DNA from: Candidatus Nitrosopumilus limneticus
Lineage (GTDB): Archaea > Thermoproteota > Nitrososphaeria > Nitrososphaerales > Nitrosopumilaceae
Assembly (NCBI GenBank): GCA_022117465.1
Contig: JAHCGZ010000002.1
Location: 186,001 to 250,000 of the forward strand
DNA length: 64,000 bases
Direction of reading: 5' to 3'
This document shows, in pieces, positions 1 through 64,000 of this stretch (the stretch's first letter is position 1; every line of letters starts with the position of its first letter). Both the position numbers and the translations under genes were made by a program. The notes under the pieces are model-generated. The model did not search any database. It was not told the origin of the DNA and saw only the letters and a list, made by a program, of their open reading frames with translations.

Positions 1-215
1 GTTCTCTTATCTTTACCAATGTAAATTTTTTCTCCAATTTCAAAACTTGAATTTGGAATTCCAAGAACTTCTAAAAACATTAGACCGTCTTCACCAATAG
101 AAGTAATAATAATTCCATCTCTCCCTCGTACGGTAGTTGACTTTCCTTTAGAATTAAAATCTAAAACATATGCATATTCTTCATATTTTCGAGGAGGGGA
201 TTGAGCCCGGTACAA
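1..215 (-). CDS. DUF655 family protein, C-terminal part off the left edge
   Basis: Translating the minus strand from a TTG at 213-215 gives a protein starting MYRAQSPPRKYEEYAYVLDF and continuing open to the window edge, with the run VRGRDGIIIT and an IGEKIYIGKDKR segment. This matches the N-terminal half of DUF655, an archaeal putative nucleic-acid-binding family usually found after rpl21e and rpoF and before the rRNA dimethylase gene, and the order here is the same. An in-frame stop at 222-224 limits the start, and a GGAG Shine-Dalgarno at 225-228 sits about 9 bases before the TTG. The biochemical role is unknown. The C-terminus is outside the window. Confidence 0.75.
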   Translation of the reverse strand, partial: MYRAQSPPRKYEEYAYVLDFNSKGKSTTVRGRDGIIITSIGEDGLMFLEVLGIPNSSFEIGEKIYIGKDKR

Positions 216-224
216 AATGTATTA

Positions 225-228
225 CTCC
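225..228 (-). promoter_or_regulatory. Shine-Dalgarno site for the DUF655 gene
   Basis: GGAG on the minus strand between the rpoF stop (236-238) and the TTG at 213-215. It is one of few clear ribosome binding sites in the window and supports translation of an internal operon gene from a TTG. Confidence 0.55.
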
Positions 229-235
229 GGTAAAA

Positions 236-562
236 TTAAGAATATTCCCTGATTATTTTAAGTATTTTTTCCAGGGTTTCAGCAAGAATTAATTTTTTCC
301 AACCAAATGTAAATGAACGCAATTCAGCCATACTTGTTGGTCTGATATTAACAATTTCAACAGCTTCGTCCTCTGTTAATTCACAATCTTTCATTAGTTT
401 CTTTTTCATTTCTTTTGCATCTTTAGCGTCTATAGATGAAAACTTTGAAACATAATCATATGTCCAACGTTGTATTTGATCCATTTCTTCCACATCGACT
501 TTACCTAAAATTTCTTTAGCTTCAGAAAGTGAAATTGATTGTTTCTGTTTTACTTCTTCCAT
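236..562 (-). CDS. rpoF: DNA-directed RNA polymerase subunit F (Rpb4)
   Basis: A 108-residue protein of the RpoF/Rpb4 family, the stalk subunit that pairs with RpoE (Rpb7) on archaeal RNA polymerase and contacts TFE and emerging RNA. The sequence shows the HRDC-like helical pattern, with a conserved EDEAVEIVNIRPTSMAELR segment around residues 65-85 and a C-terminal helix ending in KILKIIREYS. Length is normal for the family. It starts at ATG 2 bases after the rpl21e stop and is followed by the DUF655 gene, which is the standard archaeal L21e-RpoF-DUF655 arrangement. It is probably transcribed from the rpl21e promoter. Confidence 0.92.
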   Translation of the reverse strand: MEEVKQKQSISLSEAKEILGKVDVEEMDQIQRWTYDYVSKFSSIDAKDAKEMKKKLMKDCELTEDEAVEIVNIRPTSMAELRSFTFGWKKLILAETLEKILKIIREYS

Positions 563-564
563 AG

Positions 565-864
565 TTAAACACCAAATGGTTTTATGTGATCCAATCTAGT
601 GATCAAGGTTTTTGGCTTGTTACCTAGTTTTACACTTAAGGTTATAGCACGTCGACCAACATTTGTTATAACACCTACCTTACCGTGATATCTTCTATGT
701 GGTAATCCTTTATGCTGTCTAGGATCAATGATAACAAGTGCTTGTTGACCTTCATGGTATTCACGTAACAAAAATGATACACCCCTAGGTGCTTCTTTTG
801 TCATTACAGATCTAGATTTATGTTTAAATCCATGTGAACGACCATGAGATTTTTTAGTTGCCAT
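565..864 (-). CDS. rpl21e: 50S ribosomal protein L21e
   Basis: A 99-residue basic protein with the L21e hallmarks: a Lys/Arg/His-rich N-terminus (SHGRSHGFKHKSRS), an RGVSFLLREY stretch, and the SH3-like core HRRYHGKVGVITNVGRRAITL. It is a eukaryote-type large-subunit protein that binds 23S rRNA. It leads a tight cluster with rpoF and DUF655. An ATTTTAA box centred 28 bases upstream of the ATG (889-895) lies just past the rlmN stop and suggests a leaderless transcript of its own. Confidence 0.95.
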   Translation of the reverse strand: MATKKSHGRSHGFKHKSRSVMTKEAPRGVSFLLREYHEGQQALVIIDPRQHKGLPHRRYHGKVGVITNVGRRAITLSVKLGNKPKTLITRLDHIKPFGV

Positions 865-888
865 GTGTGTAAAACCTTGGAAAGCCCT

Positions 889-895
889 ATTTTAA
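889..895 (-). promoter_or_regulatory. Box A promoter of rpl21e
   Basis: A TTAAAAT box on the minus strand is centred about 28 bases before the rpl21e ATG, the spacing expected for a leaderless archaeal transcript. It overlaps sequence immediately before the end of rlmN. Confidence 0.45.
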
Positions 896-898
896 CAC

Positions 899-1975
899 TT
901 AGGAGATTTTTTTAGTAAATTGACCAATGACATCAGTTCTAAGTTGACCACATGCAGCTGAAATCTCAGTACCTTTTTCAATTCTTATTGTACAATTTAC
1001 ACCTGAACTTGACAAAATTCGTTCAAATTCATGGACTCTATTATTAGACGGTCTTGTAAAATCACCAGCAGTGGGATTGATAGGAATTAAATTTACATGT
1101 GAACCATTACCATGTAATAGTTTTGCCAAATCCCTTGCAATTTCAGGAGAGTCATTAATTCCACTCATTAATGCATATTCAAAAGTCACACGTCTTCCAG
1201 TTTTCTTAAAATAATTATATCCAGATTCAATAATCTCCTCAACAGAATTAAAAGTTGCAGTTGGAACTAATTTTTTACGTAATTCATTATTTGGTGCATG
1301 TAAAGATATTGCAAGTCCTATCTGTAAATTTTCTTCAGCCAATTTTTCAATTCCAGATTTAATTCCAATAGTAGAAATTGTGATATGTCGTTGACCTAAT
1401 CCAAATCCTCTAGGATGAGTTAAAACTTTTACCGCTCTAATCATTTCATCATAATTTGCCATGGGTTCACCCATTCCCATAAAAACTAAATTTGTTACAT
1501 GCTGACCTCGTTGTTGTAAGAGTTCTGCAAAATGAAGTACTTGAGATATTATATGTTCTGCTTTCAGATTTGTTTCAAAACCCATTTGTCCAGTTGCACA
1601 AAATGTACATCCCATCGCACATCCAATTTGAGTTGAAACACAAATTGTTGATCTCTGATGACCTCCAATTTTAGATGGTTCATATTGCATTAAAACAGTT
1701 TCAACAGATTTGTCATTAGTCAAACTAAGTAATAATTTTGTAGTATCTCCATCTTCACTTACAATCCGATGAGTTTCTTTTGCAGAGCCAATTGTATAAC
1801 CAGATTCAATCAAGTCATTAATCAATTGTTTAGGAAGTTGTTTGATATCGGAAATATTTTTAGGAAATTTGTAATACAAATGAAGTAAAATTTGATCTGC
1901 ACGATACCTAGGATATCCCATATCAATTACTAATTGTTCCATTTCTTCAGGAAGAAAACGATAAAGATCAGTCAT
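899..1975 (-). CDS. rlmN: 23S rRNA (adenine2503-C2)-methyltransferase RlmN-like, radical SAM
   Basis: A 358-residue radical-SAM methylase of the RlmN/Cfr family. The Fe-S cysteines form CX3CX2C at C119, C123 and C126 (CAMGCTFC), followed by ATGQMGF and the FMGMGEPMANY segment. The two methyl-transfer cysteines appear as C112 (CVSTQ) and C342 (SAACGQL). The family methylates C2 of A2503 in 23S rRNA and some tRNAs. Length and motif order match bacterial RlmN, so an origin by transfer from bacteria is plausible. A weak TATA-like box (1999-2005) lies 27 bases before the ATG. Substrate in this archaeon is inferred from the family only. Confidence 0.88.
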   Translation of the reverse strand: MTDLYRFLPEEMEQLVIDMGYPRYRADQILLHLYYKFPKNISDIKQLPKQLINDLIESGYTIGSAKETHRIVSEDGDTTKLLLSLTNDKSVETVLMQYEPSKIGGHQRSTICVSTQIGCAMGCTFCATGQMGFETNLKAEHIISQVLHFAELLQQRGQHVTNLVFMGMGEPMANYDEMIRAVKVLTHPRGFGLGQRHITISTIGIKSGIEKLAEENLQIGLAISLHAPNNELRKKLVPTATFNSVEEIIESGYNYFKKTGRRVTFEYALMSGINDSPEIARDLAKLLHGNGSHVNLIPINPTAGDFTRPSNNRVHEFERILSSSGVNCTIRIEKGTEISAACGQLRTDVIGQFTKKIS

Positions 1976-2065
1976 GATAAACTATTAGATTTCCAAATGA
2001 TATTAGAATTTAATGAATATTGATTAAATAAAAATAAAAGAAAAAGATTAAAAATCTTCTAAAGA

Positions 2066-3175
2066 CTAAAAGTCATCAGATGTAATATCTGCACCGTGAT
2101 CTTCTAAAAGTTCGACTGTATCCTCTACTTCATCTTCGACTTTAGCCTCTACTTCAGATCCTTTGGTTTTTTTATCTACTTTCTTTGTAGCTTTTTTTGG
2201 TTTTTTATCTGTCTCTTCAGGATCAATAACTCCTGCTTCACCTAAAGCAAAGATTACTTCCTCTTCAGGATGATGAGGACTATCTACCATTCGAGCAATG
2301 CGTTTCTTACCAGATTTTTTAAAGTAAATTCTGTAAGTACTTGTATGTGCAACTACATTTCCACCAATTGGTCTAGTTGGATCTCCAAAGAAAACATCAG
2401 GCGATGCCATAACTTGATTTGTTGCAATTGCAGCACAATCATATGTTTCTGCAATTCTAACCAACAAATGAACAAAATGATTTAGTTTTTGTTGTCTAAC
2501 AGATAGTGTTCCTCTTCCAAGATATTCAGCACGGAATAATCCAACTGCAGAATCTGCAACAATTAATTTAACATTGTTTTGTTCAATTATTGCGCCAGCT
2601 TCTTCAAGAATTAAAACTTGATGTGCACTGTTATATGCACGTGCAACAATAATCCTGTCCAAAACTTTTTCTGGATCCATATCATGAGCTTGAGCAATTT
2701 GAACAATGCGTTCAGGTCTAAAAGTACCTTCAGTGTCAATATACAAAACACCACCTTCAAGTCCACCCTCTTCTTTACTTTTTTGAACCATTACAGACAT
2801 GGTATGAGCAAATTGTGTTTTACCACAACCAAATTCTCCATAAACTTCTGTTAAAGCTCTAGTTTCAACACCACCATCAAATAGTGTATCAAGACAATTT
2901 GTACCAGTTGAAATTTTACCAATACTTTGTCGAGTTTTATAGAGTTCACTTGCACTGATAAAATCTTTAGCAAGTAATCCATTTTCAACCAAATGTTTTC
3001 TTGCTTTATTGACAATTTTTTCAGCTGTGTCTTTTTCCATTCCAGTTATTTCTGCAATGTCAACAGGACCTCGAACGATGAGATCCATAATGTTGTGGAC
3101 ACCTGCATCGGATAATTTTCTTGTAGTTACAGGACCTACGCCCTCTAAACTATCTAATCTTAAATCTTCAACCAT
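2066..3175 (-). CDS. radA: DNA repair and recombination protein RadA
   Basis: A 369-residue archaeal RecA/Rad51 recombinase that forms filaments on single-stranded DNA and drives strand exchange. Residues 1-65 hold a helix-hairpin-helix domain (LEGVGPVTTRKL). The ATPase core has Walker A GEFGCGKT at 113-120, Walker B around VKLIVADSAVG, and the RGTLSVRQQKLN and ATNQVM loops. The last 45 or so residues are an added Lys-then-acidic tail (KKPKKATKKVDKKTKG, then an Asp/Glu-rich end) not present in the core family. The promoter region holds two palindromes between the TATA box and the start. Confidence 0.95.
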   Translation of the reverse strand: MVEDLRLDSLEGVGPVTTRKLSDAGVHNIMDLIVRGPVDIAEITGMEKDTAEKIVNKARKHLVENGLLAKDFISASELYKTRQSIGKISTGTNCLDTLFDGGVETRALTEVYGEFGCGKTQFAHTMSVMVQKSKEEGGLEGGVLYIDTEGTFRPERIVQIAQAHDMDPEKVLDRIIVARAYNSAHQVLILEEAGAIIEQNNVKLIVADSAVGLFRAEYLGRGTLSVRQQKLNHFVHLLVRIAETYDCAAIATNQVMASPDVFFGDPTRPIGGNVVAHTSTYRIYFKKSGKKRIARMVDSPHHPEEEVIFALGEAGVIDPEETDKKPKKATKKVDKKTKGSEVEAKVEDEVEDTVELLEDHGADITSDDF

Positions 3176-3206
3176 ACCGTATAGTACGGTACTAGTACTT
3201 TATAAA
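3176..3206 (-). promoter_or_regulatory. radA promoter with two palindromes between TATA box and start
   Basis: TTTATAAA at 3199-3206 is centred 28 bases upstream of the radA ATG. Between it and the start lie ACCGTATAGTACGGT (3176-3190, 6-base arms, 3-base centre) and the 10-base palindrome GTACTAGTAC (3189-3198), which overlap by two bases. Their position would let a bound protein block polymerase loading. This is a candidate operator; no regulator is identified. Confidence 0.5.
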
Positions 3207-3253
3207 AGTATTGTTTTTAGAATTGATCGTAAAATTATAACAATAATTAATGA

Positions 3254-3436
3254 TTAACGTCGTTTTCGTCTTTGACCAGGTTTATTTTGTCCTGGGAATC
3301 TGCCTAAAGCAAATCTCTTTTTAAAATTACTTTTATTTGCAACGCTAGAACTATCACCTACAATTTTTCTACCCTCTACTTTTGGAGTTTGTCCTCTTAC
3401 TTTACCTGCCTTAGTAAGTGAACCGTGAGTTGCCAT
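3254..3436 (-). CDS. rps30e: 30S ribosomal protein S30e
   Basis: A 60-residue, strongly basic protein beginning MATHGSLTKAGKVRGQTPKV and ending PGQNKPGQRRKRR, the S30e pattern. In eukaryotes this protein is made as a ubiquitin-like fusion (FAU); here it stands alone, as in other archaea. It lies between the radical-SAM gene and radA on the same strand. A CATAAAT box about 25 bases upstream suggests its own start. Confidence 0.9.
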   Translation of the reverse strand: MATHGSLTKAGKVRGQTPKVEGRKIVGDSSSVANKSNFKKRFALGRFPGQNKPGQRRKRR

Positions 3437-3478
3437 GACTTAATCTAAAAACTAGTGAATTTATGTATTTGGATAATA

Positions 3479-5212
3479 TTACCAATACTTTGTCTTGATA
3501 ATTTCAATAACTTTTTCATGTTCTGGACTTTTTCTACGTGCATATGTCTCCATTGCACCAAGTGGAATTCCACCAAGAGAACGCGCAATTGCATTAAAGA
3601 AATATCTTTGTGGTCCTTTTGCACCAGTTTTAGTCATGAATTTTTGAATAGCATATTTGAAATTGTGTTGCCATGTCTTGTAAAGCACACCCAATTGGGC
3701 AGGAGTCATTTCATTTCCAATGTTAAAGAATTTGGATGATTCTAACAATCCAATTGGAACAAAAGTTAGAGCAGTTGCAGTAAACATGGAATCAGGTTGT
3801 TCATGTTCTAATTCACTAAGAAGTCTAATAGTATCCCAAGAATCTTCAGGTGTTTCATCATTATCAAGACCCATAATGAGTGTAAATGCAGGAATCCAAT
3901 AATTTTCATTCATTGTTTTGACACCCTCTTTTACAACCCAATGCCATTCAGATGGAGCATATGGAGCAAGTTTTCTATCAGCATATTTACCAATTAGTCT
4001 AAGACTTCCAGTTTCAAATCCTGCTTGAACACCTATCATATTATTAGGACCGGCTCTCATTATTCTAGATAAATTAGGAAGAAGTTTTTCATCAGCAATT
4101 GCACCAGCCAATGTTCCATGAGTTGGATTTGTATGTTCAACTCCAGTGGACATAATTGCAGTAAATAATTCCTCTAATGCTTCTCTATTTGGCTCCATAC
4201 CTTTTGCAGTTCTTGGGTCCATACCATAAACAAAAATATCATCACTGTGAATCCATGCAGATTTGGAACCTCCTTTCTTAATGTTAACTTCAATTTCCTG
4301 TTTAACTTTTTCTGGAGAATAATATCTCAATGATCTCAATGTGACATCACAAAATTTACATCCTCTTCCACAACCACGCATTACCTCAACCATTCCATGC
4401 ATACTTGGTTCTACAATGTTTGGAATTTCTTCTAGATCAGGTCTATCCCAAAAGTTTACAAATCTTCCATGAATTTTTTTGCCGTCCCTTTCAAATTCCT
4501 TAATGTTAACTTTAAAGTCACTTCGTTTTCTAAATGGATCCATATTTTCAAAATCCCCATTAATTAAATAATTAAAAAATCTTCCAGCATGTCCATCAAT
4601 TTCAGGGGCAATGCCACCAAGCTCTCCTTCCAAAATTGCATAAATTCCAAACTCCTCAATTTTTGCAGGATCATAATTATATTGCCAAGTACCAGATGCA
4701 CCAGAAATTACTTTTGCTTTACTTCCAGTTCTAGCTTTTGCAGCTTTAATTCTATGATGTAATTCTGCATTGTAAAATTCATCATAGGAAATCTGCTTTC
4801 GTCCATAAGTAAATGTCATTGTAACAGGACCCATTCCAAGTGGATCCATTTCATAAGTTCCAATAACTTCAGTTTCAGGACCAATAAATTTTTCAATATG
4901 GTTTGGGTGTGCAACAACTACATCTTTTCGTGCAAAACCATCACGCAATAGACCAGCTTCTAATTTTCTTAATCCATATGGAGCATATTTTGCAGCACCG
5001 TCAATATCAGGAGACCAATTACAAATAAAATCAAATAGAATTTTTGGGGTTACTTGTTTTCCAAGAATCTTGTGCAAAAAGCTTTTTGGATCTCTGTTAG
5101 GGTCTAATGCAGGTGCGCAACCGAAAAATGTTGCTAAAGATAATCCCCTATATGGAGACATTAAAGTTCTATCAGCAGTTAAAACGATTTTTGGAGTTCC
5201 CATTCTCTTCAT
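3479..5212 (-). CDS. Radical SAM protein with cobalamin-binding-like N-terminal region
   Basis: A 577-residue protein with a radical-SAM cluster CGRGCKFC (CX3CX2C) just after the middle, in MRGCGRGCKFCDVTLRSLRYY, followed by the Elp3/MiaB-type barrel (HSDDIFVYGMDP, GVQAGFETGSLRLI, FTLIMGLDNDETPEDSW). The N-terminal 250 residues are consistent with the vitamin-B12-binding-like half found in many archaeal radical-SAM proteins of this layout, but I see no clear DxHxxG cobalamin motif. Substrate unknown. A TTTTAAA box about 24 bases before the ATG at 5212 favours that start over the internal ATG at 5203. It lies between the pyrimidine genes and rps30e with no obvious functional link. Confidence 0.75.
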   Translation of the reverse strand: MKRMGTPKIVLTADRTLMSPYRGLSLATFFGCAPALDPNRDPKSFLHKILGKQVTPKILFDFICNWSPDIDGAAKYAPYGLRKLEAGLLRDGFARKDVVVAHPNHIEKFIGPETEVIGTYEMDPLGMGPVTMTFTYGRKQISYDEFYNAELHHRIKAAKARTGSKAKVISGASGTWQYNYDPAKIEEFGIYAILEGELGGIAPEIDGHAGRFFNYLINGDFENMDPFRKRSDFKVNIKEFERDGKKIHGRFVNFWDRPDLEEIPNIVEPSMHGMVEVMRGCGRGCKFCDVTLRSLRYYSPEKVKQEIEVNIKKGGSKSAWIHSDDIFVYGMDPRTAKGMEPNREALEELFTAIMSTGVEHTNPTHGTLAGAIADEKLLPNLSRIMRAGPNNMIGVQAGFETGSLRLIGKYADRKLAPYAPSEWHWVVKEGVKTMNENYWIPAFTLIMGLDNDETPEDSWDTIRLLSELEHEQPDSMFTATALTFVPIGLLESSKFFNIGNEMTPAQLGVLYKTWQHNFKYAIQKFMTKTGAKGPQRYFFNAIARSLGGIPLGAMETYARRKSPEHEKVIEIIKTKYW

Positions 5213-5254
5213 GAAAAATATTTTCTGATTGATTTTAAACCTTACTCGTAAAAC

Positions 5255-6082
5255 TCAATAATCTTCAAGAATTCCAGACTTATTTCTATGACTATACCCA
5301 AATTCCTTGTTTTGAGACAGATGAACTCCATCAAAAATTGTTCCATCCTTGCATACAAGATCCTCACCTACACAACAACTACCACAAATTCCAACACCAC
5401 ATTTCATCATACGTTCAAGACTTGCTTGAACAAAAATTCCTCTAGAATGAGCAGAATGTACAGTTTTGTACATCATTTTTTCAGGCCCGCAAGTATACAC
5501 TCCATCAAAATGAGATTTGTCAATTAACTTTTCAACTACATCAGTTACAAATCCCTTTTCACCATAGCTTCCATCATTTGTGCAAACAATTACGTGATGT
5601 GTATTATTTTTTAAAAGATCATTTGCAAGTGTTTCAAAGAAAACTTCATTTTTAGACTTTGCACCAATCAAAACAGTTACATCATCAGTGGGTTTTATGT
5701 GAGTTAATAATCTCATCATTGGAACAAGTCCAGTACCTCCTCCAACTAACAACAGTTTTCCGTGTTTAATATCAAAAGCATTTCCGTAAGGTCCACGAAC
5801 TCCAATTTTTTCTCCAGTTTTAATGTTGAATAATCCAGTAGATGCTAAACCATGTTTTCTTACAGTAAATGCTGCTTTTCCAGATTCCTTAGAAATCATT
5901 ACACTCATAGGCAATTCATTAATTCCAGGAATCCAAACCATTGCAAATTGGCCAGGTAAAACATTGGACATAACTTCATCTGAAAAATATAAAGTTCTAA
6001 CAGTAGGAGTTTCGTCAATTACATTTTCGATTGTGACTATAGTAGTATGATTAGAATTTCTTTGCAAGTCCCACCATCTCAT
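5255..6082 (-). CDS. pyrK: Dihydroorotate dehydrogenase electron-transfer subunit
   Basis: A ferredoxin-reductase-like flavoprotein that carries electrons from PyrD to NAD. It has an FAD domain (RKHGLASTGLFN, GVRGPYGNAF), the NAD-binding GGGTGLVPM near residues 114-122, and a C-terminal [2Fe-2S] loop with cysteines in CGVGICGSCCVGEDLVC. It overlaps the 3-prime end of pyrD by 32 bases from the ATG at 6082; a TTG at 6067 would give a shorter overlap and the start is uncertain. It follows pyrD directly, giving the class 1B PyrD-PyrK enzyme of pyrimidine synthesis. Confidence 0.88.
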   Translation of the reverse strand: MRWWDLQRNSNHTTIVTIENVIDETPTVRTLYFSDEVMSNVLPGQFAMVWIPGINELPMSVMISKESGKAAFTVRKHGLASTGLFNIKTGEKIGVRGPYGNAFDIKHGKLLLVGGGTGLVPMMRLLTHIKPTDDVTVLIGAKSKNEVFFETLANDLLKNNTHHVIVCTNDGSYGEKGFVTDVVEKLIDKSHFDGVYTCGPEKMMYKTVHSAHSRGIFVQASLERMMKCGVGICGSCCVGEDLVCKDGTIFDGVHLSQNKEFGYSHRNKSGILEDY

Positions 6083-6962
6083 TTATTGTAGAATAATTTT
6101 TCTGTTTCATGTATTGTAGTACTCCCTTGTTAATATCATCAAAAACGCTAATCCAATTATCACCTATTGCACTGCCAATCTGAATTGCAGAGGCACCAGC
6201 TAAGAAAAATTCAATTGCATCTTCCCAAGTTGAAATTCCACCACATCCAATTATTGGAATATTATATTTTGAAGAAATTTCATAAACACATCTTATTGCA
6301 ATAGGTTTGATTGGAGTACCAGATAATCCACCAAATTTATTACTAAGAATTGGTCGCTGTGTTTCAACATCAATTGCCATTGCTCTAACAGTATTAATTG
6401 CAGTAATAGCATCAATTCCAGAATCAATTGCAGTTTTTACAGTATTCAAATAATGAGTAGTTCCTAAACCAACTTTTGCAATTACAGGAACATTAGTAGA
6501 ATTCTTTACAGTAGATACTATTTTTTTTACTAATTCAGGATCATCGCCAACTTCTAAACCAACTTTTGCAACATGAGGACAAGATAAGTTTAATTCAAAC
6601 GCAGTGACATTGCAATTTTCAAATTCATTTATCATCATTTTAAAATCTTCAGGAATAGAACCAACTAAACTAACTATAATTGGAACATCTTGATTGTGTT
6701 CAATCATTTTTGCAAAATTTGAAGCTCCAGGATTAGATAGACCAACTGCATTCATCCAACCACCTCCATCAACACTAAAAATAGTTGGATTTGGATATCC
6801 CTCCCACGGTTCAGTACTAAGAGACTTGGTGACAACTGCTCCTGCACCTGAACGATAAAGTCGATTAAATACATCCAATGAAATTCCTAAAACTCCAGAC
6901 GCAAGCATGGCAGGTTTATCTAAATGAATTTTACCTATAGAAGTTGCAAGACTAGCTACCAT
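6051..6962 (-). CDS. pyrD: Dihydroorotate dehydrogenase, catalytic subunit (class 1B)
   Basis: A 303-residue FMN TIM-barrel enzyme that oxidises dihydroorotate to orotate, the fourth step of UMP synthesis. It shows the class 1 segments ASGVLG, TKSLSTEPWEGYPNPT and NAVGLSNPG, and the active-site LNLSCPH with C128, the cysteine base of class 1 enzymes. The C-terminal GCGGISTWEDAIEFFLAGASAIQIGSA phosphate-binding part is intact. It is co-transcribed with pyrK. A TTATATT box 27 bases before the ATG (6986-6992) indicates a leaderless transcript, divergent from nop5. pyrF lies elsewhere in the window. Confidence 0.93.
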   Translation of the reverse strand: MVASLATSIGKIHLDKPAMLASGVLGISLDVFNRLYRSGAGAVVTKSLSTEPWEGYPNPTIFSVDGGGWMNAVGLSNPGASNFAKMIEHNQDVPIIVSLVGSIPEDFKMMINEFENCNVTAFELNLSCPHVAKVGLEVGDDPELVKKIVSTVKNSTNVPVIAKVGLGTTHYLNTVKTAIDSGIDAITAINTVRAMAIDVETQRPILSNKFGGLSGTPIKPIAIRCVYEISSKYNIPIIGCGGISTWEDAIEFFLAGASAIQIGSAIGDNWISVFDDINKGVLQYMKQKNYSTINEMVGLAKKF

Positions 6963-6985
6963 CAGGATAGATTAAGCTAGTTTTG

Positions 6986-6992
6986 AATATAA
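6986..6992 (-). promoter_or_regulatory. Box A promoter of pyrD-pyrK
   Basis: TTATATT on the minus strand, centred 27 bases before the pyrD ATG. Confidence 0.5.
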
Positions 6993-7016
6993 TAGTTGAT
7001 TTGAGCCTCTAGTACA

Positions 7017-7025
7017 TTTTTTAAA
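7017..7025 (+). promoter_or_regulatory. Box A promoter of nop5
   Basis: TTTTTTAAA centred 27 bases before the nop5 ATG at 7048. The identical 9-base element occurs at the same distance from the rps11 start. Confidence 0.55.
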
Positions 7026-7047
7026 GGCGATCTAAGTTCAACTAATC

Positions 7048-8478
7048 ATGTATTCAGTAGTTTTAACCGAATTAGGAATATCGGTTTTTAATGATAAACA
7101 AGTGGATAAAGCATTTGCATTTTCAAATCCAGTTAAAGAATATCTTGCAATAAAAAGTAAAGAAGCAAAATTGAATGAATTAATAAATTATTTAGCTAAA
7201 ATTCAAAGAGGGGTTTCAGTAAGTGATGAATCATTACTTGCCATTTTGAAAAAATTTTCAATTGATTGTCATATAATGGATTCAGAGGAATTAGATAAAA
7301 TACAAACTGAAAAACCACAAATAATTGTTGATTCAGGATTTGCATCAAATCTTCAAGATACGTTAGGTAAGTTAAGAGAATTTGCTCTTGGATTTTCATC
7401 TTCAAAAGTTACAGAGATATCACAAAGTCCAGATCTTCACATCATTCAATCAATTAATTCATTAGATGAAATTGACAAAATTGCAAATGGACTAAGTTCA
7501 AGACTTAGAGAATGGTATGGATTGCATTTTCCAGAATTAGATAATATGATAGATAGTATTAATGGATATGCACAAATTGTGATGGCAGGTAAACGTGAAT
7601 CATTATCAAAAAAAGTTTTTGAGGAAGCAGGTTTTCCAGAATCAAAAGTAGAAATGCTATCATTAATTTTATCTAAAAGTAGAGGTGGAGACATATCAGA
7701 TATTAATTTAGTAATAGTTCAGTCAATTGCAAAACAAATTTTAGATTTTCATGAGTTGCGTAAAAAACTTGAAGATCATGTTGAAGCAGAAATGGTTCAA
7801 ATTGCACCAAATCTTTCAGCCATACTTGGTAGTGCTGTAGGTGCAAGAATTTTAGGAAGAGCTGGAAGTCTCAAAAAAATGGCATCAATGCCCGCTAGTA
7901 CAGTACAAGTATTAGGTGCTGAAAAAGCATTGTTCAGGGCATTAAAAACAGGGTCTCAACCACCAAAACATGGATTATTATTTCAACATGCAATGGTCCA
8001 TGCCGCACCAAGATGGCAAAGAGGTAAAATTGCACGGGCAGTTGCTGCTAAAGCAGTAATTGCTGCAAGAGTAGATGTTTACGGTGAAGGATTGAATCAA
8101 ACTTTATTGGATAAACTCAACATCAGAGTAGATGAAATAGGTAAAAAATATGAAAATCCAACTGAAAAGGACATCAGAAAACCTCAACAATTCAGACAAG
8201 ATGATGGAAACTCTGGTAGTAGAAGAGAAGGTGGTAGAAGAGAAGGTGGTAGAAGAGAAGGTGGTAGATTTGGTGAAAGAAGAAGAGAAGGTGGAGATAG
8301 AAATGAAAGATCAAGCTTTGGTGAAAGAAGAAGAGAAGGTGGAGATAGAAATGAAAGATCAAGCTTTGGTGAAAGAAGAAGAGAAGGTGGAGATAGAAAT
8401 GAAAGATCAAGCTTTGGTGAAAGAAGAAGAGAAGATTCAGACCCAAATAAAAAGAGAAAAAAGTTTGGAAGAAGATAA
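7048..8478 (+). CDS. nop5: Box C/D RNP protein Nop5 (Nop56/58 family)
   Basis: A 476-residue scaffold of the box C/D sRNP that bridges L7Ae and fibrillarin for guide-directed 2-prime-O-methylation of rRNA and tRNA. The N-terminal domain and coiled coil are followed by the NOP domain near residues 255-350 (PNLSAILGSAVGARILGRAGSL, GAEKALFRALKTGSQPPKHGLLFQH). The C-terminal 90 residues are an Arg/Glu/Gly tail made of three 5-residue and three 16-residue repeats (GERRREGGDRNERSSF), longer than in typical archaeal Nop5. Its end overlaps the fibrillarin start by 14 bases. The promoter element is at 7017-7025. Confidence 0.92.
   Translation: MYSVVLTELGISVFNDKQVDKAFAFSNPVKEYLAIKSKEAKLNELINYLAKIQRGVSVSDESLLAILKKFSIDCHIMDSEELDKIQTEKPQIIVDSGFASNLQDTLGKLREFALGFSSSKVTEISQSPDLHIIQSINSLDEIDKIANGLSSRLREWYGLHFPELDNMIDSINGYAQIVMAGKRESLSKKVFEEAGFPESKVEMLSLILSKSRGGDISDINLVIVQSIAKQILDFHELRKKLEDHVEAEMVQIAPNLSAILGSAVGARILGRAGSLKKMASMPASTVQVLGAEKALFRALKTGSQPPKHGLLFQHAMVHAAPRWQRGKIARAVAAKAVIAARVDVYGEGLNQTLLDKLNIRVDEIGKKYENPTEKDIRKPQQFRQDDGNSGSRREGGRREGGRREGGRFGERRREGGDRNERSSFGERRREGGDRNERSSFGERRREGGDRNERSSFGERRREDSDPNKKRKKFGRR
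8221..8415 (+). repeat. Tandem repeats in the nop5 tail: 3 x 15 bp and 3 x 48 bp
   Basis: Three 15-base units run from 8221 to 8265, coding for RREGG. Three identical 48-base units run from 8272 to 8415 (8272-8319, 8320-8367, 8368-8415), with a truncated fourth copy after them. The near-perfect DNA identity points to recent expansion, and copy number is likely to vary between strains. Confidence 0.9.
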
Positions 8479-9139
8479 TCAATCATATTTTTGGATAAAA
8501 TCAGAAGGGGAACAAAAAATTTCTACTGAAAATTTAGTTCCAGGGAATCAGGTTTACAAAGAAAAATTAATTATAAAAAAAGGAATTGAGTATAGATTAT
8601 GGGACCCTTTTAGAAGTAAATTAGCTGCATCAATAATGAATGGATTAAAAAATTTTCCATTCAAAAATAAAACTAAAGTTTTGTATTTAGGTGCATCAAC
8701 TGGAACAACTGTAAGTCATATTTCAGATATTGTTGGTCCAGGCGGAATAGTGTTTGCTGTAGAACATGCCAGTAGAGTTGCAAGGGATTTTCTAGATAGA
8801 GTAGCAACACATAGATCAAATATAATGCCAATTTTACAAGATGCAAGAAAACCTAAAGAATATTTTTCAGTATTTGGAAAAGTGGATGTAGTGTATGTAG
8901 ACATAGCACAACCGGATCAAACAAAAATTGCAATAGATAATTGCGACATGTTTCTAAAAAAGGATGGACTGTTCTTTTTAGTAATTAAAACAAGAAGTAT
9001 TGACGTAACAAAAGCTCCAAAAAGAATTGTTGAAGAAGAAATAGAAAAATTAAGAGAAAAATTTGAAATTTTAGAATCAATAGATTTGCATCCATATGAC
9101 AAGGATCATGCAATGGTAATTTCAAAATACAAAAGCTAA
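8465..9139 (+). CDS. flpA: Fibrillarin-like rRNA/tRNA 2-prime-O-methyltransferase
   Basis: A 224-residue SAM-dependent methyltransferase, the catalytic part of the box C/D sRNP. It has the fibrillarin fold: LWDPFRSKLAASI, the SAM loop LGASTGTTVSHISDIVG, AVEHASRVARDFLD, LQDARKP, and a conserved VDVVYVDIAQPDQ. The TTG at 8465 is the best start because upstream of it the frame reads through the nop5 repeats as low-complexity EEKVEIEMKDQ sequence. This gives a 14-base overlap with nop5 and suggests translational coupling. It ends 4 bases into the convergent rnhB gene. Confidence 0.9.
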   Translation: MEEDNQSYFWIKSEGEQKISTENLVPGNQVYKEKLIIKKGIEYRLWDPFRSKLAASIMNGLKNFPFKNKTKVLYLGASTGTTVSHISDIVGPGGIVFAVEHASRVARDFLDRVATHRSNIMPILQDARKPKEYFSVFGKVDVVYVDIAQPDQTKIAIDNCDMFLKKDGLFFLVIKTRSIDVTKAPKRIVEEEIEKLREKFEILESIDLHPYDKDHAMVISKYKS

Positions 9140-9756
9140 TTGTTATCAATTATTTTTTGAACAGGTTTCCAACTTTTGCGTACAAAAACAGGCATGATAT
9201 GATTTTTTTTATAATACTCAGTAACAAATGTAACTGTAGTAGAATCAGAAGGATAACCACTTCCTAAATTATGTATTTTTTTTAATCGTTCAATGGATTT
9301 ATCTCTAGTTACCTTAGCAAGAATTGATGCAGCTGAAACTACTACAAATCTACTATCAGCATGATGATAAGATTTAATTTTATGACCACCTGAAAGATAA
9401 GAAATTTCTTTGCCAAATCTAAGAGGTTTAACATCACATGAATCAACATATGATGTATCAGCATCTAGTTTTGAAACAACTTTTGCCATATACTTGGCTT
9501 CTAAATTATTTAAAAGATGTTTCTTAACACTAGCATCAATACAACGTGGTGAAATTTTTGTAATATAATAATTATCAACAGTTTCAATTATTTTTTCATA
9601 AAGAATTTCACGAGATTTTGAAGAGAGTTTTTTTGAATCTTTTACACCAAGTTTTGTCAATTTTCTCAAATTTTTTTTTTCTAAAGAAACTCCAGCTATA
9701 ACTAGAGGTCCCAACATTGAACCACGTCCAGCATCATCAATTCCACAAATTTTCAT
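9136..9756 (-). CDS. rnhB: Ribonuclease HII
   Basis: A 206-residue enzyme that cleaves RNA in RNA-DNA hybrids and at ribonucleotides in DNA. The N-terminal active-site motif reads GIDDAGRGS (residues 5-13), where most family members have GIDEAGRG, so the second acidic residue is Asp in place of Glu. The other acids are seen in SYVDSCDV and the YHHADSRFVVVSAASILAKV segment. The ATG at 9754-9756 is chosen over an upstream TTG (9775-9777) because an ATTAAAC box lies 27 bases before it. It is divergent from trm1. Confidence 0.9.
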   Translation of the reverse strand: MKICGIDDAGRGSMLGPLVIAGVSLEKKNLRKLTKLGVKDSKKLSSKSREILYEKIIETVDNYYITKISPRCIDASVKKHLLNNLEAKYMAKVVSKLDADTSYVDSCDVKPLRFGKEISYLSGGHKIKSYHHADSRFVVVSAASILAKVTRDKSIERLKKIHNLGSGYPSDSTTVTFVTEYYKKNHIMPVFVRKSWKPVQKIIDNN

Positions 9757-9779
9757 AAATTTTGTCTTAAAATACAAGT

Positions 9780-9796
9780 ATTAAACCGTTATACGG
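9780..9796. promoter_or_regulatory. Overlapping divergent promoters of rnhB and trm1
   Basis: GTTTAAT on the minus strand (9780-9786) serves rnhB, and TTATAC on the plus strand (9789-9794) serves trm1, each about 26-27 bases from its start. The trm1 box sits inside the palindrome CCGT-TAT-ACGG (9786-9796), whose half-sites resemble those in the radA promoter. Confidence 0.45.
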
Positions 9797-9817
9797 AATT
9801 AATAATTAGAAAAAGAA

Positions 9818-10954
9818 ATGGAGAACACAGATGAAATATTTCAAGAAATTATAGAAGGAAATACAAAATTATTGGTTCCACAAAAATCATTAACAGACAA
9901 AGTACCACCAATGAAACCAGCATTTTTCAACCCTAAAGCACAAACAAATAGAGATTTTTCAATAATTGCATATGCAGCATTTTTGAAAAAATTTAACGGT
10001 CCAAAAATTTTCTTGGAAGCATTATCAGGTGTAGGTGCAAGAGGATTACGCGTTGGAAATGAATTAAAAATTGAAAAAATTTTCATTAATGATCTAAATC
10101 CAACAGCTCTAAAAATGGCAAAAAATTCAGCTATTCTAAATAATTTAGAAAATATTGAATTTTCTGAAAAAGAGGCATGTGTATTTCTAAATGAGCATAC
10201 AAGAAAAGGAAATCGTGGCTCACTAGTGGATATTGATCCATTTGGTTCACCTGCTGAATTTTTTGATTGCGGAATTAGAGCAACAATGCACGGAGGATTA
10301 CTATCAACAACAGCAACTGATCTTCAAGTTCTAAATGGTTTATTCCAAGGAGCGTGTAAGAGAAAATACGGAGGAGTTCCAGTAAGAGTAGAATATGGAA
10401 ATGAGATGGCTATCAGATTAATTTTAGGAAGTCTTAGGTCAGTTGCTTCCAGATTAGGAGTAAAAATAATTCCAATATTTGTTGAAAGTGAAATGCATTA
10501 CTATAGAACATATGTCAAGATTTTAAATCGAACAGATCAAGAAGAAAATTTAGGATACATCTTACATTGTAAAAATTGTGGACATAGAAAAGTATCATTA
10601 GAACAACAGCAAGAATGTGAATTATGTAAATCAAAAATAAGTATTGCAGGACCATTATGGATTGGGAAAATATTTGACAAAGAATATGTTAAAAATATGA
10701 TAGATGAAGTGTCAAACTTTCAAATAAACAAATCTTGTGAAAAAACTCTCTATAAATGCTTAGATGAAGCAGAGATGTCTCCGATTTATTTTACTTTAGA
10801 TGAAATTGCGAAAAAAATAAAATCATCACCGCCAAAATTAGAAAAAATAATTTTAAATCTAAAAGAAAATGGATTCACATCTAGCACAACGACATTTAAT
10901 CCAACAGGATTTAGAACTAATGCAAACATAAATGAAATAATGAAAATATTTTAA
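9818..10954 (+). CDS. trm1: tRNA (guanine26-N2)-dimethyltransferase
   Basis: A 378-residue Trm1 that methylates G26 in tRNA using SAM. The Rossmann part has ALSGVGARGLRV, FINDLNPTALKMAKNSAILN and the catalytic DIDPFGSPAEFFDCGIRA. A zinc-ribbon-like segment CKNCGHRK and CELCKSK follows in the C-terminal domain. Length and order match archaeal Trm1. It stands alone, divergent from rnhB and convergent with rlmE at a 1-base gap. Confidence 0.93.
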   Translation: MENTDEIFQEIIEGNTKLLVPQKSLTDKVPPMKPAFFNPKAQTNRDFSIIAYAAFLKKFNGPKIFLEALSGVGARGLRVGNELKIEKIFINDLNPTALKMAKNSAILNNLENIEFSEKEACVFLNEHTRKGNRGSLVDIDPFGSPAEFFDCGIRATMHGGLLSTTATDLQVLNGLFQGACKRKYGGVPVRVEYGNEMAIRLILGSLRSVASRLGVKIIPIFVESEMHYYRTYVKILNRTDQEENLGYILHCKNCGHRKVSLEQQQECELCKSKISIAGPLWIGKIFDKEYVKNMIDEVSNFQINKSCEKTLYKCLDEAEMSPIYFTLDEIAKKIKSSPPKLEKIILNLKENGFTSSTTTFNPTGFRTNANINEIMKIF

Positions 10955-10955
10955 T

Positions 10956-11549
10956 TTATCCAGTAAAACCCATACAAACACAATAAAGTTCACTACTTTG
11001 TTTTCTACTTGCATCAGGTTTTGTTAGATTAATTCTAGCAAATTTTTTCTTCACATAATCTTTAAATTCTAAGGAATAATCACCATCAAATATTTTGAAT
11101 ACAGCATTTCCTCTATGAGCCAAAACTTTATCCATAATTTTGGTACAATTATAATTTAAAGAAATTTGTCTAGCATGATCAACTGACCAATTACCAGTTA
11201 CCTGAGGTGAAAGATCACAAATTACAGCACCTACTTTACGTTCAAAATAGGACAAAACATCATCAACTAAATGTTCGTTTTCAATATCGTCACGAACAAT
11301 ATGAGCACCAGGAATATCTTCAACGTAAGATAAATCAACGCCCATAACTTTTCCTTTATTTCCAACAAGTTTTACTGCAACTTGTGTCCAACCTCCAGGA
11401 GCACAACCAAGATCTAATACATAAAATCCAGGACCAATTAGACGATATGATTGATTCAGTTCTTTTAATTTAAACGCTGAACGAGATCTAAAACCTTGTT
11501 CATGTGCTAATCGTCTATAATGATCTTTACGTGCGTCTGCTAATTTCAT
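10956..11549 (-). CDS. rlmE: RlmE/FtsJ-type 23S rRNA 2-prime-O-methyltransferase
   Basis: A 197-residue methyltransferase with the FtsJ signature: RSRSAFKLKELNQ, the SAM motif VLDLGCAPGGWTQVA, VMGVDLS, the CDLSPQVTGNWSVDH segment, and a C-terminal KPDASRKQSSELY. The catalytic K-D-K-E set of the family appears complete. It should methylate the A-loop uridine of 23S rRNA or a related site. It overlaps the upstream TFE-beta-like gene by 4 bases, so the two are probably one operon. Confidence 0.88.
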   Translation of the reverse strand: MKLADARKDHYRRLAHEQGFRSRSAFKLKELNQSYRLIGPGFYVLDLGCAPGGWTQVAVKLVGNKGKVMGVDLSYVEDIPGAHIVRDDIENEHLVDDVLSYFERKVGAVICDLSPQVTGNWSVDHARQISLNYNCTKIMDKVLAHRGNAVFKIFDGDYSLEFKDYVKKKFARINLTKPDASRKQSSELYCVCMGFTG

Positions 11550-12292
11550 TTGGCTGTCAAAGGTTTTTTTGATTCAGCAATGACCCAATCTTCAATAAGT
11601 TGGCAAGTTTTGGGACTTATTTCACCATCTATAGAACATTTTTTTTCAACAGTACAAACTAAACAAGGAGCATTCTCAATGGATAGAGTACTGATAGGAG
11701 TTTTTTTTAAAATTAGTTTGTATGTCCAACGATCATCTTCAAGAAGTTTTTCTCTGGTGATTGTTCCCATACGTTCAAGTTTCAAAGATAATCTAGAGCC
11801 ATCACGACTTGAAAGTTTAAGTTTTTTCCAAAGTTCACTTTGAAACATTCCATCAGACTCACGTTCTGCTAAGATATCACAAATTTTACTTGTGAGTCTT
11901 TCCATGTCAACTTTTTCAATTTGAAAATTTTCAATTTCTGCTTCAGTAAGTTGTTCTTCTAATTCATCTTCAACTGTTCTTTCAGCAATTCTTTTTTGTT
12001 CCTCTAATTCTTTTTTAGTTAATTTTTTTGGTTTAGGTTCAACGTTCTTTACAACTTTTTTAGCTGGTTTTGCTTCAGCTTTTTTTGTTATTTTTTTAGC
12101 TGGTTTTGCTTCAGCTTTTTTTGTTATTTTTTTAGCTGGTTTTGCTTCAGCTTTCTTTGTTATTTTTTTAGCTGGTTTTGCTTCAGCTTTCTTTGTTATT
12201 TTTTTAGCTGGTTTTGCTTCAAGAATTTGAGTTTTTTTCTTTAATTCTTCAATTTCTGCTTTTATTTTTTTTACTTCATCAATTTTTGTCAT
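11546..12292 (-). CDS. TFE-beta / Rpc34-like transcription factor with Lys-rich repeat tail
   Basis: A 248-residue protein in two parts. Residues 25-85 are Lys/Ala/Pro repeats (EAKPAKKITKKA), resembling histone-H1-type tails. Residues 125-248 hold a winged helix (MFQSELWKKLKLSSRDGSRLSLKLERMG, TITREKLLEDDRWTYKLIL) and a cysteine cluster CLVCTVEKKC followed by CQLIEDW. This layout, a winged helix and then four spaced cysteines, is that of archaeal TFE-beta, the relative of Pol III subunit RPC39/Rpc34 that binds a 4Fe-4S cluster. The assignment rests on motif recognition; no other function fits as well. It is upstream of rlmE in an operon. Confidence 0.68.
   Translation of the reverse strand: MTKIDEVKKIKAEIEELKKKTQILEAKPAKKITKKAEAKPAKKITKKAEAKPAKKITKKAEAKPAKKITKKAEAKPAKKVVKNVEPKPKKLTKKELEEQKRIAERTVEDELEEQLTEAEIENFQIEKVDMERLTSKICDILAERESDGMFQSELWKKLKLSSRDGSRLSLKLERMGTITREKLLEDDRWTYKLILKKTPISTLSIENAPCLVCTVEKKCSIDGEISPKTCQLIEDWVIAESKKPLTAK
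12061..12204 (-). repeat. 4 x 36 bp tandem repeat in the TFE-beta-like gene
   Basis: Four 36-base units (12061-12096, 12097-12132, 12133-12168, 12169-12204) encode EAKPAKKITKKA with only silent differences, and degenerate copies flank them on both sides. Such a repeat can change copy number by slippage. Confidence 0.9.
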
Positions 12293-12344
12293 ATAATCAC
12301 CATATCTAATTTCAATTTATTAATAATTTTAGAATAATTCATTC

Positions 12345-12806
12345 CTATTTAACAGTAAATGTTCCAGAAGTAGAAATATTTGATGAATCAGTAGAAACAA
12401 TATCTGCAACTATTTTGTAAGAGCCAGGAGCAGTTATGACTTTAGAAAATTTATCATTAGTTGGGAAAGAATTTCCATTTTTAAGACATTGATCAAAAAA
12501 GCCACCTTGTGTAACTACCTCATTAGTTCCTGTGGTGTAAATTGTGATATATAGATCACCGCAAATAAAAGATGAATCATTAATTTGTACTTGAACTTCA
12601 ATTGGTTCTGAAACAAGATATTGATTGGAAAGTCCAATTATTTTTAAAGAAGAATTATGAGAAGATGAACCCTCAGAAAAAGACATTGGCCACATATTTA
12701 ATTCTCTACCAGGTTTTTGAAGAATATCAGCCATTACTGCAGAACCAAAAATAATTGAGAAAATTACAGGTAAAACAAATACAATAATCACCCTTGAAGA
12801 TGCCAT
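12345..12806 (-). CDS. Exported protein of unknown function
   Basis: A 153-residue protein with an N-terminal signal or anchor (MASSRVIIVFVLPVIFSIIF, then AVMADILQ) and a beta-rich remainder with the run LVSEPIEVQVQINDSSF. Two cysteines (FICGDLYI and FDQCLKNG) could form a disulfide. The second half resembles the Ig-like modules common in thaumarchaeal surface proteins, but I cannot name a family. The ATG at 12806 is chosen over an upstream TTG because TTATAT (12831-12836) lies 27 bases before it. Confidence 0.55.
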   Translation of the reverse strand: MASSRVIIVFVLPVIFSIIFGSAVMADILQKPGRELNMWPMSFSEGSSSHNSSLKIIGLSNQYLVSEPIEVQVQINDSSFICGDLYITIYTTGTNEVVTQGGFFDQCLKNGNSFPTNDKFSKVITAPGSYKIVADIVSTDSSNISTSGTFTVK

Positions 12807-12830
12807 TTTCAAATAAAATAGAGAGTTCCC

Positions 12831-12836
12831 TTATAT
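12831..12836 (-). promoter_or_regulatory. Box A promoter of the exported protein at 12345-12806
   Basis: ATATAA on the minus strand centred 27 bases before the ATG at 12806. Confidence 0.45.
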
Positions 12837-12880
12837 CTATTTAGCAAAAATTTGCACTGAGACTATAGTGTGTCGAATAA

Positions 12881-12888
12881 GTTAAATC
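12881..12888 (+). promoter_or_regulatory. Box A promoter of the OLD-like ATPase gene
   Basis: GTTAAATC centred 27 bases before the ATG at 12911, consistent with a leaderless transcript covering the ATPase gene and the exported-protein gene after it. Confidence 0.4.
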
Positions 12889-12910
12889 GTATCTGTGTAA
12901 ATATCGCTAT

Positions 12911-15001
12911 ATGCGACTTAGAAAATTTAGAGTCAGAGCATATCGATGCATTCATGATTCAGGTGAAATAACTGTAGGAGATTTAGCAGCTTTTGTTGGA
13001 AGAAATGAAAGTGGTAAAACAACCATCCTAGAAGCACTGATATTGCTAAACAAGGATGAAAAAATTTCAGATTTAGATTTATGTGATGAAATGTCAGAAG
13101 AATTAAAAGAGGAAATACGATTAGCTGAGGGGGAATTTGAGTTAAATGAATATGAAGTAGAAATACTAAAAGAGAAATTTCCAAATTTACCACATATTAA
13201 AAAAATTAAATTATTTAGAACTAATAGAAGTCCAAAAGTACAATATGAATTTGAAGATGTGGAAATTAGTGAAAGTGCTGATCAAGGACTTAATTCATGG
13301 GAAAATTTTACAAAAGAAATTATTGAATTTTTAAATACACTTCCAAATCACATAAGAATTCAAATCGATACAAAATTATTTGATGGACCAGTTCCAAAAA
13401 AGCAAGAAATTTTTGATAGTGGAATGGCAGAATTTAGTAATGAATTGCAGGTAATAGCAATTGAAGAATCACAAATCATTGAAGAATGGAAAAAAATTTA
13501 TCATAATCCAGAAAACAAATTTTCAAATCTACTTAGTGGTCAAAGCCAAAAAATGGCACTTCAAAATTTTATTTCTTCTGAGATACATCCAAGGTTTGTT
13601 TATTTTTCAGATTATAAGAAAATTTATGGAAATATCAATCTAAATGAATATCTAAGAAATGAAAATAAACAAGATTCAATTGAATTTATTGAAGAATTTG
13701 ATAAAGCTGAAACAGTTAGGAATTTATTTTATTTAGCAGAATTAGATATTAATGAATTAGATGAAGTTAAAGAACAACCATCAAAATGTATCAAATTGCT
13801 CAATACTGCAAGTAACAGATTAACTAAAAAATTGAATCCAGCATGGAAGGGAGATCCTATTCATGTTGACTTGAGATATAATCCAGGAAACATTATGAGT
13901 GTAGTAATTTCTGATGTGCATAAAGATGGAACAATTACAAACACAGGATTGCTAAATAGACGTGCAGAAGGTTTTAAATGGACATTTTCATTTATTGTTA
14001 ACTTTGCTGCTGAAACACAACGTTCAGAATTAAAAGAAGCAATACTACTTTTAGATGAGCCTGCAAGAAATCTTCATCCAACACAACAAATGGGAATTTC
14101 AGATTTATTAAAAAATTTGGCTGGTTCAAATCAAGTCCTATATGCAACTCATTCTCCATTTATGATATTTGACTACACACCTGGTAATTTACTAGTAGTT
14201 GAATTAGACAAAAGAAAACATCTAAGTCGAATATTTTATGATTATTGGAATGCAGATGATAAAACGCTTACACCTATTTTGTATGGATTATGTAGAGGTC
14301 AAGTAGAAGCAATTGTTGATAGAGAAATTGGAACAAATTCTCGACCTGTAATTATTGTAGAAACAATGTCAGATTCAATGTATCTTAATGCATTTGATAA
14401 ATTTTTACAGGATCCAAATATTTCAATGAATCCATTGAATGTTATTGCAGCATATAATAAAAATTCAGTATTACCTTTAGCAATATTTTATAGAAATCAC
14501 GGTTACAAAACATTTGTTTTGTTAGATAATACAGATGAATCTAAACAAATTTTAGCACAATTAGAATCAAATCAATTTTCCGCAGTTCAGATAATATTTT
14601 TTGAAAGAGAAGGTAAAAAATTAGAATCAATAGAAGATTATTTAGTAATTGAAGATTATTTGCATGCAGTAAATCAAACATATGAAATTAAATTAAGACA
14701 AGAAGGATATTCAAATCTTACACCTGAAAACATAGATTCAAAAGATTCCAAAGGAGTTTTAGATAAATTAAAAAGAATATGGCAAGAACACAATGATGAT
14801 GATTGGGGTGAATTTAACAATGAAGAAATTACTAGATATATTTGTGAAAAAATTGCATTAGAAGAGACAAATTTTTTATCAGATAAAACTAAAGATCAAT
14901 TTAGATCATTATACAGATTAATTGCTGAAAGAATCAGACAATATCAAAATACATTAAATACATCAGATATTGAAAAATTTAAAATTAAAGGGCGTAGTTA
15001 A
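12911..15001 (+). CDS. OLD-family-like AAA ATPase with C-terminal TOPRIM-like domain
   Basis: A 696-residue protein. The N-terminus is RecF/SMC-like, with Walker A GRNESGKT at 30-37. Signature and Walker B features appear near residues 375-420 (AILLLDEPARNLHP, then YATHSPFMIFDY). The C-terminal third has a TOPRIM-like pattern: a Glu in PVIIVETMSDSMYL near 480 and LLDNTDE near 537, where the usual DxD is spaced as DxxD, so nuclease activity is uncertain. Class 2 OLD proteins and the GajA subunit of Gabija defence share this layout, but no UvrD-like partner lies next to it. The large exported protein gene follows after 2 bases. Confidence 0.72.
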   Translation: MRLRKFRVRAYRCIHDSGEITVGDLAAFVGRNESGKTTILEALILLNKDEKISDLDLCDEMSEELKEEIRLAEGEFELNEYEVEILKEKFPNLPHIKKIKLFRTNRSPKVQYEFEDVEISESADQGLNSWENFTKEIIEFLNTLPNHIRIQIDTKLFDGPVPKKQEIFDSGMAEFSNELQVIAIEESQIIEEWKKIYHNPENKFSNLLSGQSQKMALQNFISSEIHPRFVYFSDYKKIYGNINLNEYLRNENKQDSIEFIEEFDKAETVRNLFYLAELDINELDEVKEQPSKCIKLLNTASNRLTKKLNPAWKGDPIHVDLRYNPGNIMSVVISDVHKDGTITNTGLLNRRAEGFKWTFSFIVNFAAETQRSELKEAILLLDEPARNLHPTQQMGISDLLKNLAGSNQVLYATHSPFMIFDYTPGNLLVVELDKRKHLSRIFYDYWNADDKTLTPILYGLCRGQVEAIVDREIGTNSRPVIIVETMSDSMYLNAFDKFLQDPNISMNPLNVIAAYNKNSVLPLAIFYRNHGYKTFVLLDNTDESKQILAQLESNQFSAVQIIFFEREGKKLESIEDYLVIEDYLHAVNQTYEIKLRQEGYSNLTPENIDSKDSKGVLDKLKRIWQEHNDDDWGEFNNEEITRYICEKIALEETNFLSDKTKDQFRSLYRLIAERIRQYQNTLNTSDIEKFKIKGRS

Positions 15002-15003
15002 AA

Positions 15004-17169
15004 ATGAAAAATAAAAATATAATCAATATGCCACCGATAATGGTGATTTCCATTTTAACAATAGTATTATGTTCACTAGTTTTAATTTTAATTCCGTCAA
15101 ATGTGTACGCTCAAGAACTAGATGTAAAAAGTGTAGGATTAGATGAGACATCATTAATTACACTTACAAATAATTCAAGTGAAGATGTTAAAACGTTTAG
15201 AATTTGGTTGCAAGAAGATTTTAATTTTAAATCATTTAAAACAGAAAAAGGATGGATTGGAGAAAAGAATCCACAAGGAGTAATAATTTTTACATCTTCA
15301 GAAAGCATCAAAATAGGGCAATCAGTAAAATTTGGAATAAAAGCAGATAAACAAAATGCAATAATTAATTGGAAAGGACTAAATCAAAACAATGAAGTTA
15401 TAGAAACAGGATTAGTAAAATCAGATAATTTATCCATAGTGACTCAAAATCAAGATATAAATGAAAAATTTGAAAATACAGGAAATACAATTCTTTCAGA
15501 TTCAAAATTTAAAGTGATTCCAGACAAACCAAATCCAGGTTCAACAATTAGACTAGTAGGAGAAAATTTCGGTGCATCCCAAAAATATAGTTTTTACATA
15601 GATGCACAAAAAATAACAGATTTTGCGACAGATAAAAATGGTGAATTTATTACAACTGGAGTAATTCCAAATCTGGAAAAGGAACAAAGAGTAGATTTCA
15701 AAATTATAGGGTATGATCAAGCAGAAACAAAAATTAGCATAAAATTAGGAAGTGGGGATAATAGAATTTCAGAAACAGAAGATATCAAACTAACAATGGA
15801 AGAAATTGATAATTCTATTAAAAGAGGTGATATTTTAGATATTAAAGGCAAGGGAACAGCAGGTAAATCAGTAATAGTAAAAATTGTGAATTCAGAAAAA
15901 AATACAATCATCACTAAAACAACACAAGTAGATTCTAGCGGAAATTGGGAATTATTAGATTCAATAACCATACCACTTGATGCAGTATTAGGCGAATACA
16001 GCATATTACTTGAAGATGGAAACTATAATGTTTTAAAAAAAATTGTTGTGATTACAAATAAAATAATTTTTATTAATCCAACAAAATTAATGTTTGAACC
16101 AGGTGAATTAATGAAATTTAATGGTACTGCAATACCCAACTCTTCATTAGAATTAATTCTAGAAGATAATTTAGGAAATGAAAAAATTTCAGATATTATT
16201 CAAGTTCAGAGCTCTGGGTTTATAGAATTTGAATATCAAAGTATACAAAATGATGACAATGAAGGAACATGGAAATTAATTGCAATTCAAAACGGAATTA
16301 AGGAATTCATATACGTTGGACACGGTCAATTGCCTGCCACACCACTAAATATGTCATTTGATAAAAAAAATTATCAAAAAACAGAATATGCAATAATTGA
16401 AGTAATTGGAAATCCACTAGATAAACTAACGTTGATAATTATTACACCATCAGGAGCTGTCAAAGACGAATCTACAATAATTGAATTAAATAATGGTGGT
16501 CGAGGTAGTCATAAATTGGATTTGTCAAGCTATTCTTCAGGAATTTATACAGCAGTAATGAAAAAAAATAATTTACAAAGTAATGAAAGATTCACAGTAG
16601 GATTACAAATCGGGTCTGGACAAATAGATGCTAAAATAACAAAAGATCAATACACTTTTGGAGAACATATATTATTAATTGGTAAATCAAATCCAAATAT
16701 GTTAATGACTGGAAAATTAATTGATCCTGATGGAATTGAAATTAAAAAAATTGAGATAATATCTGATATGGAAGGAATGTTTAAAGAAGAAAAATTCAAA
16801 ATTCCTACTAATGGTAAACCAGGCTCATGGAAAATTGAGATTACAAGTGGTTCAAGCTTGAATAAAGTGAAATTTGAAGTAGTCTCTATAAGTCAAGACG
16901 GAATAAGTATCAAAGCAGTTAAAGAAAAAGGAAAACCAGGATATCAACCAAATGTAAAAATTTCAATTATTTCGTCCCAAAAAGTTCCAATGTTTATAGA
17001 GATAATTAATGAACAAAATGAATTAGTAGAGAAAATGAAGTGTAACACAACAAAAGAATTCAAATGTGAAACATTTTGGTCAATTTCTAAAGATACCTTA
17101 CCTGGAATGTATACAATTAAAGTATATGATCCTACTAATTCATCACAAATAGCATTTTTACTAGAATAA
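15004..17169 (+). CDS. Large exported protein with Ig-like repeats
   Basis: A 721-residue protein with a signal peptide (hydrophobic core MVISILTIVLCSLVLILI, cleavage near NVYAQE) and no C-terminal membrane segment. The body is beta-rich with several Ig-like modules, marked by PDKPNPGSTIRLVGENFG, FEPGELMKFNGTA, KKNYQKTEYAIIEVIG and YTFGEHILLIG, each about 90-100 residues apart. This is the layout of thaumarchaeal surface or biofilm-type proteins. It begins 2 bases after the ATPase stop and has no separate promoter that I can see, so both are probably on one transcript. The function is unknown. Confidence 0.65.
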   Translation: MKNKNIINMPPIMVISILTIVLCSLVLILIPSNVYAQELDVKSVGLDETSLITLTNNSSEDVKTFRIWLQEDFNFKSFKTEKGWIGEKNPQGVIIFTSSESIKIGQSVKFGIKADKQNAIINWKGLNQNNEVIETGLVKSDNLSIVTQNQDINEKFENTGNTILSDSKFKVIPDKPNPGSTIRLVGENFGASQKYSFYIDAQKITDFATDKNGEFITTGVIPNLEKEQRVDFKIIGYDQAETKISIKLGSGDNRISETEDIKLTMEEIDNSIKRGDILDIKGKGTAGKSVIVKIVNSEKNTIITKTTQVDSSGNWELLDSITIPLDAVLGEYSILLEDGNYNVLKKIVVITNKIIFINPTKLMFEPGELMKFNGTAIPNSSLELILEDNLGNEKISDIIQVQSSGFIEFEYQSIQNDDNEGTWKLIAIQNGIKEFIYVGHGQLPATPLNMSFDKKNYQKTEYAIIEVIGNPLDKLTLIIITPSGAVKDESTIIELNNGGRGSHKLDLSSYSSGIYTAVMKKNNLQSNERFTVGLQIGSGQIDAKITKDQYTFGEHILLIGKSNPNMLMTGKLIDPDGIEIKKIEIISDMEGMFKEEKFKIPTNGKPGSWKIEITSGSSLNKVKFEVVSISQDGISIKAVKEKGKPGYQPNVKISIISSQKVPMFIEIINEQNELVEKMKCNTTKEFKCETFWSISKDTLPGMYTIKVYDPTNSSQIAFLLE

Positions 17170-17180
17170 AATTAAAACAA

Positions 17181-17190
17181 TTTTATTTTA
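17181..17190 (+). promoter_or_regulatory. Box A promoter of apt-mtnP
   Basis: TTTTATTTTA centred about 24-26 bases before the ATG at 17209. It supports that start over the GTG at 17191 and the ATG at 17200. Confidence 0.45.
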
Positions 17191-17208
17191 GTGAATTTAA
17201 TGACAAAC

Positions 17209-17721
17209 ATGAATTTAAAAGATAAAATAACAGAATATCCAGATTTTCCAAAAAAAGGAATATTATTTAGAGATTTTAGCCCAATCTTAAAAGACCCATC
17301 ATCATTATCATATATTTCAGATGAATTCTCAAAACATTTTCATCCTAAAGATGTAGATGTCTTTGCAGGAATTGAATCAAGAGGATTTCTTCTTGCAACA
17401 ATTTTGGCATTAAAGTACAATAAAGGAATCATAATGATTAGAAAAGCAGGAAAACTACCTGGAAAAACTGTAAAATTATCATATACAATTGAATATGGAA
17501 AAGATACTATAGAAATACAAAAGGATGTAATTAAAAAAGGTCAAAAAGTAGTAATTTGTGATGATTTACTAGCAACTGGAGGAACTGCAAAAGCTTCGGC
17601 TAAATTAATTGAAAAAGTTGGTGGTGAAATTTCAGGATTTGCATTCATAATCGAATTAACAGATTTGAATGGCATAAAAGGAATAAGTAAATACAATTGT
17701 AAATCACTGGTGAAATATTAA
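17209..17721 (+). CDS. apt: Adenine phosphoribosyltransferase
   Basis: A 170-residue type I phosphoribosyltransferase converting adenine and PRPP to AMP. It has the family N-terminus [20 protein letters not shown], the IESRGFLLA loop, the RKAGKLPG segment and the PRPP-binding [16 protein letters not shown]. The start is set by the promoter spacing and by where family similarity begins. Its stop overlaps the mtnP start (TAATG). With MtnP it forms a two-step salvage route from methylthioadenosine to AMP. Confidence 0.92.
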
Positions 17722-18512
17722 TGGAAAAAGATGTAGAGATTGGAATTTTTGGGGGAACTGGAATTTATGATTCAGGATTACTTGAAAATTCACAAGAAAT
17801 TGATATAGACACACCATATGGAAAACCATCAGACACCATAACTGTAGGAATTTTTAAAGGAAGAAAAATTGCATTTCTTCCAAGACATGGCAAAAAACAC
17901 ACAATACCACCACATATGATTAATTTTAAAGCAAATATCTGGGCATTTAAAGAATTAGGAGTTACAAGAATTATTGCACCATCAGCAGTTGGAAGTTTAA
18001 AACAAGAATTAAAACCAGGTCATTTTGTATTACCGACACAATTTTTAGATTTTACAAAATCAAGAGATGGATCATTTTCTAAAAACGGAAGAGTAATTCA
18101 TATTTCTGTAGCAGACCCATTTTGTCCTGAATTACAATCATCAATTCTTAAAGTGACAGATGAGCAAAATATTGGAATTCATAAAGACTGTACCTATGTG
18201 TGTATTGAAGGTCCACGATTCTCAACTAGAGCAGAATCAAAATTCTATAGAACAACTGGTGCAGATATTATTGGAATGACACTTGTACCAGAATGTCAAC
18301 TAGCAAGAGAAGCTCAAATGTGTTATGCATCAATTTCAACAGTTACAGATTATGATGTATGGGCAGATAAACCAGTTACAGCAAAAGAAGTGTTAGAAAC
18401 ACTTTCAAAAAATGTAGATACTACAAAGAAAATTTTAACAGAATTAATTGATAAAATTCCTAAAACTAGATCTTGTGCTTGTGCTAAAGCATTAGAAGAA
18501 GCAGAATTTTAG
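17721..18512 (+). CDS. mtnP: S-methyl-5-prime-thioadenosine phosphorylase
   Basis: A 263-residue phosphorylase that splits methylthioadenosine into adenine and methylthioribose 1-phosphate. It shows [15 protein letters not shown], the [22 protein letters not shown] signature, a phosphate site around APSAVGSL, and [17 protein letters not shown]. It ends with the CXC-type cysteines (RSCACAKAL) seen in thermostable archaeal enzymes. It is translationally coupled to apt by a 1-base overlap. Purine nucleoside phosphorylase is the alternative, but the PRHG motif favours MTAP. Confidence 0.9.
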
Positions 18513-18793
18513 TCATCCACAAAAGACTCTCTTTTGAGTCCTTCTGGAAGAGTAAGATCCCCTTGAAGTAAATTTTGTTGAAGAGTCATAATTACTTCCT
18601 CAACATTATAACCTAATTTTTCTAATTCAATTTCAGTAATTTTAGAAAGTTTTGCACCAACGTTTTGTCCACCAATTCTACCAAACGCAATTGCAGTAAA
18701 ATGAAATTCTTGCATGTTTAAAGTAAAAATACCATTAATCTTTGCAGCCATCTGGCTTCCATGAATATTATTAATGTGAACTTTAAGATCCAT
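18509..18793 (-). CDS. Protein of unknown function, 94 residues
   Basis: I do not recognise a family. The sequence looks like a compact alpha/beta domain ([23 protein letters not shown]), with a helical C-terminal half rich in Glu and Leu. It has no cysteines, signal or membrane segment. It ends 4 bases into the convergent mtnP stop and follows the zinc-finger-like gene at 18802 by 8 bases, so these two are probably an operon. Confidence 0.5.
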
Positions 18794-18801
18794 AAGTAAT
18801 T

Positions 18802-19194
18802 CTAAATCTCGATAGCTTTGTTAACATTGTCTTCAATCAAAAAGCTCCAATGTTGATCATCTTCAACTTTAAAATTTACAATTTTTAATGAAAGTACTTT
18901 TTCATTTAGTGTTTCATGCTTGATTGTACCATTTTCTTTTAATTTTACTAGTTTCCATTTGTCTTTTCCTTTTTGGAGTTTACTGACAATTACTGCCCAT
19001 TTTTCATCAACTTCGATTTTTGGCATTCCTACAATATCAGTGATAGATTCTATTCCTAGCTGCTTTTCCTCACAAAATTTTTTTTTGCAAACACCACATC
19101 TCCATACATCAACAGACCCAATAGTTCGTTCACTAACATTGATGTTTATCACACCAAAATAGACTGGCTGGTGTTTACAAATTTCAGTATTCAT
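18802..19194 (-). CDS. Protein of unknown function with a possible zinc site
   Basis: A 130-residue protein starting MNTEICKHQPVYFG. C6 and H8 together with CGVCKKKFC form a possible zinc-binding set in the first third; the remainder is beta-rich and charged. No family recognised. The ATG at 19194 is preferred over a TTG two codons upstream, without strong evidence. It precedes the 94-residue gene on the same strand. Confidence 0.5.
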   Translation of the reverse strand: MNTEICKHQPVYFGVININVSERTIGSVDVWRCGVCKKKFCEEKQLGIESITDIVGMPKIEVDEKWAVIVSKLQKGKDKWKLVKLKENGTIKHETLNEKVLSLKIVNFKVEDDQHWSFLIEDNVNKAIEI

Positions 19195-19222
19195 ACTCAA
19201 CGTTGTTCACAAATAATTAGCA

Positions 19223-19576
19223 TTATTTAGTTCTTGCATCATTATAGGGTTGTTCTAAAATTACTCCTATATTATCAACAATTTTGTTTCGTTTAAATTC
19301 AATTTGTTCTCGTTCACACATTTTTCTATACATGTTAACTGCAGTAAATCGTGGATGCATTGCTTCAAATTCAGTTTCAGATATATCAATAAAAGCACCA
19401 AGTGACATTAATTCAGTGGCAGTTTTTTGAGCATTTTCAGATGTAATTTTTAATTTATCAGCAATTTGAATTGATGACATTTTTCCATACCAAGTTACTA
19501 ATAAGAAAATTTTGGCTTGAATTGAAGATAATTTAATTTCTGAAATTAAATCGTTTTCCAGTTTTGACGAATCCAT
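19223..19576 (-). CDS. Winged-helix transcriptional regulator, TrmB-like
   Basis: A 117-residue protein with a winged helix near residues 15-65 (LSSIQAKIFLLVTWYGKMSS, IQIADKLKITSENAQKTATELMSLGAFIDIS), the pattern of TrmB and MarR-type regulators, and a short helical C-terminus that lacks a sugar-binding domain. DNA binding is likely and the target is unknown. A TTTTATG box lies about 28 bases before the ATG. Confidence 0.6.
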   Translation of the reverse strand: MDSSKLENDLISEIKLSSIQAKIFLLVTWYGKMSSIQIADKLKITSENAQKTATELMSLGAFIDISETEFEAMHPRFTAVNMYRKMCEREQIEFKRNKIVDNIGVILEQPYNDARTK

Positions 19577-19622
19577 AGTTTTTTAATGAAATTAAGAAGT
19601 ACATAAAACATGAGTAAATAGA

Positions 19623-19856
19623 TTATTTTTTAATCAATATTTTTTTTGAAATTTTCAAACTAAATCCCATTGCAATAAAATGTACAATTCCGCCTAGTAT
19701 TGCAGCAATTATCAGATTATCAAGAATAACCCAAGTAATTAAAAAAGCAATAATCGATGGAACCGTAAGAATTGCAGCGATAATAGTTCCCTTAAAAGCA
19801 ATTTCACTAAACTTTAGTTTGGATTTCGTTAAATCAGACAACAGACTAATTTTCAA
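19623..19856 (-). CDS. Small membrane protein, 77 residues
   Basis: Two hydrophobic helices (FKGTIIAAILTVPSIIAFLI and the stretch LIIAAILGGIVHFIAMGFSL) with a basic C-terminus ISKKILIKK. No family recognised. The start is a TTG at 19856 and is uncertain. It is divergent from the ACD-like membrane protein gene. Confidence 0.45.
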   Translation of the reverse strand: MKISLLSDLTKSKLKFSEIAFKGTIIAAILTVPSIIAFLITWVILDNLIIAAILGGIVHFIAMGFSLKISKKILIKK

Positions 19857-19881
19857 AAGTGGTAATAAAAATCAAAGATAC

Positions 19882-19888
19882 TTTATAT
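19882..19888 (+). promoter_or_regulatory. Box A that moves the start of the 19904 gene downstream
   Basis: TTTATAT lies inside the longest possible reading frame (which opens at a GTG at 19859). Spacing of 19-28 bases to ATG 19904 or TTG 19913 implies that translation begins at one of those. Confidence 0.4.
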
Positions 19889-19903
19889 TTAGTGGACTTG
19901 GAT

Positions 19904-20374
19904 ATGAGTTGCTTGTCAAGTTACAAAAAGACGTATTCAAATGAACAGTCATTAAATTTTGTAATTCCCATAATGGTAATTTTATTTTTAGGAATAATTT
20001 ACATGATGACTCAAAGAGCAGATTCAGGCTATGTTAGTTTTATTTTAATTGGTTTAGCAGCAATTACAATGATCTATTGGGTAAGAGTAATTAAAAAAAT
20101 GGCAATTGAACAAAAGCCTGTAACGTTTAATCAAGGAAGAGAGCAAGAAACAAAGAATTGGTTATACGATTTAATCAAAAACGAAGGTGAATTTGTTTTT
20201 GTAGCAGAAGTACCAGGCCCTGAAGATAAAATTACAGTAAGATTAGTTGATGGAATGTTATTTGTTCGTGGTACAGGAGGGTTTTCAAAAGAAGTGCCAA
20301 TTGAAGGAGCAAATCAAATGCAGATATTTGATTTCAAATATAGAAATGGCGTACTAACATTAAGAATAAAATAA
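19904..20374 (+). CDS. Membrane protein with a C-terminal Hsp20/CS-like domain
   Basis: About 156 residues. Two membrane helices near the N-terminus (NFVIPIMVILFLGIIYMM and SFILIGLAAITMIYWV) are followed by a cytoplasmic linker and a domain reading FVFVAEVPGPEDKITVRLVD, MLFVRGTGGFSKEVPIE and FKYRNGVLTLRIK. That pattern is the alpha-crystallin/CS fold of small heat-shock proteins, including the closing GVLTLRI strand. A membrane-tethered small chaperone or adaptor is the likely role, though this is an inference. ATG 19904 or TTG 19913 are the two plausible starts. Confidence 0.6.
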   Translation: MSCLSSYKKTYSNEQSLNFVIPIMVILFLGIIYMMTQRADSGYVSFILIGLAAITMIYWVRVIKKMAIEQKPVTFNQGREQETKNWLYDLIKNEGEFVFVAEVPGPEDKITVRLVDGMLFVRGTGGFSKEVPIEGANQMQIFDFKYRNGVLTLRIK

Positions 20375-21499
20375 CTAAAGACTTTTTGCTAACTCTAATT
20401 TTTGTGGTAAATATTTGTCAGTGATATTTGTAAGACCATATTTTGAAAATGCTTCGAGTTCAGCCTTTCTTTTTATTCTCAAAAACACATCAAGTTCCTT
20501 TTTCCAAATACCATCTTGATATCGAGGATCCTTTTGTAGATCATAACATCTCTTAATATCAGCTTCTGTCATCGGTATTGTAGGTAACTTGTATTTTTCA
20601 ATATCAGTAGCCCATACTCCAACCCACTTTGCATCCGGTACTGTTAATTCTCTAAGATGTGCAGCATTAGCTGAACCAGATTTAATTACCATCGCAATAT
20701 GCTCTCCATACACATCACCATCAGTTAAACAAATGACAGGTAATTTCATTTCATCGTGAAGTCTTTTCAACAAAGTTCGAGTGGAACGTGGTGCTTGTCC
20801 TCCGGTATTAATGATAATTGATTTAAATTTTTTATCAACTTGTTCTTCAACAAATCTTGTAAAAAGACCGCCTTTCTCAATTGCAATTACAATTTCAGCA
20901 CTTGTATCAACTAATTCAGCAGTAGTTAAACTTGGACCAATAGAATAACCATCAGGATGATTAGCCAAATTCATTGTTTTTCCTTCATAACCAGGAATTG
21001 TATATTCAATATTCAAGTCTCCAAAAATAGAACTTCTTTCTTCAGGAAAAATATGAAAATCTTCTCGAGCTCTGGAAGTGACAGCCTCTAAATCAACAAT
21101 AATGTTATCAGATTCAGATTGATCCTCAAATTCTACTGCAAAAGCCTGAGAGGAATAATAAATATCTCTCAAAGTAGATGACTTTCTTTCATTGGTTAAT
21201 CTATTTGCAAAAAATGCCAACCATATTAGTTGTGTAAATGATCTCAATTGTGAAGAATTTCTAGAACTTCTCAAAGCAGCATTATTACCTAAAATGTATT
21301 GCCGAAGTTTTTTATCATATACAATATTACTTACAGACCTACTAGGAATTGAAAATTTTGGAAATTGACCATTGTCTAAATCGTCATATATTTTTGCACC
21401 ATGACTTTGGAGCATTTCAAGAATAGTTTTTTGTTTATCATCTGCCTTTTTACTTCGTGCCTTAATTTTACTATCTTGTTCTTTTTTAGATGGTTTCAA
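20375..21499 (-). CDS. top6A: DNA topoisomerase VI subunit A
   Basis: A 374-residue Spo11-like subunit that cuts both DNA strands through a tyrosine. The winged-helix part carries the active-site tyrosine in STLRDIYYSSQAF, and the TOPRIM domain carries Glu in VIAIEKGGLF and the DxD in CLTDGDVYGEHI. It overlaps top6B by 14 bases and is last in the rio1-KH-top6B-top6A set. Length matches archaeal Top6A. Confidence 0.95.
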   Translation of the reverse strand: MKPSKKEQDSKIKARSKKADDKQKTILEMLQSHGAKIYDDLDNGQFPKFSIPSRSVSNIVYDKKLRQYILGNNAALRSSRNSSQLRSFTQLIWLAFFANRLTNERKSSTLRDIYYSSQAFAVEFEDQSESDNIIVDLEAVTSRAREDFHIFPEERSSIFGDLNIEYTIPGYEGKTMNLANHPDGYSIGPSLTTAELVDTSAEIVIAIEKGGLFTRFVEEQVDKKFKSIIINTGGQAPRSTRTLLKRLHDEMKLPVICLTDGDVYGEHIAMVIKSGSANAAHLRELTVPDAKWVGVWATDIEKYKLPTIPMTEADIKRCYDLQKDPRYQDGIWKKELDVFLRIKRKAELEAFSKYGLTNITDKYLPQKLELAKSL

Positions 21500-23360
21500 T
21501 TATATTCTCCTCATCTTCTACTTTTTTAATTTCAGATGCAATTTCAGTTTCTAACATTTTCTTATAATTAGGTTGTTTTTTATTTCCAGATAGTTCTGTA
21601 CAAAATTCTGCAATCATTGGAATATATTTTGCATAAAGATTAGCTCTTTTTTTTGCCATTTCAGATTGCCCTCGTTTAGACATAAAGGAAGAAAGTTTTC
21701 TTGATAAAAATTGTAATGCCAGTCTTAATTCACGTTCTATTTCTTGTCTATCAGCAACATTTTCTTTTCCTGCTGTTTTGTATGGAATTCGAGTTGAACA
21801 AATGTGAGAAACAATAATGAATGGAGGTTCGCCTTTCACTTTGTATCTTCCCCAATCAGTCTCATTTACAACTTTAAGAACAACATCACTACCTTCATCA
21901 TAGAGCAGTGGAATTCGGTTAGCATATCGATAGACATGTGGTCCACCTGATTTTATGTCTCCACCATATGCTATTCCCATCTCAATAATGAAAGGAAATC
22001 CAGAGTAGGCAGAAGCTGGTCGTTGAACTACAGCAACAAAATCAGGATTAAAAAATTTCTTGATTCCTTTTTCAAGAGGTTCTGCTCCCAATGGTGCGAG
22101 GCAACTTGAATCAGGAGCCATAAAATCTTCAAATTTTTGAAGAGAATCACTGAGTTGAACTAATTCTTGATTTGTTAAAGTTCCCATTCTCCTTTCAGGC
22201 TTAAATTTAGCAAATTCTGCAAATTTGACTGCAGTGCTAGGTCCTATACGCTGAAATCTTTTTGTTAAAAATGTAGTAAGTGGTTCTCCTTGAACAGTAT
22301 TTGTCAGTTGCTTGTAATACATACTTTCAGGATCCATGTCAACAGATTTTGATTGTGAGTCACCAAAATCCCAATAAAATAATTTTTTGTTTGATACATC
22401 AATATCTTCAATTTTAATTTTATTAAGTTTCTCAAAATCCATTTTTAAAAATGACATTAAAGATACAACTACTCTAACTTGTCGAGGAAGATTTTTCCAT
22501 TTGCTTTTTGCTTTTTCCATAATCGAAGTAAAACTTAGTTTTTTGACAGATAATCCCAAATCTTTTCTAACTTTTTCAATCATTGCATCATCAATTATTG
22601 GAATTTCAAATTGAGATTCAACAATCATTCTTCTTATACGTTCAACATCAATTCCATGTGGATGTGGACGAATGATTGTAGGAGGTGGAGGAATTTCTTT
22701 TACAAATCTAGTATGAGTAAATTTTTCATCTTTAGGATCATCAAAAGTTAATGAAGCATAAGGAGTAATTAATGAAGTTTCATAAACATAATCACGAATT
22801 TTACCACCTGCTTTTGAATAGTCACCTTCTAAACAAATACTTACAGAAAGTCCGGTTTTTGTAACTTCTTTAGTAGTGTGTTTTACAATTATGGGTTTAT
22901 TTTTTTGAATATCCAATAATATTTCAAATTGATTTTGAATTTTTCCATCAGAAGAACTTTTTACAGTTACAGGTTGATTAGTTGTAATTTGTCCATACAA
23001 AATAGCCATTGTTGCACCCAATCCAAACATTCCTCTTGCTTGCTTGAGTCCAAACTTAGAACCATAAAGTACAGTTCCAAAAGCAAGTGGAATATGCTCT
23101 GCATCAATTCCAGGTCCGTTATCTTTTACAGTTAAAATGTAAGGTTTAGGATCTGGTTTATCAGGGTCAACTGCCTTTATTGTGAGATAAACATCGGGTA
23201 GAATTCCTTTTTGGTCACATGCATCTAGCGCATTTTCAACAAATTCACGAACAGCAGTGTATAATGAACGAGTTGGATTACTAAATCCAGCTAAATCACG
23301 ATTACTATAGAAAAACTCACTAGGAGAAATTTGATTAAATTTTTCTTCAATAGAAGCCAT
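21486..23360 (-). CDS. top6B: DNA topoisomerase VI subunit B
   Basis: A 624-residue GHKL ATPase that opens and closes the topoisomerase VI gate. The Bergerat fold is clear: EFVENALDACD, the VKDNGPGID loop and RGMFGLGATMAI in the first 120 residues, then an H2TH-like segment and the transducer domain (PYASLTFDDPK, HICSTRIPYKTAGKENVAD). It overlaps the KH-protein gene by 14 bases and top6A by 14 bases, which indicates coupled translation and matched subunit levels. Confidence 0.95.
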   Translation of the reverse strand: MASIEEKFNQISPSEFFYSNRDLAGFSNPTRSLYTAVREFVENALDACDQKGILPDVYLTIKAVDPDKPDPKPYILTVKDNGPGIDAEHIPLAFGTVLYGSKFGLKQARGMFGLGATMAILYGQITTNQPVTVKSSSDGKIQNQFEILLDIQKNKPIIVKHTTKEVTKTGLSVSICLEGDYSKAGGKIRDYVYETSLITPYASLTFDDPKDEKFTHTRFVKEIPPPPTIIRPHPHGIDVERIRRMIVESQFEIPIIDDAMIEKVRKDLGLSVKKLSFTSIMEKAKSKWKNLPRQVRVVVSLMSFLKMDFEKLNKIKIEDIDVSNKKLFYWDFGDSQSKSVDMDPESMYYKQLTNTVQGEPLTTFLTKRFQRIGPSTAVKFAEFAKFKPERRMGTLTNQELVQLSDSLQKFEDFMAPDSSCLAPLGAEPLEKGIKKFFNPDFVAVVQRPASAYSGFPFIIEMGIAYGGDIKSGGPHVYRYANRIPLLYDEGSDVVLKVVNETDWGRYKVKGEPPFIIVSHICSTRIPYKTAGKENVADRQEIERELRLALQFLSRKLSSFMSKRGQSEMAKKRANLYAKYIPMIAEFCTELSGNKKQPNYKKMLETEIASEIKKVEDEENIIETI

Positions 23361-23919
23361 CTTGATTTTCCCACAATTGCATTTTTTCTTGTTTTGTTCT
23401 TCTGTTTGCAGCTTCTAATTTATCATAAACTGCACCATGCATACCTCCACTTGAAATTGCAGATATTGCATCAACTACTAATCTTAATTTACTTGTATCA
23501 CCAATAATTGAAACCGTTCTTCCATAAACTGAGATGTGTGTACCAGTGAGATTTTCCATATTTTTTCTTGCTCTACCTGCTTCTCCAATGATCCTCCCTT
23601 TTATCCTTTCAACATTTGCATTAGATTTTCCAGCAAATTCTCTAAGATCGATAACATGTAATGTATTTTCATCTTCCAACAAGGTCATTGCATTCTCAGG
23701 GGAAAATCCTCTTCCAATTGCACTAACAATTTCCATTGCCTTAAACGGCTGCATTTTTTCAACATTGCCAATAGATTTTATTAAAACTTCACCGTTATCA
23801 CCGTCAACATCAATTGAAACATAACAAGATTTTTCAATTAAAGATTTTACATTACCAGATTTTCCAATTAAAGCACCTATTCTATCATTAGGTATACGAA
23901 TTAATTTCTCAAAGCTCAT
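23347..23919 (-). CDS. KH-domain RNA-processing protein, Pno1/Dim2-like
   Basis: A 190-residue protein with two KH domains: the first around PNDRIGALIGKSGNVKSLIE, the second around GRIIGEAGRARKNMENLTG. Length and arrangement match the archaeal relatives of Pno1/Dim2 (and Krr1), which bind the 3-prime end of 16S rRNA during small-subunit maturation. It lies directly after rio1, which encodes another 30S maturation factor, and overlaps it by 11 bases. The archaeal RIO1-KH-TopoVI linkage is a recurring one. Confidence 0.85.
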   Translation of the reverse strand: MSFEKLIRIPNDRIGALIGKSGNVKSLIEKSCYVSIDVDGDNGEVLIKSIGNVEKMQPFKAMEIVSAIGRGFSPENAMTLLEDENTLHVIDLREFAGKSNANVERIKGRIIGEAGRARKNMENLTGTHISVYGRTVSIIGDTSKLRLVVDAISAISSGGMHGAVYDKLEAANRRTKQEKMQLWENQDGFY

Positions 23920-24694
23920 TTACAACATCCTCAAAAATGTCAACAGGATCTTCAACAATCATTCCTCTTTTCTCAAAGAATCTTGTAATGTTATTAATGT
24001 CTCTTTTAAGAAATTCTTTGGAATTTGGATGTCTAAGATCAACAGCAGAACCCATATCAAATACAACTAATCCATCATCAGTTTTAAAAATATTATATTC
24101 TGAGAAATCACCATGAACTAATTTTGCTTTATTATATAGATCCCTGATTAGAGATATTGCTTGTTCATAGTCATTTTGTTCCACATTTGAGGTTAGTAAA
24201 GACTTGCAAGGTGAACCACCAACTCCTACAAAATCCATAACAAGTACATTATTAGTTACATAAAGAGGTCTAGGTACAGGAATTCCAGCCTTATAACATT
24301 GATTAAGATTACGATGTTCTTTTTTTGCCCACAAATAGACTAAATTTTTGGTACCCTTTTTGACATGACGAAATCTAGGATCACCTACAATATACGGCTC
24401 ACGTTTTTTAAAATTAGAAGTACTAACCAAATAAATTTTTAAAGCAACATTAGAATTATCCTCAGTAACACCCCAAAAAACAAGAGATTCTTTTCCGGCA
24501 CTTACAGAACCATTGACATATGCAATTACATGATCTGTGATCATTTTGTATAGAGTCATAACTGTAGGTTTATCTAAAACTTCATTGATGACTTTGCCTT
24601 TTTTAAATCCATCATCAAGTTCATGTCTTCTAGATTTTGAAATTAATTTATTGTCAATTTTAGATTCTAATTTCCTACTAATTGTATCAGTCAA
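23909..24694 (-). CDS. rio1: RIO1-type atypical serine kinase/ATPase
   Basis: A 261-residue RIO kinase that in other organisms acts as an ATPase in late small-subunit maturation. It has the flexible P-loop VSAGKESLVFWG, the NVALKIYLVSTSNFK segment with the ATP lysine, catalytic LVHGDFSEYNIF, and metal-binding VVFDMGSAVDLRHP in place of DFG. The start is a TTG at 24694 with TTTTATC about 25 bases upstream. It heads the rio1-KH-top6BA group and lies 75 bases after DUF424. Confidence 0.92.
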   Translation of the reverse strand: MTDTISRKLESKIDNKLISKSRRHELDDGFKKGKVINEVLDKPTVMTLYKMITDHVIAYVNGSVSAGKESLVFWGVTEDNSNVALKIYLVSTSNFKKREPYIVGDPRFRHVKKGTKNLVYLWAKKEHRNLNQCYKAGIPVPRPLYVTNNVLVMDFVGVGGSPCKSLLTSNVEQNDYEQAISLIRDLYNKAKLVHGDFSEYNIFKTDDGLVVFDMGSAVDLRHPNSKEFLKRDINNITRFFEKRGMIVEDPVDIFEDVVNEL

Positions 24695-24769
24695 TAGATA
24701 TTATTTTCCACACTAGATAAAAGAGATTGCTTTTCTATTAAAACATAAGAAAAAGAAAAAGAATTCATT

Positions 24770-25066
24770 TTATGTATTAAAAATAATTAAAAATGGGATA
24801 TCGGAAATAATTTTAACTCCAGATTCAGAACCAATTCCAAGATCAATTGCTAAAGAAATTGTTTCTTTACCGACTAAATTCATAATGGATGCAGATTTTA
24901 AAAGAGATACAGCTTCATCTTTATTGACAATGTGTTTACCATAATAATTTTCACTTATGTAAATTTTTAAATCTCCATCAATAATATTTTTTCCTATTAA
25001 TTCAGCATCACACATATTGATCATTTTATTTTGTTGGTAATCAGAAATTCTTACCGAATATTGCAT
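24770..25066 (-). CDS. DUF424 domain protein
   Basis: A 98-residue protein matching the archaeal DUF424 family (start MQYSVRISDYQQNKMINMCD, centre LIGKNIIDGDLKIYISENYY). The role is unknown, but the family is often beside translation genes; here its ATG overlaps the aIF2-beta stop by one base, which suggests coupled expression and a role near translation or tRNA. Confidence 0.8.
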   Translation of the reverse strand: MQYSVRISDYQQNKMINMCDAELIGKNIIDGDLKIYISENYYGKHIVNKDEAVSLLKSASIMNLVGKETISLAIDLGIGSESGVKIISDIPFLIIFNT

Positions 25067-25488
25067 TATGCGTATTTACCTTTCAAAGTAGATTTTGCAC
25101 CGCACGCCTCACAAATTAAAAAAGAAATACGGTTTTCCTTTAAGATTTTAGTGTCAGGACTTTTACATGTCGGACATTGAAGATAGTCTTTAACATAAAT
25201 TTCAAACAATCTAGTAAAGTCATCAGGAGCTCTACGACCAACAAACATTGCACTATCACCAAGACGTTCTGCAGGTACAGCGAATTCTTTGGATAAATAT
25301 TGAAGAACTTTATCAGGTTCTCTTCTGAGAGCCTTAGGAAATTCTGAAAAATTTCGTAAGAATGTTTTTTGTCCTTCCCACATAACATCTACAGTCGGTA
25401 ATTCAAATCTAGATGAAGATTTCATATTAGAACCACCTAATTTATCCTCAATACGTTTAAGCAGATTTTCATAATCAGATATAGTCAT
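25066..25488 (-). CDS. aif2b: Translation initiation factor aIF2 subunit beta
   Basis: A 140-residue subunit of the GTP-dependent factor that brings initiator tRNA to the ribosome. The aIF2-beta/eIF5 core includes GQKTFLRNFSEFPKALRREP and the LQYLSKEFAVPAERLGDSAMFVGRR segment. A C-terminal zinc ribbon has CPTCKSPDT and CEACGAKS. Length fits archaeal aIF2-beta. It is co-transcribed with DUF424. Confidence 0.95.
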   Translation of the reverse strand: MTISDYENLLKRIEDKLGGSNMKSSSRFELPTVDVMWEGQKTFLRNFSEFPKALRREPDKVLQYLSKEFAVPAERLGDSAMFVGRRAPDDFTRLFEIYVKDYLQCPTCKSPDTKILKENRISFLICEACGAKSTLKGKYA

Positions 25489-25559
25489 AAAAAAAATGTA
25501 TAGAGTATTCCCTATATTGTTTTTGAAAAAGTGAAATCGTAGGGACTAATTTCCATCTA

Positions 25560-25709
25560 TTATTTTGGCATTGCGCCAATACGGAAAACGTTAGTTCCAC
25601 AAGTTGGACATGTGCCTTTAACAGCTGGACGTCCATTCTTTAGTTTGACTTCTTTAGGATCTTTGATATCCCTTTTTGCTCTACATTTTACACAGTATGC
25701 TTGTACCAT
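25560..25709 (-). CDS. DUF5679 zinc-ribbon protein, 49 residues
   Basis: The minus strand encodes MVQAYCVKCRAKRDIKDPKE followed by CPTCGTNVFRIGAMPK. Two CXXC pairs form a zinc ribbon, as in the DUF5679 family of tiny archaeal and bacterial proteins. It lies upstream of aIF2-beta on the same strand, and TAAATAC about 26 bases before its ATG suggests a leaderless transcript. The function is unknown. Confidence 0.85.
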   Translation of the reverse strand: MVQAYCVKCRAKRDIKDPKEVKLKNGRPAVKGTCPTCGTNVFRIGAMPK

Positions 25710-25963
25710 TATGAAACTTAACTTATTTGGTGGTATTTAGTCAGAGGCTGTGAAAAATATTTAACTATAAACTGGATGTATGTAGTTTTTTTAGGCACCA
25801 AAAAAAGTCAAAATTATATGAATTTCGTAAAAACGACAATTTTTTTTCAAAAAAAATGAAGTTTAATTAAATAAAATAAGCATTTTTTTAAAAGTTATGG
25901 AATAAATCACATAATTTTTGTAAAAATTATCAAATATAACCTAGTTAATGATTAAAATAGAAA

Positions 25964-26461
25964 ATGGCATCAAAAAAAGGAATTGCAATTACTGCGATAA
26001 TTTTGGCAGCAATTACAGGTGCAAGTTTTCTGTTATGGGTAATTCCACAAGAAAACGAAACAACTTTTGTAGTAACAGATTATCAAGGATATCTTGATGG
26101 AGTAAGAAATATTCACGAAGTTTTACAAGAATCAGTAGATATTGAATACAAAAATTTACAGGAAGGTAAAATTTCACCAGAGGAATACATTACTGTGACT
26201 GAAGTAACATCATCCCAAGTAAGAACACAGATTAGCGAATTCATTACTTCACAACCATCTGAACAATGGCAAGAAAGTTACATTAGTTATATGAATGGGA
26301 TGAAGGAATTTAACAAGTATATTCTAGAAACACAAGTCTTAGCAAATCAAATTCAAAATGAAAGCCCAGAGGATGAACTTTTAGAAACAATCGATAGAAT
26401 AAAAACAATAAAAACAGAATCTATAGAGCATATTAAAAAATCTAACGAGTTAAGGCCATAG
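25964..26461 (+). CDS. Membrane-anchored protein of unknown function
   Basis: A 165-residue protein with one N-terminal anchor (IAITAIILAAITGASFLLWV) and an acidic, mostly helical outer part with regularly spaced Glu and Gln, probably a coiled coil near residues 40-165. No family recognised. The 254 bases before it back to the DUF5679 start are AT-rich with no supported gene. Confidence 0.55.
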   Translation: MASKKGIAITAIILAAITGASFLLWVIPQENETTFVVTDYQGYLDGVRNIHEVLQESVDIEYKNLQEGKISPEEYITVTEVTSSQVRTQISEFITSQPSEQWQESYISYMNGMKEFNKYILETQVLANQIQNESPEDELLETIDRIKTIKTESIEHIKKSNELRP

Positions 26462-26532
26462 GCTCAAAACCCAATTATACTAATCAGAAATGTTGGAAAT
26501 CATTAAAAACCAATTACATCTTACTGTATGCA

Positions 26533-27684
26533 TTGTCACAAAGGTCTACTAAAGTAGAAAAAGAAGTCAGTAAATCAACAGCCAACAAATTATTAGTAAT
26601 TTGTGTAGACAGGGATAATGATTTAGGTGAGAAGACAGGAATTAGTACTCCAGTAATAGGAAGGGATGCATGTATAGAGGCAGCACAGAGATTGGCGCTA
26701 GAGGATCCAGAGGATGCTGATTCAAATTCAATATTTGCAGCCATTAAAACATATGAAGATTTAATCAGTAAGGGATATCAAGTTGAAGTAGCTACTATTG
26801 CAGGAGTAAAAAGTAGAGGAGTTCAAGCAGATGAAAAAATACTACTTGAAACAAAAATATTATTAGAAAAATTTCAAGCAAATGGAGCAGTTATTGTTTC
26901 AGATGGAGAAGATGATGAGAGTGTAATTCCAGTTATTCAAAATGTTTTGCCAATAGTATCAGTACAACGAGTAGTAATGAAAGTTAGCAGAACTGTAGAA
27001 TATTCTTATGCAGTTTTTGGAAAATATCTAAAAATGATTGTTTATGATTCAAAATATTCAAAATTCTTTTTAGGAGTTCCAGGAATTCTACTATTGATAG
27101 GAGGCATTGCAACTGTTATTGGATATACTGCTGAAATATTTGCACTACTTCTAAGCATTTTAGGTATTACATTACTGATTAGAGGATTTGATGTAGATAG
27201 AATATGGTCAAATTGGTCGAAACCTACACCTACAGGATTTATCAGAATTTTTACAATGGTTACAGGAATATTAATAATTCTATCATCAGTTCCATCTGGA
27301 ATTAATGCTATTGATTCAAAAATAATTGAGTCAAATGGATTTGTAGAGATTTTGACAAATCAAAGAGCAATAGGACAATATGTAGCAGGATCATTGCCAA
27401 TTTTATGGATTGGTTTGGGAGCAATATTTGCTGGAACATTACTTAGTAATTGGATACGAGGAATCCCTAAACAAATTAGTGATATTCTCAGAATAGTTGT
27501 TTTAATTTCGCTATATCCATTAATTACACAATTTACAAACATAATGATATTTGACGAGAGTTCATTTACATTAATTCCACCATTGTTAGGAGGATTAGCA
27601 GTTACATTAGTTTCAGCCGCACTTCTGTTTAAAAAATATAGAAAACAAAAAGAACAAGAAATGCTTTCAGATGAACTTCCATAA
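26533..27684 (+). CDS. DUF373 family membrane protein
   Basis: A 383-residue protein of DUF373, a family restricted mostly to archaea. The N-terminal 150 residues are soluble, with LLVICVDRDNDLGEKTGIST, a possible TOPRIM-like alpha/beta fold, and GAVIVSDGEDDESVIPVIQN. The C-terminal half has about six membrane helices. The start is a TTG at 26533 with TTAAAAA about 27 bases upstream; an ATG at 26528 is out of frame. Function unknown; the acidic motifs suggest metal binding. Confidence 0.78.
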   Translation: MSQRSTKVEKEVSKSTANKLLVICVDRDNDLGEKTGISTPVIGRDACIEAAQRLALEDPEDADSNSIFAAIKTYEDLISKGYQVEVATIAGVKSRGVQADEKILLETKILLEKFQANGAVIVSDGEDDESVIPVIQNVLPIVSVQRVVMKVSRTVEYSYAVFGKYLKMIVYDSKYSKFFLGVPGILLLIGGIATVIGYTAEIFALLLSILGITLLIRGFDVDRIWSNWSKPTPTGFIRIFTMVTGILIILSSVPSGINAIDSKIIESNGFVEILTNQRAIGQYVAGSLPILWIGLGAIFAGTLLSNWIRGIPKQISDILRIVVLISLYPLITQFTNIMIFDESSFTLIPPLLGGLAVTLVSAALLFKKYRKQKEQEMLSDELP

Positions 27685-27743
27685 ATTAAAAAAATTTTAA
27701 AAAACACTGATATCACCAACTATCTATTAATTTTTAACGGGAA

Positions 27744-28535
27744 ATGAATAAAATAAAAGACACGATTTTGGAATTATCAGGATTATACAAAATTTATGGT
27801 AAAAAACTAGAAAATGAGATTAAAACTGGGGATATTCCAAAACACATTGCATTAATTTTAGATGGAAACAGACGATGGGCAAAACTGCATTTAGAGATTA
27901 ATAAAAAGGGGCATTGGAAGGGAGCAGATGCGGTTGAAAATTTACTTGATTGGTGTGAAGAATTCAATATCAAAATTGTTACACTTTATGCATTATCAGC
28001 AGAAAATTTAGATAGAAAAGATGGCGAACTAGATGATCTCTATGAATTAATCCAAATCAGATTAGAAAAATTATACAACGATCCTAGAATACACAGGTGT
28101 AAAATGAGAGTTAAAGTAATTGGAAGAATAGAATTACTGCCAGAATCAATTAAAGATGTTTTAACAAGATTAGATAATGTAACAAAAAACTATAACAATT
28201 ATTTTCTAAATATTGCATTAGCTTATGGTGGTCAGTATGAATTAGTTGATGCAGTGAAGAAAATTGCTGAAAAAATTAAAACTGGAGATTTACAAATAGA
28301 GGAAATTACAAAAAAAGAAATTGAATCAAATCTTTACACATCACATTTACCACAATCAGAACCAGATATGATTTTACGAACATCAGGTGAAAAAAGATTA
28401 AGTGGATTTTTAATGTGGCAAAGTGCATATAGTGAATTAATTTTTATGGATATTTTTTGGCCAGAATTTAGAAAGATTGATTTAATGAGAGCCATCAGAA
28501 CATTTCAAGTAAGGAAAAGAAGGTTAGGAAAATGA
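27744..28535 (+). CDS. uppS: Cis-prenyltransferase (UPP/dehydrodolichyl diphosphate synthase type)
   Basis: A 263-residue enzyme that extends isoprenoid diphosphates by cis addition to make the lipid carrier of glycan assembly. Conserved regions are present in order: HIALILDGNRRWAK near residue 34, GADAVENLLDWCEE, TLYALSAENLDR, ALAYGGQYELVDA and the ILRTSGEKRLSGFLMWQSAY motif. In archaea the product is used for N-glycosylation of surface proteins. It overlaps the NUDIX gene at ATGA. Confidence 0.93.
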   Translation: MNKIKDTILELSGLYKIYGKKLENEIKTGDIPKHIALILDGNRRWAKLHLEINKKGHWKGADAVENLLDWCEEFNIKIVTLYALSAENLDRKDGELDDLYELIQIRLEKLYNDPRIHRCKMRVKVIGRIELLPESIKDVLTRLDNVTKNYNNYFLNIALAYGGQYELVDAVKKIAEKIKTGDLQIEEITKKEIESNLYTSHLPQSEPDMILRTSGEKRLSGFLMWQSAYSELIFMDIFWPEFRKIDLMRAIRTFQVRKRRLGK

Positions 28536-28951
28536 TTGAAGAAACATCTGCTGGAATTGTATTATTTAGAATAGAAGAATCAAAAAAATTATTTTTATTA
28601 TTAAACTATCCATCAGGTCATTGGGATTTTGTAAAGGGTAAAATGGAAAAAGGAGAATCAATTCATCAAACAGCAATTAGAGAAACAAAAGAAGAAACTG
28701 GAATTTCAGATATAACATTTGTAGAAAATTTTCAAGAATGGATCAAGTATGATTTTAAATATCAAGGACAATTAGTTAAAAAAGAAGTTGTATTCTTATT
28801 AGGAGAAACTAAAACTAAAGAAATTAAAATTTCACACGAACACACTGGATACACATGGATGGACTACAATTCAGCAATGGAGAAAACAACATTTGATAAT
28901 GCAAAAACGGTATTAACAAAAGCACAAAAACTACTTTCCAATACTTTGTAA
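28532..28951 (+). CDS. NUDIX hydrolase, diadenosine tetraphosphatase type
   Basis: A 139-residue protein with a full Nudix box, GKMEKGESIHQTAIRETKEE then TGI, near residues 37-59. The surrounding sequence (SAGIVLFR, LLLNYPSGHWDFVKG) fits the Ap4A-hydrolase group. It may remove alarmones or oxidised nucleotides. It is coupled to uppS by a 4-base overlap and ends 21 bases inside the convergent pyrF gene. Confidence 0.85.
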   Translation: MIEETSAGIVLFRIEESKKLFLLLNYPSGHWDFVKGKMEKGESIHQTAIRETKEETGISDITFVENFQEWIKYDFKYQGQLVKKEVVFLLGETKTKEIKISHEHTGYTWMDYNSAMEKTTFDNAKTVLTKAQKLLSNTL

Positions 28952-29671
28952 ATGTAATTTTTTTGCTACACTAACAGAATTTTTAGCATTCAAAATAGTT
29001 CTACCCACGATTAAATAATTTGTACCAGATGAAATCACTTCTGACACACTTCCACCTTGAGTCCCTATACCAGGTGAAAAAATACTTAAATTTTTTCCTG
29101 CTTGTTTAGAACAATATTGTATAATTTTTGGAAATGTTGCTCCAACCACAATACCATCAACTTTTGCAATTAATGCCCAATTCAAAAATAACTGGTATAG
29201 TTGTTGTTTTTTACCCATTTTAATTTCCATATCATAAGATAATTTAGCCTCAGGAGCACTCATGTGACATAAAGTAATCACGCCTTTTTGTTGTTTATGA
29301 GATGATTTTACTAAATTTTTCAAACTATCTAATCCCATGATAGGGTTTGCGATAACTGCGTCAAATCCCAAATTCCATAAATGTTCAGTTGTTACACGAT
29401 TAGTGTTTCCAATGTCATTTAGTTTGATATCAGCAATTGTTTGTAATCCATAATTATGTGCAGTTTCATTGATTTTAGTTATTTCTTTAGCACTAAGTGG
29501 TAGAAGTAGATGAAAATTTAGTTTTATTGCACATAAATAGGGATTTAGTTTTTTGATATTTTGAATAGTTTTATTTTGTAAATTTTTTTCTGATGAATTG
29601 TAATCATTAGCAAGGATTACTTTACCATTGCTTTTTGAAATCTGAGAAAGTCTAGTTTTGAAGGTGGCCAT
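28931..29671 (-). CDS. pyrF: Orotidine 5-prime-phosphate decarboxylase
   Basis: A 246-residue enzyme making UMP from OMP, the last step of pyrimidine synthesis. It has ILANDYNSSEKN, the KLN segment near residue 50, the catalytic DIKLNDIGNTNRV (DxKxxD), and a C-terminal phosphate-gripper region SGTNYLIVGRTIL. It resembles the longer archaeal/bacterial OMPDC type with extra loops. The ATG at 29671 (MATFKTRL) is preferred to a TTG two codons upstream; it overlaps the gene upstream by 20 bases. Confidence 0.87.
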   Translation of the reverse strand: MATFKTRLSQISKSNGKVILANDYNSSEKNLQNKTIQNIKKLNPYLCAIKLNFHLLLPLSAKEITKINETAHNYGLQTIADIKLNDIGNTNRVTTEHLWNLGFDAVIANPIMGLDSLKNLVKSSHKQQKGVITLCHMSAPEAKLSYDMEIKMGKKQQLYQLFLNWALIAKVDGIVVGATFPKIIQYCSKQAGKNLSIFSPGIGTQGGSVSEVISSGTNYLIVGRTILNAKNSVSVAKKLHLQSIGK

Positions 29672-30341
29672 AATCAACTAGTGGATGAGTGTTCTTCAAT
29701 TTTATTATTTTGATGTAAGAGTATCCATGTTCAGATGGGTTTGAAACAAATGTTGGTTCAATTCCATTTGTTGAAGAAAATCTTACAAAGGGGTTTTTAG
29801 GATCACTATCCAAAACAATATGACAAAAGTAGGATGTACCCTCATCATTAAAATTCATAAAAACTCCAAGAAGCCATTTATCGTTGTGTGGAAATAAAAA
29901 TAGAGGAAAAGGAACTTCATCAAAACCCCACGTAAGTTTTGCAAGACTAGACAAATCTTCTAGCTCAATTGGTTGATATCTATCAAGAGTACCATTACCA
30001 GGTTGAAGTGTTTTTGGAAGAGATTTAATTCTAATAATTGGAGAATAAAGTTTGCTAGAGTCCGAAGTAGAATCTACAATATCGGATTCCTCTTTTCCAG
30101 ATTTTAATCCATAACAAAGATAATTTCCATTACGTTCTAGAGGAGTATAATAAACAATTGGTTTTTGTTGTAAAATATCCATTTGTACAGATAAAATTTT
30201 TTCCCCATCATGATTATGTGAAAATGATACACGAGGTGCGCGTTCAAGTGCACATACTAATCTTGTAAATTCTAAAGTTGAATATACTTGGATATAACGA
30301 GGTAATTTATCAACAACAACAGGAGTTTCTAATTTGTCCAC
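29652..30341 (-). CDS. Conserved-looking protein of unknown function, 229 residues
   Basis: I do not recognise a family. The protein is soluble and beta-rich (RYIQVYSTLEFTRLVCALER, PIVYYTPLERNGNYLCYGL, NDKWLLGVFMNFNDEGTSYF) with no metal-site cysteines. The start is a GTG at 30341 with TTTAATT about 26 bases upstream, so it is probably leaderless. It overlaps pyrF and may be in one transcript with it. Confidence 0.5.
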   Translation of the reverse strand: MDKLETPVVVDKLPRYIQVYSTLEFTRLVCALERAPRVSFSHNHDGEKILSVQMDILQQKPIVYYTPLERNGNYLCYGLKSGKEESDIVDSTSDSSKLYSPIIRIKSLPKTLQPGNGTLDRYQPIELEDLSSLAKLTWGFDEVPFPLFLFPHNDKWLLGVFMNFNDEGTSYFCHIVLDSDPKNPFVRFSSTNGIEPTFVSNPSEHGYSYIKIIKLKNTHPLVDYGHLQN

Positions 30342-30390
30342 AGGGATTTCTAATACATTATCAAATTAAACTTATCCAAAAAATACGAGC

Positions 30391-31392
30391 CTAGATTCTT
30401 CTATCAACAATATCATTAACTGAAGGACCAGTTCCAATAATTGTTACAGGCGTATTTAATTCATTTTCAATATTTTTAATAAATGATTTAGCATTACTAG
30501 ACAATTCATTATATGAAGTTTTTCCAGCACATTCAGGAAAAACAACATCAAGTTTTGTAATTGAAATTTGTGTTGCACCATTAAGCATAATTGCACGTCT
30601 AGCTAAATCAAAATCAAAATCAGCTGCACGTCTTTGACGACCAGTAACAGTTCCAAATTCAGACCAGTTTTTCTTTTCTGCATCCTCTAATGATAGTTCT
30701 TTAGCTAAAGGACCAGTTCCAACTCGAGTAACGTAAGATTTGAAAACAACAATTACTTCATCAACTTTTGTAGGTCCTAAACCTACGTCAGCACAAATTC
30801 CAGACGCAGTTACATCTTTAGAAGTTACAAAAGGATATGTTCCATGCCATAATGACAAAAAAGTTCCCTGAGTACCTTCAACTAGAACATTTTGATTTTT
30901 AGATAATGCTGAATTTATTTCCGCAGGAACATCAGCAATTAAAGAAGATAATGAATCAAAATCTTTTGCCATTTTTAAAACACGCATCGCTCTATCGGAA
31001 TTAGCAGGACCAGTTCCAGAACCAGTACTGCCGATTTTTTCTTTCAATTCCCCTTTAGAATCTCTCATTAAATGAGATTCCTCAATTATTCCACAGTGTT
31101 TATCAATAAATACACGACCAGATACACCAAAATCTTGAATTTCCTTATGAAGAACTTCAGGATTTATCACAACACCAGGTCCAATCATTACTTTAGCATT
31201 TTTATTTAAAAATCCACTTGGAAGCATTCTAACTTTGTATACTTTATCGCCGTCCACTATAGTATGACCTGCATTAGGTCCAGCACCACCACGAACTATA
31301 ATTTTGGGATCATCCTTTATTGCCAAATATGAAATAATTTTTCCTTTACCTTCATCACCAAAAAATCCTCCAACAACAACAGTTGATGTCAT
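30391..31392 (-). CDS. purA: Adenylosuccinate synthetase
   Basis: A 333-residue GTP-dependent enzyme that converts IMP and aspartate to adenylosuccinate. Motifs: VVVGGFFGDEGKGKIISYLA with the GDEGKGK P-loop, the GGAGPNAGHTI segment, SNDRAM-like SGTGPANSDRAMRV, and GTVTGRQRRAADFD near residue 235. It is the short archaeal form. The ATG at 31392 (MTSTVVVG) is preferred over an ATG four codons upstream since a TTAAATA box lies 26 bases before it. purB is elsewhere in the window. Confidence 0.92.
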   Translation of the reverse strand: MTSTVVVGGFFGDEGKGKIISYLAIKDDPKIIVRGGAGPNAGHTIVDGDKVYKVRMLPSGFLNKNAKVMIGPGVVINPEVLHKEIQDFGVSGRVFIDKHCGIIEESHLMRDSKGELKEKIGSTGSGTGPANSDRAMRVLKMAKDFDSLSSLIADVPAEINSALSKNQNVLVEGTQGTFLSLWHGTYPFVTSKDVTASGICADVGLGPTKVDEVIVVFKSYVTRVGTGPLAKELSLEDAEKKNWSEFGTVTGRQRRAADFDFDLARRAIMLNGATQISITKLDVVFPECAGKTSYNELSSNAKSFIKNIENELNTPVTIIGTGPSVNDIVDRRI

Positions 31393-31413
31393 AATGTCAA
31401 ACATCTATTTCGT

Positions 31414-31421
31414 TTATTTAA
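31414..31421 (-). promoter_or_regulatory. Box A promoter of purA
   Basis: CTTAAATA on the minus strand is centred 26 bases before the ATG at 31392. Confidence 0.45.
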
Positions 31422-31442
31422 GCTAAAGTGTTACTACATTAT

Positions 31443-31449
31443 TTTATAT
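31443..31449 (+). promoter_or_regulatory. Box A promoter of the 31473 gene
   Basis: TTTATAT centred 27 bases before the ATG at 31473. It lies inside the longest possible frame (from a TTG at 31428) and so excludes that start. Confidence 0.45.
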
Positions 31450-31472
31450 TCAATAAAAATTACATTAGATCT

Positions 31473-31934
31473 ATGTCTGGAGATAATTTTGCTGGAAATA
31501 TTATAGTGAATTTAGCTAGTCTACCAGACTTTCTAAGAACCCCAATTTTAAAAAAAAGGATGATAGAATTTTTTTCAAAAGATGAAGCAGATAAAAAGGA
31601 AATCATTAACAATGCATTAGAAGCAGGTCCAACCATTCCATTTCTAAATTTTTCAAAATTATTTAAATCGTGGTTAAAAATTATAGCAAATTTATCTGAA
31701 GAACATAGAGAAGGAATGTTTCATGCATATATTAAAGAATCACTTATACAGCCAGAAAAATTAATTGCATTTAATTTAGATGGAATTTTAGAAATCTTTT
31801 TGGAGTTAGAGAAGAATGAAAAAGAGACTATATCAAATACAATTAAAAAAATTATTGAAAATCTTAATGATAATGAAAGAAAGAAAATTCTAATTATGAT
31901 ACCAAATAATGCTAAAAATCATTTAAAAATTTAG
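31473..31934 (+). CDS. Helical protein of unknown function, 153 residues
   Basis: Starts MSGDNFAGNIIVNLASLPDF and is almost wholly helical, with acidic and Lys-rich amphipathic repeats (EIFLELEKNEKETISNTIKK). No cysteines, signal or membrane segment; no family recognised. The start is set by the TATA box at 31443-31449. It overlaps the convergent YggX-like gene by 4 bases. Confidence 0.5.
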   Translation: MSGDNFAGNIIVNLASLPDFLRTPILKKRMIEFFSKDEADKKEIINNALEAGPTIPFLNFSKLFKSWLKIIANLSEEHREGMFHAYIKESLIQPEKLIAFNLDGILEIFLELEKNEKETISNTIKKIIENLNDNERKKILIMIPNNAKNHLKI

Positions 31935-32212
31935 TTACCTTGTGGCTCATCAGGCTTTCGATTATCCTCATTTGAATAATCAACAATTTCACCTTCAGGA
32001 GATAAAACACCTACAAAGATTTTTTCATGTTTTTTTAATAATTTGCGATGATCAGCCATCGACATATCTAGCTTCATTTCATTCATTACCATAATTTGAT
32101 ATTGTTTCCACTCAGCCCAACATTTAGTGCATGTAGGATATTTTTCATTTACGGGTCCTAATTGTTCAGTATCTGGAATAGAACTTTTACATTTAGTACA
32201 AGTACGACTCAT
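31931..32212 (-). CDS. YggX-like protein (Fe(II)-trafficking family) with added zinc ribbon
   Basis: A 93-residue protein. The N-terminal third has two CXXC pairs (MSRTCTKCKSS and YPTCTKCW) that would form a zinc or iron ribbon. The middle, WAEWKQYQIMVMNEMKLDMS then HRKLLKKHEKIF, closely follows bacterial YggX (W..WQ..QTMLINE..L.M....HRKLLE). YggX proteins limit oxidative damage to Fe-S clusters. The family link is my reading of the pattern. The ATG at 32212 replaces an upstream start that would add an unrelated N-terminus. Confidence 0.6.
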   Translation of the reverse strand: MSRTCTKCKSSIPDTEQLGPVNEKYPTCTKCWAEWKQYQIMVMNEMKLDMSMADHRKLLKKHEKIFVGVLSPEGEIVDYSNEDNRKPDEPQGN

Positions 32213-32289
32213 AGAAATCAGCAAGAAAGAACTCCTTTTATCTTTTTTTGATGTAAAGTAATAATAATTCATAAACAGTACTAGGTAGT

Positions 32290-32505
32290 ATGAAAATCAA
32301 ATGTCCAAAATGTAATGGGAATGCAGAAATGGCTATGGATTATTCAATGGTTAAGTGTGGTTCATGTGATTTGGATATGAGCTATGGCGAATATGTAAAA
32401 TTTGTAGCTCACAATCAACCCAAATATTCAGACATTTTAGGAGATTATGCAGCTGGCGGTAGTACAGAAGGACATACTGCAGGTTCCTTGGATGAATGGG
32501 ATTAA
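32290..32505 (+). CDS. Zinc-ribbon protein, 71 residues
   Basis: Starts MKIKCPKCNGNAEMAMDYSM, with a second pair in KCGSCDLDMSYGEY, giving a four-cysteine zinc ribbon. The C-terminal half is Gly/Asp-rich and probably unstructured. No specific function can be read. It is divergent from the YggX-like gene, 77 bases apart. Confidence 0.65.
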   Translation: MKIKCPKCNGNAEMAMDYSMVKCGSCDLDMSYGEYVKFVAHNQPKYSDILGDYAAGGSTEGHTAGSLDEWD

Positions 32506-32565
32506 CAATTTAGTAAAATGATTCATCAGATTAAAATAATTACTTTAAGAAATTACTAAACAATA

Positions 32566-33213
32566 TTGGAATTTTTACTAGAAAATATACTTAATCTTGT
32601 TGGATTTTTAGTAGGACTTACAATAGGAATAATATCATACATTGGATTTAGAAATACAGGTAGTCCAACACTATTTAGATTAGCAATTGCATTTCTTTTA
32701 ATAAGTTTAGGATTTTTTGTCATTTGGTCTGGATATGTGTTAGAAGATTATATAATAAAATCAGGAAAAATAGATAGAGGAATTCAAACTGTTGGAATTG
32801 TAATTCAAACTGTAGGATATTTTTTTATAGCATTTTCTCATAGTATAAAATCATTATTTCCAAAATCTAATTACTTTAGATCAGTAGGAATTTTACCATT
32901 CTTTTTAGTATCAACTGTTCAAGTAGAACATATTTTTAGATCAGTTTCATTTATTCTACTAGTATATGGTGCAATTGAAACAATATTATCATATAGAGAT
33001 AATAAAAACAAAAATGCAATTTCAATAGCATTAGGATTGGCACTTTTAGCAATAGGAGAATTTTTAGGATGGTATTCTTTTGTATTTCCAGAATCGATTC
33101 TATATTCAATGTCAATCACAATCAAAATTGCAGGATTAATTGCATTATTCATTCCAGTAAGCAAAGTTCCATTAAAGAAGATAAAATTTGATGATGATCT
33201 AGATAAAATCTAA
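32566..33213 (+). CDS. Seven-helix membrane protein of unknown function
   Basis: A 215-residue protein with about seven hydrophobic helices, such as NILNLVGFLVGLTIGIISYI, LAIAFLLISLGFFVIWSGYV, and ISIALGLALLAIGEFLGWYS, and a short acidic tail FDDDLDKI. The pattern resembles integral sensor modules or small channels; no ligand residues are clear. Start is a TTG at 32566 with a plausible AATAATT box upstream. No operon partner on either side. Confidence 0.5.
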   Translation: MEFLLENILNLVGFLVGLTIGIISYIGFRNTGSPTLFRLAIAFLLISLGFFVIWSGYVLEDYIIKSGKIDRGIQTVGIVIQTVGYFFIAFSHSIKSLFPKSNYFRSVGILPFFLVSTVQVEHIFRSVSFILLVYGAIETILSYRDNKNKNAISIALGLALLAIGEFLGWYSFVFPESILYSMSITIKIAGLIALFIPVSKVPLKKIKFDDDLDKI

Positions 33214-33316
33214 AATAGGCTCAAAAATAAAGAGTTGTCAAATTCTTTTATCTTTTTTGTACACACAAAAATATCAATTGGCTCTCATACGGATTTATAA
33301 ATAATAAATCAAGAAA

Positions 33317-33604
33317 ATGGCAGAATATAGAACACAATTAAAAATAATTGGAGATATTTTATCAACTACCAGAGATGATCTTAAAGATGAAGATGGAGCT
33401 ACAGTTACTTATCTTATTAGAAAAGCAAATATTTCTCACTCTAGAATTTCTACAATTTTAAAAACACTAGTGTCACAAGGTTTGTTAGAACAAGCTGATT
33501 CACAAGGTTCAAACAAATATAAAATTAGTCAATCAGGTAGAGAATTTCTTCAAGCATATAATTCATTTACACAATTTACAAATAATTTTGGTCTTAATAT
33601 TTAA
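33317..33604 (+). CDS. Winged-helix regulator, HTH_45-like (paralogue 1)
   Basis: A 95-residue single-domain winged helix. It reads AEYRTQLKIIGDILSTT, then ATVTYLIRKANISHSRISTI and LKTLVSQGLLEQ, and ends NSFTQFTNNFGLNI. It is a clear paralogue of the gene at 40498-40779, sharing the SHSRxS recognition region, GL(L/I) wing and FGL ending. Archaea have many such one-domain repressors; the target is unknown. A TTTATAAA lies at 33295-33302 but only about 18 bases before the ATG. Confidence 0.7.
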   Translation: MAEYRTQLKIIGDILSTTRDDLKDEDGATVTYLIRKANISHSRISTILKTLVSQGLLEQADSQGSNKYKISQSGREFLQAYNSFTQFTNNFGLNI

Positions 33605-33678
33605 TTTATTACTTCATCTAGATTATCATCTAAATCATCTTCAAATCCATTATCATCAAAATCAGGTGTGAAAGACAT
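33601..33678 (-). CDS. Possible acidic microprotein, 25 residues
   Basis: The minus strand encodes MSFTPDFDDNGFEDDLDDNL followed by DEVIN and a stop. Nearly half the residues are Asp or Glu. Its stop overlaps the convergent HTH gene stop. The length alone does not prove it is a gene; the sustained acidic composition and the ATG near TTTTATTAA support it. Confidence 0.25.
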   Translation of the reverse strand: MSFTPDFDDNGFEDDLDDNLDEVIN

Positions 33679-33757
33679 ATGGGATTAATAAAATAGAGAC
33701 AGATAAAAGGAGATCTAAAAGAAAATAATAATTAAAGAAAAGAACATCAAAAAACTA

Positions 33758-34351
33758 TTGAAAGTAGATTGTAATGAAGAAGGTATTAAAAAAACACATC
33801 AAATATTTCAGAAAGGGGGAATAATAGTATTCCCAACAGATACCGTATACGGTATAGGATGTGATCCATATAATCAAAATTCAATAAAAAAAATTTATGA
33901 AATTAAATCAAGAGAAAAAGTAAAATCATTACCAATATTAGCATACTCACTGGATATTGTAAAAAAAATAGTAGTAATTGATGAATTTACTGAAAAGATA
34001 ATACAAAAAAATTGGCCAGGACCACTAACGTTGATTTTAGAATTAACAGATGAAAAATTAAAAAAATCATTAAACTTACAAAATAAAATTGCAGTAAGAA
34101 TTCCAGATTCTAAATGTACTTTAAAATTGTTAGAAAAGTGTAAATTAATAGTAGGAACTAGTGCAAATATTTCTGGAAATTCATCATATACAAATCCAGA
34201 TGAATGTATAAAAAATATTAAAAATTATGATCTATTTCTTAATGGAGGAACAATTAGAAGTAAAGGAGAATCAACAATAATTGAAGTAGAAAATAAAACT
34301 ATCAAAATCATTAGAGAAGGTGCATTGAAAATGGAGGACATTTTGATATGA
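33758..34351 (+). CDS. sua5: Threonylcarbamoyl-AMP synthase, Sua5/YrdC family
   Basis: A 197-residue YrdC-domain protein that makes threonylcarbamoyl-AMP from threonine, bicarbonate and ATP, the donor for t6A37 in ANN-decoding tRNAs. It has FPTDTVYGIGCDPYNQ near residue 25, the KSREKVKSLPIL segment, NWPGPLTLIL and SANISGNSSYTNPDEC. It lacks the C-terminal Sua5 domain, so it is the short form. It starts at a TTG. It overlaps the THUMP gene at ATGA and lies near a Cgi121-like gene, giving a local t6A cluster. Confidence 0.9.
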   Translation: MKVDCNEEGIKKTHQIFQKGGIIVFPTDTVYGIGCDPYNQNSIKKIYEIKSREKVKSLPILAYSLDIVKKIVVIDEFTEKIIQKNWPGPLTLILELTDEKLKKSLNLQNKIAVRIPDSKCTLKLLEKCKLIVGTSANISGNSSYTNPDECIKNIKNYDLFLNGGTIRSKGESTIIEVENKTIKIIREGALKMEDILI

Positions 34352-34872
34352 TAAATTTGATAGTTACATGTGCTAGAAATTTGGAAGGGGAAACAGAGGA
34401 TGAATTAATAGATATTTTAGATGAATTAGGGGATTCAGACGTCAAAATTTCAGTAAGTAATATGTCAGGAATAATTACAGTACAAACAAAATTAGATCCA
34501 ATTGACGTAGTTAGAAAAATGAAAAAAATGTTGTTAGATGAACCATGGAGTATTAGATATTGTTTAAGGGTAATACCAATTCAAAAAACAATTGAAACAA
34601 AAATAGATGAAATTGAAAAAATAATTTTAAGTATGTCAGATAAAATTGAAGAAAAAGAATCATATAAAATATTAATTGAAAAAAGAAATTCAGACATTTC
34701 AAGTAAAGAAATAATTACAAAAGTAGCAAATAAAATTAAAAATAAAGTCTCATTAGATTTTCCAGATAAAGTAATTTTAATTGAAATATTAGGAATAGTT
34801 ACAGGAATTTCAGTATTGAAAAATTCAGACATACTAAGTCTTGAGAAAACTAAACGTAGTATGTCAGATTAG
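34348..34872 (+). CDS. THUMP-domain protein, Tan1/THUMPD1-like
   Basis: A 174-residue protein with a THUMP RNA-binding domain and no catalytic domain: LIVTCARNLEGETEDELIDI, SNMSGIITVQTKLDPIDVVR, and ILIEKRNSDISSKEIITKVA with PDKVILIEILGIVTGISVL. This layout matches Tan1, the adaptor that delivers tRNA to the ac4C acetyltransferase. Known archaeal relatives bind tRNA. It is coupled to sua5 (ATGA overlap) and overlaps the convergent ubiquitin-fold/Cgi121 gene by 9 bases. Confidence 0.75.
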   Translation: MINLIVTCARNLEGETEDELIDILDELGDSDVKISVSNMSGIITVQTKLDPIDVVRKMKKMLLDEPWSIRYCLRVIPIQKTIETKIDEIEKIILSMSDKIEEKESYKILIEKRNSDISSKEIITKVANKIKNKVSLDFPDKVILIEILGIVTGISVLKNSDILSLEKTKRSMSD

Positions 34873-35637
34873 AATAGAAGCTTTTTCTACTAAAATATCT
34901 TCTAAAGGAGTTTCAGAATACACGGAATCAATATGCTTTTTTGAAATATTGAAATGTTTTTTTAAAAACAAATCATTATTTTTTAAAAATAAATTTATAC
35001 ATAAAGGAGATAATTCAGAATATAATAAATTAAAAGAGTTTTTATTTCCAATAGCAATTAAAATAAAATTAGTAAGAGGTTTTATTCCAACAGATGAAAT
35101 TGCATTAGAAATTTGTAAAGTCACTGCAAACCTCATTAGGATATCAGTTTCAATTTTATTTGAAAGTAAAATATTATTTTTTTCAGCTTCAATAGAGAGT
35201 GTTAAAATTTTTTTTAAATGAGATACGCTACAAATAAAATTACTAGATACCACTTGAAATTTAATTTTTGGGTATTTTATTCTCAAAGCATCAATAAATT
35301 TTACGTCAGTTGTTTTTTGACCACGAATTTCAATAATTTGAATAGATTTTTTATGAATTTCAAAAATTAATTTTTTAGATGAACCTCCATGGATTACAGG
35401 AATAACACTTACAATATCACCATCACGCACAATAGTATCTTTTCCATTCATCGCAGAAGAATCACAACCATTGATAGCAATTAAAATATTTTCAATATCA
35501 ATATCAGAAGTATTTACAGGTTTAATTTTTAATAATAATTCAAGTAATTGATTAATTGAAATATTAGAATTATCAATTTTTAATTCATCAGAATTAAAAG
35601 ATTTTCTGGCTCCACCAATTAATTTTATAGTTATCAT
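34864..35637 (-). CDS. Ubiquitin-fold (MoaD/ThiS-like) domain fused to a Cgi121-like domain
   Basis: A 257-residue two-part protein. Residues 1-88 look like a MoaD/ThiS/SAMP beta-grasp domain: MITIKLIGGARKSF, ILIAINGCDSSAMNGKDTIV, RDGDIVSVIPVIHGGSS, where an HGG sits at the position of the usual C-terminal GG but is followed by more protein. Residues 90-257 resemble Cgi121, the KEOPS subunit that holds the tRNA acceptor end (SVSHLKKILTLSIEAEKNN, ILMRFAVTLQISNAISSVGI, FILIAIGN). It lies next to sua5, so a t6A role is an inference. A simple ThiS-type sulphur carrier is the alternative. Confidence 0.62.
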   Translation of the reverse strand: MITIKLIGGARKSFNSDELKIDNSNISINQLLELLLKIKPVNTSDIDIENILIAINGCDSSAMNGKDTIVRDGDIVSVIPVIHGGSSKKLIFEIHKKSIQIIEIRGQKTTDVKFIDALRIKYPKIKFQVVSSNFICSVSHLKKILTLSIEAEKNNILLSNKIETDILMRFAVTLQISNAISSVGIKPLTNFILIAIGNKNSFNLLYSELSPLCINLFLKNNDLFLKKHFNISKKHIDSVYSETPLEDILVEKASILI

Positions 35638-35679
35638 TTTTACGTCTGATTTAAAATTTAGAAATTAATATTTAATTGA

Positions 35680-36030
35680 TTATTCGGTTTTTTTATCATC
35701 TGATGTAGTTGAATGTAAAATAGATTCAATTTCTTCATTAGTTAGAGTAATTTCTTCATCATTTTCAGAGTCATCATCTAATTCGTCATGCTCTAATGAT
35801 GTTTCTTCAATATCAGAAGAATCGTAACTACTTTTATTTTGCTTAAATTCTTCTTCACGAATTTGTTTTTTTATGTATCGTGTGATATATCCTGCGATTT
35901 TATTTTTTAGTCCTTTAGAATGTATGATAGTAAGTTGATTTAGTACTATTTTGTTTTCAGCAAAGTCTTCACCAAATTTTGATTTATTTTCATCCATTAC
36001 TTCAAATGAGAGACGCTTTATTCTATCCAC
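35680..36030 (-). CDS. rps17e: 30S ribosomal protein S17e with long acidic tail
   Basis: Residues 1-60 match S17e: MDRIKRLSFEVMDENKSKFG, then ENKIVLNQLTIIHSKGLKNK and IAGYITRYIKK. The following 55 residues are Glu/Asp/Ser-rich (EHDELDDDSENDEEITLTNE) and have no equivalent in ordinary archaeal S17e of about 65 residues. The tail may serve in assembly or partner binding. It lies alone between the ubiquitin-fold gene and tatD. Confidence 0.82.
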   Translation of the reverse strand: MDRIKRLSFEVMDENKSKFGEDFAENKIVLNQLTIIHSKGLKNKIAGYITRYIKKQIREEEFKQNKSSYDSSDIEETSLEHDELDDDSENDEEITLTNEEIESILHSTTSDDKKTE

Positions 36031-36060
36031 ACGTCAATTAATGGAGGGGGTATTTTATAC

Positions 36061-36815
36061 CTATATTCCAAGAAAACGTTTTGTATTTTCTTCTAACAGT
36101 AATGACATTTCATCAAATGTTTTTTCTAGAATTTTAGAAGCACAAAAAATCACACTTGGAATAAAGCTGATCTGACCACATTTCATTTCAAAACATCGAG
36201 AAAATCTAACAGGTCCATCAGTTTCAACAAGAATTTTTGATTCACTAGTTTTAGACAATAAAATTTGTTTATCATTTGCATATATCATTACAGGTCCAAA
36301 AGATACAAAAAAATCCATATCCATTGCTTTTTGAAGTTGTTTTTTACTACCATCAAACCAATGCAATAAAGCATGTTTAGTATCATATGAAGTCATAATT
36401 TCAAAAATATCATCAAGACTTTTTCTGGAATGAATTGATACTGGTTTATGAAACTTTTCTGCAGATGAAAGTAATGATTCAAAACATGAATTTGCCTTTT
36501 AGTTTCATTATTATTTTTACAGTATGTAGGATCTAATCCAATTTCTCCAATACCTGAAATATTATTTTGATTTAATTCTATTAAATCATTAATTTTTTCA
36601 AGATCATCATTAGCAAATTCAGGATGAATTCCAATAAAAGGTAAAACTAGATTACTTTTTTTTGACAATAATAAAGTTTCTAATGAATTCTCGACATTCA
36701 TAGAAACACAACATGCTTTAATTTTAAGAGATTTCATTTGAGTTAGTATAAAATTAATTTCGGGAAGATATGCAGAATCTGATAAATGAATGTGAGAATC
36801 AAATGACCAAGACAT
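36061..36815 (-). pseudogene. tatD: TatD-family metal-dependent hydrolase split by a one-base frameshift
   Basis: The 5-prime part (36815 down to about 36485) encodes DSHIHLSD, GIHPEFANDD and IGEIGLDPTYCKN. The frame then breaks at AAAA (36481-36484 on the plus strand). Adding one base there continues as FESLLSSAEKFHKPVSIHSR, then LLHWFDG, ILVETDGPVRFSR and the C-terminus RFLGI, giving about 251 residues, the normal TatD length. All metal ligands (HxH, E, H, H, D) exist across the two frames. A sequencing error, a very recent mutation or slippage are all possible. A CTATATT box lies about 26 bases before the ATG. Confidence 0.8.
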
Positions 36816-36854
36816 TTTCTAATTAATTCTCAATATAGTCTGTATAAATCGATT

Positions 36855-36882
36855 CCTTAGTGATATTTTTTCACTCACTAGG
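36855..36882. promoter_or_regulatory. Imperfect palindrome upstream of the histone gene
   Basis: CCTTAGTGA and TCACTAGG face each other across a T-rich centre, 30 bases before the histone ATG and 40 bases from the tatD start. It may be an operator for the divergent promoters or a terminator-like hairpin. Confidence 0.3.
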
Positions 36883-36911
36883 TTTTTTGACAAAAAATTA
36901 AAATAAATTTA

Positions 36912-37133
36912 ATGAAATCATCAGAGTTAGGACTATCTGCAATGTATAGAATCTTAAAAAAAGCAGGTGCAGAAAGAGTTAGTGATGAATCTGCAGACGA
37001 ATTACGAAGAGTGATAGAAGATATTGCTGATAATATTGCAAAAAATGCAGTCGACATGGCATCTCATGCAGGTAGAAAAACAGTCAAAGGAGAAGATATC
37101 AAATTGGCTTCAAAATCATTTAGTAAATTCTAA
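36912..37133 (+). CDS. Archaeal histone
   Basis: A 73-residue single histone fold: [40 protein letters not shown], then [20 protein letters not shown]. The [12 protein letters not shown] segment is the classic third-helix DNA-binding signature. It forms dimers and larger nucleoprotein chains that wrap DNA. The N-terminus is a few residues longer than HMfB and there is no tail. tRNA-Cys follows 40 bases downstream on the same strand. Confidence 0.93.
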
Positions 37134-37172
37134 TCTAAAGAGTTTAATTGTTCAATTCGTATTTTTCAAAAT

Positions 37173-37244
37173 GGTACTCTGGCAGAACGGTTATGCGTGA
37201 GCCTGCAAAGCTTATACAAGGGGGTTCGACTCCCTCGGGTACCT
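37173..37244 (+). tRNA. tRNA-Cys (GCA)
   Basis: Acceptor arms GGTACTC (37173-37179) and GGGTACC (37237-37243) pair with one T-G wobble. The anticodon stem TGAGC/GCTTA closes loop CTGCAAA with anticodon GCA. The T arm GGGGGTTCGACTCCCTC is standard, and discriminator T73 fits cysteine. CCA is not encoded. No intron. Confidence 0.93.
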
Positions 37245-37670
37245 TTACTTAACAATAACTTGAGCTTTCATCCATGGATGTAGCGTACAAAAATAATCAT
37301 AAGTTCCATATTCATCAAAAGATAATGTATAGTATTGATATGGATCTAAGTAACCACTATCAAAAATTCCAGAAGGCTCACCATAAAATCCCGAAGTTAC
37401 ACTATGAAAAGATGAATCTTCATTTAACCAAGTAACTGATTTTCCTTTTTCAACAATAACAGTAGAAGGAATGTAACAGATATCTTCAATATCACATCCA
37501 GGACGGGAAACTTTTATAGGCATTACAACATCAACTATGATAATTTCTTCTACCTGTGAATTAATTTCTTCAGAATCAGTTTCTTCAAAATTAAGACTAG
37601 ACAGGTATATGCCAATAATTAAAATTGATACACCTAAAACTATTACCAAAGGAATTATTTTTTTTATCAA
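37245..37670 (-). CDS. Membrane-anchored cupredoxin (plastocyanin-like)
   Basis: A 141-residue protein with an N-terminal anchor (IIPLVIVLGVSILIIGIYLS) and an extracytoplasmic cupredoxin domain. Type 1 copper ligands are visible: His in DSSFHSVTSG, and Cys, His and Met in YDYFCTLHPWM. An extra pair of cysteines (PGCDIEDICY) may form a disulfide. Ammonia-oxidising archaea carry many such blue-copper electron carriers. It starts at a TTG with a box (GTAATACC, 37692-37699) inside the palindrome shared with the AIPR gene. It ends 1 base after the tRNA-Cys 3-prime end. Confidence 0.82.
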   Translation of the reverse strand: MIKKIIPLVIVLGVSILIIGIYLSSLNFEETDSEEINSQVEEIIIVDVVMPIKVSRPGCDIEDICYIPSTVIVEKGKSVTWLNEDSSFHSVTSGFYGEPSGIFDSGYLDPYQYYTLSFDEYGTYDYFCTLHPWMKAQVIVK

Positions 37671-37685
37671 TTCATATCAAACCCG

Positions 37686-37726
37686 TTAGAGAGGTATTAC
37701 ACAATTACCTAACTCTCTAAATATAT
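37686..37726. promoter_or_regulatory. Palindromic operator candidate between cupredoxin and AIPR genes
   Basis: TTAGAGAGGTA (37686-37696) pairs with TACC (37706-37709) and CTCTCTAA (37713-37720), interrupted by TAA. The cupredoxin box A (minus, about 37692-37699) lies inside the left half, and the AIPR TATA-like AATATAT (37720-37726) abuts the right half. A regulator bound here could control both genes. Confidence 0.45.
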
Positions 37727-37744
37727 AATACATTACAAAAATTA

Positions 37745-39496
37745 ATGACACAAAATCCAAGCGGTCTATTAGAGTACATACCAGGAGTACAGGCTCTATT
37801 AGTAGAAAAAAATTCCAGCTCACCTTTAGAGGGATTTGCAGAAAATATTAGAGAAAGTATACATGAATATGCAGAGAATTCAAAAAACGAAGTAGAAAAA
37901 GGAAACAATTTCCTTCAATGGATTTTAACAAGAGTTTTTGAGGCTACAGAAGATGATGCTGCAGATGCAATAGTGGATGGAGCAAATGATCTTGGAATTG
38001 ATGCATATCTACCAGTTGATTTTTCGGACAATACAGTTAGATTATTTCAATCCAAATATGGGACATCACATTCACTTGAAGCAATTGCTAAATTCAAAGA
38101 AGATGCAAAAAGACTACTTACAAAGGATATAACAAAAATGAGACCAGAATTAGCTCAGCTTGTTACAAAAATTAAAGAAAAAAATCTCAAAATAAAATGT
38201 TGTTATGTTACTGATCAAAAAGTCGATTATCAGGATGAGATAGTAGAAATTATTGATGAAGAAAAAATAATTCAAAGTTTATGGGATAGAATAAAAAAAC
38301 CTGCAGCAGGAAAAAAATCATCGATTAAACTTGAAAGAATGCTTAGACATGAAAATACCATTTTAGGAATTTTGAAACTACGTGAATTAACAGAGTTTGT
38401 TAATAAAAACAAAGACTATGTTTTTGAATCAAATATTAGACAATGGATGCAATTTAAAACTACAGTCAATAAAGGATTAAGAGATACTCTACAAACAAAT
38501 CCAGGAAAATTCTTTTTTTATAATAATGGAATTACAATTGTAGTTAGTGATTTTACTGAACTAGGAGAAAATATAATTGAACTTTTTGCTCCACAAATTG
38601 TTAATGGTGCACAAACATCAAATTCAATTTTAGATCATTCAAAGAGAACAAAAAATATGGATGGATCAATGACGGTAACTATAATCAAAGCTGATGATGA
38701 ACAAGAACAAAATAATATCACAAAATATAGAAATTCACAAAATTCAGTTAGAGGTAAAGATTTAGTTTCACTAATGGATTTTCATAAATCAATTAAATCA
38801 CAATTAAAAAATTGTGGATATTTTTATGAAATTCAAGCAGGTTCTTTTGATTCAAAATCAAAATCAAGGCAATTGGAATACAATGGAGATGTAGATTACA
38901 ATAATTATCTGCCAGATAATCATAAAAAAGTCATTGTTGCCAAAGATGCAATTCAATCACTAGTAGCAGGTATCGAACAAAGACCAACTGAATCATACAG
39001 TTCTCCAGCCCAATTTCTTCCGCGAGGAAGCAAGTATGATCAAATATTTAATGAAAATCTTAAAGATGATTATAGAATTATCCTATATCCATATCTTGTA
39101 AAAGAATTTGCAAAAAAATCATTGAAATATGGAAAACAGGGAGGACATAAGACAAAGAGATATGCAACATTATTCTTTGTAGCAGTTTATTTTAGAATAT
39201 TACATAAAAAAATTCTAGAAACAAAAACAGATTATAAATCAGATGTAAGAAAACTAGAGCCAATATTTCGTAGTTTTAAGCTAAACAATAGAATTTTAAA
39301 AATTACAGATGTAATTGTGACAAAATTTCTTGAAGACACAGTTGTTGATGATGAAATTGAATTGGCAAATACAAAACATAATTTTTTCTCTCAACATGTT
39401 TGGAATGATAGAATGCTTCGAGTAATAGATAAAAAAATCAGTCAAGAAGAAGAAGAAATTATAGCACTTAAAAAAATTGTAAATAGCTTATTTTAA
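37745..39496 (+). CDS. AIPR-family abortive phage infection protein
   Basis: A 583-residue protein of the AIPR family (Pfam AIPR), linked to phage defence. The N-terminal 100 residues look like a PD-(D/E)XK nuclease: GANDLGIDAYLPVDF then VRLFQSKY, i.e. D...QxK as in Mrr-type enzymes. The family core follows, with FFYYNNGITIVVSDFTELGE and LFAPQIVNGAQTSNSILDHS near residues 257-300. Activity is an inference. It has its own promoter beside a palindrome and a hairpin just after the stop. No methylase or toxin partner is adjacent. Confidence 0.78.
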   Translation: MTQNPSGLLEYIPGVQALLVEKNSSSPLEGFAENIRESIHEYAENSKNEVEKGNNFLQWILTRVFEATEDDAADAIVDGANDLGIDAYLPVDFSDNTVRLFQSKYGTSHSLEAIAKFKEDAKRLLTKDITKMRPELAQLVTKIKEKNLKIKCCYVTDQKVDYQDEIVEIIDEEKIIQSLWDRIKKPAAGKKSSIKLERMLRHENTILGILKLRELTEFVNKNKDYVFESNIRQWMQFKTTVNKGLRDTLQTNPGKFFFYNNGITIVVSDFTELGENIIELFAPQIVNGAQTSNSILDHSKRTKNMDGSMTVTIIKADDEQEQNNITKYRNSQNSVRGKDLVSLMDFHKSIKSQLKNCGYFYEIQAGSFDSKSKSRQLEYNGDVDYNNYLPDNHKKVIVAKDAIQSLVAGIEQRPTESYSSPAQFLPRGSKYDQIFNENLKDDYRIILYPYLVKEFAKKSLKYGKQGGHKTKRYATLFFVAVYFRILHKKILETKTDYKSDVRKLEPIFRSFKLNNRILKITDVIVTKFLEDTVVDDEIELANTKHNFFSQHVWNDRMLRVIDKKISQEEEEIIALKKIVNSLF

Positions 39497-39508
39497 TAAA
39501 AAAGGCAG

Positions 39509-39557
39509 TAGTCTAACCAAGTAAAAATCTTGCAGGAGGTTTACATTGGTTAAACTA
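39509..39557 (+). other. Hairpin downstream of the AIPR gene
   Basis: TAGTCTAACCAAGTAA (39509-39524) is complementary to TTACATTGGTTAAACTA (39541-39557) with one mismatch and a one-base bulge, around a 16-base loop containing GCAGGAGG. It lies 13 bases after the AIPR stop. It may be a terminator, an RNA-stability element or part of a small RNA. Confidence 0.5.
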
Positions 39558-39627
39558 TCTACCTGATTTTATCAGAAATATGTATTATTTAACATAATTT
39601 TCTCAGTTAGAATTAATCTAGGTTGTT

Positions 39628-39635
39628 TTTTATAT
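39628..39635 (+). promoter_or_regulatory. Box A promoter of the 39659 gene
   Basis: TTTTATAT centred 27 bases before the TTG at 39659; it lies within the longest frame (opening at 39623) and supports the later start. Confidence 0.4.
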
Positions 39636-39658
39636 CGATAAAAAATACAAAAAATACT

Positions 39659-39826
39659 TTGGTGTCAAAAGAAAAATGTGCAATTTGTAATGGAAAAATA
39701 CAACTACGCTACAAACCAATGGATGAATGGGGAATCAAGGGAACGATGTGTGGAAAATGTTATTCAAAAAAAGTGCATGAACATTACCCTGGAGAACACG
39801 CTAGAGTTAACTTAGATTTAGATTAA
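39659..39826 (+). CDS. Small zinc-finger protein, 55 residues
   Basis: A small protein with SKEKCAICNGKIQLRYKPMD then TMCGKCYSKKVHEHYPGEHA: two CXXC pairs for a zinc site, and a His-rich end. No family recognised; small zinc-ribbon proteins like this are common in thaumarchaea. The TTG at 39659 (or GTG at 39662) is chosen by promoter spacing. It ends 2 bases before the stop of the convergent gene at 39829. Confidence 0.55.
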   Translation: MVSKEKCAICNGKIQLRYKPMDEWGIKGTMCGKCYSKKVHEHYPGEHARVNLDLD

Positions 39827-39828
39827 TT

Positions 39829-40413
39829 TTATTCAATTTTTGAATATTTATTTACATTAAAACAGTTCCAGGCTAACGAATCATCCTTTACGTCTTTCTC
39901 TTCTAAAAATTTAATATCAGTGATTGTTTTCTTTCTTTTTAAAAGATTAACTTGAAAACTAGAAAATACTTTACAACTACAATCATTGAATAAACACACA
40001 TCATCATCACCTTCATCATGATCTTGAGCTTCATGGCCACAACTACACATATCACTTTTTTTGGCATCATTAAGAGAATTTTTTTGATAAACACCTAATC
40101 GAAGATAGGCTTCACCTCCATGACCTTTTTTAAATCGCTCATAGTGTTCAGATTTTGCCAATATTTTAAAAAATGCTAAATTAGTATCAGGTTTTTGAGA
40201 ATCAGATCCCATAATGAACCAATAATCATCTTTCATCTCTACAAATCGAATTTTAATTGATGGATCTACCCACCAATGAATAGAGTCATTCCATAGTGAA
40301 GCAGATTGTTTTCTATCAACAATTAATGGAATAACATTCATTCTAAGATCATAATAACGATATGCGACACCTACAAAGTCATCAAACCATGGAATTGGTG
40401 ATTGAGATGACAT
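39829..40413 (-). CDS. Protein of unknown function with a Cys/His cluster
   Basis: A 194-residue protein starting MSSQSPIPWFDDFVGVAYRY. The first 110 residues are a mixed alpha/beta domain rich in Trp and Tyr (DSIHWWVDPSIKIRFVEMKD). A later segment, MCSCGHEAQDHDEGDDDVCL then FNDCSCKVF, holds five or six Cys and two His, a possible zinc or iron site. No family recognised. The ATG at 40413 is used; an upstream frame to 40557 would overlap the divergent HTH gene. Confidence 0.5.
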   Translation of the reverse strand: MSSQSPIPWFDDFVGVAYRYYDLRMNVIPLIVDRKQSASLWNDSIHWWVDPSIKIRFVEMKDDYWFIMGSDSQKPDTNLAFFKILAKSEHYERFKKGHGGEAYLRLGVYQKNSLNDAKKSDMCSCGHEAQDHDEGDDDVCLFNDCSCKVFSSFQVNLLKRKKTITDIKFLEEKDVKDDSLAWNCFNVNKYSKIE

Positions 40414-40497
40414 TGTACCAAAATACAGTTGGAGCTTATTTATCTGATCTGAATTTATGGTAATACCCTTATATCTCAGTTTGAAATTATAGACGAC

Positions 40498-40779
40498 ATG
40501 GTATCTTATAGAACTAGTATGCAAATTGTTGCAGATCTTTTGACTGTTACCCAACAATCAGGTCAAGAAGGTATCAAAACAACATCTCTTCTAACAAAAG
40601 CAAATTTATCACATTCAAGATTATCTAAATTTTTAGATAATTTAACAGGTGCAGGTCTCATTAACAAAATTGAGTATGATGGAAAAAATACTTTTGTAAT
40701 AACTTCTAAAGGAAGACAATATTTGGATTCATATGCTAATTTTTCAAGTATTGCAGAATCATTTGGTTTAGAACTTTAA
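40498..40779 (+). CDS. Winged-helix regulator, HTH_45-like (paralogue 2)
   Basis: A 93-residue protein, VSYRTSMQIVADLLTVTQQS, then TTSLLTKANLSHSRLSKFLD and NLTGAGLINKIE, ending SSIAESFGLEL. It shares layout and key segments with the 33317-33604 protein. It is divergent from the Cys/His-cluster gene; CTTATATC lies 26 bases before the ATG. It may regulate that neighbour. Confidence 0.7.
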   Translation: MVSYRTSMQIVADLLTVTQQSGQEGIKTTSLLTKANLSHSRLSKFLDNLTGAGLINKIEYDGKNTFVITSKGRQYLDSYANFSSIAESFGLEL

Positions 40780-40782
40780 AAT

Positions 40783-41022
40783 CTATTTTTTAGGTCTTTT
40801 CCTATTAGCGTTAAGTTTTTGTCTTTCTTTCTTATCCTTGTAACCACCATAAAAAATAATGAAGATAATGCCTCCTATAGAACCATAAAATAGTGGAAGA
40901 AAAGGTTGTTCACGTATTTCTCCACTTGTCGGTGAAACAAATGCAATTGGAATTCCCACGACCATAAAAATCAAAATAATTGTAAGATACATATCCATAC
41001 ATTGCGTATTTAACAAAACCAT
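40783..41022 (-). CDS. Small membrane protein, 79 residues
   Basis: Two hydrophobic helices: MYLTIILIFMVVGIPIAFVS and LPLFYGSIGGIIFIIFYGGY, then a basic tail KDKKERQKLNANRKRPKK. The second helix and tail resemble those of the divergent 41060-41242 protein. No function known. The first eight residues before MDMYL may not be translated. Confidence 0.45.
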   Translation of the reverse strand: MVLLNTQCMDMYLTIILIFMVVGIPIAFVSPTSGEIREQPFLPLFYGSIGGIIFIIFYGGYKDKKERQKLNANRKRPKK

Positions 41023-41059
41023 ATATCTTTTTGATTCTTGAGAATAAAATAGAAAAAAG

Positions 41060-41242
41060 ATGCCAAAATTACTAGAAATGATAGGATTTGTACTTGTATC
41101 AATTATGATTTTAGGATTTGTTGGAGCATTAAACCCCTATATTGAAAATGGATTAACTCCACTCTTTTGGGGATGTGCAGGCGGAACTCTCATCATAATC
41201 TTGTATAGAAAAAGAAAAAGAAAACAAGCAGGGCTAGAATAG
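41060..41242 (+). CDS. Small membrane protein, 60 residues
   Basis: MPKLLEMIGFVLVSIMILGF, a loop with PYIENG, then LTPLFWGCAGGTLIIILYRK and a basic tail. The P-LF(W/Y)G-x-x-GG-x-x-x-I-I core is shared with the protein encoded on the opposite strand at 40783-41022, suggesting an old duplication or a pair that interacts. Confidence 0.5.
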   Translation: MPKLLEMIGFVLVSIMILGFVGALNPYIENGLTPLFWGCAGGTLIIILYRKRKRKQAGLE

Positions 41243-41329
41243 AAAGAATTTTACAAAAAATTACGAAATGATTTATTATTTATCAATCGACAGATCTATA
41301 AACAAGTATTTCAACAAATTAAATGAAGT

Positions 41330-41410
41330 ATGAAAGAACAAACAAGTCAATGGTGGATAGGTTTAGGTAAAGAATTAGAAGTAGATATTGAAACTTTAGA
41401 TGAACAATAG
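41330..41410 (+). CDS. Possible microprotein, 26 residues
   Basis: ATG at 41330 opens MKEQTSQWWIGLGKELEVDI then ETLDEQ and a stop. A CTATAAAC box (41296-41303) lies about 30 bases upstream. The composition (two Trp, acidic end) is protein-like, but the length gives weak support. It occupies part of the stretch between the small membrane protein and tRNA-Thr. Confidence 0.35.
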   Translation: MKEQTSQWWIGLGKELEVDIETLDEQ

Positions 41411-41447
41411 AAGAAAGTTGAAATAATTTTAAAAATATACAAAATAA

Positions 41448-41521
<74 letters not shown>

Positions 41522-41574
41522 ACGATTGAATAAATACATCAGAGTTAATAAAAAGCCTTTCTGACTTTGGGTAA

Positions 41575-42873
41575 TTGAAAAAAACAATTTCAGGGATTAG
41601 AGGAATATTTGGAGAAGATCTCAATCTAAAAGACATAATTGAGTTTTCTAATAATTTCTCATCTCTTATTAAATCACAAAAATGTGTAATTGGTAGAGAT
41701 ACAAGACCTTCAGGTAAAATTATTCAAGAAACAGTTAGTGGAGTTCTAATGAAAAATGGAATAGATGTTTTCGATTTAGGAATGGTACCAACTCCAGTAA
41801 TATTTAGAGAATCAAGAAAATATGGTGCAGGTATTGTGATTTCTTCATCACATAATCCTATAGAATGGAATGGAATAAAATTTATTTTAGATGGAAGAGG
41901 AATTAATGAAAAAGAACTTCCTCAAATAATAAATCATCAAGAAATTTTAAAATCAAAAATAGGTAAAATTAAAAAAATAGAATCAACATACATTGAAGAT
42001 GCAAAAAAAATTATAGGTAATATAGAAAATTTTCCTAAAATTGTAGTAGATATTGGAGGAGGAGCTGCAAAAGATTTTGCAGTTAATTTGTTAAAAAATA
42101 TTGGATGTGATGTTGAAGTCATAAATAAAGAACTTTCAGGTTGTTCAAGAGGCCCAGATCCTACGTCAGATGAATTAATACAATTAAAGGATATATCAAA
42201 TAACAAAGAAATTGGATTTGCATTTGATCTAGACGGAGATCGCTTAGTAGTTGTCATAAAAGGAAAAAAACAAGCTCCAGATGTAACATTAGGTTTAGGA
42301 ATTGCAAAATCATTAGAACTTGGATACAAAAAATTTGTCTTAAGTATAGACACAAGTATATCAATTGAAAAATTCATTAAAGAAAAAGGTGGAACGGTTC
42401 TGAGATCAAAAGTAGGGGAAGCAAATGTAATTGAAGAAATGTTAAAAAATGATTCTCAAGCTGGTGGAGAAGGAAGTAGTGCAGGATTTATTTTACCTGA
42501 ATTTAATTATTGTAGAGAAGGAATTCTTACAAGTGGTTTAATATCATCAATGCTAAAAAATTCAAAATTTTATGAAATTTTAAACTATATGAAAGATTAT
42601 TTTCAAATTAGAGAAAAAATAGAAATTAATTCAAATTATCATGACAGAATAATTGAAAATATAAAAAATGAGTTAACAAAAAAATATTCAGAAATAGACA
42701 CACGAGATGGAATTAAAGCAATCATAGATGAAAATTCATGGGTTTTAATTAGAAAATCAAATACGGAGGATATCATTAGGATTTCTGTAGAATCAAATAA
42801 TGAGGAGAAATGTAAAATGATAATTAATAATACTAAAAAAATGGTGCAAGAATATTATGACAAAATTAAGTGA
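41575..42873 (+). CDS. Phosphohexomutase (phosphoglucosamine/phosphomannomutase family)
   Basis: A 432-residue alpha-D-phosphohexomutase. Domains in order: N-terminal GIRGIFGEDL, phosphoserine loop VISSSHNPIEWNGIKF near residue 92, the metal loop FDLDGDRLVVV near 222, sugar-binding GGEGSSAGFILPEFNYCREG near 300, and C-terminal phosphate-binding RKSNTEDIIRISVES. It probably supplies GlcN-1-P or Man-1-P for surface glycans; the substrate cannot be fixed from sequence alone. It starts at a TTG and overlaps thiL by 17 bases. Confidence 0.87.
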   Translation: MKKTISGIRGIFGEDLNLKDIIEFSNNFSSLIKSQKCVIGRDTRPSGKIIQETVSGVLMKNGIDVFDLGMVPTPVIFRESRKYGAGIVISSSHNPIEWNGIKFILDGRGINEKELPQIINHQEILKSKIGKIKKIESTYIEDAKKIIGNIENFPKIVVDIGGGAAKDFAVNLLKNIGCDVEVINKELSGCSRGPDPTSDELIQLKDISNNKEIGFAFDLDGDRLVVVIKGKKQAPDVTLGLGIAKSLELGYKKFVLSIDTSISIEKFIKEKGGTVLRSKVGEANVIEEMLKNDSQAGGEGSSAGFILPEFNYCREGILTSGLISSMLKNSKFYEILNYMKDYFQIREKIEINSNYHDRIIENIKNELTKKYSEIDTRDGIKAIIDENSWVLIRKSNTEDIIRISVESNNEEKCKMIINNTKKMVQEYYDKIK

Positions 42874-43807
42874 AAATAAAATAATTAATATTTTTCAAAC
42901 AAAATTAAGAAATAAAAAATTTATTTCAGAGGATGTTGAAGTATTCTCTTTAGGTAAAATAAAAATTATATCTAAAACAGATACAATGGTACAAAGTACA
43001 GACATTCCACAAAAAATGAAATTATCTGAGGCTGCACGAAAAAGTGTTATTGCGTGTGTAAGTGATTTTGCATGTAAAGGGGTAAAACCCAAGTATGGAA
43101 TGATTTCAATAAATTTACCAAAATCTATTTCAAAAAAGGAAATAGAAAATATTGGAAACGGATTTAAAAAAGCATGTAAAGAAAATCAAATTTCAATAAT
43201 TGGCGGAGATACAAATGAAGGTAGAGAAGTGGTATTCAATGTTTGTATTTTTGGAAATTCAAACAAAATTGTTACTAGAAAAGGTTCTAACAAAGGCGAT
43301 TTAATATTCACTACAGGTCCATTTGGATATACATCTCTAGGTTTGAATATACTGTTGAGTAATAATAAAACAACAAATAATTTAATAAAAAAATCGGTTA
43401 AAGCATTTACAAGTCCGAAACCAAGACTAGATTATGGTTTAAAAAATAAAAAATATTTTACATCTGCAATGGATTCAAGTGATGGGCTATCAACTACTTT
43501 AAATGAAATGTCAAAACAAAGTAAAAAAAAATTTATTGTAAATAAAATACCTATAAATAAAAATTTAGAAACTTATTTGAAAAAACAAAAGATTAATTTG
43601 AATTCAGTAGTATTTCATGGTGGTGAAGAATACGAATTTGTATTTACAGTATCCCCAAAATATAAAAAAATAATAATTAAAAATGCAAAATTATTAAAAA
43701 CACCAATTATTGAAATTGGTTATGTGGCATTAGGGAAAAAAGTTTATTTAGAAAATAAAGGAGAAAAAACAATACTAAAAGATTTAGGATGGAAACATTT
43801 TAAATAA
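42857..43807 (+). CDS. thiL: Thiamine-monophosphate kinase
   Basis: A 316-residue ATP-dependent kinase making thiamine diphosphate. The family segments are present: VQSTDIPQKMKLSEAARKSV, IACVSDFACKGVKPKYGMIS (the ATP-binding arm), SIIGGDTNEGREVVFNV, FTTGPFGYTSLGL, SAMDSSDGLSTTLNEMS and VVFHGGEEYEFVF. The usual GDD-type metal motif near the start reads STDIP. It is coupled to the mutase upstream with no clear metabolic link. Confidence 0.87.
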   Translation: MTKLSENKIINIFQTKLRNKKFISEDVEVFSLGKIKIISKTDTMVQSTDIPQKMKLSEAARKSVIACVSDFACKGVKPKYGMISINLPKSISKKEIENIGNGFKKACKENQISIIGGDTNEGREVVFNVCIFGNSNKIVTRKGSNKGDLIFTTGPFGYTSLGLNILLSNNKTTNNLIKKSVKAFTSPKPRLDYGLKNKKYFTSAMDSSDGLSTTLNEMSKQSKKKFIVNKIPINKNLETYLKKQKINLNSVVFHGGEEYEFVFTVSPKYKKIIIKNAKLLKTPIIEIGYVALGKKVYLENKGEKTILKDLGWKHFK

Positions 43808-44131
43808 TTATTCACCATAAGAAAAATCTCTTTCAACATTATTGACAATATTCATAATAGATTCATCAGATAAAACAGAAACACATTCTTTCATCCACAA
43901 ATCATCAAGATATAGCAATCTTTTCCTATCATTTTCTAAAAGTTGATCAGGATTTGAAGTAGGATAAATGGTATGGATTTTGTATCCTTCGTTTGCAATT
44001 TCTTGGCATTTTTTTTCTAATGGTGACAAGATTAGATTATTAAGCGATGTAGTGGATTGTATTAGTACAGAGCCCAATAAAGCAACAGAAACCGCAATAA
44101 CAATTACTAATAGAATAATTGAAGCCACCAA
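43808..44131 (-). CDS. Membrane-anchored protein of unknown function, 107 residues
   Basis: One N-terminal hydrophobic helix (MVASIILLVIVIAVSVALLG) and a charged outer domain with two cysteines (KKCQEIANEGYKI and MKECVSVLSD) that could be paired. No family recognised. It starts at ATG 44131, and its stop abuts the thiL stop. Confidence 0.5.
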   Translation of the reverse strand: MVASIILLVIVIAVSVALLGSVLIQSTTSLNNLILSPLEKKCQEIANEGYKIHTIYPTSNPDQLLENDRKRLLYLDDLWMKECVSVLSDESIMNIVNNVERDFSYGE

Positions 44132-44213
44132 AAATATTCAGTAATTATAGTATATCAACAATAAAGAAAATTAATCCAAGTGACTAAATTGAAACGTTTT
44201 AATGAAATCAATG

Positions 44214-44222
44214 TTTTTTAAA
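44214..44222 (+). promoter_or_regulatory. Box A promoter of rps11
   Basis: TTTTTTAAA centred 26 bases before the TTG start of rps11; identical to the nop5 element. Confidence 0.5.
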
Positions 44223-44243
44223 CCCTTTAAGATTTGGTAAGCA

Positions 44244-44720
44244 TTGTCAGAAATTGAGGCCCAAGTAGAAGCACCAGTTAAAACGACTGAGGCAGTAGTT
44301 GATACAAAGGATCAACCACAAACCAAAAAAGAAGGTCCAGAAAAATGGGGAATTGCTCACATTTTCAGCAGTTTTAATAATACAATTATTCACATGACAG
44401 ATTTAACAGGTGCTGAGACAGTTGCCATTAGTTCTGGTGGAGTTCATGTTAATGCAGATAGATACGAATCATCACCATTTGCTGCAATGAAAGCTGCAAA
44501 TGCAGTTAATGAAGCTACAAGAACTAAAGGATTTACAGGATTTCATATCAGAGTTCGTGCAGTAGGAGGAGTTGGTTCAAGAGTTCCAGGTCCTGGTGCA
44601 CAAGCAGCCATCAGAGCATTAGCAAGAGGCGGGTTTAAAATTGGAAGAATTGACGATGTAACACCAATTCCTCATGACACCACCAGAAAGAAAGGTGGAA
44701 AAAGAGGAAGAAGAGTTTAG
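44244..44720 (+). CDS. rps11: 30S ribosomal protein S11
   Basis: A 158-residue universal small-subunit protein that lines the mRNA exit platform. The core begins at [20 protein letters not shown] and includes [40 protein letters not shown] and the C-terminal [19 protein letters not shown]. About 30 N-terminal residues (Glu/Thr/Lys-rich) precede the core. It starts at a TTG with a strong promoter element and stands alone, away from the usual S13-S4-S11 cluster. Confidence 0.95.
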
Positions 44721-45028
44721 TTAACAGACTTTACTTTAACATTACAACCACGAGCAATAAAATAATCACTCATAAATTTAGTAAATTTACCTGCTTCATC
44801 ATTAAATTGATATTTTACTAGAATATCTGAAAATTTTTCAGATATACTTGTTTGAAAATTAGATTTAAATTCTAATTTAAAAAATGTCCAACCAAATTTT
44901 GAAGAAGGTTGACTAAGTGAGTAACTTGCATAGCAGTTCAAAAGACTTTCCATATGAGAAAGATTTTTTTTTATACAAAGTAAATCATCAAGATAGTTTT
45001 TGGTTCCAATTTCTAAAGTAATATTCAT
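44717..45028 (-). CDS. Protein of unknown function in the rtcB operon, 103 residues
   Basis: A soluble protein of mixed helices, [20 protein letters not shown], with [20 protein letters not shown] and a basic end [12 protein letters not shown]. No family recognised. It is the last of three overlapping genes (rtcB, PDCD5-like, this), each overlapping by 4 bases, so a role linked to RNA ligation or translation is possible but not shown. Confidence 0.5.
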
Positions 45029-45435
45029 TCCACATCATCATCGGATTTGTTCGTAAGTTTATCAGTTAACGAAACAAATTTTCCATCTTGTTGAATGTTA
45101 ATTTTTGTATCCATTCTTACACTTAATCCAATTGAACGAAACAATGCTAATAATTTACCACCATCAAGAATTTCAGTAATTTCACCAGTTTTAATCAATT
45201 CATATAATTTATCAATAATCATTTTAGTTTCATTTGGGAATTGAGATTCAGCATTTGTTAAAACCTCTAATCCTCTAAATCCCAATTGTTTTATCAATGC
45301 ATCTCTAGGATTGATAATTTTTTCCTCAGGTGACTTTGGGTTTTTGTCCATAGTATCTCGAAAAGAAATATTTTTTTGCATTTCAGCTAAACGTTTAGAT
45401 TGTAATCTTTGAAGTTCAGAATCGTCGTCGCTCAA
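45025..45435 (-). CDS. PDCD5-like nucleic-acid-binding protein
   Basis: A 136-residue protein. The start SDDDSELQRLQSKRLAEMQK matches the acidic-then-helical N-terminus of PDCD5, and the later ALIKQLGFRGLEVLTNAESQ, TKMIIDKLYELIKTGEITEI and RMDTKINIQQDGKFVSLTDK follow the three-helix core (terminal TxIxxxRK region here reads TKINIQQDGK). Archaeal members bind DNA and associate with the chaperonin or ribosome. Overlaps rtcB by 4 bases. Confidence 0.6.
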   Translation of the reverse strand: MSDDDSELQRLQSKRLAEMQKNISFRDTMDKNPKSPEEKIINPRDALIKQLGFRGLEVLTNAESQFPNETKMIIDKLYELIKTGEITEILDGGKLLALFRSIGLSVRMDTKINIQQDGKFVSLTDKLTNKSDDDVE

Positions 45436-46880
45436 CCTTTAATCACTCCTATAGGTACTAATTTTGCAACTTTAGTAGCAATTCCCAGATTATGTGAAAC
45501 ATTAACTACAGAATCAACATCTTTGTAAGCCTCAGGGGTTTCTTCCACAACTCCATCTCGTGTTAATGATTTGATAAAAATACCCTTATCATTAAGAGAT
45601 TTTTTTACACTATCCTCAGTAAAATTTCTTCGAGCCTGTGATCTAGACATGGTTCTTCCTGCACCATGAGCAGTGGAACCAAAACTCAAGTTCATAGAAT
45701 TAGGTTTTCCAAGTAAAATCCAACTTGATGTTCCCATAGAACCAGGAACTAAAACAGGTTGACCAAGATCACGATATTTAGAGGGAATTTCACTTCGATT
45801 TGAAGGGAACGCTCTTGTTGCACCTTTTCTATGAACAACTAATTTTCTTTCCTCTCCATTAACTTTGTGTTTTTCCACTTTAGCAATATTATGTGCAACA
45901 TCATAAACTAATTTCATATCTAGATCAGATTCTGTTTGATTAAATACACGTTCAAATGATTTTCTAGTCCAATGAGAAATCATTTGTCTATTACTCCATG
46001 CAAAATTTAATGCAGCAAACATTGCTTTTCTATAAGACTCACCCTCTTCAGAATTATTTGGAACACAAGCAAGTTCTCTATCAGGTAGATTAATGTTATA
46101 TTTTTCCATAGATTGTTCTGCAACTCGAAGATAATCACTACAAACTTGATGACCAAATCCTCTAGATCCACAATGAATTAAAACTGTAATTGTACCTTCT
46201 TTAATTCCCATTCTACTTGCTGCCTCTTCATCATGTATTTCTTGTACTTTTTGAATTTCAAGAAAATGATTTCCAGAACCAAGACTGCCTAGTTGAGGAG
46301 CTCCTCTTTTTCTTGCTTTATCAGAAACCTTGTTAGGATCTGCATTTGGTATTTTACCATTTTCTTCACAAACGTCAGAATCATGAGATGAACCATAACC
46401 GTGTTCAATAGCCCAATTAACACCGTTTACTAAAACTTCATCAAGTTCTGAATTTGTTAAACGAACTGCACCTTTAGAACCAACTCCAGAAGGAATAGAA
46501 CTGAATAAATCATTGACAAGTTCCTTTAATTTTAAACGAACTGTTTGTTCAGTTAGATTTGAACGTAGTAATCTTACTCCACAATTAATATCATATCCAA
46601 CACCACCAGGACTAATCATTCCTTCTTCAGCATCCATAGCTGCAACTCCACCAACTGGAAATCCATATCCCTCATGACCATCAGGTAAAACAACGCTATG
46701 GCTAACAATTCCAGGAATTGAAGCAACATTTCGGGCCTGCATGATAGTCCTGTCAGATAACATTTTTTGAAGCAATGCATCATCAGCATAAATTCTAACA
46801 GGAACTTTCATTCCAAAATTTGAATCGGCGTCAATTTGATATTGATTTTCTCCAATTTTTTTTGGAATAGATGAAGACAT
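45432..46880 (-). CDS. rtcB: RNA ligase RtcB (tRNA-splicing ligase)
   Basis: A 482-residue GTP- and Mn-dependent ligase joining 2-prime,3-prime-cyclic phosphate and 5-prime-OH ends in tRNA splicing and RNA repair. Motifs: SPGGVGYDINCGVRLLRSNL near residue 92 with the metal cysteine, RGAPQLGSLGSGNHFLEIQ, LIHCGSRGFGHQVCSDYL, VYDVAHNIAKVEKHKV and the guanylylated-His region AHGAGRTMSRSQARRNF. No intein interrupts it. Archease, its usual activator, is not adjacent. Confidence 0.95.
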   Translation of the reverse strand: MSSSIPKKIGENQYQIDADSNFGMKVPVRIYADDALLQKMLSDRTIMQARNVASIPGIVSHSVVLPDGHEGYGFPVGGVAAMDAEEGMISPGGVGYDINCGVRLLRSNLTEQTVRLKLKELVNDLFSSIPSGVGSKGAVRLTNSELDEVLVNGVNWAIEHGYGSSHDSDVCEENGKIPNADPNKVSDKARKRGAPQLGSLGSGNHFLEIQKVQEIHDEEAASRMGIKEGTITVLIHCGSRGFGHQVCSDYLRVAEQSMEKYNINLPDRELACVPNNSEEGESYRKAMFAALNFAWSNRQMISHWTRKSFERVFNQTESDLDMKLVYDVAHNIAKVEKHKVNGEERKLVVHRKGATRAFPSNRSEIPSKYRDLGQPVLVPGSMGTSSWILLGKPNSMNLSFGSTAHGAGRTMSRSQARRNFTEDSVKKSLNDKGIFIKSLTRDGVVEETPEAYKDVDSVVNVSHNLGIATKVAKLVPIGVIKG

Positions 46881-46969
46881 TAGTATCGGTAAAATTTTCT
46901 TTCAATCCAATTTAAATCATCATAAGTTTATTAAGAATATTTTAAATCAACAAGAATTCAAATTAAAGT

Positions 46970-47125
46970 ATGTTAGAAAAAGCAATAATTACAGAAAAAG
47001 CAAATCAATTACTTGCAGAATTAAGAGCAAATCCAGACTGGGCAATTGATGAGAAAAATTTCAAACAAGGTTATTTGAAAGCATTAGAATGGGTACTATC
47101 AGATACAGGAATTAAACAAAAATAA
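46970..47125 (+). CDS. Small protein of unknown function, 51 residues
   Basis: ATG at 46970 opens MLEKAIITEKANQLLAELRA, then NPDWAIDEKNFKQGYLKALE and WVLSDTGIKQK. It is helical, with a conserved-looking core of Trp, Tyr and Leu. The composition and the fit within the rtcB-purB gap support a real gene; no family recognised. Confidence 0.5.
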   Translation: MLEKAIITEKANQLLAELRANPDWAIDEKNFKQGYLKALEWVLSDTGIKQK

Positions 47126-47231
47126 CTTTAAAAATTTTAGTTGAAATTCTGTGAATTTGGTTAATCGTATAATGATCGCAAAAATAGATAGAAAAACAAG
47201 TAGATTTATTTTCTAACATACAATTATCAAA

Positions 47232-48596
47232 ATGTTGGCAATTTTACCTATCGATAGTGGTCGTTATGGCACCAAAGAAATGATGGAAATTTTCAGTGAA
47301 CAAAAGAAAATTAATTATCAATTAGAAATTGAAGGAGCTGCTGCAATAGCCCAAAGTGAAATAGGAATAATTTCAAAAAGCGTAGGAAAAGAAATCTACA
47401 AAACTGCAATGTCAGGAAAAATTACTGCAAAGAGAATTAAACAATTGGAAGCAAAAAGTGACCACGATACAGCTGCATTAGTAGAATCTCTTAGTGAAAA
47501 ATGCTCTAAAAATGCAAGACCTTGGATACATTATGGACTTACAAGTAATGATTTAGTTGATACAAGTAATTCTATGCAAATGAGAGATGCGTTAGAAATT
47601 ATTGAACCTAAGGTTGCAAAAATTGCATCAATTCTTGCAAAAAAATCTGTAAAATATGCAAAAATACCAGCAGTAGGTAGAACTCATGGACAACATGCTA
47701 GCATTATTTCATTTGGATTAAAATTTGCAAATTGGGCTGCAGAAATGGCAAAACACATTGAACGTATTGAAGAAATTAAAAAGAGAATTTTAATTTGTAA
47801 AACATTAGGAGTTGTAGGAACAGGTTCTCTAATGGGTTTAAAATCACTTGAGGTACAACAAAGAGCTGCAAAGAGATTAAAATTATTCCCAGCAGAAGTT
47901 ACAACACAAGTTGTTCCTAGAGAAAGATATGCTGAATATGTATTTGAATTGGCATTAATTGGTGCAACATTAGAAAAAATTTCAATAGAAATTAGAAATT
48001 TGCAAAGGACAGAGATAGGGGAAGTAGCAGAACAATTCAAAATAGGTCAAATGGGAAGTAGTGCCGTTCCGGTTAAAAGAAATCCAATAAAGAGTGAACG
48101 AGTATCATCATTATCAAAATTAGTAAGAAGTCAAGTTGCATTATCTTTTGAAAATATTCCATTATGGCATGAACGTGATCTTTCAAATTCAGCTAATGAA
48201 AGATTCATGATTCCTACTGTATCCATCTTAGTTGATGAAATGTTAGAAACCATGACTAAAATTATTTTAAATTTGATGGTAAATGAAAAACGAATTGTAG
48301 ACAATCTAGACATTACAAAAGGACAAATTTTTGCAGAATTTGTTTTAGAAGCACTAATCAAAAAAGGTATTCCAAGATTTGTAGCATATAGAGACGTGCA
48401 AAGAGTTGCATTTGAGGCAAATGATAAAGGAATGTCATACAAAGATGCAATTAAAAAAGATAAAGCATTCTCATCAAAATTAACAAATAATGAAATTGAT
48501 GCAATTTTTTTACCAGAAAAACATCTTGGAGCATCACCAAAGATCATTAGTAATGTAGAAAAATCAGTTTACAACACAGTAAAAAAATTCATCTAG
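47232..48596 (+). CDS. purB: Adenylosuccinate lyase
   Basis: A 454-residue fumarase-superfamily enzyme acting twice in purine synthesis (SAICAR and adenylosuccinate cleavage). It has WIHYGLTSNDLVDTSNSMQM, GRTHGQHASIISFGLKFANW near residue 154 (the catalytic His), and the signature GSSAVPVKRNPIKSERVSSL. TTTATTT lies about 24 bases before the ATG. It overlaps the convergent asparagine-synthase-like gene by 8 bases. Confidence 0.94.
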   Translation: MLAILPIDSGRYGTKEMMEIFSEQKKINYQLEIEGAAAIAQSEIGIISKSVGKEIYKTAMSGKITAKRIKQLEAKSDHDTAALVESLSEKCSKNARPWIHYGLTSNDLVDTSNSMQMRDALEIIEPKVAKIASILAKKSVKYAKIPAVGRTHGQHASIISFGLKFANWAAEMAKHIERIEEIKKRILICKTLGVVGTGSLMGLKSLEVQQRAAKRLKLFPAEVTTQVVPRERYAEYVFELALIGATLEKISIEIRNLQRTEIGEVAEQFKIGQMGSSAVPVKRNPIKSERVSSLSKLVRSQVALSFENIPLWHERDLSNSANERFMIPTVSILVDEMLETMTKIILNLMVNEKRIVDNLDITKGQIFAEFVLEALIKKGIPRFVAYRDVQRVAFEANDKGMSYKDAIKKDKAFSSKLTNNEIDAIFLPEKHLGASPKIISNVEKSVYNTVKKFI

Positions 48597-49344
48597 TTTT
48601 TAGTAGAAATTTATGAATTTTGGAACCATATTGTAATGCTTTTTTTCTTTTAGTACAGGAAATTTTTGGAACACCAATATCATTAGCTAATTTACGTATG
48701 ATATGTTTACGATATAGATCATCAGAACTATGAATTTTTTCAGAAATAGGAATAGTTTTTGCATATTTAATAAATCCAACAGATAATAGAGGTTGGAGAA
48801 TTTTTACATCAAACTCTGAAGCAATAACATTAACAGCTTTCATCATTTCTAATTCATTTTGTAATTTTGAATCAATTACTTCGTTAATTTTACTTTGACC
48901 TCCGATAAAGGCTTCACGATATGCGTTGTATCCGCAAAACAATTCATCAATACCATTACCAGTAATCACAATATCAATATTCAAACTTTTTGCAAGTTTT
49001 GAAACGTAATAGAAAGCAATACAATTTTCATTCCAAGATAAATTATTAGTTGCAATTACTTTATGAATATTAGAAGTAATTTTTGGAAATGATTCAGGAT
49101 CAATTTCTAAAATATGGTGGGAATAATTCAATTGTTCATTAACTTCTTTAGAAAATATAATATCATGAGATTCAGAAAAACCAATAGTCAATAGAACAAT
49201 ATCAAAACCCATATCTGTACAGATTTTTGAAATTAATGTACTGTCAACACCACCAGAAAAAGCAACACCTATTTTCTTTTTTGGAACTACATAAGAAATA
49301 GAATTTTTTATGTTTTCTAGCAATGTTTGATTAATTAAATCCAT
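48589..49344 (-). CDS. Asparagine-synthase-like PP-loop protein without glutaminase domain
   Basis: A 251-residue protein equal to the C-terminal synthetase half of AsnB: the PP-loop GVAFSGGVDSTLISK near residue 25, an ITGNGIDELFCGYNAYREAF segment, and a helical end with KIHSSDDLYRKHIIRKLAND. It lacks the N-terminal Ntn glutaminase that most AsnB enzymes need, so ammonia or an unknown nitrogen donor is the possible source. In an ammonia-using organism this would make sense, but the substrate is unknown. It starts at an ATG with no clear partner gene. Confidence 0.75.
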   Translation of the reverse strand: MDLINQTLLENIKNSISYVVPKKKIGVAFSGGVDSTLISKICTDMGFDIVLLTIGFSESHDIIFSKEVNEQLNYSHHILEIDPESFPKITSNIHKVIATNNLSWNENCIAFYYVSKLAKSLNIDIVITGNGIDELFCGYNAYREAFIGGQSKINEVIDSKLQNELEMMKAVNVIASEFDVKILQPLLSVGFIKYAKTIPISEKIHSSDDLYRKHIIRKLANDIGVPKISCTKRKKALQYGSKIHKFLLKTR

Positions 49345-49453
49345 ATGCTTACACTATATGATAGAATTAATTTTACATATATTTCCATAAATCATGATTA
49401 GATAAGGAAAATATCATAAACATCATAATAATGAAACATTTTACTGAGAAATA

Positions 49454-49951
49454 ATGGAGCCTGGAGATATTTTTAAAAAAAGGAATTTATCAAAAGTGAA
49501 TTTTGAGTATGAAGAATTAATTGGAAGAAATTTGTCAAATACTAATTTAACAGAAGTGAATTTAAGAGATAGAGATATTCATAATGCAGATTTTAGTGGA
49601 GCGGATTTAAGTGGAGCGGATTTAACTAATACAATTTTATTTAATGTCAAACTAAGAGGAGCAAATTTACAAAATGCAAAACTTGTAAATGCAAAATTAT
49701 GGGATACTGACATGTATGGTGTTAATCTCACAAATGTAAATATTAGTGGAGCGGATTTATTTTATGCGGATTTAAGAAATGCGGATTTAAGAAATACAAA
49801 TCTAAGCAGTGTAAATTTGAGACATACAAATTTTGATGGTGCCATTTTTACATCAGTAGATTTTACAAATGCAAATTATGACTTGGATACATTATCTACT
49901 ATTTCAAAGGATATTAAATTAATTTTGCAAATGCAAGGTAAACTTTGGTAA
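49454..49951 (+). CDS. Pentapeptide-repeat protein
   Basis: A 165-residue protein with about 19 turns of A(D/N)LXX repeats, for example NADFSGADLSGADLTNT and ADLRNADLRNTNLSSVNLRH, from residue 25 to 145. This folds into a right-handed quadrilateral helix. Some relatives mimic DNA and bind topoisomerases, but most have no known role. It starts at an ATG and is followed by the pterin dehydratase gene after 40 bases. Confidence 0.85.
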   Translation: MEPGDIFKKRNLSKVNFEYEELIGRNLSNTNLTEVNLRDRDIHNADFSGADLSGADLTNTILFNVKLRGANLQNAKLVNAKLWDTDMYGVNLTNVNISGADLFYADLRNADLRNTNLSSVNLRHTNFDGAIFTSVDFTNANYDLDTLSTISKDIKLILQMQGKLW

Positions 49952-49991
49952 AATTATCAATCTTTTAATCTAACAATATGAATTAATTAAT

Positions 49992-50270
49992 ATGATAAAA
50001 TTATCAGATTCAACCATAAATGAAGAACTAAAAAAATTATCGGGATGGAGTATAAAAAATAATAAATTATACAAAGAATTTCAATTTGATAATTTCAATC
50101 AAGCATTTGGATTTATGACTAGAGCTGCCATGGAAATTGAAAAAATGAATCATCATCCGGAATGGTTTAATGTTTACAATAGAATTACAGTAGAATTAAC
50201 AACACATGATGCAGGAGGTATTACAAATAATGATGTAACACTTGCCAAAATTTTAAATTCCTTAATCTAA
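49992..50270 (+). CDS. Pterin-4a-carbinolamine dehydratase
   Basis: A 92-residue PCD/DCoH protein: [20 protein letters not shown], the [10 protein letters not shown]-type region reading [20 protein letters not shown], and [17 protein letters not shown]. The two active-site His in MNHHPEW and the later His in TTHDAGG are present. It dehydrates 4a-hydroxytetrahydropterins. Its neighbour downstream is a PTPS-domain protein, suggesting a pterin pathway in this region; the actual pterin is unknown. CTTTTAATC lies about 25 bases upstream. Confidence 0.88.
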
Positions 50271-50334
50271 ATAAAACAATTTTCAGGCATGTCATTACAG
50301 AATTTATATTATATCCATACTCAAATAATGTCAC

Positions 50335-51150
50335 ATGACTACAAATCCTACAATTTTAGATTCAGATTTCAGATACATCGATAAAAAGGGAAATTTACTT
50401 AAAACAAGAACAGAATTAACAGTAGCACAAATGCTTGTATTTTTAGAAAATGATTATGAATACAGTTATGAAATGATATTAAAAAATGGAGATAAAGTAA
50501 AAGTTGATTTTAAAACTGCTAAAGGGTTTATTGAAGTAATAGACAATGATGCAGATATTGAAAAATATAAACAAATCAAGGAAGATTTTCCTGATGAAAA
50601 AATAATGGCAATTGGACATGCAAAATATGTTGCACAAATTAAAGAATTACAGGACATAGTATTTTATGACAAAACACCACAAACAGGTTCAATATTTTTA
50701 GAGGATGCATCATTCTCATTTGACTATGCACACATACTACCATTAGTTGAAAAATGTTCAATCTTACACGGACATACTTCATCAGTAATGGTAGAACTTG
50801 TAGGACAAATGAAAAATAATCTATTAGTTGATTTTGGAATAGCAAAAAAAATTATTAAAGAAGTTGTCAACGAATTTGATCATAAATTTTTCATCAATAG
50901 AAAATATCTAAGAAAAGAGGATGAATCACATTATCAAATTACTTTTGATGGACCAAAAGGAATGTTTGATTTACAAGTTCCAAAACACACAACATATCTT
51001 TTAGAGGGTGAAGCCACAGTTGAAAATCTTTCAACTGAAATTATTAAATTATTAGCTCCAAAAATGCCTGAAAATGTGGAAGCACTGGGAGTCTACATTT
51101 ATGAAGGATACAACAAAGGTTCTCACATAATTTCCAATATTCAAAAATAA
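50335..51150 (+). CDS. 6-pyruvoyltetrahydropterin synthase-like protein with an extra N-terminal domain
   Basis: A 271-residue protein. The C-terminal half (about 125-271) is a PTPS/QueD-type T-fold: FSFDYAHIL with the zinc His, CSILHGHTSSVMVELVG with the His pair, LLVDFGIAKKIIKEVVNEFDH, and TVENLSTEIIKLLAP with the catalytic Glu. The N-terminal 120 residues are not part of PTPS. They show KVDFKTAKGFIEVIDNDADI and KIMAIGHAKYVAQIKE, which look like a PD-(D/E)XK-type fold, but this is uncertain. The role may be in folate-like, biopterin or archaeosine chemistry. valS follows after 3 bases. Confidence 0.68.
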   Translation: MTTNPTILDSDFRYIDKKGNLLKTRTELTVAQMLVFLENDYEYSYEMILKNGDKVKVDFKTAKGFIEVIDNDADIEKYKQIKEDFPDEKIMAIGHAKYVAQIKELQDIVFYDKTPQTGSIFLEDASFSFDYAHILPLVEKCSILHGHTSSVMVELVGQMKNNLLVDFGIAKKIIKEVVNEFDHKFFINRKYLRKEDESHYQITFDGPKGMFDLQVPKHTTYLLEGEATVENLSTEIIKLLAPKMPENVEALGVYIYEGYNKGSHIISNIQK

Positions 51151-51153
51151 AAA

Positions 51154-53472
51154 ATGGAACCTAAAATATCAGAAATATCATGGAATCCAAAATTAGAAAA
51201 AAATATTCTAAAACAGTGGGAAGAAAACAAAATTTATGATTTTATACCAAAAGAAGATAATTTTACAATAGATACACCACCACCATATCCATCTGGTAGA
51301 CCGTGGCATATTGGTGCAGCAGCTCATTATTCACAAATAGATATGATAGCACGTACTGCAAGAATGGCTGGAAAAAATGTATATTTCCCAATAGGAATCG
51401 ACAGAAATGGATTACCAGTGGAACTCTATACTGAAAAAAAACATAACATTAGAATGAGAGAAACGGAACGTAGTGAATTTTTAAATTTATGCAGAGATGC
51501 ATTGGACGATTTGGAAGCAGAAATGATTCTAATTATGAAAAATTTAGGAATTAGTGGAGATTTTGCAAATTACTATAGAACAGATTCAGAAGAATATAGA
51601 ACATTAACACAATCAACATTCATCAAATTATGGAAAAAAGGTGAAGTATATCTTGCAAATAGACCCAATAATTATGATTGGGTTTCAGGAACTACGATTG
51701 CAGATGCTGAAATAATTTATGAGGATTTACAAACAAAACTTGTTTACATAAAATTTAAAATTAAAAATACAGATCAAGAAATAATTATTGCAAGTACAAG
51801 ACCAGAATTACTTTGTGCATGTAAAACAATCATTGTGAATCCTGAGGATCAGAGATATTCAGAACATATTGGTAAAAAAATAATTGTTCCAATAACAAAT
51901 TTAGAAGTAGAATTAAGAACTCATCATTCAGCCAAACAAGAATTTGGTTCAGGAGCAGTAATGGTTTGCAGTTATGGTGATCAAAATGATGTTGCAATAT
52001 TTAGAGAATTACAATTAGAAGAAATAGTTGCAATTGGATTAGATGGAAGAATGACTGAAGTTGCTGGAGAATATGCGGGATTAAAACCAAAACAAGCAAG
52101 AACAAAAATCATTGAAGATTTAGAAACTGCAGGATTTATTGAAAAAATTGAAAATATTGTTCATAGAACTCCAATTTCAGAAAGAAGTAAAACTCCAATT
52201 GAAATAATTCCTATGGAAGAATATTATCTTAAACAAAAAGATAAAATAGAAAAAATGAAAGAAGTTGGAAAAGAAATTACATTTCATCCTACAATGCATA
52301 AGCAGATTTTGATGAATTGGTTGGAATCCATTAATATTGATTGGCCTATTTCAAGAAGGAGATTTTATGGAACTGAAATTCCAATTTGGTATTGTAAAAA
52401 TTGTTCAGAACCACATGTTCCAGAACCTGGAAAATACTACAGACCATGGAATGAAAAATGTCCAATTACAAATTGTGTGAAATGTAAATCTACAGAATTT
52501 ATTGGTGAAGAAAGAACATTTGATACATGGATGGATTCCAGTGTATCACCATTATTCATTAGTAAATTTAACAGAGATGATGAATTTTTCAATAAAGTGT
52601 ATCCAGTATCAATTAGACCGCAAGCAAAAGATATTGTGAGAACATGGTTGTATTACACCTTATTGAGATGTGAGGAATTAACTGGAGAAAAACCATGGTC
52701 TGAAGCTTGGGTTATGGGCTATGGGTTAGACGAAAATGGAATGAAAATGAGTAAAAGTAAAGGAAATGCAATAGATCCATTGCCAGTAATTGAAAAAGTA
52801 GGTGCAGATACTTTTAGATTTTGGAGCGCTAGTGAGATTAATCATGGATATGATTTTAGATGTAATGAACAAAAAATTGATGCAACTAAGAAATTTTTAA
52901 GTAAATTATGGAATGTATCTAGATTTTTATCAAGTTTTCCAGTAATAGATTCAGGAATTACAAATGCTTCAGATAAATGGATTTTATCAGAATTAGACAA
53001 ATTAGTAAAAGAATGTAAAAAGGGTTATGAAGAATATAATTTCTTTATACCTGCAATTGCAATTAGGGAATTCACGTGGAATGTATTTGCAGCACATTAT
53101 ATTGAAATGGTTAAAGCAAGAGCATATGGTATTAATTTTTCAGATGAAGAAAGGGATGGAGCAATATTTACACTTCATAAAACATTGGCAACAATTTTAA
53201 AATTATTAGCCCCAATTACACCATTTATCACAGAACATCTTTGGAAAACATTGTATTCAAATGAAAGCATACATAAACAAAAACAGGTTAATTTTGAAAA
53301 CATTGAAGAACAACCAGAAATCACTAAAGAAATATCAGAATTTAATTCAAAAGTTTGGAATGAAAAAAAATCTCAAAACTTGTCATTAAAAGATTCAATT
53401 AAAATTGAAATTCCAAAAATACTACAACCGTTTAAAAAAGATTTGAAGTCAATGCACAATTTATTGGATTAA
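51154..53472 (+). CDS. valS: Valyl-tRNA synthetase
   Basis: A 772-residue class I synthetase that charges tRNA-Val. HIGH appears as PSGRPWHIGAAAHYSQIDM, the editing domain includes STRPELLCACKTIIV, and KMSKS appears as GMKMSKSKGNAIDP. PISRRRFYGTEIPIWYCKNC is diagnostic for ValRS, with a zinc-type cysteine cluster (CPITNCVKCKS) after it. The C-terminal anticodon domain is shorter than in bacterial ValRS, as expected for this group. Transcribed with the PTPS-like gene. Confidence 0.93.
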   Translation: MEPKISEISWNPKLEKNILKQWEENKIYDFIPKEDNFTIDTPPPYPSGRPWHIGAAAHYSQIDMIARTARMAGKNVYFPIGIDRNGLPVELYTEKKHNIRMRETERSEFLNLCRDALDDLEAEMILIMKNLGISGDFANYYRTDSEEYRTLTQSTFIKLWKKGEVYLANRPNNYDWVSGTTIADAEIIYEDLQTKLVYIKFKIKNTDQEIIIASTRPELLCACKTIIVNPEDQRYSEHIGKKIIVPITNLEVELRTHHSAKQEFGSGAVMVCSYGDQNDVAIFRELQLEEIVAIGLDGRMTEVAGEYAGLKPKQARTKIIEDLETAGFIEKIENIVHRTPISERSKTPIEIIPMEEYYLKQKDKIEKMKEVGKEITFHPTMHKQILMNWLESINIDWPISRRRFYGTEIPIWYCKNCSEPHVPEPGKYYRPWNEKCPITNCVKCKSTEFIGEERTFDTWMDSSVSPLFISKFNRDDEFFNKVYPVSIRPQAKDIVRTWLYYTLLRCEELTGEKPWSEAWVMGYGLDENGMKMSKSKGNAIDPLPVIEKVGADTFRFWSASEINHGYDFRCNEQKIDATKKFLSKLWNVSRFLSSFPVIDSGITNASDKWILSELDKLVKECKKGYEEYNFFIPAIAIREFTWNVFAAHYIEMVKARAYGINFSDEERDGAIFTLHKTLATILKLLAPITPFITEHLWKTLYSNESIHKQKQVNFENIEEQPEITKEISEFNSKVWNEKKSQNLSLKDSIKIEIPKILQPFKKDLKSMHNLLD

Positions 53473-53543
53473 ATTATTTTTATAAATTAAATTGGCACTA
53501 GAAAATTATTAAATTAATATTATAATAGCTGAAAAAGATTTTT

Positions 53544-54113
53544 TTGTTATTGCCTAAAGAGTACAAAAGTTTCATAGAAGAATTAAAAACTATATGTCCA
53601 GAATTACCAAAAAACGATCTAAAGAATGTTACAAAGAATTCAGAATTATCCACGTTAGAGGACTTTACAAAAGCTAAATTTGTCAATTTTGAGGCTAAAA
53701 GAGAGGATCTCTACAGATTAAGCATGGATATTGAAGCATATGCAGTAAAAAATTATGTGCCACTATTGGCCACATTTGAGACTGAAGCATTATACAAATA
53801 TGTACAAAAACGATATACAGAAATTTTGAAAAAAATTCCTCATGCTTGGGTAATTGGAGGTTTTGATGATCCATTTTTGATTCCACCAGACTCAGTTCCA
53901 GCTACAGCAGAAATTCTAAGTTGTTTAGATACTAATATTGAAAAAATGTGGATTGTAGTTACAAAAGGACCAAATGGACCATTTGGTTTAGTTGCTGAAG
54001 ACCTTGGAAATGATAAATTTAGAGGATTTTTTACAACGGATTCAAAAATAATTGAAAAAGTAATAAAAATTATTAATGATACAATGCGCATTGAAATTAA
54101 TTTTTCTAAATAA
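53544..54113 (+). CDS. Protein of unknown function, possibly DICT-like
   Basis: A 189-residue soluble protein. The second half, LATFETEALYKYVQKRYTEI, PHAWVIGGFDDPFLIPPDSV, MWIVVTKGPNGPFGLVAEDL and FRGFFTTDSKIIEKVIKIIN, resembles the DICT sensory domain found next to diguanylate cyclases and regulators in other phyla. The link is weak. It starts at a TTG. Confidence 0.4.
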   Translation: MLLPKEYKSFIEELKTICPELPKNDLKNVTKNSELSTLEDFTKAKFVNFEAKREDLYRLSMDIEAYAVKNYVPLLATFETEALYKYVQKRYTEILKKIPHAWVIGGFDDPFLIPPDSVPATAEILSCLDTNIEKMWIVVTKGPNGPFGLVAEDLGNDKFRGFFTTDSKIIEKVIKIINDTMRIEINFSK

Positions 54114-54164
54114 TAATTTTAAACAAAAATTAAAAAATAATTGTTTTTTCAATAATTATAAAAA

Positions 54165-54533
54165 TTAGTTATGCCTAGGAGTTGCAGTTCCAGTTACCTT
54201 AACTATTTGTGGATCTGCACAAATTTTTTCAATATGTCTTATTCCCATTAATCCTGAAAAGATTATTCCATCTCCCCATTTGTTAGTGGAAATTTCTATT
54301 GGAAATTTATCTCGGGCTTCCTCCTGCTTTAAGTGAAGATCTATACCTTTTTCATATGATACGTCAAGATGAACATGTGGAATGTCAGGTCCAACATATT
54401 TTTTTAAATTTATCTCAAATAACATTACTCGAATTAATAGTTCAGTGTCAATTTTTGGATGAACCTGCTTTATTTGTTGAAAGAACTGCTCGAAAAATGG
54501 TGCTATAGAGCCAGATGTAGTTAGTTCTACCAT
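54165..54533 (-). CDS. Protein of unknown function, 122 residues
   Basis: A soluble protein, MVELTTSGSIAPFFEQFFQQ, with HVHLDVSYEKGIDLHLKQEE in the middle (three His) and a C-terminal PQIVKVTGTATPRHN. No family recognised. It is in the gap between the DICT-like gene and pdxT and has no clear partner. Confidence 0.5.
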   Translation of the reverse strand: MVELTTSGSIAPFFEQFFQQIKQVHPKIDTELLIRVMLFEINLKKYVGPDIPHVHLDVSYEKGIDLHLKQEEARDKFPIEISTNKWGDGIIFSGLMGIRHIEKICADPQIVKVTGTATPRHN

Positions 54534-54628
54534 GAAAGAATTCAGAGTTTATGATATTTAATTAGTAATAAACAAACAATCTAGTGCCAATTGTTTATTA
54601 TTGAACAAAATTTTCTAGTAATTAAATT

Positions 54629-55246
54629 TTAATTTTTTAGAGTGTTTGTAAGATTAACAAAATATTTGTGAAGAGAAATATCGCTAGTTAACTCTGGATG
54701 AAAAGCAACTCCAATAACATTATTCTTTTTAACAGCAATAATTTTTTCGTTAAACTTTGATAAAATTTCCACATTAGAACCAACATCAGAAATTGATGGG
54801 GCTCTTATGAAAATTCCATTAAAGGAAGGAATACCAATTGAGTTTAAAGAAATATTAGACTCAAAAGATTCCCGTTGTCGTCCAAAAGAATTTCTTTCCA
54901 ATTTAATGTCAAGAATATTTAACAGAGGTTGATTAATTTTTCCCACTACTTTATCTTGTACTGTTTTAGATAACAGTATCATTCCTGCACAAATTCCCAA
55001 TACAGGCATTCCTTGTTCAATTTTTTCTTTTAATATTTTTAATAAACCATTAACCATAGATAGTTGTCCAATAGTTGTACTCTCGCCACCCGGAATTATA
55101 AGACCATCAATTTTAGAAAGTTCATCAGGAGTTTTAACACTAGTAACAGTTCCATCAATATCCAATGCATCAAGTGCAGATTTTAGAGAAAGAATATTTT
55201 CCAACACGTCACCTTGTATGGATAAAACTCCTAAATTGAGACTCAT
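54629..55246 (-). CDS. pdxT: PLP synthase glutaminase subunit
   Basis: A 205-residue class I glutaminase feeding ammonia to PdxS. The triad is clear: Cys in [16 protein letters not shown], and His and Glu in [13 protein letters not shown]. The oxyanion segment [12 protein letters not shown] also fits PdxT. It overlaps pdxS by 4 bases, so the two are co-translated. Confidence 0.93.
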
Positions 55247-56211
55247 GCTAAACCACCACGATCTTGCATACGCAATTCTAATGTTTTAACATCTAAACCA
55301 TGAATAGATTGTCTTTCATCAATCATTTTTTGAGCTTCCTTAACTTTATCAGATTCATTCCAAAAAGTAGTTGCTAAAACAATTGCATTTGCTCTTTCTT
55401 GTGCATCAGTTGCATTAAAAATTCCAGATCCAACAAATATTCCATCACAACCAAGAGACATCAGATATGCGGCGTCAGCAGGTGTTGCAATTCCACCAGC
55501 AGCAAAATTTACAACAGGTAATCTTCCAAGTTTTGCAGTTTGTTCAACAATATCATATGATACTTTAAATTCTCTAGCTATACGCACCAAATCTTGATTA
55601 TCACCAGAATCATAAATTGATTTAATTGTTCTTAATTCATCATTAACTTTTTTGATATGTGTAATAGCTTCGGCAACATTTCCAGTTCCAGGTTCACCTT
55701 TTGTTCTTATCATTGATGCACCTTCTTCAATTCTTCTTAAAGCTTCAGCCAAAGATCTTGCACCATTTACAAAAGGTGTAGTAAAATCCCATTTCCAAAT
55801 ATGACGTAACTCATCAGCAGGTGTTAAAACTTCAGATTCATCTATCATATCAACATCAGTTTCTTGTAAAACCAATGCTTCAGATACATGTCCAATTCTA
55901 CATTTAGCCATGACAGGAATAGTAACAGAATCCATAATTTCTTCAATAATTTTTATGCTAGCAGTTCTTGCAACTCCACCAGCTTTTCGAACTTCTGATG
56001 GAAGTTTATCTAAAACCATTACCGAAACAGCACCAGCTTCTTGAGCAATTAATGCTTGTTGAACATTTGTAACATCCATGATAACACCATTTTTTTGCAT
56101 ATGTGCAAATCCACGTTTTAATGTAGTTGACCCACGTAAGGTATCAATAGAGGCTAATTTTTCAGAAATTATTCCTCTAGCATCACGTCTTTCACCATAT
56201 AGCGGCAACAT
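55243..56211 (-). CDS. pdxS: PLP synthase lyase subunit
   Basis: A 322-residue TIM-barrel that makes pyridoxal 5-prime-phosphate from ribose 5-phosphate, glyceraldehyde 3-phosphate and ammonia. It shows [31 protein letters not shown] with the catalytic Lys, [16 protein letters not shown] with the second Lys, and [20 protein letters not shown]. It is about 25 residues longer than some bacterial homologues at the start. It forms a 12-subunit complex with PdxT. Confidence 0.94.
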
Positions 56212-56241
56212 GTAGTAATTTTTACTTAAGTCTATTTGTAC

Positions 56242-56775
56242 CTATTCACTTATTTCAGACATTATTTTATCCAACTCAGATTCAACTAAAGTAATTAGGG
56301 GTGGAATAAAATCAGATGTCGCAGAAGATTCTGGCCAATAAATTTGATTAACACGTCCATTAAGAGTAATTTTAACAGAAGATTTTTGGTAATCTGTTGC
56401 ATTTTCTAAAACTGTAAAAGATTCAGGGTCTATTGTAATAAAACCTGTTTCTTTAATAAGAGATTTAATTTTGTCCAATTTTTTTTGATCTATTTTTGAT
56501 TTAATGTCAGGTTGAGTGTATCCTTTTTCAGTTAAAGTGTATTTTATTTTTCCATTATTCTCAATTAAAAGAATTTCAGTTTTTTGTGATCCAGTTCTTT
56601 CAGCAATTCCATTAGATATTTTTTTTAATTGATGTTTGGTATATTCGATTTCAATTGTATCAAAAGAGTTTGCAGCAGACATTGGAATTTCATTTTTTGT
56701 TACTAATGGAACTGCAAGTAATATTGCAACAATTACTGGAATCGCTCCCAATACAAATAAAATTGGTTTAACCAT
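56242..56775 (-). CDS. Membrane-anchored protein of unknown function
   Basis: A 177-residue protein with an N-terminal anchor (VKPILFVLGAIPVIVAILLA) and an extracytoplasmic domain of alternating charged strands; no cysteines. No family recognised. The ATG at 56775 (MVKPILF) is preferred over an upstream TTG at 56796 since the added residues do not resemble a signal. It lies 30 bases after pdxS on the same strand but probably has its own start. Confidence 0.5.
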   Translation of the reverse strand: MVKPILFVLGAIPVIVAILLAVPLVTKNEIPMSAANSFDTIEIEYTKHQLKKISNGIAERTGSQKTEILLIENNGKIKYTLTEKGYTQPDIKSKIDQKKLDKIKSLIKETGFITIDPESFTVLENATDYQKSSVKITLNGRVNQIYWPESSATSDFIPPLITLVESELDKIMSEISE

Positions 56776-56864
56776 TATTATCTTACAATACAACAATAAT
56801 GATTATTGCAAATAAATCTTGGTTAAAGTAAGTTAAAATTCAAGCAAATTATTTTGATTCGTGT

Positions 56865-56938
56865 GGGTTCGTAGCCTAGCCTGGTAGGGCGATGGTCTCC
56901 AAAACCATCGATCGTCGGTTCAAATCCGATCGGGCCCA
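56865..56938 (+). tRNA. tRNA-Trp (CCA)
   Basis: Acceptor GGGTTCG pairs with CGGGCCC (with T-G wobbles), the D arm is AGCCTAGCCTGGTAGGGC, and ATGGT/ACCAT closes loop CTCCAAA with anticodon CCA. T arm GTCGGTTCAAATCCGAT, discriminator A. No intron is visible, although tRNA-Trp is often split in archaea. Confidence 0.93.
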
Positions 56939-56946
56939 TTTTTATT

Positions 56947-59214
56947 TTATTTCTTATTTCTGAGAACATTTAATGCTGAACCATGTTTGAACCATTGAAT
57001 TTGTGATTCATTATAAGAATGATTTAATAGAATTTCTTCTTTAGTTCCGTCTTTATGATTAATAATACAAGTAACTGGTTTTTGAGGTTCTAAATTATTT
57101 AGATTCATTAAACTAATTTTATCATCTTCAAGAATTTTTTCATAGTCATTTGGTTCATTAAAAGTTAATGCTAAAACACCTTGTTTTTTCAAATTGGTTT
57201 CATGAATTCTTGCTAAACTTTTTGTAATAACTGCAACACATCCCAAATATCGAGGAGTCATAGCAGCATGTTCCCTGCTACTGCCTTCACCATAATTATG
57301 ATCTCCAATAATTACCCAATTGATGCCTTGTTGTTTGTAATGTCTAGCAATTTTTGAAAAAGGTTCAATTTCATTATTTAAGATGTTTTTACCATTTCCA
57401 ACTTGATCATCAAAAGCATTAACAGCACCCAACAACATATTATCACTAAGATTATCCAAATGACCCCTAAGGGACAACCAAGCACCAGCTGGAGAAATAT
57501 GATCAGTAGTACATTTTCCCTTTGCTTTAACCATTATTGGAAGTTCAACAAAGTCTTTACCAATCCAATTACTAAAAGGTGCCAAACGTTGAAGACGCTT
57601 ACTATTAGGATCAATAATTACTTCAATATGATTTGAATCAGAAGGTGGAGCAATAAAAATTCCATCAGGTATCACAAATCCATTTTCAGGAACTTCAGAT
57701 GCAATTGATGGAGGTTTTAATTTGAACTTAGTTCCATCTGCAGCAATGAGATCATCTTTTAAGGGATTAAAAGACAATCTACCGCCCAATGCTAATGCAA
57801 TAATCATTTCAGGACTTCCAATAAAATTTAGAGTTGTTCTTTGACCATCATTTCGTCCTGGAAAATTTCTGTTAAATGTAGTCACAATAGAATTTTTTTC
57901 ATTTTTTTCTAATTCAGGTCTATTCCATTGTCCAATACATGGACCACATGCATTTGCTAAAACAGTAGCTCCGATTTCTTTGAGAGAATCCATTTGTCCA
58001 TCTCTTTCAATGGTACCTCTAATTTGTTCAGAACCAGGAGTTATAAGTAATGGAATTTTTGATTTAATTCCTTTAGATTTAGCTTGTTCAGCTAAACTAG
58101 CTGCTCTAGACATGTCTTCATAAGAAGAATTAGTACAACTACCAATTAATGCAACAGAAATTGAATCCACATAATCATTAGATGTTACATCATTAGCAAG
58201 TTCGGAAATTGTTCTTGCCAAATCAGGTGTATGAGGACCAACAATATGAGGTTCTAAAGTAGTTAAATTAATTTCTATGATTTTATCAAAGAATTTTTCA
58301 GGATTGGATTCAATTTCGGGATCTGCAACTAGTAATTCTTTGTTTTGATTTGCAAGATCTGCAATTTCTTTTCTGTTAGTATACTTAAGATAAGTTTCCA
58401 TTCTTTCATCATAAGGAAATATAGAACAAGTTGCACCAATTTCAGCACCCATATTTGTAATGGTAGCTTTTCCAGTACAACTAATGGATTTAGTACCAGA
58501 ACCAAAATATTCTAAAATAGCATTGGTTCCACCAGAAACAGTTAGTTCTTTAGCAACTTTTAAAATAATATCCTTAGGTGCAGTCCAACCATTTAATTTA
58601 CCAGTTAATTTTACACCAATTCGTTTAGGATAAAGTAATTCCCATGGCATTCCAGCCATAGTTTCTGCGGCGTCTAAACCTCCAACACCAATAGCAATCA
58701 TTCCTAGTCCACCAGCATTTGGAGTATGTGAATCAGTTCCAATCATTAATCCACCAGGAAATGCATAATTTTCAAGAACTACTTGATGTATAATACCTGC
58801 ACCTGGTTTCCAAAATCCACACCCATATTTTGCACATGCAGATTGTAAAAATTTAAAAACTTCACTATTTTCATCTAATGAAACTTTCATATCAACATCA
58901 CCCTGAACTTCAGCACGGATTAAATGATCACAGTGAACAGTTGTGGGTAAAGAAGTTTGATTTAATTCTGCTTGCATAAATTGAAGCATAACCATTTGTC
59001 CTGTAACATCTTGCAGTGCAACTCGATCAGGTTTTAGAAAAACATAATCTCTTCCACCTGAAAGATTTTTTTCATAAATTTCATTAAAATGACCAGCTAG
59101 AATTTTTTCAGTAAGTGTAAGTGGTCTATTTACAACAGTTCTAAACTTTGCAATATTTTCCTGTAATTTTAAATAAACATTAGAAACAAGTTTAGGTGTT
59201 GTATTAATTTCCAC
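56947..59214 (-). CDS. acn: Aconitate hydratase
   Basis: A 755-residue aconitase of the citric acid cycle that interconverts citrate and isocitrate through a [4Fe-4S] cluster. Cluster cysteines are seen in ALIGSCTNSSYEDM and NACGPCIGQWNRPEL. Other marks are GTDSHTPNAGGLGMIAIGVG and, in the swivelling domain, DHNYGEGSSREHAA with the catalytic Ser. It starts at a GTG with TATTAAA about 26 bases upstream. Aconitase is isolated here, with no citrate synthase or isocitrate dehydrogenase adjacent. Confidence 0.94.
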   Translation of the reverse strand: MEINTTPKLVSNVYLKLQENIAKFRTVVNRPLTLTEKILAGHFNEIYEKNLSGGRDYVFLKPDRVALQDVTGQMVMLQFMQAELNQTSLPTTVHCDHLIRAEVQGDVDMKVSLDENSEVFKFLQSACAKYGCGFWKPGAGIIHQVVLENYAFPGGLMIGTDSHTPNAGGLGMIAIGVGGLDAAETMAGMPWELLYPKRIGVKLTGKLNGWTAPKDIILKVAKELTVSGGTNAILEYFGSGTKSISCTGKATITNMGAEIGATCSIFPYDERMETYLKYTNRKEIADLANQNKELLVADPEIESNPEKFFDKIIEINLTTLEPHIVGPHTPDLARTISELANDVTSNDYVDSISVALIGSCTNSSYEDMSRAASLAEQAKSKGIKSKIPLLITPGSEQIRGTIERDGQMDSLKEIGATVLANACGPCIGQWNRPELEKNEKNSIVTTFNRNFPGRNDGQRTTLNFIGSPEMIIALALGGRLSFNPLKDDLIAADGTKFKLKPPSIASEVPENGFVIPDGIFIAPPSDSNHIEVIIDPNSKRLQRLAPFSNWIGKDFVELPIMVKAKGKCTTDHISPAGAWLSLRGHLDNLSDNMLLGAVNAFDDQVGNGKNILNNEIEPFSKIARHYKQQGINWVIIGDHNYGEGSSREHAAMTPRYLGCVAVITKSLARIHETNLKKQGVLALTFNEPNDYEKILEDDKISLMNLNNLEPQKPVTCIINHKDGTKEEILLNHSYNESQIQWFKHGSALNVLRNKK

Positions 59215-59352
59215 ATAATAAAGAAAATTCTTCCTGAATTTAATATTTACAATTTAAAAATTAAAAAATATGTGAAAATAGGCATATTAATTCTCAACAA
59301 TTATAAGCCAAACTAAGCTTAATAGTTCGTTGTCAATAAATTCAAAACTTTC

Positions 59353-59360
59353 TCAGGAGA
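59353..59360 (+). promoter_or_regulatory. Shine-Dalgarno site for the 59370 gene
   Basis: AGGAGA about 10 bases before the TTG at 59370 decides this start, as no upstream ATG in frame is present. It is one of the few strong ribosome binding sites in the window. Confidence 0.45.
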
Positions 59361-59369
59361 AGCTATAAT

Positions 59370-60002
59370 TTGGTCAATAAAGGATTTCCAAAATTTGGAA
59401 TGTCACAAGCAGGTTCATTTGTTGCTGCATTAAAAAATTATAACTTGCCAGATTTCATCTTAGTTCTAATTGCTAAAGAATGTAAATCAGAATTATTAGA
59501 AAGAGGAAGAATTGACGATAGATTACAAAGTATGAATGATGATGCTTTACATTTATTGCATAAAGTCTTTGTAGATTGTGAAGATGACGATGCAGGAAAA
59601 TTTGCCCAATACAGATTTTTTGCATATGTATCAAGCATGTATCATAAATGTGAAGTATTAGTAAATGAAACCATACCTGGTGCATCAGGTAAAAATCATA
59701 AAATTCTTGTTGCAGTAAAAAATAACGGAATGTATATTTCAATCGCACATAACAAATCAACAGGTAATCCAGTTAATCAAAAAGAAACGAATCGATTTTA
59801 TGAAATTGTGGATGATATTAAAAAAGGAGACCATGGAACAATGTTAACTGATGCTGTTTACGGCTCATCAGTAGGTTTTAGAAAAGATGCATTAGTTAAC
59901 CTCAAAGAATTAAATAAATCCAGAGCCAATGATTCTGAAAATAAATTAGATTTTAAAACTGCTAATTTTGAAAATAATATTTATTCAGTTACAAAATGTT
60001 AA
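59370..60002 (+). CDS. Protein of unknown function, 210 residues
   Basis: A soluble helical-to-mixed protein: GFPKFGMSQAGSFVAALKNY, DRLQSMNDDALHLLHKVFVD and HKILVAVKNNGMYISIAHNK. The first third is helical with conserved-looking His and Asp, and the second is beta-rich. No family recognised. The TTG start is supported by an AGGAGA ribosome binding site. It is convergent with the HExxH gene. Confidence 0.5.
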   Translation: MVNKGFPKFGMSQAGSFVAALKNYNLPDFILVLIAKECKSELLERGRIDDRLQSMNDDALHLLHKVFVDCEDDDAGKFAQYRFFAYVSSMYHKCEVLVNETIPGASGKNHKILVAVKNNGMYISIAHNKSTGNPVNQKETNRFYEIVDDIKKGDHGTMLTDAVYGSSVGFRKDALVNLKELNKSRANDSENKLDFKTANFENNIYSVTKC

Positions 60003-60014
60003 AATTTTAAAAAA

Positions 60015-60581
60015 TTAATTTGTAAATTTAGTAGTATCCATTGTTAAGAACATTGGTTTATCTTCAGTAATTTCAAAATCTTCTCCGTATTGTTGAAATT
60101 CTAATTGATCATAGAAATGCTTTGTCCAAACATCATGAACATCATGAATGTATTTTTTATGTCCTTTAATTCTTAACATTTCATGAATAATTTCATGTGA
60201 AACAGTTGTACAATTTTTTTCAGCTAAAAATAAAATATCATCTGATTCTTTTGGAGATTGCCAAAATATCATTCCAAAATTTTCAGAGTGATAACCTTCA
60301 CAAGTACAGTCAGTCCAAAGAGGTTTAAAATGAGTCAAGTAAAAATGGTATGTGTCATTTCCACGTTGTTCATGATCACGAACTAGTGTATGAGTATCAA
60401 GTTTTTGAAAAATACTTCTAGGTTTTGTGATTAATTCATCACATTTAACATCATAATTAATTCCAAAATTTTTATTGATCCAATTTTTATAAAATTGTGC
60501 CATTTTTTTGATATATTCAAATTCTGGCTTACGTTTTTGAAGATCCTCCTCTTTAACAACAAAAATAAAATGTAGAATCAT
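60015..60581 (-). CDS. Putative zinc metalloprotease-like protein (HExxH)
   Basis: A 188-residue protein. The segment TTVSHEIIHEMLRIKGHKKY holds HEIIHEMLR, a HExxH zinc motif of the M-type peptidases, near residue 130. Cysteines at CDELI and DCTCEGYHSENFG may add a second site. No named family fits; a third zinc ligand may be a later His or Glu. The ATG at 60581 (MILHFIFVV) avoids overlap with the Lrp-type gene upstream, whose frame would otherwise be crossed. Confidence 0.45.
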   Translation of the reverse strand: MILHFIFVVKEEDLQKRKPEFEYIKKMAQFYKNWINKNFGINYDVKCDELITKPRSIFQKLDTHTLVRDHEQRGNDTYHFYLTHFKPLWTDCTCEGYHSENFGMIFWQSPKESDDILFLAEKNCTTVSHEIIHEMLRIKGHKKYIHDVHDVWTKHFYDQLEFQQYGEDFEITEDKPMFLTMDTTKFTN

Positions 60582-60600
60582 AATTAGAAAAAAAGAGTGG

Positions 60601-60840
60601 TTATGATTGACCTTCAATACCCATAAGGGTAAGTGTAGAACGAATCTTTTCAATTTTTCTTATTTTCCAAGTAATTGTTTCTCGTAATTTCTCAACTGTA
60701 TCAGATTCAATCTTGGCCAAAATATCATATGCACCAAAAGTTCCATGAACTTCTTTTACACCATCTAAGGCCTTTAATTGTCCAATAATTGCTTCTTCTG
60801 AACCTAATTCACAGTTAATTAGAACATAAGCTGTTGCCAT
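60601..60840 (-). CDS. Lrp/AsnC-type RAM domain protein
   Basis: A 79-residue protein with the RAM ligand-binding fold alone: AYVLINCELGSEEAIIGQLK, VKEVHGTFGAYDILAKIESD and RKIEKIRSTLTLMGI. It lacks the DNA-binding half of Lrp regulators, as in the stand-alone SraA-type family. It may sense amino acids and modulate full-length Lrp partners. Confidence 0.78.
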   Translation of the reverse strand: MATAYVLINCELGSEEAIIGQLKALDGVKEVHGTFGAYDILAKIESDTVEKLRETITWKIRKIEKIRSTLTLMGIEGQS

Positions 60841-60882
60841 AATATAATTAAATAATTCTAGTATATCAATAAATCTATTTCA

Positions 60883-61302
60883 TTAGCCTTGTGAAATTTT
60901 AATGATCTCATCCCAAATGGTTTTAGGTACAGGCATTACAGATAATCTTGAAATTCTAACTAATTCCCAATCTTTGAATTTTTTATTATTTTTTATTTCA
61001 GTTAATGTAACTGATCGTTTCAAAGTTTTTTTGTACTTTACATTAACAACAATAAAACGCTTAACATCTTCTTTTGGATTAGAATAGGGTTCTGAAGTAA
61101 TCTGCATTATTCCAACTGCTTGTCTTTCATCACCAGTATGATAAAATAAAATTAGATCACCAGATTTCATTTCTCTCATATGTTTTAATGCTAAATTATT
61201 ATGAACACCGTCCCAAACAGTAGTTTTATCTTTTTTCAATTGTTCAAAATTATATCCTCTAGGTCCACTGGGTTCCTGTTTTGCTAACCAATAGTTTACC
61301 AA
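60883..61302 (-). CDS. EVE-domain protein
   Basis: A 139-residue PUA-like EVE protein: MVNYWLAKQEPSGPRGYNFE, the DGVHNNLALKHMREMKSGDL region, FYHTGDERQAVGIMQITSEP and a C-terminal RLSVMPVPKTIWDEI. EVE domains read modified bases in DNA or RNA. The substrate here is unknown. It is divergent from the candidate structured RNA at 61355. Confidence 0.85.
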   Translation of the reverse strand: MVNYWLAKQEPSGPRGYNFEQLKKDKTTVWDGVHNNLALKHMREMKSGDLILFYHTGDERQAVGIMQITSEPYSNPKEDVKRFIVVNVKYKKTLKRSVTLTEIKNNKKFKDWELVRISRLSVMPVPKTIWDEIIKISQG

Positions 61303-61328
61303 TACAATATTTGATTTATGACCAATGT

Positions 61329-61337
61329 TTAATATTT
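61329..61337 (+). promoter_or_regulatory. Box A for the candidate structured RNA
   Basis: TTAATATTT on the plus strand, centred about 23-26 bases before the start of the CCCCGG stem at 61356. Confidence 0.4.
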
Positions 61338-61354
61338 TTCAATTAATTTAGTGT

Positions 61355-61518
61355 TCCCCGGTTCTGACTCGCAAAATTTCATTGGACATAGCCATATGCC
61401 TCATCACGTTCTGAAACCGGGGTTGCCCACAATGTAGCACACCTGGGTGAATTAGAAATCATTGGTATCGATTACGATCAGCGTCATCCTATTCCGTATG
61501 TGTGCCTGCTCTTGGGCG
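61355..61518 (+). ncRNA. Candidate structured RNA, G+C-rich, unclassified
   Basis: In an AT-rich region with no protein frame, this segment is visibly richer in G+C and folds into nested stems. CCCCGGTT (61356-61363) pairs with AACCGGGG (61415-61422). GCCC (61425-61428) pairs with GGGC (61514-61517), and GCACAC (61437-61442) with GTGTGC (61500-61505), leaving an 8-by-8 internal loop. Inside, GGGTGA (61445-61450) pairs with TCATCC (61484-61489) using a G-T pair that would be A-C on the other strand, which favours the plus strand. A TATA-like box sits upstream. It lacks the GGAAAGTCC and CCGGAAGGNAGCAG marks of RNase P and SRP RNA. Confidence 0.5.
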
Positions 61519-61586
61519 TTTAATTGTATTAAAGATCCTACTAAAAAGTATTGAAAATATGGAAAAAAGAATGAGTTAATTCACGT

Positions 61587-63230
61587 CTAGAGTAATTTTA
61601 GAATATAATCAGATAGTGAAATTTCAAATCCAACTACAGGCACACGAATTTTATAATTATCAATAATTGACGAGTTAATCTCACCAATAATTCCAATAAT
61701 ATTTCCATTAAAAATAATATTAGCACAATGACCATCTTTGAAGATTGAGTTAATTGCAGTTTTTGTTTGAATTTGAATTCCAAATCCAACTTTTAAAATA
61801 GTTTGTAAAACAGATTTAATTTCAGTAAAATTTGCATCTTTATGTGCACTAATTACAGCAAGATTAATTTTTTCAGATATTGAATCATGTAGATTAAAAA
61901 TACTTCCAGTTTCAAACATTTTTTGTGGATAGGATTCATGAATATTTCTTGAAAGATTTTCAATTAATCCGGGAAGTATAGAATCACGTAAAATAGTGTG
62001 TTCCTGACTTTTTGAATCAAGTACAGAAATTATTTTTTTATAATCTCTGTTAGTCATGTCATACAAAACGCGTTTACTACTTAAACTTGAATTTAATGCT
62101 TCAAGAAATCCCAATCCAATAATTGTTTGATTCAAGGATTTTAACTGAAGAGATATGGGATTAATTTGACCAATAGTTTGAGATGGAGACATTGTAGGCT
62201 CAAAATTTTGAATTCCATAACCTAATGCAACTTCTTCAACTAAATCCATCTGTCCAAAAATATCAAATCGATATGCAGGTATTGTACAGACAATATTTTT
62301 TCCTTTAAACACTGCATTTAATCTAGATTTTTTTAATGCAGTAATAATTTTTGAAGTGCTTAGATTTAATCCGAGAGTTTGATTAATCAACGAAGGATCA
62401 ACTGTCATTGTTTTTTCTTGAAGTTTAGGTGAAGAATTATTTGCTCCAGAAATTTGAATATTTTCTAAATTAAATCCAGCACTTTGTAAAATAGTTGCAA
62501 CAACTGAAAGCATATCTTCAGCATCATCCTTATTGATTCCAGTAACTTCCACAAAGAGATTTTTTGTTTTAGTAGTTACTGCAGTTATTGCAGCATTAAT
62601 AATAGGAGGAAATGAAACTGTTTTTTTGTTTGCATCAAGAATTATGGGCATTTGAGAAAACTGTCCTAAAAGATGACCATAATCTTTACCTGTTTGAGTA
62701 TCAGTAATTATTTCAGAAATTGAAAGTTCTTTTTCAGAATTCAATGGTACAAATTTATGATTTTTACTAGTGGTAGTATAGAGTAAAGGAAATGAAATTT
62801 TATCTAAATCATGTATTCCAATAGAAGATTTTTTCCGTTTTCTACCAATTCCAAAGTGAAGATCCTCTTGCATAGTCATTAATTGTTTAATAGTTTTATC
62901 ATCAATTTTGCCATTTTTAGCAATAATTCCAGTTACAAATGGGCGAATTTTAGAGACGGTTGGCTTTACTAATATAGAATAATTCTTAGATTTTTTAATA
63001 ATGAGTTTTACTGAACCTGTTTTAATTCCAAGTAAACCTTCTAACCCCAATGCGACTCCATAATCAGTTGAATAATCTGGACGGTTTGGACTATATTCAA
63101 TTCTAACTAAATCTTTATTTTCAGATTCAACATCTAATCCTAGAAATGGTAATGAATCAGAAATTTGTTTTTTAGAAACCTTACCAATTAATTTTTGGAG
63201 ACGGGAATATGATAATTCAATTACTGGCAT
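61587..63230 (-). CDS. pheT: Phenylalanyl-tRNA synthetase beta subunit
   Basis: A 547-residue archaeal-type PheRS beta chain, which supports the active site and edits Tyr-tRNA. Conserved parts: VIELSYSRLQKLIGKVSK, the RIEYSPNRPDYSTDYGVALG region near residue 48, GIHDLDKI, FPPIINAAITAVTTKTKNLF, and the C-terminal FETGSIFNLHDSISEKINLA. It is the short archaeal form. It overlaps pheS by 10 bases. Confidence 0.93.
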   Translation of the reverse strand: MPVIELSYSRLQKLIGKVSKKQISDSLPFLGLDVESENKDLVRIEYSPNRPDYSTDYGVALGLEGLLGIKTGSVKLIIKKSKNYSILVKPTVSKIRPFVTGIIAKNGKIDDKTIKQLMTMQEDLHFGIGRKRKKSSIGIHDLDKISFPLLYTTTSKNHKFVPLNSEKELSISEIITDTQTGKDYGHLLGQFSQMPIILDANKKTVSFPPIINAAITAVTTKTKNLFVEVTGINKDDAEDMLSVVATILQSAGFNLENIQISGANNSSPKLQEKTMTVDPSLINQTLGLNLSTSKIITALKKSRLNAVFKGKNIVCTIPAYRFDIFGQMDLVEEVALGYGIQNFEPTMSPSQTIGQINPISLQLKSLNQTIIGLGFLEALNSSLSSKRVLYDMTNRDYKKIISVLDSKSQEHTILRDSILPGLIENLSRNIHESYPQKMFETGSIFNLHDSISEKINLAVISAHKDANFTEIKSVLQTILKVGFGIQIQTKTAINSIFKDGHCANIIFNGNIIGIIGEINSSIIDNYKIRVPVVGFEISLSDYILKLL

Positions 63231-64000
63231 TTTGTATTACTCCTTAACCATCGCAAATTATTATTGTAAAACTCTCTTACATCATCTAAATCGTACTTTA
63301 ACATTGCAATTCTTTCAATACCACCACCCCATGCTAAAACAGGTTTAGTAATTCCAAGAGGTTTAGTAACTTCAGGTCTAAAAATTCCCATTCCAAATAA
63401 TTCAATCCATTTACTTAATTTTTCATTGTAAACCATAGTTTGAAGGGATGGTTCAGTGTATGGGAAAAAAGTTGGCCAAAATTTGATTTTAGTAATTCCA
63501 ATTCGCTTATAGAATTCTCTTTGAATTCCCATCAAATTTCTTAAATTTGCATCTTTACCAACAACAATACCTTCGATTTGATTAAATTCAACAAGATGCT
63601 TGTAGCTAACTTTTTCATTTCTAAATACGCGTCCCAATGAGAAAATTCTTGCTTCATCAGGCTTATTTTCAGCTAAATGTTTAATCGTAACACAGGTAGT
63701 ATGAGTTCTTAAAACCATTTTACGAGCTTCATTAATATCCCATTGATATCGCCAATTGTTCTTATGCGAATCAGAAACTTTTCTAATCTGTTCTGATGTT
63801 GCAATTTTTTTAGCAGAAATTCCATCTAAGAAAAAAGTATCTTGTAATTCTCTTGCAGGATGATCCTGTGGAGTAAATAAAGCATCAAAATTCCAAAAAC
63901 TAGATTGAGTCATATTTCCTAATATTTCTGAAAAACCTAATGTAACAAAAATTTCACGGATTTCATCAATTGTATCTTTTAATGGATGGGTTCTTGCAAC
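63221..64000 (-). CDS. pheS: Phenylalanyl-tRNA synthetase alpha subunit, N-terminus off the right edge
   Basis: The catalytic class II domain is visible: HPLKDTIDEIREIF and LGFSEI upstream of NFDALFTPQDHPARELQDTF (motif 1/2 area), FSLGRVFRNEKV, EFNQIEGIVV, KFWPTFFPYTEPSLQTMVYN, and motif 3 GGGIERIAMLKY. The frame stays open to the last base, so the tRNA-binding N-terminal part lies outside. It is upstream of pheT in the same operon. Confidence 0.95.
   Translation of the reverse strand, partial: VARTHPLKDTIDEIREIFVTLGFSEILGNMTQSSFWNFDALFTPQDHPARELQDTFFLDGISAKKIATSEQIRKVSDSHKNNWRYQWDINEARKMVLRTHTTCVTIKHLAENKPDEARIFSLGRVFRNEKVSYKHLVEFNQIEGIVVGKDANLRNLMGIQREFYKRIGITKIKFWPTFFPYTEPSLQTMVYNEKLSKWIELFGMGIFRPEVTKPLGITKPVLAWGGGIERIAMLKYDLDDVREFYNNNLRWLRSNTKCQ

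What the first reader, a model, noticed from the sequence alone, without database searches (positions are those of the whole stretch)
33758..35637. Ubiquitin-fold/Cgi121 fusion beside Sua5 and a Tan1-like protein
The protein at 34864-35637 joins a MoaD/ThiS/SAMP-like beta-grasp domain, with a GG-type motif now internal (IPVIHGG), to a domain resembling the KEOPS subunit Cgi121. Next door are sua5, which makes the substrate of KEOPS, and a Tan1-like tRNA-binding protein. A sulphur-carrier or ubiquitin-like domain built into a t6A factor would tie two tRNA-modification systems together. The internal GG would need cleavage to act as a conjugating tail, or the domain may be a docking module.
Basis: partly seen in the sequence, partly recalled or inferred. 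Interest (0 to 1): 0.68.

Follow-up and report, generated by a model that had tools for sequence, protein, structure and literature searches.

The report
Ubiquitin-like head on KEOPS subunit Cgi121
A marine ammonia-oxidising archaeon makes a tRNA-modification protein (Cgi121) with a ubiquitin-like protein attached to its front; this fusion was already reported in 2010, and the evidence here suggests it is a precursor that a protease cuts to release the ubiquitin-like part.

Summary
Window 34864-35637 (-) encodes 257 aa: a Urm1/SAMP/MoaD-like beta-grasp domain (1-85, ending HGG) joined to Cgi121 (about 89-257). It is the only cgi121 found in the genome, and Kae1, Bud32 and Pcc1 are present. The fusion is not new: Makarova & Koonin (2010) reported it in all Thaumarchaea then sequenced. 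Evidence added here: (1) In sister families the same operon is S17e > Ubl > cgi121, with Ubl and Cgi121 usually separate and the Ubl ending at or just after HGG. The tree needs 4-5 fused/split changes. (2) HGG is kept in 104 of 105 fused proteins. In Nitrosopumilaceae, Gly84 and Gly85 show at least 40 and 30 codon changes and no amino-acid change; the next two residues change 22 and 27 times. (3) The structure model is two confident domains with the HGGS hinge as its only low-confidence segment. (4) Eight of 8 Nitrosopumilaceae genomes have no detected free Ubl; the only other one heads the E1 enzyme, also with an internal GG. (5) Sixty of 61 genomes encode a JAMM protease. Most likely it is a precursor cut at Gly85|Ser86. 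Cleavage is inferred, not shown; an uncleaved docking module is the main rival.

The parts
34864..35637 (-). Ubl-Cgi121 fusion gene, 257 aa
   Evidence: ORF; Pfam ThiS and CGI-121; NF011465 141 bits
35383..35637 (-). Ubiquitin-like (Urm1/SAMP/MoaD-type) beta-grasp domain, residues 1-85
   Evidence: ThiS 35.2 bits; Foldseek to Urm1, SAMP1, MoaD, probability 1.00
35380..35391 (-). HGGS hinge, residues 83-86; proposed cut after Gly85
   Evidence: Only segment with pLDDT below 50; HGG invariant in 96 distinct CDS, at least 40 and 30 codon changes at the two Gly with no amino-acid change
34867..35373 (-). Cgi121 domain, residues 89-257
   Evidence: CGI-121 Pfam match; Foldseek to yeast, human and M. 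jannaschii Cgi121; tRNA-contact residues Q175, I176, G184 invariant
35680..36030 (-). Ribosomal protein S17e, upstream gene of the same probable operon (42-base gap)
   Evidence: PF00833 59.5 bits; order kept in relatives
33758..34351 (+). sua5 (threonylcarbamoyl-AMP synthase), convergent neighbour
   Evidence: PF01300 178 bits; TIGR00057 168 bits
34348..34872 (+). THUMP-domain protein, possibly Tan1-like; overlaps sua5 by 4 bases and the end of the fusion by 9
   Evidence: PF02926 29.8 bits

Best explanation
The protein is this Nitrosopumilaceae archaeon's KEOPS subunit Cgi121, translated with a Urm1/SAMP-type ubiquitin-like protein as its N-terminal head. Shown: the two domains, the conservation of the fusion, the invariant GG in a disordered hinge, separate-gene forms in relatives, and the lack of a detected free Ubl in the genomes examined. 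Inferred: a JAMM metalloprotease cuts after Gly85, releasing a Ubl with a free HGG tail for the E1 enzyme (as protein modifier or sulphur carrier, possibly for the NcsA-type tRNA thiolase) and a separate Cgi121 that joins Bud32/Kae1/Pcc1 and binds the tRNA CCA end for t6A synthesis. This would work like Ub-ribosomal-protein precursors, M. tuberculosis MoaX and D. radiodurans MoaD-MoaE.
For: Domains. Single cgi121, and complete KEOPS (Kae1, Bud32, Pcc1). HGG kept in 96 of 96 distinct Nitrosopumilaceae coding sequences and in all 8 fused g151 loci, with at least 40 and 30 codon changes at Gly84 and Gly85, no amino-acid change, and freely varying residues just after. Hinge 83-86 is the only low-confidence segment of a 91-pLDDT model. 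The same operon exists unfused, with the Ubl ending exactly at HGG in 22 of 40 unfused loci and within 9 residues of it in the rest; one split pair (L051) is in frame, separated by a single stop. The tree needs 4-5 fused/split changes. No free Ubl detected in 8 of 8 family genomes; the other Ubl heads the E1 with invariant AVAGG followed by S or A. JAMM in 60 of 61 family genomes, one resembling desampylase. NcsA-like enzyme present, MoaE absent. Precedents: MoaX is cut Gly82|Ser83; DrJAMM cuts MoaD-MoaE, and HvJAMM1 cuts linear SAMP1 fusions.
Against: No peptide, gel or protease assay was available; cleavage is inferred. JAMM proteases also act on conjugates, so their presence is not specific. 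The E1 would likewise be cut if its own internal GG is processed, which is untested. GG could be kept because an intact Ubl docks its tail into a partner. One lineage (L062) has the fusion with GG lost, so the fusion can exist without a usable tail, although it is one MAG and a long branch. ThiS-model searches may miss a divergent free Ubl.
Confidence: 0.6

Rival explanations
1. The fusion is never cut; the Ubl is a docking or regulatory module of KEOPS, for example recruiting an E1, a JAMM protein or the ribosome to KEOPS.
For: The fusion is fixed across Nitrosopumilaceae; both domains fold confidently in one chain; one fused lineage (L062) has lost GG yet keeps the Ubl domain.
Against: It does not explain an invariant GG in a disordered hinge, nor the repeated fused/split changes, nor genus g12 where the Ubl and cgi121 are not even neighbours.
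Confidence: 0.25
2. The uncut fusion acts in cis: the Ubl domain helps KEOPS assembly or tRNA delivery, and GG is only a flexible linker.
For: Glycine is a common linker residue; the hinge is predicted to be disordered.
Against: A plain linker would drift: the residues immediately after GG change 22 and 27 times while His83, Gly84 and Gly85 never change. Separate Ubls in relatives end at the same HGG.
Confidence: 0.1
3. A chance or artefactual fusion, or a vestigial Ubl with no function.
For: Fusion/fission occurs repeatedly within one genus.
Against: The fusion is found throughout the Nitrosopumilaceae sampled and in 80 contigs of separate genomes; strong purifying selection over the Ubl.
Confidence: 0.02

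Closest known systems
Ubl-Cgi121 fusion of Thaumarchaea (Makarova & Koonin 2010, PMC2948915)
   Same: Same fusion, same clade, same S17 neighbour; this is the same object.
   Different: The paper suggested SAMPylation control of KEOPS or coupled function, and says the fusion is in all thaumarchaea then known; here the sister families are mostly unfused, and GG selection, hinge disorder and the Ubl repertoire are tested.
MoaX (MoaD-MoaE fusion) of M. tuberculosis (PMC4326299)
   Same: Beta-grasp head with internal GG followed by Ser, joined to a second functional domain; Gly81 needed for cleavage and both Gly for function.
   Different: Partner is MoaE (molybdopterin synthase), not Cgi121; no MoaE was found in this genome.
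DR2607 MoaD-MoaE cut by DrJAMM (PMC8832034)
   Same: Linear Ubl fusion matured by a JAMM protease.
   Different: Bacterial, Moco pathway; cleavage was demonstrated there.
Archaeal Cgi121 (M. jannaschii MJ0187; PDB 3ENH, 7KJT)
   Same: Same fold and same invariant Q71, I72 and G80 equivalents.
   Different: No Ubl head; M. jannaschii K56 and M60 are mostly N and T here.
Urm1/SAMP1 (2K9X, 4WWM, 2L52, 3PO0)
   Same: Fold and HGG/GG tail.
   Different: Free proteins with a terminal GG; here GG is internal.

Membership tests
Cgi121 / TPRKB (KEOPS subunit) | CGI-121 sequence profile and fold | tested here: met
   PF08617 25.9 bits (cut-off 25); NF011465 141 bits (cut-off 40); Foldseek to 4ww5, 3enh, 7kjt at probability 1.00
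Cgi121 / TPRKB (KEOPS subunit) | tRNA CCA-contact residues (M. jannaschii K56, M60, Q71, I72, G80) | tested here: inconclusive
   Q71, I72 and G80 equivalents invariant in 47 sequences; K56 is N/K and M60 mostly T
Cgi121 / TPRKB (KEOPS subunit) | Other KEOPS subunits in the same genome | tested here: met
   Kae1 and Bud32; two Pcc1-like
Cgi121 / TPRKB (KEOPS subunit) | Binding to Bud32 and support of t6A synthesis | not testable with these tools
   Needs biochemistry
Urm1/SAMP/MoaD/ThiS ubiquitin-like proteins | Beta-grasp fold | tested here: met
   ThiS and Urm1 Pfam models over cut-off; Foldseek to Urm1, SAMP1, MoaD
Urm1/SAMP/MoaD/ThiS ubiquitin-like proteins | C-terminal Gly-Gly free for activation by E1 | tested here: inconclusive
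   GG invariant but internal; terminal in 22 of 40 unfused relatives
Urm1/SAMP/MoaD/ThiS ubiquitin-like proteins | Cognate E1 in the genome | tested here: met
   One E1 of ThiF/MoeB/UbaA type
JAMM-processed Ubl precursor (as MoaD-MoaE of D. radiodurans) | JAMM protease in the genome | tested here: met
   Two in this genome, both with the H-S-H-P...D motif; 60 of 61 family genomes have at least one
JAMM-processed Ubl precursor (as MoaD-MoaE of D. radiodurans) | Demonstrated cleavage after GG | not testable with these tools
   Needs proteomics or a protease assay

The most novel reading that the evidence does not exclude
Nitrosopumilaceae, among the most abundant archaea in the ocean, make their ubiquitin-like proteins only as N-terminal heads of other proteins (Cgi121 and the E1 enzyme itself), to be cut out by JAMM proteases. 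This would be an archaeal counterpart of eukaryotic ubiquitin precursors fused to ribosomal proteins, with the Ubl gene still sitting in a ribosomal-protein operon.
Probability: 0.45. Interest if true: 0.7.

Novelty: already known. Interest (0 to 1): 0.42.

Why it matters
The fusion has been known since 2010 without a function, and no experimental follow-up turned up in the paper searches made here. The split and fused forms, the selection on GG and the lack of a detected free Ubl turn it into a yes/no question that one proteomics search can answer. If cleaved, Nitrosopumilaceae would carry a ubiquitin-like system that exists only in precursor form, bearing on how ubiquitin precursors arose. 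If not cleaved, KEOPS has an unexplained permanent ubiquitin-like domain.

Tried and rejected
(1) A second, intact cgi121 in the genome: none found. (2) A molybdopterin role for the Ubl: no MoaE. (3) Coupling of two tRNA systems as the main reason for the fusion: weakened by genus g12, where the Ubl stays with S17e and cgi121 is elsewhere. (4) Self-splicing (intein-like) cleavage: no conserved nucleophile at the residue after GG. (5) A fusion conserved throughout Nitrososphaerota: not so; Nitrososphaeraceae-like family f3 is mostly split and family f2 is split in all six loci read. (6) A first codon-count script used a faulty pattern and read only 8 loci; it was replaced.

Full report
WHAT IS THERE. 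Window 34864-35637 (-) encodes a 257-aa protein. Residues 5-85 match the ThiS family and 121-199 match CGI-121, both above Pfam's cut-offs; NCBIfam names it 'KEOPS complex subunit Cgi121' at 141 bits. An AlphaFold2 model from 47 family sequences has mean pLDDT 91; the only segment below 50 is residues 83-86, H-G-G-S. Against the PDB the model matches yeast, human and M. jannaschii Cgi121, and Urm1, SAMP1 and MoaD, all at probability 1.00. No second cgi121 was found. Kae1 and Bud32 sit together elsewhere, and two Pcc1-like genes are present, so KEOPS is complete.

ALREADY KNOWN. [quoted passage not shown] Here too S17e lies 42 bases upstream on the same strand, and the order histone / tatD / S17e / fusion with convergent THUMP / sua5 is kept across the 80 Nitrosopumilaceae loci, apart from loci cut by contig ends and some without a detected sua5. 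No later experimental work on the fusion turned up in the paper library, which lacks most subscription journals.

DISTRIBUTION. Of 300 genomes sampled across the phylum, 207 have a CGI-121 match; the long open frames of a fusion are concentrated in family f1 (Nitrosopumilaceae by the names of related records), while most others are about 190 aa. In family f2 (six loci read) Ubl and cgi121 are separate overlapping genes. In family f3 they are usually separate neighbours, but fused in eight loci of genus g151 and split in three others of that genus. In L051 a single in-frame stop separates them. In genus g12 the Ubl stays behind S17e and cgi121 is elsewhere. A tree of five neighbouring genes needs 5 changes between fused and split, at least 4 on well-supported branches (a quick tree, with long branches at L062/L063).

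THE GG MOTIF. HGG is present in all 96 distinct Nitrosopumilaceae coding sequences and all 8 fused g151 loci; it is lost in one fused protein, L062, which reads LHC. By parsimony on a tree that leaves these columns out, Gly84 and Gly85 carry at least 40 and 30 codon changes with no amino-acid change, while residues 86 and 87 change 22 and 27 times. In unfused relatives the Ubl ends exactly at HGG in 22 of 40 loci and carries 1-9 further residues in the rest. An invariant motif in a disordered hinge is what a processing and conjugation site would look like.

THE REST OF THE SYSTEM. This genome has one E1, itself headed by a Ubl whose AVAGG is internal and invariant in all 15 E1 fusions read, followed by S or A (the Ubl-E1 fusion is also in PMC2948915). 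Eight of eight Nitrosopumilaceae genomes have exactly these two Ubl domains and no free one, by the ThiS model. Two JAMM proteins with the H-S-H-P...D motif are present; one is closest to haloarchaeal desampylase, below that model's cut-off, and 60 of 61 family genomes have at least one JAMM. An NcsA-like thiolase is present and MoaE is absent, so a freed Ubl could serve tRNA thiolation or protein modification but not molybdopterin synthase.

MECHANISM. Most likely (0.6) the protein is a precursor cut after Gly85 to give a usable Ubl and a normal Cgi121. Shown: architecture, conservation, selection on GG, interchange of fused and split forms, presence of the enzymes. Inferred: the cut, the protease, and the fate of the Ubl. 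Precedents are M. tuberculosis MoaX, cut Gly82|Ser83 by an unidentified protease, D. radiodurans MoaD-MoaE, cut by a JAMM, and HvJAMM1 acting on linear SAMP1 fusions; the abstract of PMC6043591 describes Caldiarchaeum Rpn11 processing a ubiquitin precursor. The docking-module rival (0.25) cannot be excluded without proteomics. On the Cgi121 side the equivalents of M. jannaschii Q71, I72 and G80 are invariant, while K56 and M60 are mostly N and T.

VERDICT. Observation confirmed; interpretation partly supported; the object itself is already known. The added evidence makes the old puzzle testable.

Noticed in passing
window 36061-36815 (-): The TatD-like DNase is broken into two overlapping ORFs in different frames; 47 of 47 Nitrosopumilaceae relatives in which both halves were found carry it as one ORF, so this is a frameshift in this genome or its assembly.
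   Followed up: partly
G000:C1:277521-277736 and G000:C6:12465-12665: Two Pcc1-like genes, possibly a Pcc1/Pcc2 pair like the fifth archaeal KEOPS subunit described in PMC9889334.
   Followed up: no
L041-L046 (family f2): The free Ubl ends HGG-CL or HGG-CI where its last codons overlap the upstream end of the cgi121 reading frame; Cgi121 in several of these carries a long insert rich in E and K or G.
   Followed up: partly
L062:688-1611 (+): A separate Ubl-Cgi121 fusion in another family (f67) in which GG is lost (LHC); a natural test of whether the head can serve without a tail.
   Followed up: partly
L063:2775-3632 (+): A Ubl fused after its HGG to a phosphoribosyltransferase domain, directly upstream of cgi121.
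   Followed up: no
L032:457-1776 (-) and L208-L219: Ubl-E1 fusions with invariant ILPAVAGG followed by S or A and a variable, sometimes poly-Ser/Asn linker (L216).
   Followed up: partly

What the first reader, a model, noticed from the sequence alone, without database searches (positions are those of the whole stretch)
36061..36815. tatD is intact except for one missing base in an A4/T4 run
Adding one base at 36481-36484 restores a 251-residue TatD with all five metal ligands. The rest of the gene shows no decay. This is either a homopolymer error in the assembly, a very recent loss, or a slippage site that switches expression.
Basis: seen in the sequence. Interest (0 to 1): 0.5.

Follow-up and report, generated by a model that had tools for sequence, protein, structure and literature searches.

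The report
Probable sequencing error in tatD
A DNA-repair-type enzyme gene in a marine ammonia-oxidising archaeon looks broken by one missing letter, but the same kind of one-letter gap also breaks genes the cell should need elsewhere in this genome, so it is most likely a sequencing or assembly error and not biology.

Summary
tatD (window 36061-36815, minus strand) is split into two ORFs by one missing base at 36480-36484. In the genus (named relatives are Nitrosopumilus), 81 of 95 genomes have a single-frame, near full-length TatD. The rest of the gene shows no decay: pairwise dN/dS window-relatives has median 0.107, against 0.142 among relatives. In 187 kb of the same contig I found five further single-base deletions relative to both reference genomes, all in or beside A runs, in four more genes: argG twice, DUF359 (GTP-dependent dephospho-CoA kinase-like, name recalled), pyruvoyl arginine decarboxylase and an ABC-type binding protein. 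argH is intact. Among 95 genus genomes only G000 shows argG, DUF359 or PvlArgDC split by a frame change. Residual consensus error is the simplest reading. A very recent real loss cannot be excluded without reads. A slippage switch is not supported: the run is four bases, the slot is not a T5 run in 17 of 29 relatives, and longer runs inside tatD keep frame.

The parts
36393..36815 (-). 5' part of tatD (residues 1-110 in frame, then 30 out-of-frame codons to a TGA)
   Evidence: ORF; Pfam PF01026 profile 1-117
36061..36483 (-). 3' part of tatD in the other frame (residues 112-251 and stop); its first ATG is at 36396
   Evidence: Pfam PF01026 profile 109-252; tblastn matches 36483-36064 from six relatives
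36480..36484 (-). site of the one-base deletion (GTTTTG in the window, GTNTTTG in the 29 relatives aligned)
   Evidence: alignment; gap position; slot counts
36393..36396 (-). ATGA stop-start overlap of the two ORFs; the ATG is the Met141 codon, kept in the relatives printed, so the overlap is taken as incidental
   Evidence: coordinates; protein alignment; residue number
35680..36030 (-). neighbour: ribosomal protein S17e
   Evidence: PF00833; tblastn hit in 58 of 60 tatD loci
36912..37133 (+). neighbour: 73-aa ORF, taken as an archaeal histone (name recalled, no family search run)
   Evidence: ORF; tblastn hit in 58 of 60 tatD loci

Best explanation
tatD is an ordinary, selected TatD-family gene in a Nitrosopumilus-like archaeon, and the missing base is most likely a residual indel error in the consensus sequence of this draft genome. 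Shown: the lesion is a single missing base, the gene is otherwise under purifying selection, and the same genome carries other one-base deletions at A runs, including two in argG. Inferred: that these are read or assembly errors. No reads were available and the sequencing method is not known to me.
For: (1) Six single-base deletions in five genes within 186,685 bases of contig C2, seen against both G013 and G003: tatD, argG twice, DUF359, PvlArgDC, ABC-type binding protein. (2) Three of these families searched in 95 genus genomes. argG: 83 genomes have the main match in one frame without stops, G000 is split, the other 11 have only a weak related match or none. DUF359: 89 match, 88 in one frame without stops (two of them partial), G000 split. 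PvlArgDC: 78 match, 77 without stops (G038 and G069 partial, G070 in two pieces on two contigs), G000 split by a frame change. (3) argH intact in G000 (461 bits); the only other argG-family match in G000 is a weak one of a kind many genomes have (28.3 bits). (4) Frame-split reference ORFs: 10 of 377 in four sampled G000 regions, against 1 of 369 for own ORFs in G003 after doubtful rows were dropped from the control only; Fisher p = 0.011. (5) tatD dN/dS window-relatives median 0.107 (12 pairs) versus 0.142 (66 relative pairs); 3' of the lesion 0.073 versus 0.087. (6) tatD is widely kept: 54 of 56 genomes at least 90% complete match. (7) Literature passages: long-read consensus sequences keep homopolymer indels that frameshift gene calls (PMC9262707; PMC8442456).
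Against: The run at the tatD site is only four bases. Run-length spectra of G000 match relatives, so there is no gross homopolymer compression. In C1:60001-160000 no frame split was found in 82 reference ORFs, so the rate is low and uneven. Two of the other flagged genes, C3 about 41.2 and 52.3 kb, have several indels and lower identity and may be real decay or divergence. With the doubtful rows kept in the control it is 3 of 369 against 10 of 377. C2 alone gives 5 of 193 against 1 of 207, p = 0.11. Arginine taken up from outside could make argG loss bearable (inference). One 99%-complete genome, G039, has no tatD match, and a contig break does not fully explain it.
Confidence: 0.76

Rival explanations
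1. A real, very recent one-base loss in this strain (fixed or a sub-population allele), so tatD is a fresh pseudogene.
For: Gene intact except for one base; dN/dS not raised fits an event too recent to leave a trace. Genes with several indels in C3 suggest that some real decay occurs. G046 has a different tatD lesion and G039 no tatD match, so loss may be bearable.
Against: tatD matches in 54 of 56 good genus genomes. Needs an equal account for one-base losses in argG (twice) and DUF359 in the same genome.
Confidence: 0.19
2. The T4 site is a slippage or phase-variation site, or the frame is restored by transcriptional or ribosomal slippage as described for poly-A tracts in insect endosymbionts.
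For: Low-GC genome (0.30); several genes broken only at A runs; Blochmannia genes with homopolymer frameshifts may be rescued by slippage (PMC3017870, passages).
Against: The Blochmannia passages stress tracts of 9 or more bases in those genomes, and single-base insertion slippage rises exponentially with run length in E. coli and Buchnera (PMC5574713, passages); here the run is 4. The slot is not a T5 run in 17 of 29 relatives (GTATTT 11, GTCTTT 5, GTGTTT 1). Runs of 8 and 7 in the same gene keep frame. No X XXY YYZ heptamer at the site (read from the sequence).
Confidence: 0.03
3. A working split gene: two coupled ORFs with an ATGA overlap make two halves that assemble.
For: ORF1 stop and ORF2 ATG overlap as ATGA at 36393-36396.
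Against: Residues 111-140 including H129 are lost or out of frame. The ATG is the Met141 codon present in the relatives printed, so the overlap can arise by chance from conserved sequence.
Confidence: 0.01

Closest known systems
TatD-related metal-dependent DNase family (PF01026), Nitrosopumilus orthologues
   Same: Both halves match the family; place between S17e and the 73-aa ORF kept in most loci read; motif residues present
   Different: One base missing, so no single frame spans the protein
Homopolymer indel errors in long-read bacterial assemblies and MAGs (PMC9262707, PMC8442456, passages seen)
   Same: Single-base indels, mostly in or beside A/T runs, in genes regardless of need
   Different: Run here is short (4); sequencing method of this genome unknown; run-length spectrum normal
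Frameshifted poly-A genes of Blochmannia, possibly rescued by slippage (PMC3017870, passages seen)
   Same: AT-rich genome, otherwise intact genes with a one-base homopolymer indel
   Different: Those genomes are rich in tracts of 9 or more; tatD has a 4-base run, and this genus is mostly free-living (recalled)

Membership tests
TatD DNase family (PF01026) | Profile match over the full family length | tested here: met
   Two halves cover profile 1-117 and 109-252, each over the cut-off of 27 bits; not in one frame
TatD DNase family (PF01026) | HxH, E, H, H, D motif positions (roles recalled) | tested here: met
   H8, H10, E91, H129, H152, D200; stretches aligned to 6l25 and 3gg7
TatD DNase family (PF01026) | DNase activity | not testable with these tools
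   No assay
Assembly or sequencing indel error | Other genes in the same assembly carry the same class of lesion, whether or not needed | tested here: met
Assembly or sequencing indel error | Reads disagree with the consensus at the site | not testable with these tools
   No reads held
Pseudogene by decay | Raised dN/dS or further lesions | tested here: not met
   dN/dS 0.092-0.154 in 12 pairs; one frame-changing gap in tatD against G013
Slippage or phase-variation site | Long run kept as a run in relatives | tested here: not met
   Run of 4; slot is GTTTTT in 12 of 29 relatives

The most novel reading that the evidence does not exclude
The homopolymer frameshifts of this genome (tatD, argG twice, DUF359, PvlArgDC, ABC-type binding protein) are real, and this low-GC ammonia-oxidising archaeon tolerates them because its RNA polymerase or ribosome slips often enough at short A/T runs to make full-length protein.
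Probability: 0.03. Interest if true: 0.65.

Novelty: not a real feature. Interest (0 to 1): 0.07.

Why it matters
Mainly a caution: if the sampled rate holds (10 split genes in about 387 kb), this draft genome has some thirty frame-split genes in all (inference), so apparent loss of tatD, argG, DUF359 or PvlArgDC in it should not be read as biology.

Tried and rejected
Script error, rerun. The DNA-level indel census lists many false events from ORFs extended upstream of the real start, and its output was cut; I used it only for gap details and relied on the protein-level census. A split reported in G003 near 307998 (also seen) is my own artefact: base 308000 was left out where I joined two stretches. 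Ancestral reconstruction was not available. A search for archaeal TatD papers listed 15 of 41; none of the titles or abstract starts shown concerned Nitrosopumilus TatD. One search was a wasted dummy search. Stretches of C5-C8 (L133-L136) were fetched but not examined.

Rejected in part: absence of tatD in two good genomes as proof of dispensability. In G038 the contig ends inside S17e, so a break explains it. In G039 the contig ends about 135 bases past the ThiS-like gene, before S17e, but its tRNA-Cys lies on another contig with no histone, S17e or tatD match in the 3.6 kb before it, so there the gene order differs and real absence is possible. G046, also split, has a different lesion: a 29-base deletion relative to G050, in a contig that ends inside the gene.

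Full report
Observation. The two ORFs at 36393-36815 and 36061-36396 (minus strand) match the two halves of TatD_DNase PF01026. Aligned to 29 relatives, the window alone lacks one base at 36480-36484. With one unknown base the frame is 251 residues, with H8, H10, E91, H129, H152 and D200 in place. Which base was lost is not determined: the slot is GTTTTT in 8 and GTCTTT in 4 of the 12 closest relatives, so the loss may be from a T5 run or of a C.

Setting. The window lies at C2:186001-250000 of a 1.19 Mb, 8-contig, 95% complete genome. Relatives with names are Nitrosopumilus or Nitrosopumilaceae (8 loci). tatD sits between S17e and a divergent 73-aa ORF that I take to be the histone gene (recalled). 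Of 60 tatD loci read, 53 show S17e, histone and the downstream ThiS-like protein, 3 S17e and histone, 2 S17e and ThiS, 2 histone alone; some loci are cut by a contig end. These 60 loci hold some genomes twice, and one is the window's own locus.

Conservation. In 95 genus genomes, 85 have a TatD match over the cut-off; 81 of these are single-frame and nearly full length, G025 and G078 are partial, and G000 and G046 are split. Among 56 genomes at least 90% complete with at most 5% contamination, 54 match, the split G000 and G046 included; G038 and G039 do not. In G038 the contig ends inside S17e; in G039 it ends past the ThiS-like gene, but the tRNA-Cys on another contig has no tatD beside it, so real absence there is possible. 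The split in G046 is a 29-base deletion relative to G050, in a GC-rich genome, on a contig that ends inside the gene. In G000 the only other PF01026 match is a 19.7-bit match below the cut-off to a 468-aa frame, so there is no evident backup.

Selection. Pairwise Nei-Gojobori dN/dS between the window's tatD and 12 relatives is 0.092-0.154, median 0.107; among the 66 pairs of relatives the median is 0.142. Split at the lesion, the medians are 0.155 (5') and 0.073 (3') for the window and 0.224 and 0.087 for relatives. Singletons of the window are 3 nonsynonymous and 8 synonymous. So nothing shows relaxed constraint; pairwise values cannot date a loss at the very tip.

Is the genome otherwise clean? 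No. In C2:66001-252685 (186,685 bases) five genes carry frame changes by single-base deletions against both G013 and G003: tatD, a 341-aa ABC-type binding protein, a 164-aa DUF359 protein, a 183-aa pyruvoyl arginine decarboxylase, and argG with two deletions about 95 bases apart. The five deletions outside tatD lie in or beside A runs (alignments). The name of the ABC protein is recalled; argG, DUF359 and PvlArgDC are borne out by the Pfam searches that return split matches at those places. Inside the 64 kb window, tatD was the only gene split between frames when ORFs of six relatives were compared; rows of that call with in-frame stops were set aside as shadow ORFs without one-by-one proof.

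Genus control. argG: 83 of 95 genomes have the main match in one frame without stops (one partial at a contig edge), G000 is split, and the other 11 show only a weak related match or none; the list of weak matches in that call was cut. DUF359: 89 genomes match, 88 in one frame without stops (G008 and G010 partial), G000 split. PvlArgDC: 78 match, 77 without stops (G038 and G069 partial, G070 in two pieces on two contigs), G000 split by a frame change. argH is intact in G000. I judge a strain with intact argH and argG broken twice within 100 bases less likely than a locally poor consensus.

Census. Over four regions of G000 (C1 100 kb, C2 187 kb, C3 60 kb, C4 40 kb), 10 of 377 ORFs of G003 with a homologue are split between frames: C1 0 of 82, C2 5 of 193, C3 4 of 65, C4 1 of 37. 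Of the ten, one (87 aa, C3) is split near its start and doubtful, and two (336 aa and 155 aa, C3) have several indels and lower identity, so may be real decay. ORFs of G013 in G000 C2: 8 of 191 flagged, of which 4 are tatD, ABC, PvlArgDC and DUF359 and 4 are splits near the N-terminus that I take as start-site extensions. Controls, all: G000 ORFs in G003, 7 of 369 (4 are G000's own truncated ORFs, 2 are N-terminal extensions, 1 is an apparent split in G003); G000 ORFs in G013, 4 of 191 (3 own truncated ORFs, 1 a split 194-aa gene in G013); G003 ORFs in G013, 1 of 207 (the same 194-aa gene); G013 ORFs in G003, 2 of 205 (one at my own join, one an N-terminal extension); G013 ORFs in G060 0 of 49, in G089 0 of 37, in G017 1 of 56. 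Fisher 10 of 377 versus 1 of 369 gives p = 0.011, with doubtful rows dropped from the control only; C2 alone, 5 of 193 versus 1 of 207, gives p = 0.11. So the excess is modest and uneven between contigs. The A/T run-length spectrum of G000 matches relatives, which speaks against a crude, unpolished long-read consensus and fits a low residual error rate.

Verdict. Residual consensus error is the best explanation (0.76). A genuine very recent mutation comes next (0.19). Slippage-controlled expression is improbable: the run is four bases, the slot is not a T5 run in 17 of 29 relatives, longer runs in tatD keep frame, the Blochmannia passages stress tracts of nine or more (PMC3017870), and insertion slippage rises exponentially with run length (PMC5574713). 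A split but working enzyme is improbable because ORF2 starts at Met141 and lacks H129. Papers: PMC9262707, PMC8442456, PMC3017870 and PMC5574713 were seen as passages only; the others as search listings only.

Noticed in passing
G000:C2 near 153.08 and 153.18 kb (L093): argG carries two single-base deletions about 95 bases apart, both in A runs, while argH is intact elsewhere in the genome.
   Followed up: yes
G000:C2 near 93.22, 119.07 and 152.08 kb: PvlArgDC, DUF359 and an ABC-type binding protein are each broken by one base in or beside an A run.
   Followed up: yes
window 34864-35637 (-): One 257-aa ORF matches ThiS (residues 5-85) and CGI-121 (residues 121-199): an apparent ubiquitin-like/Cgi121 fusion (KEOPS link recalled). 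The whole ORF as query hits 55 of 60 tatD loci, and aligns over all 257 residues in G038 and G039.
   Followed up: partly
G000:C3 40.7-41.7 kb (L141): A 336-aa gene of G003 is 55-63% identical here with several frame-changing indels: what real decay may look like in this genome.
   Followed up: no
G000:C3 24.4-24.5 kb (L140): A 411-aa gene of G003 has two one-base deletions about 80 bases apart here, both in runs.
   Followed up: no
G046:C89 (L107): tatD of a GC-rich genome placed in the same genus has a 29-base deletion relative to G050, on a contig that ends inside the gene.
   Followed up: partly
G039:C57 (L165): In this 99%-complete genome the tRNA-Cys is not preceded by histone, S17e or tatD as in the window, and no TatD match was found in the genome.
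   Followed up: partly
G013:C10 near 18431: A 194-aa gene is split in G013 but whole in G000 and G003, so other drafts also carry isolated frame splits.
   Followed up: no
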